Positions 1-21,614 of a stretch of DNA of 21,614 nt are shown here, piece after piece. The notes beneath the pieces were generated by a model, which saw only the letters and a list, made by a program, of their open reading frames with translations, did no database searches and was not told the origin of the DNA. The translations under genes were made by a program, and so were the position numbers. Positions within the stretch are counted from its first letter, which is position 1. The number at the start of each line of letters is the position of its first letter. The stretch is from a virus, in the IMG/VR virus record IMGVR_UViG_3300014962_000054, positions 1 to 21,614 of that record; one strand, written 5' to 3'.

Positions 1-693
1 TCCTCGCTCGGCATTGCCGAGGTGGGCGAGCCTCTCTCCGATGAGGTCGCGCAGCCGGACATGGTTGAGGAGGATCCCGAGACGAACAGCGCCGACCCCG
101 AGGCCGAGGCCCGTCGCTCCATGCTGGACGCCTGCGAGAAGCGCAGCATCCCCGCCGAGCTTCGCTCGCAGAGTAATGAGGATGGCACGGTCACTATCCG
201 TGGCTATTCGGCGGTGTTTGACCAAGAGGCCACGGGCCTCCCATTCCGTGAGGTTATTCGCAAGGGCGCGTTCAAGCGCTCCTTGGACAACGGCGACGAG
301 TGCTACCTGCTCGTGAACCACAACACGGATGAACTGCCGCTGGCACGCCGGTCGTCGGGGACTCTTCGACTCGGCGAGGACGACTACGGACTGTGGATTG
401 AAGCCGACCTTGACCCGGCCAATCCAAGGAGCGCCGAACTGATCAGCGCGCTGTCAAGATCCGACGTTTCGGAAATGAGTTTCGCCTTCACGGTTGCACC
501 TGACGGCCAGCGTCGCAGCAAAGACGGCCTGAGGGAGTTGCTTGATCTCAACATCTTTGAGTCAAGCGTGACCACCTGGGGCGCGTACTCGCAGACCTCA
601 GTCGGCCTGCGTTCCGTCGGGGCTGACGATGACCTCGCTGCCCGTTGGCTAGCGAAGAAGTGGGAATTGAAGCGGCGCAAGCACGCCCGCTAG
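1..693 (+). CDS. HK97-family prohead protease (S78), 5' open; possible portal-protease fusion
   Basis: Phage maturation protease of the HK97 (peptidase U35/S78) family, which trims scaffold or capsid delta domains inside the procapsid. The protease domain begins at about base 139 (EKRSIPAEL). It then shows the family's usual order: a GYSAVFD segment, FREVIRKGAF, the HNTD segment carrying the likely catalytic His, and MSFAF near the likely catalytic Ser, followed by LFESSVT-like strands. The frame is open to the left edge. Candidate starts are GTG at 22, ATG at 61 and ATG at 121, and none has a convincing Shine-Dalgarno. The roughly 40 residues before the domain are acidic and low-complexity (EEDPETNSADPEAEAR), like the end of a portal protein. 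A portal-protease fusion is therefore possible; otherwise the gene starts at 22 or 121. The major capsid gene follows 87 bases later, the normal head-gene order. Confidence 0.85.
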   Translation, partial: SSLGIAEVGEPLSDEVAQPDMVEEDPETNSADPEAEARRSMLDACEKRSIPAELRSQSNEDGTVTIRGYSAVFDQEATGLPFREVIRKGAFKRSLDNGDECYLLVNHNTDELPLARRSSGTLRLGEDDYGLWIEADLDPANPRSAELISALSRSDVSEMSFAFTVAPDGQRRSKDGLRELLDLNIFESSVTTWGAYSQTSVGLRSVGADDDLAARWLAKKWELKRRKHAR

Positions 694-708
694 TCCCTCC
701 ACATTCCA

Positions 709-722
709 CCCGCATTTGCGGG
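709..722 (+). other. short perfect hairpin between protease and capsid genes
   Basis: A 14-base perfect inverted repeat (CCCGCA/TGCGGG) lies in the 87-base gap ahead of the capsid gene. It has no U-run. It may be an mRNA processing or attenuation element, and on its own it is weak. Confidence 0.35.
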
Positions 723-780
723 CTTGCCCCCGGCGCGTTCGCCCCGGCGGTCTTTACCCCTAATCGAAAGGAGATCGGGC

Positions 781-2082
781 ATGTCCATGCTCGACACCTA
801 CCGCGAGCAGCGTTCGGCTGCCGCTGCGGCCCTTTCGGATCTCATCGCGGGCGAGGCTTCTGAGGAGTCGTTCGCCGCTGTTGAGGCCCGTGAGGCCGAG
901 ATCGCTGATCTTGACGGCAAGATCAGCACGCTGGAGTCTGCGGAGTCCCGCAAGGCTGCAATCGCCGAGACCAAGGTCGAGGCCGGTGTCGGCTTCGCTC
1001 AGGTCACCGAGCAGCGCACCTACAACGCGCACAGCAAGTCGTCGTTTGTCCGCGACCTCGTGTTCGCGCAGACCCGCAACGACGCCTCCGCATGGGAGCG
1101 GCTCAACCGCCACATGCACGAGGAGTCAATCGAGTCCCGCGACATTGGCCGCGCTGACGGCGCTATCGGCGAGTTCGTCGTTCCGACGTACCTGCTGAAC
1201 GCCTATGCCGGTGCGCTGCGCCCGGGTCGGACGACTGCCGACCGGCTCACCGGCCAGACGCTCCCCACTCTGACCGACCAGATCAACATTCCCCGCATCA
1301 CCACGGGAACCAAGTCCGGCTGGCAGAACGGCGACAACACCGCCACCACCACGCAGGACATGGTGACGACCTACGCCACCGGCGAGGTTCGCACCCTGAG
1401 TGGCTACACCAACCTGTCCATTCAGCTCTTGGAGCAGTCTGCGGTGTCGAACGGCATTGATGCCGTCGTGTTTGCAGACCTTCTGCGCGACATGGACTAC
1501 CAGATCAACGCCGCCGTGATCAGCGGCGTCGGGACCGCCGGCCAGATGCAGGGCGTTCTCGGCGTCGGCACCGCGATCACCTACACCTCGGGCACCCCGA
1601 CCGGCGCGGGCCTGCACGCGGCCATCGGTCAGGCGATCTCCAAGGTTTCGGAGGCTCGCTTCGACGATGTTGAGGCTGTTGTCATGCGGCCTTCGCACTG
1701 GTACTGGCTGTCCTCGCAGACGGATTCGGCGGGCAGGCCGCTCGTGGTTCCGACCGCGCAGGCATTCAACCCGATTGCGACTCAGGACGCTCCCGTCGCT
1801 AAGGGCATGGTCGGTCACATTCACGGCGTTCCGGTCTACCTGGATTCCGCGATTCCGAACAACCTCGGTGCAGGCACGAACGAGTCGCGCATCCTTGTGG
1901 GTCGCTTCTCGGACTCGTGGCTCTACTCGGGCGGCATCAAGACCCGTGTGCTGCCGGATGTCCTCAGCTCGCAGCTCAGCGTGCGGCTTCAGGCATACCA
2001 GTACACGGCTCTGGTTCACCGCTACCCCGCTTCGCTGGCGTTCGTTTCCGGCACCGGCGTGGTTGCTCCGTCCGGCTTCTAG
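781..2082 (+). CDS. major capsid protein, HK97 fold
   Basis: Main shell protein of the icosahedral head, 433 residues. Residues 1 to about 65 are an Ala/Glu-rich coiled coil (AAVEAREAEIADLDGKISTL), as expected for the delta domain that scaffolds assembly and is removed by the upstream protease. The rest resembles HK97 capsids: an N-arm and spine region, a middle IPRITTGTKSGWQ strand, the GVLGVGTAITY segment, and a C-terminal FSDSWLYSGGIKTRVLPDVLSSQLSV-type region ending in LRLQAYQYTALVHRYPASLAF-like strands (shown in part). The start at 781 is chosen over an upstream in-frame start at 724 because AAAGGAGAT sits 6-8 bases before the 781 ATG. A 13-bp hairpin follows the stop codon, which is common after highly expressed capsid genes. 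Confidence 0.93.
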   Translation: MSMLDTYREQRSAAAAALSDLIAGEASEESFAAVEAREAEIADLDGKISTLESAESRKAAIAETKVEAGVGFAQVTEQRTYNAHSKSSFVRDLVFAQTRNDASAWERLNRHMHEESIESRDIGRADGAIGEFVVPTYLLNAYAGALRPGRTTADRLTGQTLPTLTDQINIPRITTGTKSGWQNGDNTATTTQDMVTTYATGEVRTLSGYTNLSIQLLEQSAVSNGIDAVVFADLLRDMDYQINAAVISGVGTAGQMQGVLGVGTAITYTSGTPTGAGLHAAIGQAISKVSEARFDDVEAVVMRPSHWYWLSSQTDSAGRPLVVPTAQAFNPIATQDAPVAKGMVGHIHGVPVYLDSAIPNNLGAGTNESRILVGRFSDSWLYSGGIKTRVLPDVLSSQLSVRLQAYQYTALVHRYPASLAFVSGTGVVAPSGF

Positions 2083-2094
2083 TCGGAACTCTGC

Positions 2095-2124
2095 TGAGTG
2101 GGGGCGGGCAACCGCCCCCACTCA
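2095..2124 (+). terminator. 13-bp hairpin with GCAA tetraloop after the capsid gene
   Basis: The bases form a perfect 13-bp stem (TGAGTGGGGGCGG with its complement) closed by GCAA, a GNRA-type tetraloop. No T-run follows, and the next start codon lies 12 bases on at 2137. It may be a partial terminator, a 3'-end stabiliser for capsid mRNA, or a processing site. The structure is certain from the sequence; the role is inferred. Confidence 0.75.
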
Positions 2125-2136
2125 CAGGAACCAGCA

Positions 2137-2289
2137 ATGACAGACGACGACTACCTCGCCGCCCTGCACGCGGCACTCGCCCGCGAGAAGAACCCCGACG
2201 CATTCAAAGCACTCCTCCACGAACTGGACCGCTTCATCGACAACCGCGTGCAACGCGCCCGTCACACCCCCGATGGCGAGCGGCGCTAG
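2137..2289 (+). CDS. 50-residue acidic/helical phage protein, unknown
   Basis: Not recognised. Fifty residues starting MTDDDYLAALHAALAREKN, probably two amphipathic helices with a basic end (NRVQRARHTPDGERR). ATG 2137 is preferred over the longer in-frame GTG at 2098 because 2098 lies inside the capsid-distal hairpin, whereas CAGGAA precedes 2137 at a usable distance. The gene is bracketed by two long hairpins (2095-2124 and 2302-2339), so it forms its own small transcription segment between capsid and the sugar-transfer genes. Its position just after the capsid would fit a head accessory or decoration-related protein, but nothing in the sequence proves this. Confidence 0.6.
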   Translation: MTDDDYLAALHAALAREKNPDAFKALLHELDRFIDNRVQRARHTPDGERR

Positions 2290-2301
2290 CACCCATTGAA
2301 C

Positions 2302-2339
2302 TCGTGTGGGGACCGGATGCAGGGCCGGTCCCCACACGA
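2302..2339 (+). terminator. 15-bp hairpin upstream of the glycosyltransferase cassette
   Basis: A perfect 15-bp inverted repeat, TCGTGTGGGGACCGG with its complement, encloses an 8-base loop (ATGCAGGG). There is no U-run. It ends 23 bases before the GTG start at 2363, and the Shine-Dalgarno AAAGG lies just outside the stem. Likely a terminator, attenuator or RNA-processing hairpin that separates capsid expression from the downstream enzymes. Confidence 0.75.
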
Positions 2340-2362
2340 CCCCCTGCCCGAAAGGCCACCCT

Positions 2363-3532
2363 GTGAACAAACTTGCCGCACTCATGGTCACCAACGCCCT
2401 GTGGACCCGATCCGGCTACGGCACCCAAGCCAGACAGCTCCTCACCCGCATGGCGAAAGACGGGCACGCGCTCGCCGTCGCCGCGAACTACGGGCTGGAA
2501 GGCACCATCACCGAATGGGACGGCATCCCCCACTTCCCCCGGGGAACCGACGCCTATTCAAACGATGTGGTGACCGCGTACTACCAGGACTGGACGGGCA
2601 GGCACTCGGGCCGGTCGCCGCTGCTGATGACGCTGTATGACGTGTGGGTTTTGAACGCGAGCATCTATGACGAGGCTCCGGTGGCGTCGTGGGTGCCGAT
2701 TGACTGCGCGCCGGTCGCGGAGGGTGTCGCGGCGTTCCTGTCGAAGCCGAATGTGACGCCGATTGCGATGAGCCGGTTCGGTGAGCAGACGATGCAGGAC
2801 GCCGGGATCGACTGCCGGTATGTGCCGCACGCCATCGACACGGACGTGTTCACGCGGACTGAGACGGTCGATACGGCTGCGGGTCCGATGACTGGCCGGC
2901 AGATCATGGGCGTTGACGGCGACCAGTTCGTCATCGGCCTGGTGAACGCGAATCAAGACCGCAGGCCGAGCCGGAAGGCGTGGCCCGAGAACCTTCTCGC
3001 CGCTTCCATTTTCTGTCAGGCCCACGACGACGCGGTGGTCTACATCCATACGGAGCGCCACGGCCTCATGGGCGGCTTGAACATGGACGACCTGTGCAAG
3101 GCGGTCGGCTTGCGTGAGCATCAATACAAGTTCGTGAACCAGTACGCATTCCGACAAGGCATCCCACAGGAGGGCATGGCTGCCCTGTATTCGGGCTGCG
3201 ACGTGCTGCTTGCGGCCTCCTATGGGGAGGGCTTCGGGCTGACGGCTCTTGAGGCGCAGGCGTGCGGGCTTCGGGTCATCCTGAATGACTGGTCGGCGCA
3301 GTCGGAGCTGTGCGGGGATGGCTGGCTGACGGCGAATCAGCCGTGGTGGAATCCCGAGTTCAAGTCGTGGTGGAAATCCCCGAGTGTCTCGTCGATTGTC
3401 GAGTCTCTTGAGGCCGCGTATGCCGCTCCTCGGGGCCATTCGGACAAGGCTCGGGCGTTCGCTGTGCAGTATGACGCGGATCTGGTGTATCGGCAGCGGT
3501 GGCGTCCGGTGCTTGCGGAGTTGGCCGCATGA
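2363..3532 (+). CDS. glycosyltransferase, GT4-like (GT-B fold)
   Basis: Predicted retaining glycosyltransferase of the GT4 type, transferring a sugar from a nucleotide donor. It has 389 residues, the usual size. The N-terminal half has a Rossmann start (LAALMVTNALWTRSGYGTQ) with the Gly-rich acceptor loop GYGTQ. The C-terminal half has the family hallmark GEGFGLTALEAQACG (about residues 290-305), with the E-x7-E pair that binds the nucleotide-sugar. The GTG start at 2363 follows AAAGG; a further in-frame GTG at 2306 is inside a hairpin and is rejected. The stop overlaps the next start (ATGA at 3529-3532), so it is translationally coupled to the GT2-like gene. Position among head genes suggests modification of capsid or tail proteins, as seen in some actinobacteriophages; the target is inferred. 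Confidence 0.85.
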   Translation: MNKLAALMVTNALWTRSGYGTQARQLLTRMAKDGHALAVAANYGLEGTITEWDGIPHFPRGTDAYSNDVVTAYYQDWTGRHSGRSPLLMTLYDVWVLNASIYDEAPVASWVPIDCAPVAEGVAAFLSKPNVTPIAMSRFGEQTMQDAGIDCRYVPHAIDTDVFTRTETVDTAAGPMTGRQIMGVDGDQFVIGLVNANQDRRPSRKAWPENLLAASIFCQAHDDAVVYIHTERHGLMGGLNMDDLCKAVGLREHQYKFVNQYAFRQGIPQEGMAALYSGCDVLLAASYGEGFGLTALEAQACGLRVILNDWSAQSELCGDGWLTANQPWWNPEFKSWWKSPSVSSIVESLEAAYAAPRGHSDKARAFAVQYDADLVYRQRWRPVLAELAA

Positions 3533-4176
3533 TCCCGGTGATGGTGGTGCCGGTGCTGGCGCGGCCCGATCTGCTGTCAAGGATGATTGACAGCGTTGAC
3601 TTCCCGGTCGGGCATCTGATCGTCATCGACAACGGCGGCTGCGTTGACACCGACCGGCTTCGATCCGAGCAGATCGAGCGCGTGTCCGTGGTTCGGATGC
3701 CCGCGAATCTCGGTGTCGCCGGGTCATGGAACCTCGGCATCAAATCGGCACCGTTCGCGCCGTGGTGGCTGATCGTCAACTTCGATGTGGTGTGGCCTGC
3801 CGGGTCGCTGGAGCGGTTCGCGATTGAGTCCGACCCGTCTGCGCTCGTCCTCTCGTATGGGTCGCCGCCGTGGTGCGCGTTCGCGCTCGGCGAGCGGGTC
3901 GTCCACGAGGTGGGCCTGTTCGATGAGGCGCTGCACCCCGCGTATTTCGAGGACAACGATCTTGAGCGACGTTGCGAGGCTGCCGGGGTGCCGGTGCGCC
4001 GGTCCACGATCCCAGTGCGTCACGACAACTCGTCCACGCTGGCAGCCGGGTACGCGGTGCGGAACAGCGAGACGTTCAGCGCGAATGCCGAGTATTACGG
4101 GCGCAAGCTCGCTCGCGGCGACATCTCCGAGGGCCGCTGGAGCCTTCACAGGCGTCGGGAACTGTCATGGGACTAG
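3529..4176 (+). CDS. glycosyltransferase, GT2-like (GT-A fold)
   Basis: Predicted inverting-type GT2 transferase, 215 residues, a minimal GT-A domain without membrane segments. Visible motifs in order: N-terminal strand IPVMVVPVLARPD, the nucleotide-binding IVIDNGG (31-37), the NLGVAGSWNLGI segment (60-71) typical of rhamnosyl-like GT2 enzymes, the metal-site region VNFDV (83-87) in place of the usual NDDV/DxD, and the acceptor/catalytic block GLFDEALHPAYFEDNDLERR (129-148) with the classic FEDxDLxxR signature. It starts on the ATGA overlap with the GT4-like gene and overlaps the next gene by 10 bases. This makes a three-gene coupled cassette. It probably adds a second sugar or works on the same acceptor; the substrate is unknown. 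Confidence 0.85.
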   Translation: MIPVMVVPVLARPDLLSRMIDSVDFPVGHLIVIDNGGCVDTDRLRSEQIERVSVVRMPANLGVAGSWNLGIKSAPFAPWWLIVNFDVVWPAGSLERFAIESDPSALVLSYGSPPWCAFALGERVVHEVGLFDEALHPAYFEDNDLERRCEAAGVPVRRSTIPVRHDNSSTLAAGYAVRNSETFSANAEYYGRKLARGDISEGRWSLHRRRELSWD

Positions 4177-4838
4177 ACCTTCCCCGGGACCGTTTCGGCT
4201 TCCACAACACGCACAGGGGCGACACGGTGTGGGTTCTGGCCTCTGGCCCGAGCCTGGACTACATCCCTCGGGAGTTCTTCCACGACAAGGTGTGCGTCTG
4301 CGTGAACAACGTCGGCGTCACGCTGCCGCTGCCCTACTTCTACACGGTCAGCCACTACCACCGGGATGCGATGCGGGTCGCGGAACAGCGACCGGATCTT
4401 CCGGTGATCGTGCCGGAACTCGACCTCGGGCGGTTCGGCCCCGAGGCCGCGAACCGGGAGCCGACCGAGCCGAACATCTACCGCTTCCCCACGAACGATC
4501 AGCAGTTCTCGTCGTTCGACCCGGCGCGGGACTGGCCGACCGATCCGCACGCGCTCGTCGCCGGACCCACCAGCCTGCACATGACGATGCATTTCGCCCA
4601 CTATCTCGGCGCGGCGCACATCGTCCTCGTCGGCGCTGACTGCGGGTCGCTGGATGCGGCGCAGAACTTCACCGGGTATGCGCGGGGCGACAACCCGTTC
4701 CCGATCTGGCAGGCCACCCTGACCGGCGTCGCCGACCAGATCCGCGCCCGGGGCACGTCGGTGCATTCCCTGAACCCGTTCGTGAACTTCGCCCTAGAGG
4801 GGCACACCTTCCTCGGGCCAACCGTCCACATCAACTAG
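4167..4838 (+). CDS. GPSL-motif protein: MptE/DUF115-like or GT42-like sugar-transfer enzyme
   Basis: Third member of the cassette, 223 residues. The N-terminal strand-loop VWVLASGPSLDYI (21-33) matches the G-P-S-L nucleotide-binding loop shared by DUF115/MptE-like proteins, Maf-type flagellin glycosylation proteins and GT42 sialyltransferases. It is followed by VNNVGV and a later IVLVGADCGS strand, giving a Rossmann-like core. From sequence alone the choice between a nonulosonate/sialic acid-type transferase and a pyrophosphokinase-like fold cannot be made; the two glycosyltransferases beside it favour the first. It starts inside the GT2-like gene (overlap 4167-4176). The connector gene follows 7 bases after its stop, so the cassette is spliced tightly into the structural operon. 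Confidence 0.65.
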   Translation: MGLDLPRDRFGFHNTHRGDTVWVLASGPSLDYIPREFFHDKVCVCVNNVGVTLPLPYFYTVSHYHRDAMRVAEQRPDLPVIVPELDLGRFGPEAANREPTEPNIYRFPTNDQQFSSFDPARDWPTDPHALVAGPTSLHMTMHFAHYLGAAHIVLVGADCGSLDAAQNFTGYARGDNPFPIWQATLTGVADQIRARGTSVHSLNPFVNFALEGHTFLGPTVHIN

Positions 4839-4845
4839 GAGCCAC

Positions 4846-5448
4846 ATGAGCCTGTATGCGACCACGGCGCAGATCAAGGCGGCGCTTCGTATCTCCGACA
4901 GCGTGGACGACACGCTCATCTCCACGGCTGGTTCGGCGGCTTCCGAGCTGATCGATTCGTACACGGGTCGTGTGTTCGGTGCCGGGACTGTCGCCTCAAC
5001 GCGCTACTTCTCGGCCCGCAAGACGACGCACGTCGAGGTGGACGACATGCCGTCCGCGCCCGTGTGGGTGAAGTCGTCCACGAACCGGGACGGCGTGTAT
5101 GACGTGACGTGGGATCCCTCCGACCTCACGCTGCTTCCCCTGAACCAGTTCATTGACGGCCTCACCTGGCCGTACACGGCCATTGAGACGCTGAACGGCA
5201 AGACGTGGCAGATGGCGTTGCGGGACGAGCCGACTATCGCGGTGAACGCGGTGTGGGGGTTCCCGACCGTGCCCATGTCGATCACGCAGGCCGCGATCAT
5301 TCAGGCGTCGCGGATCTTCAAACGGCTCGACTCGCCCCTCGGTGTCGCCGGGTTCGGGGAGATGGGCGTCGTCCGAGTCACCAACGGCCTTGATCCCGAC
5401 GTGGCGCAGCTGTGCGCCCCGTACCGGCGTCTGCGGACTGCGCTGTGA
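4846..5448 (+). CDS. head-tail connector (adaptor, gp6-like)
   Basis: Predicted DNA-packaging/head-tail adaptor of the HK97 gp6/gp15-like type, which forms the ring under the portal. It has 200 residues. The N-terminal segment ATTAQIKAALRISDSVDDT followed by a helix SAASELIDSYTGR is the characteristic helical start of this family. Later strands and the C-terminal helix QAAIIQASRIFKRLDSPLG also match. AGGAG lies 5 bases before the ATG, a strong ribosome-binding site. It is the first structural gene after the sugar-transfer cassette. The stop overlaps the next start (GTGA at 5445). The length is somewhat above the minimal gp6 size. Confidence 0.75.
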   Translation: MSLYATTAQIKAALRISDSVDDTLISTAGSAASELIDSYTGRVFGAGTVASTRYFSARKTTHVEVDDMPSAPVWVKSSTNRDGVYDVTWDPSDLTLLPLNQFIDGLTWPYTAIETLNGKTWQMALRDEPTIAVNAVWGFPTVPMSITQAAIIQASRIFKRLDSPLGVAGFGEMGVVRVTNGLDPDVAQLCAPYRRLRTAL

Positions 5449-5852
5449 CCGTCAGCGACCTCCGCTCGGGACTGGCCGCGAACCTCGCGAACATTCCCGG
5501 TCTCCGCACGTCCGCGTGGGTGCCCGACAACCCGACCCCGCCCATCGCCGTCGTCCTCCCCCAACGCATCGAATTCGATGCCGCGTTCGGGCGCGGCATG
5601 GACGAATACACGTTTGAGGTGCTGGTCATCGCGCAGCGCATGAGCGAGCGCACCGCCCAATCCCTGCTCGACGGGTTCTGCAACCCGACCGGCGCACAGT
5701 CCGTCAAGACGGCGCTGGAGTCAGACAAGACCCTCGGAGGCAAGGCGTTTGACCTCCGAGTCACCGAGATGAGCAATTACGCCTCAATCACGCTCTCGGA
5801 AACGCAGTACCTCGCGGCCACCTTCTCGGTGACCGTCATCGCCAATTCCTAG
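5445..5852 (+). CDS. tail terminator / tail completion protein
   Basis: A 135-residue protein between connector and major tail protein, the place normally filled by the tail terminator that caps the tube and joins it to the head. The pattern fits that family: an N-terminal helix (VSDLRSGLAANLANIPG), a strand pair around PIAVVLPQRIEFD, a Y-T-F-E-V-L-V-I strand, then a helix (SERTAQSLLDGF) and a C-terminal strand pair (TQYLAATFSVTVIA). Identity as terminator rather than head-tail stopper is inferred from order and pattern. The start is GTG 5445, overlapping the previous stop. A separate stopper gene was not found between capsid and tail genes. Confidence 0.65.
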   Translation: MTVSDLRSGLAANLANIPGLRTSAWVPDNPTPPIAVVLPQRIEFDAAFGRGMDEYTFEVLVIAQRMSERTAQSLLDGFCNPTGAQSVKTALESDKTLGGKAFDLRVTEMSNYASITLSETQYLAATFSVTVIANS

Positions 5853-5864
5853 GAGACACCCATC

Positions 5865-6272
5865 ATGGCAAAGCAGATCCTTCAGAACTGCTCGATCTCG
5901 GTCAACGGGACCGCGCTCGGCACCTCGGCCCGACAGGTCGAGCTCAACATCACCGTGGACGATAAGGAAACGACGGCTTTCGGTGACGGCTGGAAGCAGC
6001 GCATCGCGGGGCTCAAGGACGCCTCGGTGAAGATCGACTTCTACCAGGACTTCGCGGCTGCGTCCGTTGACGCAACCCTGTTCCCGCTGTTCGGCACCCT
6101 CGCAACCGTCGTCATCATCCCCAACGGCGGCACCGCGACGGCAACGAACCCGTCCTACACCGCCGTGTGCCTGATCAACCAGCTCAGCCCGGTGGCCGGC
6201 GCTGTCGGCGACGTGCTCACGCAGTCGATCACCTGGCCGACCAGCGGCACCGTCACCCGCGCAACCGCGTAG
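5865..6272 (+). CDS. major tail (tube) protein
   Basis: Main tail tube subunit, 135 residues, short for the family. It shows the beta-rich tail tube pattern: N-terminal SISVNGTALGTSARQVELNI strands, the conserved-looking ETTAFGDGWKQRIAGLKDAS loop that mediates ring stacking in such proteins, and a C-terminal sandwich strand ending SITWPTSGTVTRA, which resembles tube proteins lacking an added Ig domain. TAGGAGA precedes the ATG by 9-10 bases. It sits directly before the tail assembly chaperones and tape measure, the standard order. No C-terminal decoration domain is present. Confidence 0.8.
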   Translation: MAKQILQNCSISVNGTALGTSARQVELNITVDDKETTAFGDGWKQRIAGLKDASVKIDFYQDFAAASVDATLFPLFGTLATVVIIPNGGTATATNPSYTAVCLINQLSPVAGAVGDVLTQSITWPTSGTVTRATA

Positions 6273-6312
6273 CCGCACTCCCACCGACCCTGCAACGTAA
6301 GGAGACCCTGCC

Positions 6313-6603
6313 ATGATGCGGATTGCGTTGAAAGTCAGTTACGACGACGGTCGGGAGCAGGCCGTCATGGTGTCTGCTCCCGACCTAATCGCTTTCGAGC
6401 GCCACTTCGACAAGCCCATGTCCGTGATCGGGCAGGGCCGCATCGAGTACCTGTGGTGGGTGACGTGGCACGCCTGCACCCGTTTGAGCCACACGACGCT
6501 CGTGTTCGATGACTGGATCGCGACTGTGGCCGAGATCGGCGACGACAAGGCGGCAGATGCGGAGCTTGTCCCTTTGGGGAGCAGTCAGCCCATTGGAGCC
6601 TGA
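6313..6603 (+). CDS. tail assembly chaperone, G-type (unshifted product)
   Basis: Short form of the tail assembly chaperone pair, 96 residues. It starts MMRIALKVSYDDG after a strong AAGGAGA site and contains the compact helical PDLIAFERHFDKPMS and WWVTWHACTR segments seen in lambda gpG-like proteins of actinobacteriophages. In lambda-like phages the G and GT forms bind the tape measure during tail assembly in a fixed ratio. The unshifted product stops at 6601-6603, 25 bases past the slippery heptamer at 6570. The alternative second ATG at 6316 is also possible. Confidence 0.8.
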   Translation: MMRIALKVSYDDGREQAVMVSAPDLIAFERHFDKPMSVIGQGRIEYLWWVTWHACTRLSHTTLVFDDWIATVAEIGDDKAADAELVPLGSSQPIGA

Positions 6604-6719
6604 CGCATCTGGCATTTGAGTGGGGGGTGCTGCCGCACCAGTTGGAGGCGTGCAGCGACCGCGAACTGGCGACGATGTTCCGCTACCTGCATTGGCGGCG
6701 AGTGCAGGAGGCCGGCTGA
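6313..6719 (+). CDS. tail assembly chaperone, GT fusion by -1 frameshift
   Basis: Long form made by a -1 slip at CCCTTTG (6570-6576). Codons 6313-6576 are read in the first frame and 6576-6719 in the -1 frame, giving about 135 residues. The shifted part reads GEQSAHWSLTHLAFEWG and later ELATMFRYLHWRRVQEAG, which is protein-like and typical of T-domain ends in actinophages (AFEWG, W-R-R). That segment has no start codon with a ribosome-binding site of its own. Its TGA (6717-6719) overlaps the next ATG at 6719. The T domain is expected to recruit the major tail protein. The frame analysis is direct; efficiency is unknown. Confidence 0.85.
6570..6576 (+). promoter_or_regulatory. programmed -1 frameshift slippery site CCCTTTG
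   Basis: A canonical X-XXY-YYZ heptamer (C CCT TTG) lies in the frame of the upstream chaperone gene and is directly followed by GGGG. Slipping both tRNAs back by one base enters the frame that runs on to 6719. Confidence 0.88.
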
Positions 6720-7297
6720 TGCCGCTGCGTGTGGATGTGAAGGGCGTCAAGCACGTCGAGAGCGTGCTGGATTCGCTGGCCGCTGAGACCGTGCTTGACG
6801 AGATCGACTCCAAGTTGAAGCAGGCGGGCGACCGTATCGCTCGTGCAGCCAAGACCCGGGTGCCTGACGATGGCCTGTCGGGCTGGGGCCGGTGGCGGGA
6901 GCGTCGAGGCACCCGGTATTCCAGTTCGGGGCGGGTGTCGGGGATCTTCAAGAACCTCGACTACTCACGGTCCAAGATCCAGCGGGGCATTCAGACGCGG
7001 ATCCGCAACCGGAAGCGATCCAAGAGCAAGGCCGATTTCGCCGCGTATGTGATCCAGAAGGATGCCGCCGGCGCGATCTACGAACTCGCCGGGTCCGTGA
7101 ACGACCGCAGCGGCCAGCTCGTCGGCGGGTCGGCGCTGTTCGGCCAGAACATCAACCGGAAACGCGGCGAGTTCTATCCCCGCATCCTCGGCCCCGCATA
7201 CGACTCGCAGGCCGACAACTCCATGAACTTGATCAAGCAGGCCGTTGACATTGCGACGGCTCACGCGCAGCGCGAACTGGATAAGGGAGGGAACTGA
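6719..7297 (+). CDS. HK97 gp10-like / minor tail protein ahead of the tape measure
   Basis: A 192-residue basic protein. The N-terminal LRVDVKGVKHVESVLDSL followed by a long helix with AGDRIARAAKTRVPDD resembles the start of HK97 gp10-like head-tail proteins (a G-hydrophobic strand, then A..iA..ak..vP). The middle is very basic (IRNRKRSKSK) and the later KDAAGAIYELAGSV segment is the counterpart of the YA..vE.GT region of that family. Start ATG 6719 overlaps the chaperone stop as TGATG, with GGAGG 8-12 bases upstream. The stop overlaps the tape measure start in the same way (7295-7299). Its position after the chaperones, not before the major tail gene, is unusual for gp10-like proteins, so 'minor tail protein' is the safer name. 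Confidence 0.6.
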   Translation: MPLRVDVKGVKHVESVLDSLAAETVLDEIDSKLKQAGDRIARAAKTRVPDDGLSGWGRWRERRGTRYSSSGRVSGIFKNLDYSRSKIQRGIQTRIRNRKRSKSKADFAAYVIQKDAAGAIYELAGSVNDRSGQLVGGSALFGQNINRKRGEFYPRILGPAYDSQADNSMNLIKQAVDIATAHAQRELDKGGN

Positions 7298-9675
7298 TGG
7301 CTAAGGCCGCAGTCATTGTCTCAGTTCGCGGCGATGTAAACCTCGGCGATATCGACAAGGCTCGGGCGACTCTCAATCGGCTTGAGGCCGATATCAAGGG
7401 GACGCAGACTTCGACCGCTCAGGCGTCGGGCGCGTTCGGCGGTCTCGGCAATTCGTTGAAGGCGCTCGGCGGCATCATGGCTGCCACGTTCACCGTGACT
7501 GCGGTGACGGATTTCCTCCGCGACTCCATGCAGGCCGCGATGGAGGACCAGAAGTCGATGGTCGCTCTCGCGACCGCAATGGACAACGTGGGGCTTGCGA
7601 GCAAGAACGCGGCATCCGAAGAACTTATCCGCTCAATGTCGATGCAGTTCGGCGTCGCGGACGACAAGCTCCGTCCCGCGTATCAGCGTTTGATCACCGC
7701 AACGAAGGATGTTGGTCAGGCGCAATCACTCCTCAAGACCGCGCTGGATATTTCTGCTGCCGGATACGCTGACACTGAGAGCGCGGCCAAGGCTTTGAGC
7801 GCTGCCGCGATGGGCAATTTCACCGCATTGCAGCGACTCAAGCTCCCGATTGATGCGAACGCGATTGCGGCTAAAGACTTTGATGCGGCGATGGTGTCGC
7901 TGAACTCTGTCGTCGGCGGGCAGGCTGCCGCTGCCGCCGAGACGTATCAGGGCAAGCTGAATCGGATGACCGTCGCGGTCGGCGAGGCCAAGGAGACCAT
8001 CGGCTACGCCTTCCTGAATGCCATTGACGACGTGTCGAATGCGTTCGGCGGTGCCGACGGGGCCACGTCCATGATCGCTAAGTTCGGCGATGAGATTGCC
8101 GACCTCATTTCCAATGCCACGCGGGCCATTCCGGTTCTGTCGAAGCTCGGCGACAGCCTGTTTGGCGCTGGGTCTGGTTCGCGGATCATGGGCGCTGGGT
8201 TTGATGCCGCGCTCGCATCGGTGAAGAACTTCGTTGGCGGCCCGTTCTCTGTGGCCGTTGACACCTATGACGCGCTGACCAAGAAGGAGGAGGACAACTC
8301 CGCTCAGGTCTCCGTGCTGACGGCCAGGTATGCGGGCCTTGCCGCTGCGATTGATGCCGCGAACACGGTCGCTGCCGGTCGCGCTGGTCGAGGATTCGGG
8401 ACGTATCAGTCGGCGCAGGACGGGCGTGATTGGGGAGCGTTCTATCAGGGAAACCAGTCGGCGCAGGCTGCTGCCGCCGGTGCGCGCACATCGATTGACT
8501 CAATCCTCGCGAAGGCCGCAGAGGCGGCGAAGAAGCTCGCCACAGGCGGTGGCGGTGGATCTTCGGGCGGGTCGTCCGGCCCGAGCGCCGCCGAGAAGAA
8601 GGCACAGGACGCCGCGAACAAGGCCATTGATGCCATGAAGCAGCGGTTTGACCAGTTGAAGTCCTACGCGGAGCAGGCTGGCCGTGCGGTCACCGGGTTC
8701 CTGTCGATTGATGCGGCGTTCACCGCGTTCTCGGATCGGCAGAAGGCCGCGTCGGATGCCTACGCGGCGCTGATCGAGGCGCAGAAGCAGATCGGCGAGG
8801 AGGCCACGCAGTCCGAGAAGGACCGGGTGGCCGAACTCCAGAAGGTGTATGACTCCGCGAAGGAGGCTGCGGGCAAGGGCGCTTCGGACATTGTGGGCGA
8901 GTTCGTGGCCCGGGCTGAGAAGGCGAAGCAGTTCGGCGAGAAGCTGAAGATCCTGCTGGCGAACAACCTGAACAAGCAGACCTTCGACGAGATCGCCGGC
9001 ATGTCCGCTGACCGTGGCACGGAGATCGCGGACGCTTTCATCAACGGCAACATCTCCGAGAACATCAGCCGCGTCAACGACGCGGTGAACTCGGCCAAGG
9101 TCGTCGCAGATTCGGTCGGTGTTCAGGCGGCGACGACGTTCAAGGATGTCGGCGAGGGACTGGCTCTCGGCATGATGCAGGCACTCGCCTCCATTCTGGA
9201 TCCCAACAGCAAGCAGGCCAAGGCGCTCAACGCCATGATGGATGGCTTTGCCGGTTCTCTGCGCCGCGTGACCACCGTCGATATCGTGACGCGCCGGTAC
9301 GAGGCGGGCCAGCCGCCGCCGGAAGTGCCGGTGGGCGTGTCGCAGCCGGTGTCGAATGCGTCAGGGTCCGGTGGCGCTGCCCAGGTGTCGTCGTTCAATC
9401 AGATGACGCAGACGCCCACGGGCAACTGGTTCGGCGGGATCCGGCTGTTCGCTGACGGTGGTCTGGTCACGTCGCCGACGCTCGGCATGGTCGGCGAGGC
9501 CGGTCCTGAGGCGGTCATCCCGTTGTCCCGCGCAGGCTCCATGCTCGGCGGCGGCAACACGTACCAGATCACCGTGCAGGCCGGGATCGGCGATCCGCGC
9601 GCGATCGGCCAGCAGGTCGTCGAGGCAATCACCCGCTTCGAGCGGGCCAATGGCCCGGTCTACGCGAAGGCGTGA
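7297..9675 (+). CDS. tail tape measure protein
   Basis: Sets tail length and is later ejected through the tail, 792 residues. At about 0.15 nm per residue this predicts a tail near 119 nm. The N-terminal part is a heptad-rich helix (DKARATLNRLEADIKG) followed by a hydrophobic patch (LGGIMAATFTVTAVTDFL). Around residues 415-430 is a Gly/Ser linker (GGGGGSSGGSSGPS), then a long coiled-coil region rich in Ala, Lys and Glu. The C-terminus has the well-known tape measure ending LFADGGLVTSPTLGMVGEAG, then PEAVIPLS. No lysozyme or peptidase domain is seen. It follows the chaperones and gp10-like gene by direct overlap. Confidence 0.92.
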   Translation: MAKAAVIVSVRGDVNLGDIDKARATLNRLEADIKGTQTSTAQASGAFGGLGNSLKALGGIMAATFTVTAVTDFLRDSMQAAMEDQKSMVALATAMDNVGLASKNAASEELIRSMSMQFGVADDKLRPAYQRLITATKDVGQAQSLLKTALDISAAGYADTESAAKALSAAAMGNFTALQRLKLPIDANAIAAKDFDAAMVSLNSVVGGQAAAAAETYQGKLNRMTVAVGEAKETIGYAFLNAIDDVSNAFGGADGATSMIAKFGDEIADLISNATRAIPVLSKLGDSLFGAGSGSRIMGAGFDAALASVKNFVGGPFSVAVDTYDALTKKEEDNSAQVSVLTARYAGLAAAIDAANTVAAGRAGRGFGTYQSAQDGRDWGAFYQGNQSAQAAAAGARTSIDSILAKAAEAAKKLATGGGGGSSGGSSGPSAAEKKAQDAANKAIDAMKQRFDQLKSYAEQAGRAVTGFLSIDAAFTAFSDRQKAASDAYAALIEAQKQIGEEATQSEKDRVAELQKVYDSAKEAAGKGASDIVGEFVARAEKAKQFGEKLKILLANNLNKQTFDEIAGMSADRGTEIADAFINGNISENISRVNDAVNSAKVVADSVGVQAATTFKDVGEGLALGMMQALASILDPNSKQAKALNAMMDGFAGSLRRVTTVDIVTRRYEAGQPPPEVPVGVSQPVSNASGSGGAAQVSSFNQMTQTPTGNWFGGIRLFADGGLVTSPTLGMVGEAGPEAVIPLSRAGSMLGGGNTYQITVQAGIGDPRAIGQQVVEAITRFERANGPVYAKA

Positions 9676-9677
9676 CG

Positions 9678-11462
9678 ATGAAGGTCGAGATCGGCTTCAA
9701 CCTCTCCGTCAACGGCGTCGGCAACTGGTTCACGCTCGACGACGCCACCAAGGGCAAGCTCGACAACGCCACCTACAAGCTCGCGGGCGAGGTCCTCACC
9801 GACGTGACCTCGACCCTGCGCGAGGTCAGCGTCCGGCGCGGACGCTCGCGCACGCTCGAGCGGTTCACCGCGGGCAATGCCTCGGTGACGCTCGACAACC
9901 GCAACCGCTACTTTGACCCGCTGTATGGGCCGACGATCGGCGGGACGCGCACGAACCTCGTGACGAACCCGAACTTTGAGGTGGGCACGGCGGGGTGGAT
10001 TGTGATCGGAACAGGATCAGCAGCCCGCACTACATCCGATTGGGTGTTTGGCGGGGCCAGCGCACAAGTCACTCACGGGGCAAGCGGGTTCAGTGGCCTA
10101 GCGACCACGTTCACGCCGTTGTCGGGCAACATCTACGCCTTCTCTGTCTATGTGCGCAACACTGCTGGCGCTACCCGCAATTTCTACGCGCAAATCGGTT
10201 GGTCTGGTGGAACGTATAGCACTAGCCCAACCACATCGGTCAGTTCGGTGATGGGTTGGACCCGGCTCACAGCCATTGGAGTAGCGCCCAATTCCAACGC
10301 AGCGAATCTATATGTGGTGACTGCGCAAAGTTCCGTGGCGGGTCAGGTGTCGCTTGTGGATGCCGCACTTGTGGAGCAGTCCGCAACCTTGAACCCCTAC
10401 TTTGACGGCACCTACGCTGACTCGTCAATCAGCGTGAACTCGCAGGCGTGGAACGGCACGGCGAACGCCTCCACCTCCACGCTCGTGTGGAACTCTGACC
10501 CCGGCTCGCCCTACTTCGGCTCCATCACGCCGCGCCGCATGATCCGGCTGTCCGAGGACGGGGTGAACCTTTTCACGGGCAACGTCGAGGACTGGGCGTG
10601 GGACTACGACATCGGCGGGGACTCCGTGGCGATCCCGCGGGCAGTCGACGGCTTCGCCACGCTCGCCCTGGCCACCGCCACCCCGGGCACAGCCACGTCG
10701 CAGACGACCGGGCAGCGCATCGGGACCGTGCTCACGCAGGTTGGATGGCCGGCCACCGACCGGGTCATCTCCACGGGAGCCGCCACGCTCGACGCGGACG
10801 TGGTGCAGCCGAACACGAACGCCCTGAACTACATCCAGACGGTCGAGCTCTCCGAGCCCGGCGCCGCGTTCATCGACGTGAACGGGTCATTCAAGTTCCT
10901 GTCCCGCACCGACCTGCAGAACTACTCCACCAGCTCAACTGTGTTCGGCCCCTCGGGGATCCCGTTCGTGGACTACGAGGCCGCCTCGATCACCGAGGAC
11001 ATGAAGAACCAGGTTGCGATCACCTGGTCGGCCGGCACGGTGGTCGGCGGCACCGCGACTGCCTTCGACCAGACCTCCATCGACACCTACGGCCGCTTCT
11101 CGTACCCGGCGAGCACCCTGCTGTCGTCGTCGGCGCAGGCCGCCGACCTGGCCAGCTGGCTCGTGGCGACCTACAAGACCCCGACGCTCCGGTTCAACTC
11201 CGTCACCGTCGCGCTGCACGGGCTGTCCTCCAGCCAGGTCGCTCAGGTGCTGGCGCTCGACCTCGGGGCGCCGGTCTCCGTGCAGTGGACCCCGAACAAC
11301 ATCGGCTCCGCCATCGCGCAGTACGTGGTCATCGACCAGATCGAGCACACGGCAACCCCCGACTCCCATTTCGTGAAGTTCACGCTGTCGCAGTCCGCGG
11401 CCGCGTTCGTCCTCGACAGCGCCCAATTCGGCGTCCTCGACACCAACCGCCTCGGATACTAG
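9678..11462 (+). CDS. tail hub/distal tail protein with inserted carbohydrate-binding-like module
   Basis: A 594-residue minor tail protein at the tail tip. Residues 1-83 (VSVRRGRSRTLERFTAG, ASVTLDNRNRYFDP) and from 279 on (YFGSITPRRMIRLSEDG, LFTGNVEDW) are one conserved actinophage tail-hub framework. Residues about 91-275 interrupt it. They start TNLVTNPNFEVGTAGW and contain AFSVYVRNTAG and LVDAALVEQ, the pattern of CBM4/9-type jelly-roll modules that bind sugars. The insert DNA is lower in GC: bases 10141-10200 hold 32 G/C of 60, against 43 of 60 at 10501-10560. ATG 9678 is preferred to GTG 9672 because GAAGG lies 7 bases before it. Probably helps bind cell-surface glycans. Confidence 0.82.
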   Translation: MKVEIGFNLSVNGVGNWFTLDDATKGKLDNATYKLAGEVLTDVTSTLREVSVRRGRSRTLERFTAGNASVTLDNRNRYFDPLYGPTIGGTRTNLVTNPNFEVGTAGWIVIGTGSAARTTSDWVFGGASAQVTHGASGFSGLATTFTPLSGNIYAFSVYVRNTAGATRNFYAQIGWSGGTYSTSPTTSVSSVMGWTRLTAIGVAPNSNAANLYVVTAQSSVAGQVSLVDAALVEQSATLNPYFDGTYADSSISVNSQAWNGTANASTSTLVWNSDPGSPYFGSITPRRMIRLSEDGVNLFTGNVEDWAWDYDIGGDSVAIPRAVDGFATLALATATPGTATSQTTGQRIGTVLTQVGWPATDRVISTGAATLDADVVQPNTNALNYIQTVELSEPGAAFIDVNGSFKFLSRTDLQNYSTSSTVFGPSGIPFVDYEAASITEDMKNQVAITWSAGTVVGGTATAFDQTSIDTYGRFSYPASTLLSSSAQAADLASWLVATYKTPTLRFNSVTVALHGLSSSQVAQVLALDLGAPVSVQWTPNNIGSAIAQYVVIDQIEHTATPDSHFVKFTLSQSAAAFVLDSAQFGVLDTNRLGY

Positions 11463-11471
11463 GAGACCTGC

Positions 11472-12182
11472 ATGGCCGTCAAAACCTCATGGACCGCTGG
11501 CGATGTGCTCACCGCCGCAGACCTCACCGACACCTTCGCCGCCAAGGCTGCGCTCTCCGGAGCGACGTTCACCGGGGCCGTCAATTTGAAGGGCGGCGTC
11601 GAGGTCGTCTCGGCGACGCCAGTCATCGACTTCAAGACTGCTGACGCTGAGGACTACGACTGCCGCATAGCGCAAGAATCAGACGGTTTGACTCTCTACG
11701 TTGGCGGCAACGGCGCAACCTTCGCTGGTCTCAAGGTATCCAGTGGCGGAACGACGACGCTCGCGGCTAATGCCAAGATAGAAACCAATGGGGGGACATT
11801 TCGATCTGCGAGCATCGCTGGGAGCACAACTGCCTCGGCAGCCAACATGTACATTTCAAGCACCGCTGGGTCTGAGTACATTTCACGTTCCACGTCGTCC
11901 ATCAAGTACAAGACCGACGTGGAGGACGCCACCGCCGCCGAGCAGGACGCCGTCATCAACGGCCTGCGCCCAATCACCTACAAGTCGCTGTGCGAGAACG
12001 ACGACGCCAACGCCCGCTGGTGGGGATTCATCGCCGAGGAGGTCGAGCAGATCGACCCGCGCCTCGTCCACCACGGCGACGACGGGGAGCCGGAGGGCGT
12101 GCAATACGACCGGATCATCCCCGCGCTCGTCGGCTACATCCAGCGGCTGGAGGCCCGCCTCGCGGTCCTCGAAGCGAAGTAG
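11472..12182 (+). CDS. tail fibre with C-terminal S74 intramolecular chaperone
   Basis: A 236-residue receptor-binding fibre. Residues 1-30 form a short conserved attachment segment (WTAGDVLTAADLTDTF). Residues about 30-140 are a Gly/Ser/Thr-rich repeat-like shaft or head. From residue 142 there is an S74-type autoproteolytic chaperone domain: SSIKYKTDVED, with Ser142 and Lys147 spaced as in the Ser-Lys dyad of the endosialidase/L-shaped-tail-fibre family, then WWGFIAEEVEQIDPRLVHH and a terminal coiled coil (IQRLEARLAVLEAK). Such domains trimerise the fibre and then cut themselves off. The middle segment has lower GC (11761-11820: 32 of 60). AGGAG lies just before the ATG, 9 bases after the hub gene. 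Confidence 0.87.
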   Translation: MAVKTSWTAGDVLTAADLTDTFAAKAALSGATFTGAVNLKGGVEVVSATPVIDFKTADAEDYDCRIAQESDGLTLYVGGNGATFAGLKVSSGGTTTLAANAKIETNGGTFRSASIAGSTTASAANMYISSTAGSEYISRSTSSIKYKTDVEDATAAEQDAVINGLRPITYKSLCENDDANARWWGFIAEEVEQIDPRLVHHGDDGEPEGVQYDRIIPALVGYIQRLEARLAVLEAK

Positions 12183-12275
12183 ACGTTTGAGCGCCAAGGC
12201 GGAATCTCGGCCGTCGGCCACCCCTGACTAAAGGTGAATGTCAGCCCCTCCTCGTAGCGTGGAAGCCACAAGAAA

Positions 12276-12305
12276 GCCCCACCCCGGGTGCAACCGGAAT
12301 GGGGC
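12276..12305 (-). terminator. imperfect hairpin, terminator-like on the minus strand
   Basis: GCCCCA/TGGGGC (6 bp) encloses a second CCGG/CCGG pair. On the minus strand the stem is followed by TTTCTT, giving an intrinsic-terminator shape. On the plus strand no T-run follows. No minus-strand gene is visible nearby that would need it. The 155-base gap between fibre and recombinase (12183-12338) holds this and one more hairpin, and no ORF I trust. Confidence 0.4.
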
Positions 12306-12335
12306 GGACCACCCACCTACGTGACTAGGAGGTCC
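12306..12335 (+). promoter_or_regulatory. possible hairpin that hides the recombinase ribosome-binding site
   Basis: GGACCACC at 12306-12313 can pair with the stretch that ends GGAGGTCC at 12335, with one A-A mismatch. The Shine-Dalgarno AGGAGG (12327-12332) for ATG 12339 lies within the right arm. Folding would lower translation of the recombinase. Confidence 0.35.
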
Positions 12336-12338
12336 GTC

Positions 12339-13263
12339 ATGGCCATTCTGCTGTACCAAGCCGTCAACGAACATCTCGACGATCTGCGCGCCAAGGGCCG
12401 CACAAAGTCCACGCTCGCCAACCACCGCCAGGCGCTGATGCACGCAATCGACGCCTGGGGGAACGTGGACTGCCGGGACATCCGCGAAGAGCAGATCACC
12501 CGGTACTTCGCGTGCGTTCGGCCAGTTCCTTCGCCGCCGCTCCCTGTGGCCCCGCGACTTCGACCCGATGGAGGGCTGGAGCGTGAAGGGCGCGACCCGC
12601 GTGGAACGGCTCTGGCTGACCGTCCCGCAGATGGTGGAGCTTCGCGAGTCCGAGCCGTGCCCGCGCAACCGCGCCCTGTTCGCGCTCGGCACCTACACCC
12701 TCGGCCGCGCCGGCGAGATCACCAGCCTCAAAGTCGGCGACCTCGACCTCGAGCGGAACAACCTCGTGCTGTACCGGCACAAGACCCGCCAATGGGACCG
12801 CCTGCCGGTGTGCGAGGAGCTCGGCGACGAGATGCGCATGTGGCTGGGCCACTACCGCGCGGTGATGGGCGAGCTCGACCCTGAATGGCTGCTCGTCCCG
12901 GCGATGCACCCGGTGCCGATGATCGGCGTGATCGGCTCCAAGCGACTGGTTCCCTCGGGAGCTCCGCGGAAGATGAAAGTTGAATCTCCGATTTCCAAGC
13001 CTTCATCGCTCGCGTCGGAAGCACTGCGCCGGATCGGATTCCGGGAGCCAGGCAACGGCATGCACGTCCTACGCCGGTCAAGTGCGCGAGAGATGTTCGA
13101 GCAGCTGCGCGCCGACGGATACGACCACGCACTCCGCAGGACTGCGAGCCTGCTCGGGCACATGCACACCTCGGAGACCGAGCACTACATCGGCATCGAC
13201 GGCGAGCGCCGCGCCCGTGACGAGATGCTCGCAGGCAAGCGCATGTTCAAACTCGCGGCCTAG
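12339..13263 (+). pseudogene. tyrosine recombinase broken by a frameshift in the core-binding domain
   Basis: Reads as one tyrosine recombinase split over two frames. From ATG 12339, after a strong AGGAGG, the product starts MAILLYQAVNEHLDDLRAKG and runs RTKSTLANHRQAL to EEQITRYFA, a SAM-like core-binding domain. Near 12505-12520 the homology leaves this frame, which then runs on as nonsense to 12884. It resumes one frame over as AFGQFLRRRSLWPRDFDP and continues to 13263. About 20 residues usual between YFA and FGQFL also seem absent, so a small deletion fits better than one lost base. The span is 925 bases, that is 308 codons plus one. A read or assembly error cannot be excluded. It lies between tail fibre and lysis genes, not by attP. 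Confidence 0.72.
12568..13263 (+). CDS. tyrosine recombinase catalytic-domain fragment (from the broken gene)
   Basis: The open 3' part of the broken recombinase, 231 residues if started at ATG 12568, the first start codon after the frame's last stop (12436-12438). No ribosome-binding site is evident there. All catalytic positions can be seen: Arg47 in GRAGEITSL, Lys72 in YRHKTRQWD, the H-x-x-R motif His166-Arg169 in HVLRRSSARE, His198 in LLGHMH and the nucleophile Tyr207 in ETEHYIGI. A full active site argues that decay is recent, or that the fragment is still made, for example by frameshifting. A terminator hairpin with TTTT follows at 13280-13302. Confidence 0.7.
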   Translation: MEGWSVKGATRVERLWLTVPQMVELRESEPCPRNRALFALGTYTLGRAGEITSLKVGDLDLERNNLVLYRHKTRQWDRLPVCEELGDEMRMWLGHYRAVMGELDPEWLLVPAMHPVPMIGVIGSKRLVPSGAPRKMKVESPISKPSSLASEALRRIGFREPGNGMHVLRRSSAREMFEQLRADGYDHALRRTASLLGHMHTSETEHYIGIDGERRARDEMLAGKRMFKLAA

Positions 13264-13279
13264 CCGCGCCGCACGAAAG

Positions 13280-13302
13280 CCCCCGCCGATGGTGGGGGTT
13301 TT
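13280..13302 (+). terminator. intrinsic terminator after the recombinase
   Basis: CCCCCGCC pairs with GGTGGGGG (one G-T pair), loop GAT, followed by TTTT. An AAA before the stem extends the pairing into the T-run. It separates the recombinase from the lysis genes. Confidence 0.8.
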
Positions 13303-13327
13303 CGCATGTCCGAAGGGATATCCGCTC

Positions 13328-13630
13328 ATGTCCGAGGTCGTCATCACCACGCAGCAGATGTATGACTTGCTGCTCAAAGTTGATCGCACCCTGACACAGG
13401 CAGTCGCAGACCTGAGGGCCACCGGGAACGTCGTCGCCGACCACGAGTCCCGCATCCGCTCCATCGAAGGGGAAGAGGACGTGTCCCGCCGCCTCACCGA
13501 GATGGAGGAGACGATCAAGGCGATGAGCGTGCAGATCGAGGACTTGAAGAAGCGCCTGTACGCGATCCCCGGCGCATCGGTCCTCATCGCGCTCGCCGCC
13601 ATCGTCCTCACGCTGATCCGCACTTACTGA
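13328..13630 (+). CDS. small coiled-coil membrane protein, probable holin-like or lysis accessory
   Basis: A 100-residue protein in the lysis cluster. Residues 1-80 are soluble and helical with heptads (SRRLTEMEETIKAMSVQIED LKKRL in part). A single membrane span near the C-terminus (ASVLIALAAIVLTLI) ends in RTY. This layout, a coiled coil followed by one C-terminal membrane helix, resembles XhlA-like and other actinophage membrane proteins encoded near the endolysin. ATG 13328 follows GAAGGGA by about 9 bases. It is flanked by two intrinsic terminators (13280-13302 and 13644-13667), so it is insulated from its neighbours. A true holin role is inferred only from place and topology. Confidence 0.65.
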   Translation: MSEVVITTQQMYDLLLKVDRTLTQAVADLRATGNVVADHESRIRSIEGEEDVSRRLTEMEETIKAMSVQIEDLKKRLYAIPGASVLIALAAIVLTLIRTY

Positions 13631-13643
13631 ACACCCCGCACAC

Positions 13644-13667
13644 GCCCCGGCTTATGCCGGGGCTTTT
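13644..13667 (+). terminator. intrinsic terminator before the holin gene
   Basis: A perfect 8-bp stem GCCCCGGC/GCCGGGGC with loop TTAT is followed by TTTT. The next start (GTG 13683) lies only 15 bases after the T-run, so partial read-through or processing must feed the holin and endolysin unless there is an unseen promoter. Confidence 0.85.
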
Positions 13668-13682
13668 CCGTTTGGAGTCCAA

Positions 13683-13907
13683 GTGAAAGACCAGATCCTC
13701 GCCGCAGCGGCAACGCTCGTGAAGGTGTTCCTCGCTGCCGCGCTCGGCCAGATCATCGTCGGCGGCATCGGCGTCCTCGACCTCGACGCGAACGGATGGA
13801 AGGGCGTCGCCGCAGCCGGACTGAGCGCGGTCATCGTCACCGGATACAACTGGATCAGCCCGAATGACACCCGGTACGGGATCGGCGCGGGCAAGGCGGG
13901 CGAGTGA
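13683..13907 (+). CDS. holin (two membrane segments)
   Basis: A 74-residue predicted holin that makes the membrane lesion letting the endolysin reach the wall. There are two hydrophobic segments, about residues 5-28 (AAAATLVKVFLAAALGQIIVGG) and 38-58 (WKGVAAAGLSAVIVTGYNWI), joined by a short LDLDANG turn. It ends in a short charged tail, SPNDTRYGIGAGKAGE. This topology and the direct overlap with the endolysin start (TGATG at 13905-13909) fit class II actinophage holins. GTG 13683 follows GGAG at a good distance. The preceding gene, with one membrane span, may be its partner. Confidence 0.78.
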   Translation: MKDQILAAAATLVKVFLAAALGQIIVGGIGVLDLDANGWKGVAAAGLSAVIVTGYNWISPNDTRYGIGAGKAGE

Positions 13908-14452
13908 TGGCCGGCATCTCGCTGAACGGCTGGCCGGTGATCGAAGGGCGCGGCGATCCGCGTCTGGCGACCGGCACCGTCCCGGGAACCAGCCGCAAGC
14001 TCACGACCCGCAAGGAGGCGCTGCCGCTGTTCCTCGCTATCGCCGCCGACTGGCATCGCTGGATCCACCCGATTGACCAGGGCGCATGGGATGAGGGCGG
14101 ATACATGAACCGCGACGCCCGCGCCGTACCGGGCCGCAAGTCAAATCATGCGAGCGGCACCGCCGTCGATATCGACTGGGGTTCGGTCGGTGCGCCGACC
14201 GCCGCAAACCGCCTGTATTGGGCGCGCAAGGACAAGCGCAGCCGAATCGAGCAGATCAAGAAGGTGTACCGCATCATCAACTGGGGCGGCGACTGGTCGG
14301 GATCGAACTTCGACCCGATGCACATTGAGCTGAAGCGCGGCACGAGCGTCGGCGATGTCGCCGCCGTCATCAAGAAGCTCGGCATCAAGCCGGACGGCAC
14401 CCGCACGAAGAACTGGGCGGGCCTTCCGTTGGTAGGTGGCTCACTTCAATGA
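13907..14452 (+). CDS. endolysin, M15-type peptidase (VanY/L-alanyl-D-glutamate peptidase-like)
   Basis: A 181-residue zinc peptidase that cuts peptidoglycan stem or cross-link peptides at lysis. It carries the full M15 signature S-x-H-x2-G-x-A-x-D as SNHASGTAVD (Ser79, His81, Gly84, Ala86, Asp88) and the second metal block FDPMHIEL with His139 and nearby Glu141. These supply the His/Asp/His zinc ligands. The C-terminal 40 residues (GTSVGDVAAVIKKLGI and beyond) have no clear wall-binding repeat. There is no signal peptide, so it depends on the holin. ATG 13907 overlaps the holin stop; GTG 13904 is also in frame. Its TGA overlaps the next start (ATGA). Confidence 0.9.
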   Translation: MAGISLNGWPVIEGRGDPRLATGTVPGTSRKLTTRKEALPLFLAIAADWHRWIHPIDQGAWDEGGYMNRDARAVPGRKSNHASGTAVDIDWGSVGAPTAANRLYWARKDKRSRIEQIKKVYRIINWGGDWSGSNFDPMHIELKRGTSVGDVAAVIKKLGIKPDGTRTKNWAGLPLVGGSLQ

Positions 14453-14712
14453 GCCTTGCCGACCGTCTGCAACAGGCTTCGCCTGTGTTCCGTGGGCTGC
14501 CGTGCCCTATCGCAACGATCATGGCGCAACTGGAAGAACGTGACCGGGTGGAGTTGCTGACCCAACTCGACGTGCCTGCGGGCACGACGGGCCGCATGGC
14601 GAACACGACTATTGCGGCGGTGCTGACTGAGGAGGGGTTCGCGGTGCATTACAAAGGCGTGGAACGTCACCGCAACCGGCTGTGCCGCTGCTTCATGGGG
14701 ACGGGCCTGTGA
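14449..14712 (+). CDS. small HTH-like phage protein (Cys/His-containing)
   Basis: An 87-residue protein starting MSLADRLQQASPVFRGLPCP. The middle (MAQLEERDRVELLTQL, then TTGRMANTTIAAVLTEEGF) and the end VERHRNRLCRCF fit a compact helix-turn-helix of the type often found in actinophages beside a phosphoesterase gene. The pattern is Cys near residue 19, a helical pair, a second helix with AVLTEEG, then R-H-R-x-C. The function is not known; DNA binding is inferred from the helix pattern and basic end. It overlaps the endolysin stop (ATGA) and the next gene's GTG start (14709-14712). Its first 17 bases after the initial A are identical to those of the next gene. Confidence 0.6.
   Translation: MSLADRLQQASPVFRGLPCPIATIMAQLEERDRVELLTQLDVPAGTTGRMANTTIAAVLTEEGFAVHYKGVERHRNRLCRCFMGTGL
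14450..14466 (+). repeat. 17-base direct repeat, copy 1 (gene start)
   Basis: TGAGCCTTGCCGACCGT, identical to 14710-14726. Both copies begin at the second base of a start codon and encode SLADR. Confidence 0.9.
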
Positions 14713-15893
14713 GCCTTGCCGACCGTTTGGAGTCGCTTGCGGCTGCCGGTTCAACGGTTCCTCAGGTGCGGTCGGCTGCGCCGTCTGGTTGGGAGCCGGG
14801 AGTCCGGTACGAGCCGGACGGGTCGCGCATCGTGACGTTGCCGCCGTCGCCGGAATTGTCTGACGAATCATCGTGGTCGGCTGCGGTGGAGTCGCTTGGG
14901 GTTTCGGTGCCCGCCGGGTATCGGGTGCGCCTGGTGGAGGCTAAATACGATCCGGCTGCTTGGCATCGGGACGCGGAGGGCGGCGATGCCGTGACCCGCC
15001 CGGTGTGGCGGTACAGGTTCGTGGTCGAGGTCGCGCCCGCCCGTATCGACGTTGACGATTTGCTGCGTTCGGTGCGGTCGCGCCGCAAGGCTCCCGCGCC
15101 CGCCGAGGGTGCCGCGTTCTGCTACGCCGTCGCCGACACCCAATGGGGCAAGCCCGATGGAGACGGCTCGGCGGGCACGGTGCGCCGGTTCTATGACTCG
15201 CTTGACCGTGCGGTACTTCGGTACAAGTACCTGCGGAAACGGAACACGGCTGGCCCGGTGCTGCTCCTCATCGGAGGGGACTGCATTGAAGGGTCGGAGT
15301 CCGGCGGGTCCACGCGCATGTTCAGACTGGATCTGACGGTCACGGAGATGGTCCGCGTGTACCGCCGGACGCTCGCCGACATGGTGACGGCGTTCGCGGA
15401 GCTGTCCGATGATGTGACGGTCGCGGTCGTGCCAGGTAACCATGATGAGGCGAAGCGGGTCGGTGATCAGATGGCGACCCGCTATGACGATTCGTGGGCG
15501 ATTGAGGGCGCTTCGCAGGTTGCGGACGTGCTGTCGGCGAAGGGCCACAACGTCGGGTGGGTGTTCCCTGACCGGGACGGCCTGCATTTGACGGTTGAGG
15601 CTGCGGGTACTCGGGTCGGGCTGCTGCACGGGCATCAGACGCGGGGGAAGATGCAGTCGTGGCTCGCCTCGAAGGCGATGGCGCGTGACCCGATTGGGAC
15701 GGCTGACGTGGTGGTGTCGGGTCATTTCCATCATCTGCGGTTGGAGCAGTACGGGGCGACGTGCTGGATGCAGACCGGAAGCCTTGATGGGGGCAGTCAA
15801 TGGTTTGAGCATCGGGGCGGGTTGTCTGCTCCCCCGGCGGCGTTGACGTTCCTGGCCGCTGACGGCAAATGGAATGCGCTGGAGGTCGTGTGA
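14709..15893 (+). CDS. calcineurin-like metallophosphoesterase
   Basis: A 394-residue two-metal phosphoesterase; the substrate (nucleic acid, nucleotide or phosphoprotein) cannot be told. Residues 1-130 form an N-terminal domain of unknown role. The catalytic domain follows with five motif blocks in order: ADTQWG (Asp143, Gln145 where D-x-H is usual), GGDCIEG (Gly190-Asp191), PGNHDE (Asn244-His245-Asp246), LLHGHQT (His307, His309) and VSGHFHH (G-H-x-H, His339, His341). The Gln in place of the first His may alter metal binding. Such D-x-Q variants occur in phage members of the family, as far as I recall. GTG 14709 overlaps the small HTH-like gene. The two probably act together, outside virion assembly. 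Confidence 0.83.
   Translation: MSLADRLESLAAAGSTVPQVRSAAPSGWEPGVRYEPDGSRIVTLPPSPELSDESSWSAAVESLGVSVPAGYRVRLVEAKYDPAAWHRDAEGGDAVTRPVWRYRFVVEVAPARIDVDDLLRSVRSRRKAPAPAEGAAFCYAVADTQWGKPDGDGSAGTVRRFYDSLDRAVLRYKYLRKRNTAGPVLLLIGGDCIEGSESGGSTRMFRLDLTVTEMVRVYRRTLADMVTAFAELSDDVTVAVVPGNHDEAKRVGDQMATRYDDSWAIEGASQVADVLSAKGHNVGWVFPDRDGLHLTVEAAGTRVGLLHGHQTRGKMQSWLASKAMARDPIGTADVVVSGHFHHLRLEQYGATCWMQTGSLDGGSQWFEHRGGLSAPPAALTFLAADGKWNALEVV
14710..14726 (+). repeat. 17-base direct repeat, copy 2 (gene start)
   Basis: TGAGCCTTGCCGACCGT, second copy of 14450-14466, at the start of the metallophosphoesterase gene. Confidence 0.9.
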
Positions 15894-16129
15894 GCATCCT
15901 TGACGAGCGTGCCAAGCACTACGGCACCGGCGACGAGAACATGTCCCGCATCGCCCGACTGTGGACCGCCTACCTCAACCCACGCCGCCCGATCACCGCG
16001 TCCGACGTGGCGTGGATGATGGTGATGGTGAAGGCGTCTCGCGCCCGTATCGACCCCGACCACCTGGACAATTACACGGACGCCAAGGGGTACACCGAGC
16101 TTGCCGAACGCCTCCGGTCAATGCGATGA
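15890..16129 (+). CDS. DUF6378-like small phage protein
   Basis: A 79-residue protein with the layout of the DUF6378 family found in many phages: an N-terminal ILDERAKHYGTGDENMSRIARLW, a middle ITASDVAWMMVMVKASRAR, and a C-terminal DNYTDAKGYTELAERL (each shown in part). It is all-helical with conserved-looking Y-G, DNY-D and Y positions. The biochemical role is unknown. GTG 15890 overlaps the metallophosphoesterase stop (GTGTGA), and its own stop overlaps the next ATG at 16126. It is therefore part of the same coupled block of non-structural genes between lysis and integration modules. Confidence 0.7.
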   Translation: MSILDERAKHYGTGDENMSRIARLWTAYLNPRRPITASDVAWMMVMVKASRARIDPDHLDNYTDAKGYTELAERLRSMR

Positions 16130-16347
16130 AGGTCCGCGTGACAGTCGGAGACGTGTCCGTGACCGTGACCGGCGCAGCATTGACGGTGCGCCAGATCCGC
16201 GCCCTGTTAATGGACTGCGCCGGAATCTCGGCCACGTTGCAGACCGACCCCGAACCCGAGCCGGAACGGATCCCGCTCGGGTTCGGCGTCGTCACCGAAC
16301 TTGCCAAGCCCGACGAACCGGACCTTTCGGAGTTCTTCGACGATTAG
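16126..16347 (+). CDS. 73-residue unknown protein
   Basis: Not recognised. It starts MKVRVTVGDVSVTVTGAALT, probably a beta hairpin, followed by a helix (VRQIRALLMDCAG) and an acidic tail (PEPEPERIP, PDEPDLSEFFDD). ATG 16126 overlaps the previous stop (ATGA), which supports the start. It is the last rightward gene of this block and converges on the lipoprotein gene, with the two reading frames overlapping by four bases at 16344-16347. No terminator is seen between the convergent genes. Confidence 0.6.
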   Translation: MKVRVTVGDVSVTVTGAALTVRQIRALLMDCAGISATLQTDPEPEPERIPLGFGVVTELAKPDEPDLSEFFDD

Positions 16348-16760
16348 CCCTTGTCCTCGGCGATGATCGTCAGCCCGACATCCTTGGCATAAGACCATGT
16401 GTATTTGATCCCGGTCGCGGTGTCCGTGTATTCCTGAGCGCCCATCATGCCGTTGGTAGCGTCGAGTTTGACTTTCATGTCAGCTGGCATGTTGAGCGCA
16501 GTCAGGATGCACATTGTCGCGGCGAGGGCTTTGTCGCTTGTCGCGTTCTCCGTGACGAACCCGGTCGGCGTCGCCACCGGAATGCCCTTCAAGAACATGC
16601 TGCCGGGCTTGAACTTCTCCAGCCCGTCCGGCTGGCACTTGTTCACGATTGCCGCGTAGTCGGTTCCGGCTTTCGCTTCGGCGCGCTCCGCTGGAGTCGC
16701 ATCCGAACTGCATCCTGCAAGCCCCAGCACCATTACTGCGGCCATCATTGCCTTGATCAT
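16344..16760 (-). CDS. secreted lipoprotein, probable prophage-expressed moron
   Basis: A 138-residue lipoprotein. The signal peptide MIKAMMAAVMVLGLAGC ends in a clear lipobox (LAGC), so the mature protein would start at Cys17 and be anchored to the outer face of the membrane. The mature part (SSDATPAERAEAKAG...) has two further Cys (KCQPDG and TMCILT) that could form a disulfide, and no enzyme motif I recognise. GGAG lies 8 bases before the ATG. The GC is low for this genome: bases 16381-16440 and 16441-16500 hold 32 of 60 each, against 45 of 60 inside the integrase at 17101-17160. It has its own promoter-like sequence. Surface lipoproteins of prophages often block superinfection; that role here is inference. 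Confidence 0.82.
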   Translation of the reverse strand: MIKAMMAAVMVLGLAGCSSDATPAERAEAKAGTDYAAIVNKCQPDGLEKFKPGSMFLKGIPVATPTGFVTENATSDKALAATMCILTALNMPADMKVKLDATNGMMGAQEYTDTATGIKYTWSYAKDVGLTIIAEDKG

Positions 16761-16787
16761 CTTGTCTCCATCCCCCGATGTGCTCTG

Positions 16788-16815
16788 ACTGTATCTCGCT
16801 GGACTGACAGGTGAA
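16788..16815 (-). promoter_or_regulatory. candidate promoter for the lipoprotein
   Basis: On the minus strand TTCACC (plus 16810-16815) and TACAGT (plus 16788-16793) are separated by 16 bases. Each matches the -35/-10 consensus at four of six positions. They lie 28 bases upstream of the start codon. Confidence 0.4.
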
Positions 16816-16827
16816 GCGGCTGCCGCT

Positions 16828-16868
16828 GCCCCCCGCCCGCGTGGCCCACAAAAGCCCGGGCGGGGGGC
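16828..16868 (-). terminator. large GC hairpin between integrase and lipoprotein
   Basis: A 12-bp perfect stem (GCCCCCCGCCCG with its complement) with a 17-base loop begins 10 bases after the integrase stop. It probably ends integrase transcription and keeps the lipoprotein a separate unit. There is no clear U-run. Confidence 0.7.
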
Positions 16869-16878
16869 CACACCGCAG

Positions 16879-17682
16879 TTACAGGCCCGCGACGGCCCGG
16901 TACGGGGCCGACTGCGCGAGTTGCGCGTAACCCTGCGTCGTCGCCACCGACGCATGACGGCACAACCTGGCGACCGTCAACAGGTCACCGCCGGTCAGCC
17001 GGTACAGCTGCGTCGCGTAGGCGTGGCGCAGCGAATGGAACGTGTGCCCGGTCACCCCGACCTCGGCTGCTGCCCGCTGCCAGCGACGGTTGATCGACTT
17101 CGGCCACCACGGCCAGATCGGTGCCGGGTCGCCCGCATACGGGGCCAGCACGTCCACGACCCTCGGGTGCGCGGGGACGACGGCGATCAGCCCGCCTTTG
17201 CCCCGCACCCGCACCGCTGGCCCGTCATCGGTAGCCACCAGATCCGTTCCGGCGACCCGCGTCACCTCGCCCGCCCGCAGGCCGAGGAACGCCCCGAGAA
17301 CCGTCCAGTCCCGCGCATCGGCGTCGGCCATCGTCAGGCATCGGTCGATATCCACGCGGGGAATCGGGCGCGGCTGGCGTCGCGGGACTTTGGGCACCTT
17401 CACCAACCGGGCCGGGTCGTTGCCGACCAGCCCTAGACGGTTCAGGTCCGCGAAAATCACCCGCATGGTCCGAAGGTAGGTGGCGCGGCTTGAGGCGCTC
17501 AGATCGCCTGAGAGGGCGTTTCTGAGGTGTTCCACGGTCGCCTCGCCCGGCGGGACGGCCAGATGCCGCAGGACGTAGATCCGCTGACGGATCGTCTCCT
17601 CCGACAGCCCTTCCATTCGCATTTGGTCGAGGTAGGCCCGTTCCAGCCCGTCGCGACCGGCAACGACCGTGGTTCTATTCAC
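16879..17682 (-). CDS. int: phage integrase, tyrosine recombinase
   Basis: A 267-residue integrase for site-specific recombination between attP and a host tRNA gene. The core-binding domain spans about residues 8-95 (YLDQMRMEGLSEETIRQRIY, SSRATYLRTMRVIFADLN). The catalytic domain follows with every active residue: Arg136 in FLGLRAGEV, Lys162 in RGKGGL, His216-Arg219 in FHSLRHAYATQL, His243 in CRHASVATT and Tyr252 in TQGYAQL. It is small because no N-terminal arm-binding domain is present. The start is GTG 17682, after GGGGGGAA. Longer in-frame reading through a C18 tract up to 17808 exists, but those starts lack a ribosome-binding site. It faces leftwards away from attP. Confidence 0.92.
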   Translation of the reverse strand: MNRTTVVAGRDGLERAYLDQMRMEGLSEETIRQRIYVLRHLAVPPGEATVEHLRNALSGDLSASSRATYLRTMRVIFADLNRLGLVGNDPARLVKVPKVPRRQPRPIPRVDIDRCLTMADADARDWTVLGAFLGLRAGEVTRVAGTDLVATDDGPAVRVRGKGGLIAVVPAHPRVVDVLAPYAGDPAPIWPWWPKSINRRWQRAAAEVGVTGHTFHSLRHAYATQLYRLTGGDLLTVARLCRHASVATTQGYAQLAQSAPYRAVAGL

Positions 17683-17710
17683 TTGGTTCCCCCCAGTTGT
17701 GAATGACCTT

Positions 17711-17740
17711 GATATGCGGGGGGGGGGGGGGGGGGCGCAA
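17711..17740 (-). promoter_or_regulatory. possible integrase promoter with a homopolymer spacer
   Basis: On the minus strand TTGCGC (plus 17735-17740) and CATATC (plus 17711-17716) are 18 bases apart, and nearly all of the spacer is the C tract. Each hexamer matches consensus at only three positions. The placement, about 28 bases before GTG 17682 and its Shine-Dalgarno, is right for the integrase promoter. Confidence 0.3.
17718..17735. repeat. 18-base poly-G (poly-C) homopolymer
   Basis: Eighteen consecutive G on the plus strand, 35 bases upstream of the integrase start and about 120 bases from attP. Tracts this long are prone to length change on replication. The exact length in the assembly may also be unreliable. 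Confidence 0.95.
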
Positions 17741-17820
17741 GTGCATTCGGTGTTTTGGTCTGCGACACGCCGACACGCGCCGTTTTGGGTCCGATTTGCA
17801 GGGGTCATGCGCTAGCCTCC

Positions 17821-17843
17821 GGTTCATTGGTTCGGTTAGAACC
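17821..17843 (+). other. tRNA D-arm-like hairpin next to attP
   Basis: GGTTC/GAACC closes a loop ATTGGTTCGGTTA that looks like a tRNA D-loop (two GG pairs). No anticodon arm lies between it and the T-arm, so this is not a working tRNA. Confidence 0.45.
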
Positions 17844-17856
17844 ACCCCGCAGTCCG

Positions 17857-17886
17857 ATATGGGTTCAAATCCCACCCGGGGCACCA
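17857..17886 (+). other. attP: attP core: 3' end of a tRNA gene (T-arm, acceptor, CCA)
   Basis: TGGGTTCAAATCCCA forms a T-arm, followed by CCGGGGC, the discriminator A and an encoded CCA ending at 17886. Only the 3' part of a tRNA is present: the anticodon arm is missing and the 5' acceptor pairs poorly. It lies beside the integrase, as attP sites do when the phage restores the 3' end of the host tRNA after integration. The target tRNA would begin with GCCCCGG or a close match. The left limit of the core cannot be set without the host sequence. Confidence 0.8.
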
Positions 17887-17908
17887 CCCGAGAAATCGGA
17901 CTTGCGGA

Positions 17909-17939
17909 GCGGTCCTAGCCACGACGGTTAGGGGACCGC
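17909..17939 (+). other. hairpin right of attP
   Basis: GCGGTCC pairs with GGACCGC, and inside it TAGCC pairs with GGTTA (one G-T) around an ACGAC loop, with a two-base bulge. It lies 23 bases past the attP core and may bind integrase or a host factor, or be a terminator of the host tRNA type. Confidence 0.4.
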
Positions 17940-17985
17940 CGTGAATGAGTGTGCGACACATTCTGCAACCGCATCACGAGTAGGC

Positions 17986-18004
17986 CGGTCATTGATCGGT
18001 CAAT
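17986..18004 (+). promoter_or_regulatory. operator- or arm-type repeat in the control region
   Basis: CGGTCATT and CGGTCAAT are direct repeats offset by 11 bases, one helical turn. Within them ATTGA-TCGG-TCAAT is a perfect inverted repeat. Either a repressor or the integrase/excisionase could bind here. There is no ORF I trust in 17887-18264. Confidence 0.4.
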
Positions 18005-18034
18005 CTTCCATTGGCGTACACGCCACCCACAGCT

Positions 18035-18077
18035 CCCCCACGCCGGGTAATCCCCCGTTCCCGGCGTGGGGGTCTTT
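18035..18077 (+). terminator. strong terminator right of attP
   Basis: A perfect 13-bp stem CCCCCACGCCGGG with its complement, 12-base loop, then TCTTTG. It would stop rightward transcription coming from attP or the host before the early genes. Confidence 0.85.
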
Positions 18078-18123
18078 GTCGTGTCCCGGGTCCGGTTGGG
18101 AAGCCGCCCGGGGCGCTCAGGTT

Positions 18124-18143
18124 CCGGCCCTTCCGTAGGCCGG
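18124..18143 (+). other. hairpin in the control region
   Basis: CCGGCC/GGCCGG, 6-bp perfect stem with an 8-base loop. Role unknown. Confidence 0.35.
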
Positions 18144-18197
18144 ATCGCGGCAGGAGAGGCCGCAGCGCACCACCACAACTGAATACCCCACCGGAAA

Positions 18198-18241
18198 GCG
18201 GGGGGCCGTGGCCCCTGCGACCACCAGCCACGGTCCCCCGC
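18198..18241 (+). promoter_or_regulatory. 15-bp leader hairpin before the early operon
   Basis: GCGGGGGGCCGTGGC pairs with GCCACGGTCCCCCGC over 15 bp with one G-T pair and a 14-base loop. It ends 23 bases before ATG 18265 and has no U-run. It is probably in the 5' leader of the early mRNA and may affect stability, termination or translation. Confidence 0.65.
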
Positions 18242-18264
18242 CTCACCCAATCGAGGTATCACCC

Positions 18265-18504
18265 ATGACTCTTGACCTAGCAATCCTCACGGCTCTGGCC
18301 GTCACCTCTGTATGCACGGCGTTCGTCGCCTACTGGATCGGCGTCGGCCACGCAGAGCGCAAGGCCCGGGCCAGTGTCGAGCATTACCGCTCGGACGCCG
18401 CTACCGCCACCGCACTGTTCATGGCCGGACGGGACGACCGGCTCGCCGACGTGCTGGCCGAGCCGACCGGCCCGGTGCTGCGCGTCCTGCGAGGTGGCGC
18501 ATGA
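18265..18504 (+). CDS. small membrane protein with one N-terminal span
   Basis: A 79-residue protein, function not recognised. Residues about 4-25 (DLAILTALAVTSVCTAFVAY) form one membrane span, followed by a charged soluble tail (GHAERKARASVEHYRSDAAT, then AGRDDRLADVLAEP). It is the first gene of the rightward early operon. GAGG lies 9-10 bases before the ATG. The stop overlaps the next start (ATGA at 18501). Small membrane proteins at the front of an early operon often act in exclusion of other phages or in host takeover; there is no motif here to choose. Confidence 0.65.
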   Translation: MTLDLAILTALAVTSVCTAFVAYWIGVGHAERKARASVEHYRSDAATATALFMAGRDDRLADVLAEPTGPVLRVLRGGA

Positions 18505-18674
18505 GCTGGATCGCATTCACCACCGGCATTCTGACCGGCCTGATCCTGTTCCCCGTCGGGTTCCTGTTCGGCGTGTTCCTCCTGTCATTCCACCAGGCGA
18601 TGCGCCGCAGCCGCGCCGAGCGCGACTGGCGCAAGTTCTCGCAGGTGATGGCGCGGGATTGGGAGACGCGATGA
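18501..18674 (+). CDS. 57-residue membrane protein
   Basis: Not recognised. One strong hydrophobic segment (residues 3-29, WIAFTTGILTGLILFPVGFL and onwards) with a Gly/Pro-containing core, then a very basic cytoplasmic-type tail (RRSRAERDWRKFSQVMARDW). It starts on an ATGA overlap and ends on another (18671-18674), so it is coupled to both neighbours. Together with the preceding protein it makes a pair of small membrane proteins ahead of a secreted wall enzyme, which suggests a joint envelope function. Confidence 0.6.
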   Translation: MSWIAFTTGILTGLILFPVGFLFGVFLLSFHQAMRRSRAERDWRKFSQVMARDWETR

Positions 18675-19102
18675 TTCCCGAACTCGTGTTGTCGGCGGCG
18701 ATGATGACCGCCCCTGCGACGGCTGGCACGGTTGCTGTCGCCCACGTCGCGCATACCGCTGCGGTGGTGCCGTCTCGCTGGCAGCGGTTCGCGGCGTGCG
18801 TATCGAACCGGGAGTCCCACGGCGACTACCGGGCACGCAACCGGGCGTCGAGCGCGGCAGGCCGATACCAGTTCTTGAAGGCGTGGCAGCGTGGCCTGTC
18901 GTTCATGGTCCGTGACCGGCTGATCGCGCACGGCATGGACAAGCCGACCGCGAAGTCCATCCAGCGTCGGCTTGCCAAGACCCCGATCCATTTGTGGGAG
19001 CCGTGGGCGCAGGATGCCGGGTTCATTGCGGTGATCACGTCGCCGCACGGCTGGCGGCATTGGTCGAACGGCGGCAAGTGCGACCGGCTGGCGGTGAACT
19101 GA
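18671..19102 (+). CDS. secreted lysozyme-like protein (SLT/Rpf-like transglycosylase)
   Basis: A 143-residue protein with an N-terminal hydrophobic signal-like segment (about residues 4-31, Ala/Val-rich) followed by a lysozyme-fold domain. The segment CVSNRESHGDYRARNRASSA (43-62) and AGRYQF (63-68) match soluble lytic transglycosylase and resuscitation-promoting-factor domains, with Glu48 as the expected catalytic acid. The C-terminal WEPWAQDAGFIAVI and later WRHWSNGGKC fit the second half of the domain. It is made from the early operon, far from the holin-endolysin cluster, so it is not an obvious lysis gene. It may remodel the wall or aid DNA entry or exclusion. The start overlaps the previous stop (ATGA). 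Confidence 0.75.
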   Translation: MIPELVLSAAMMTAPATAGTVAVAHVAHTAAVVPSRWQRFAACVSNRESHGDYRARNRASSAAGRYQFLKAWQRGLSFMVRDRLIAHGMDKPTAKSIQRRLAKTPIHLWEPWAQDAGFIAVITSPHGWRHWSNGGKCDRLAVN

Positions 19103-19103
19103 C

Positions 19104-19700
19104 ATGACCGCAACCCCTGCAACCCTGCATACGGCGCTCGTGGCAGCGCTGGCCGACTTGACGAACCCGCCGAAGAACGCGAAAGCGAACCTCGGCCACG
19201 GCAAGCCGTACCAGTACGCGGACCTTGCGGCGATTCTGAACCACGTCCGGCCCGTCCTGGCGAAGCACGGCCTCGCCGTCACTCAGGATGTGGCGCTGGA
19301 CGACGGCAGGCTCGGCATCACGACGACCGTCCATCACCTGTCAGGCGAGGCGCTGCGGTTCGGCCCCTTGGCGGGGCCGTCCGGCGGCAAGTGGCAGGAC
19401 CTCGGCTCGGCGATCACCTACGCCCGCAGGTACGCGCTGTGCGCCGCGCTCGGCATCGCCGGCGACGATGACGACGACGCCGCCAGCGCACCAGTCGCCG
19501 ACCCTGAACCGGCGTTCGCGTCGGACACCACCGTGACCCGGTGGGCCGAGCTGCTGCGGGCCGCAACCACAAGCGACGAACTCGCTGCGGTTGCCGATGA
19601 GATCAAAGCGCAGCGGGTCAAGCCTGCCGCACACAAAGCACTCCAAACCTTGTACGCGGAGCGCGTCAAGGCGCTGCTGGAGGTGTCCGATGCCGTTTGA
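19104..19700 (+). CDS. erf: ERF-family single-strand annealing recombinase
   Basis: A 198-residue ERF (essential recombination function) protein that anneals complementary single strands for phage recombination and genome circularisation. The N-terminal half shows the family pattern: LHTALVAALADLTNPPKNAK, YADLAAILNHVRPVLAKHGL, and the hallmark GSAITYARRYALCAALGI followed by an acidic DDDDD run (101-125). The C-terminal third is a variable helical tail (WAELLRAATTSDELAAVADE) as usual. ATG 19104 begins one base after the previous stop. No exonuclease partner is seen in the window. The next gene overlaps its end by 11 bases. Confidence 0.88.
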   Translation: MTATPATLHTALVAALADLTNPPKNAKANLGHGKPYQYADLAAILNHVRPVLAKHGLAVTQDVALDDGRLGITTTVHHLSGEALRFGPLAGPSGGKWQDLGSAITYARRYALCAALGIAGDDDDDAASAPVADPEPAFASDTTVTRWAELLRAATTSDELAAVADEIKAQRVKPAAHKALQTLYAERVKALLEVSDAV

Positions 19701-19902
19701 GGATGAGACGCATTGCGGTCGGATGGACTGCGACCGGCTCGCGTTGGAGTGGTGGGAGGTGTACGTCCCCACCGTCGAGGGGTCGGTGGGTCGCGTGTTC
19801 CGGCACTACTGCGACCAGCACGCCGAAGCGGAGCGGGCCAACGACCTTGCCGCGTTCGGTGCCGATTCCTACATCCCCGGCTCCGAGGTCGGTGAAGCAT
19901 GA
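19690..19902 (+). CDS. 70-residue Cys/His protein, possible zinc-binding
   Basis: Not recognised by name. THCGRMDCDR near the start and FRHYCDQHAEAE later give a C-x4-C ... C-x2-H set that could bind one zinc. It is acidic overall and ends GSEVGEA. The start ATG 19690 lies inside the ERF gene (11-base overlap) and its stop overlaps the next ATG (19899-19902), so it is tightly coupled to the recombinase. A role with ERF or another DNA protein is plausible but unproven. Confidence 0.6.
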   Translation: MPFEDETHCGRMDCDRLALEWWEVYVPTVEGSVGRVFRHYCDQHAEAERANDLAAFGADSYIPGSEVGEA

Positions 19903-20249
19903 TGGATTGGACTGTCGTCACCGAGATGAATCCCGGCAATGTGCCGAGGCGCGTGAAGTACGCGAACCAGAAGTTCATGCCGTTGAGTCCGGCATCCCAC
20001 GCCGCCGTGACGAAGCTCCGCTATCTGATGCGGGACAACGGCATCGGCATGGACTCGATGCGGCTGATGTTCGGCGAGGGGTTCCGGTCGCTGGATCTGT
20101 TGAGCGGTTGGGCCGTGTCGTGGGCCATCGACCAGATTCAGGAGTTTGAGCGCCAGCAAGGCGTGGACGAGGAGCAGGCGAAGCGCCGTATCGCCGATCA
20201 CTACCTGGCGAAGTTCCCCCAGTTGCGGAGACCTGATGACGACGGGTGA
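19899..20249 (+). CDS. 116-residue early protein, unknown
   Basis: Not recognised. Largely helical: RRVKYANQKFMPLSPASH, then AAVTKLRYLMRDNGI, a MRLMFGEGFRSLDLLSGWAV segment and a charged end (EFERQQGVDEEQAKRRIA). Trp and Arg are frequent. It starts on ATGA with the preceding gene (ATG 19899 or the next ATG at 19902) and its end overlaps the next gene by 14 bases. Its place just after ERF suggests DNA metabolism; nothing in the sequence settles this. Confidence 0.6.
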   Translation: MMDWTVVTEMNPGNVPRRVKYANQKFMPLSPASHAAVTKLRYLMRDNGIGMDSMRLMFGEGFRSLDLLSGWAVSWAIDQIQEFERQQGVDEEQAKRRIADHYLAKFPQLRRPDDDG

Positions 20250-20388
20250 CGGGTTCGTGCTGCTGCCGATGCTGTGGTGCGGGGACTGCGGGGGCGAACG
20301 CCCCCATCACATGCCCGATTCGGGTGTGTCTGTGTGTGCGGCTTGCGGCTATGTCCGCGACGAGACCGAGGTGGGGGATCCATCGTGA
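20236..20388 (+). CDS. 50-residue zinc-ribbon protein
   Basis: A very small protein with two C-x2-C knuckles (WCGDCG and CAACG) about 19 residues apart, the layout of a zinc ribbon. HH and H residues lie between. Such proteins bind nucleic acid or protein partners; the target is unknown. ATG 20236 follows GGAG at a good distance and lies inside the previous gene. The stop overlaps the next GTG (20385-20388). Confidence 0.65.
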   Translation: MTTGDGFVLLPMLWCGDCGGERPHHMPDSGVSVCAACGYVRDETEVGDPS

Positions 20389-20696
20389 CGACACAACTTG
20401 ATTTGTTCGCTGCGCGGGACGCGGCGATTGCCCGTGTTGACGATCACGCTGACGCGGAGTGGAAGGCGCATGTGACCCGGGTGATCGGGTGGTGTGCGGC
20501 GGCGTTGGGCGAGTTCACGACGGATGACGTGTGGGACCGCATCAACCCTGAGTTCCACACGCATGAGCCGAGGGCGTTGGGCGCGTGCATGAAGCGTGTC
20601 GCGGCTGCCGGCGTGATCGTGGCGACTGACCGCTACCGGGTGTCGAAGCGGAGCGAGTGCCACAACCGCCCGATGCGCGTGTGGCGGGCCGCATGA
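20385..20696 (+). CDS. winged-helix-like early protein
   Basis: A 103-residue protein starting MTTQLDLFAARDAAIARVDD. The middle FTTDDVWDRINPEFHTHEPR followed by ALGACMKRVAAAGVIVATDR and a basic end (RVSKRSECHNRPMRVWR) has the helix-helix-wing pattern of a small winged helix. Proteins of this shape are common in the early operons of actinobacteriophages, where their role is not defined. GTG 20385 overlaps the previous stop with GGGGGA upstream. The stop overlaps ATG 20693 (ATGA). Confidence 0.65.
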   Translation: MTTQLDLFAARDAAIARVDDHADAEWKAHVTRVIGWCAAALGEFTTDDVWDRINPEFHTHEPRALGACMKRVAAAGVIVATDRYRVSKRSECHNRPMRVWRAA

Positions 20697-20854
20697 CCCC
20701 CCGCAATGAGGGCGTCTGGCATTGCGACGTGTGCGACACGTTCGGGACGGGCGGTGCGGACGGCCACTACCGGCATTACACCCGTGAGCATTACCGCCCG
20801 GTCGTGAACCCTGATGGGCGTGAGTCCGCTCCCCGCCACTACGGGGAGGCGTGA
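20693..20854 (+). CDS. 53-residue C2H2-type zinc-finger-like protein
   Basis: WHCDVCDTFG near the N-terminus followed by GHYRHYTREHY gives C-x2-C ... H-x2-H spacing close to a classic zinc finger. A Gly-rich turn (GTGGADG) lies between. There is no other domain. It is coupled by ATGA to the winged-helix-like gene and overlaps the next start. It is the third small Cys/His protein in this operon. DNA or RNA binding is likely but not shown. Confidence 0.6.
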   Translation: MTPRNEGVWHCDVCDTFGTGGADGHYRHYTREHYRPVVNPDGRESAPRHYGEA

Positions 20855-21117
20855 TGCCGGTCATCCTGCCGACCCCTGAGGAAGTCGCCCGCATGGATTG
20901 GCGCGAGCGTGAGAAGGCGATGCTTCGTGCCCGCCGGACGATGGCGGCGCTGCGCCAAGCCGAGACCGAGGTCGAGCGGGTGCTTGACCAGACGTGGAAC
21001 GACGCCCGCACCAATTGGGCTGAGGAAGTCCGAACCGTTGCGACGCAACTCCATGCGAAGTACGGCGACGACCCGAACGCGAGCCAGCACCGGGCCGCAC
21101 TACTGGATCAGTCGTGA
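20854..21117 (+). CDS. 87-residue helical protein, unknown
   Basis: Not recognised. Almost fully helical and highly charged: EEVARMDWREREKAMLRARR, ALRQAETEVERVLDQTW, then EEVRTVATQLHAKYG. Heptad-like spacing suggests a coiled coil. ATG 20854 is preferred to GTG 20851 because GGGGAGG precedes it; the stop codon of the previous gene is shared (TGATG). The end overlaps GTG 21114. Confidence 0.6.
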   Translation: MPVILPTPEEVARMDWREREKAMLRARRTMAALRQAETEVERVLDQTWNDARTNWAEEVRTVATQLHAKYGDDPNASQHRAALLDQS

Positions 21118-21470
21118 CCGCACCGAATCAAGAGGTCACGCTGGAGCATCTCGCGAAACTGTCGCGCCTGCTTGATGCCGCGACAACGGAGGTTGCCGAG
21201 CTTGACGAGGCCGCCGTTCGGGCGAAACAGGCCCACGAGGTCGCATCTGCACGCACCTATTTGACCGCCGAAGGCCCAGTCGATGCGCGCAAAGCGCAAG
21301 CGGTCGTGTCATGCGCCGACCTTGCGCTGGCCGCTGAACTGGCAGCCGCGAAGCACCGTGCCTGCCGGGAGCGCATCCGAACCCTCGGAGTGCAGATCGA
21401 TGTCGGGCGGTCCCTTTCAGCCGCACAACGAAATCAATTCAACGCCGAAGCCACCGGCCAACACACCTAG
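21114..21470 (+). CDS. 118-residue helical early protein, conserved in actinophages
   Basis: An all-helical protein: LEHLAKLSRLLDAATTEVAE, ARTYLTAEGPVDARKAQAVV and RIRTLGVQIDVGRSLSAAQR. This pattern (a long helical pair ending in 'L...IDVGRSL') recurs, to my memory, in early genes of many actinobacteriophages without a known function. GTG 21114 overlaps the previous stop. It ends seven bases before the Lsr2-like gene. Protein-protein or DNA-binding roles are both possible. Confidence 0.6.
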   Translation: MTAPNQEVTLEHLAKLSRLLDAATTEVAELDEAAVRAKQAHEVASARTYLTAEGPVDARKAQAVVSCADLALAAELAAAKHRACRERIRTLGVQIDVGRSLSAAQRNQFNAEATGQHT

Positions 21471-21477
21471 GAGCGAA

Positions 21478-21614
21478 ATGAGCGACACCCCTGCACGCAA
21501 GCCAGCCGAGAACATCGTGCCGTCGTGGATCGACCCCAAGGCCGTCCGAGTGTGGGCGCAGGCCAACGGGCACAAGGTCGGCGACCGTGGCCGCTTCTCG
21601 CAGGCCGTGATCAA
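21478..21614 (+). CDS. Lsr2-like nucleoid-associated protein, cut by the window end
   Basis: Only the first 45 residues are in the window. After a flexible start (MSDTPARKPAENIVPSW) the segment VRVWAQANGHKVGDRGRFSQ matches the Lsr2 C-terminal DNA-binding domain (I/V-R-x-W-A-x-x-N-G-x-x-V-x-x-R-G-R). Lsr2 binds the minor groove of AT-rich DNA through an R-G-R hook, and that triplet is present. The usual N-terminal dimerisation domain is absent, so this is a short Lsr2-type protein of the kind phages carry. GGAG lies 5 bases before the ATG. It may compete with host Lsr2 silencing or act in phage gene control. Confidence 0.8.
   Translation, partial: MSDTPARKPAENIVPSWIDPKAVRVWAQANGHKVGDRGRFSQAVI

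Follow-up and report, generated by a model that had tools for sequence, protein, structure and literature searches.

A recurrent poly-G tract 5' of the integrase gene in a group of temperate actinobacterial phages, a candidate length-variable promoter element

Random on/off switching by slippage is known from bacterial surface genes, and in porA of Neisseria meningitidis phase variation proceeds through a poly-G promoter spacer. The phage locus described here resembles porA in that a G tract precedes the gene, lies close to a -10-like element and differs in length between relatives. It deviates from porA in that the gene encodes a phage integrase and not a surface protein, and in that no recognisable -35 is present. 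We consider the analogy to be a functional one and not a demonstrated membership, because the hexamer TTGCGC beside the tract is not conserved and the phages have no common -35.

Mycobacterial NucS does not repair indels of 1-2 bp (PMC11551767), and runs of 9 nt in M. smegmatis show a frameshift frequency of >1% (PMC10159617). These indel-prone homopolymers would share with the present tract the actinobacterial hosts, the high-indel character of the runs and the lack of indel repair by NucS, but both studies deal with host chromosomal runs and reporters, whereas the tract analyzed here is noncoding and phage-borne. The intS gene of KplE1 is similar in its layout, with an integrase promoter region between int and a tRNA-derived att core and with probable regulator sites, but is controlled by protein autoregulation, and the abstract mentions no homopolymer (PMC2951348). 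In intA of ST64B a heritable state of the integrase promoter alters integration; there the state is epigenetic (Dam methylation), while here it would be the length of a tract (PMC12455584). The literature searched, which lacked most subscription papers, offered no published case of a phage integrase under homopolymer control.

The window, i.e., the whole stretch of DNA analyzed, is a complete IMG/VR record of 21,614 bases and represents an actinophage fragment that encodes head and tail proteins as well as lysis and lysogeny functions. Its G tract (C18 on the integrase coding strand) counts exactly 18 bases, as the earlier note had read it. Apart from it, no base is repeated more than 6 times in succession anywhere in the window, and a first-order model expects about 2e-6 G runs of 18 or longer in such DNA. 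The coordinates of the main features are collected in Table 1. The integrase contains the catalytic residues R136, K162, H216/R219, H243 and Y252. The attP core was assigned because it matches the 3' ends of tRNA-Leu(CAA) genes in genome contigs exactly: bases 17861-17883 (23 nt) are found in 20 contigs, and ARAGORN called tRNA-Leu(CAA) in 16 out of 16 contigs scanned. The locus thus carries both marks of a tRNA-targeting tyrosine-integrase module (the catalytic residues, and an attP core equal to a host tRNA 3' end beside int), with the host lineage being deduced from this tRNA only. As the attP core is located to the right of the tract and the integrase to the left, the tract lies between the two. 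Just right of the attP region (18035-18078, plus strand) there is a strong terminator-like hairpin with perfect arms of 13 bp followed by TCTTTGT.

Table 1. Features of the integrase region of the window and of two genes nearby.
Feature	Position	Strand	Remarks
Metallophosphoesterase-like gene	14709-15893	+	Named from motifs only; query for relatives (up to 73% identity)
Small conserved gene	15869-16129	+	3' of the metallophosphoesterase gene; gene order common to L233, L249, L251, L252, L263 and L306
Tyrosine integrase, 267 aa	16879-17682	-	PF00589, E 4e-10; start GTG at 17682
GGGGGG, Shine-Dalgarno-like (C6 on the plus strand)	17689-17694	-	6 nt before the GTG
CATATCAA	17709-17716	-	Includes the TAT of a possible -10, 3 nt past the tract
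18-G homopolymer	17718-17735	+	Precedes the integrase GTG by 35 nt
TGCGACACGCCG element	17761-17772	+	Core CGACACGCCG
attP core, T-arm and acceptor end of tRNA-Leu(CAA), TGGGTTCAAATCCCACCCGGGGCACCA	17860-17886	+	

Two further regions of the window are worth recording. A second tyrosine recombinase at 12339-13263 (plus strand) is apparently decayed, with an N-terminal domain from 12339 to about 12510 and a catalytic part at about 12512-13263 in another frame, and sequence apparently missing in between. Two glycosyltransferase-like genes (2306-4176, plus strand) directly follow the major capsid gene and are kept in contigs L251 and L252.

With the window integrase as a single-sequence query, no close relatives were found in the viral or genome collections; the 27-mer of the attP core is absent from the viral contigs, and blastn of the region against the phages collection gave no match. 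Relatives were fetched via the metallophosphoesterase-like gene and not via the tract, except for L306, which came from an integrase-type search. Four out of six relatives with an integrase at this place have a tract at the same position 5' of the minus-strand integrase gene (L251, G16; L306, 15; L252, G14; L249, G11), while L253 and L263 have none. Among the set fetched with the metallophosphoesterase, the sole long G runs are those of L249, L251 and L252, each just 5' of the integrase, and no other G/C run of at least 8 occurs in the stretches read of the tract-bearing relatives. In the nine relatives that lack an integrase there, no run is longer than 6. The tract is thus found in five of the seven phages with the integrase (window included) versus none of the nine without it (Fisher p 0.005, a value that ignores kinship, L249, L252 and L306 being close kin). 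Contig L263 is a more distant phage (integrase identity 55%).

Wherever they overlap the window, the contigs L251, L252 and L306 run colinear with it, with identities of 50% for the major capsid protein (L252), 49-56% for the glycosyltransferase (L251, L252) and 70% for the metallophosphoesterase (L251, L252, L306). A distant relative found by its tract alone, L233, has a C18 before its integrase start and the same order (endolysin, small gene, integrase, C18) as the window group; selected in this way, it was not counted as an unbiased case. The earlier note had proposed comparing the tract length in related phages, and the lengths indeed vary (11, 14, 15, 16, 18 and 18, including L233); these are consensus lengths of assemblies and differ between species, not isolates.

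The same comparison bears on the idea that the tract is an assembly artefact or a chimeric join at poly-G; the earlier note had listed an assembly collapse artefact among the outcomes fatal to its own reading. Of the exact 18-G tracts among the matches listed, about half are close to an end of their viral contig, and in L251 the contig stops 16 nt beyond the tract. The tract nevertheless recurs in the corresponding position of four related, independent contigs and as C18 in a distant fifth. The flanks of these contigs differ, but their genes to the left and right are arranged alike, and the integrase and the attP core lie on opposite sides of the tract. The recurrence in the four contigs and L233 therefore makes the tract neither a chance run nor a one-off assembly error, and we consider an artefact very unlikely. 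A two-colour dark-cycle poly-G artefact was also considered and rejected, since near-end tracts among the matches listed have outward G (35) as often as outward C (34).

The tract persists while its surroundings change. The integrases of tract-bearing phages are down to about 30% identical, and the tract is common to phages with two tRNA targets, tRNA-Leu and a tRNA-Asn-like one (identified by reading). Between L306 and L249, four successive blocks of 50 bases up to the tract have 45, 50, 49 and 43 bases alike (86-100%), whereas between the tract and the start codon only 19 and 15 out of 30 are alike, after which the genes are nearly identical; judged from these two phages, the flanks change fast and the tract is kept. 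More distant integrase relatives (127 loci in 696 kb) have no tract, and in a separate survey of 96 integrase loci the G/C runs within 250 nt upstream do not exceed 6 except in L249, L252 and the tract-selected L233. Prophage integrases of the host order also have no tract. The tract is therefore not a general property of these integrases. We conclude that it is real and recurrent, and probably functional, because it is kept despite integrases of about 30% identity and diverged flanks.

The main null explanation is neutrality: a spot prone to homopolymer growth, by slippage without indel repair, and without any role. It draws on the fast mutation of the flanks, on the wide occurrence of long G tracts in unrelated viral contigs (see below) and on L253, in which loss of the tract is tolerated. 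The integrase of L253 is 91% identical to that of L252, and a deletion has removed the tract and the GTCAC repeats with the whole upstream region, so that the tract is not indispensable. This deletion (L253:6220-6300) leaves the integrase gene intact and offers a useful natural comparison. A neutral run should, however, decay, whereas four lineages have a single tract per genome, always at this place, in spite of strong divergence of flanks and integrase, and the surveyed loci mentioned above, apart from the three exceptions, have at most short runs upstream. We therefore rate neutrality as unlikely, though as an explanation to be taken seriously.

Exactly 18 G were also searched for independently in viral contigs, giving at least 120 stretches (L128-L247). 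Among the matches listed, 39 tracts are interior with clean flanks, and eight of these have a tyrosine-recombinase reading frame no more than 600 nt away, versus 2.5 expected (p 0.0008). One of the eight is L233. This enrichment is only a hint, because in six of the eight the tract is located 3' of the recombinase gene or at its end. In L203 and L174 the recombinase reading frame itself ends in the tract.

The earlier note placed the tract as an 18-base spacer between two promoter hexamers. Read on the minus strand, CATATC (17716-17711) does follow TTGCGC (17740-17735, with one base borrowed from the end of the tract) after a gap of 18 bases, and the GTG lies downstream with the Shine-Dalgarno-like GGGGGG before it. 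The hexamers are as weak as the note had warned (3/6 matches each), and a sigma-70 scan of 17550-18300 returned no promoter. The general part of the proposal finds support, in that the tract is situated in the 5' regulatory region of a genuine integrase gene beside attP, varies in length among relatives and is followed by TAT in most phages; the particular hexamers find none, as TTGCGC is not shared and no common -35 was found among the six tract-bearing phages.

On the coding strand, the distance from tract to start codon is 27 nt in L306, 35 in the window, 36 in L252, 43 in L249, 45 in L251 and 71 in L233. A TAT begins 0-9 nt after the tract in five out of six phages (window 3, L251 2, L252 0, L306 0 and L233 9 nt), while 6.9% of background 12-nt windows contain a TAT; in L249 no TAT follows the tract. 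This enrichment, noticed post hoc, is no more than suggestive; it would fit a -10 element for which the tract serves as the spacer. The distances from the tract edge to TAT (14, 15, 18, 21 and 27) are mostly outside the canonical 16-18. On the upstream side, L249, L252 and L306 contain GTCAC repeats spaced about 11 bp apart and share CGGCGTGTCG with the window. The motif CGACACGCCG also occurs between tract and attP core in these three phages and is kept in the tract-less L253. A role as promoter spacer or at the promoter edge appears to be the best fit for the tract.

The main mechanistic rival is a role in the mRNA leader. Transcription would start upstream, and a C-rich leader would pair with the G-rich ribosome-binding site and lower integrase translation, with tract length being of minor influence or acting via loop size. 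In the window, GGGGGG at 17694-17689 is predicted to form pairs with a transcribed C tract, and there is an inverted repeat (17677-17694/17729-17746). In the predicted folds of the five near-relative leaders, C's of the tract are paired to G's in the ribosome-binding site or close by (GGGGGG, GGGGG, GGGTGGG). Poly-C pairs with any G run, however, and 11-18 C are more than such pairing needs. In addition, G-rich sites also occur at tract-less integrases (L314, L315), and L233 has a canonical GGAGGTGG site at 71 nt from its tract. We consider a leader role improbable.

The earlier note also offered a longer, in-frame integrase whose Pro run crosses the tract, such that with a start upstream of the tract slippage would move the extension in or out of frame. 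In all five near relatives the frame runs open from the tract into int, but the upstream reading is also open at most other tract lengths tried, and protein conservation begins only after the tract. Moreover, a conserved upstream DNA block and int do not stand in the same frame relation in L252 as they do in L249 and L306, and every phage has a good ribosome-binding site and start after the tract. The tract does not lie inside a conserved reading frame with an upstream start, and this translational form of phase variation has very little to recommend it.

Our preferred reading, with a likelihood we put slightly short of even, is that the G tract belongs to the int promoter/leader region of a group of temperate actinobacterial phages as a recurrent cis element of variable length, in which slippage alters int transcription. 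The tract would lie at or inside the int promoter spacer, followed directly by the TAT of a putative -10 element and preceded by regulator-type repeats. In hosts poor at repairing small indels, strand slippage would shift the tract length, the altered length would change the spacing and thereby the strength of int transcription, and phage populations would come to contain genomes that differ in their readiness to integrate. Slippage itself is plausible, since NucS of actinobacteria leaves small indels unrepaired and 9-nt runs in M. smegmatis shift at >1%, on the assumption of a similar host; control of integration by such slippage is a plausible hypothesis.

The integrase region may then be a contingency locus in the lysogeny switch, in which slippage in a poly-G tract that is conserved and noncoding sets the level of integrase expression, leaving each burst mixed in its integration propensity; we put this forward tentatively, as possible but rather less than evenly probable. 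If true, the choice between lysis and lysogeny would gain a heritable bet-hedging component besides its regulators, and this would apply to uncultured actinobacterial phages, in which lysogeny has hardly been studied.
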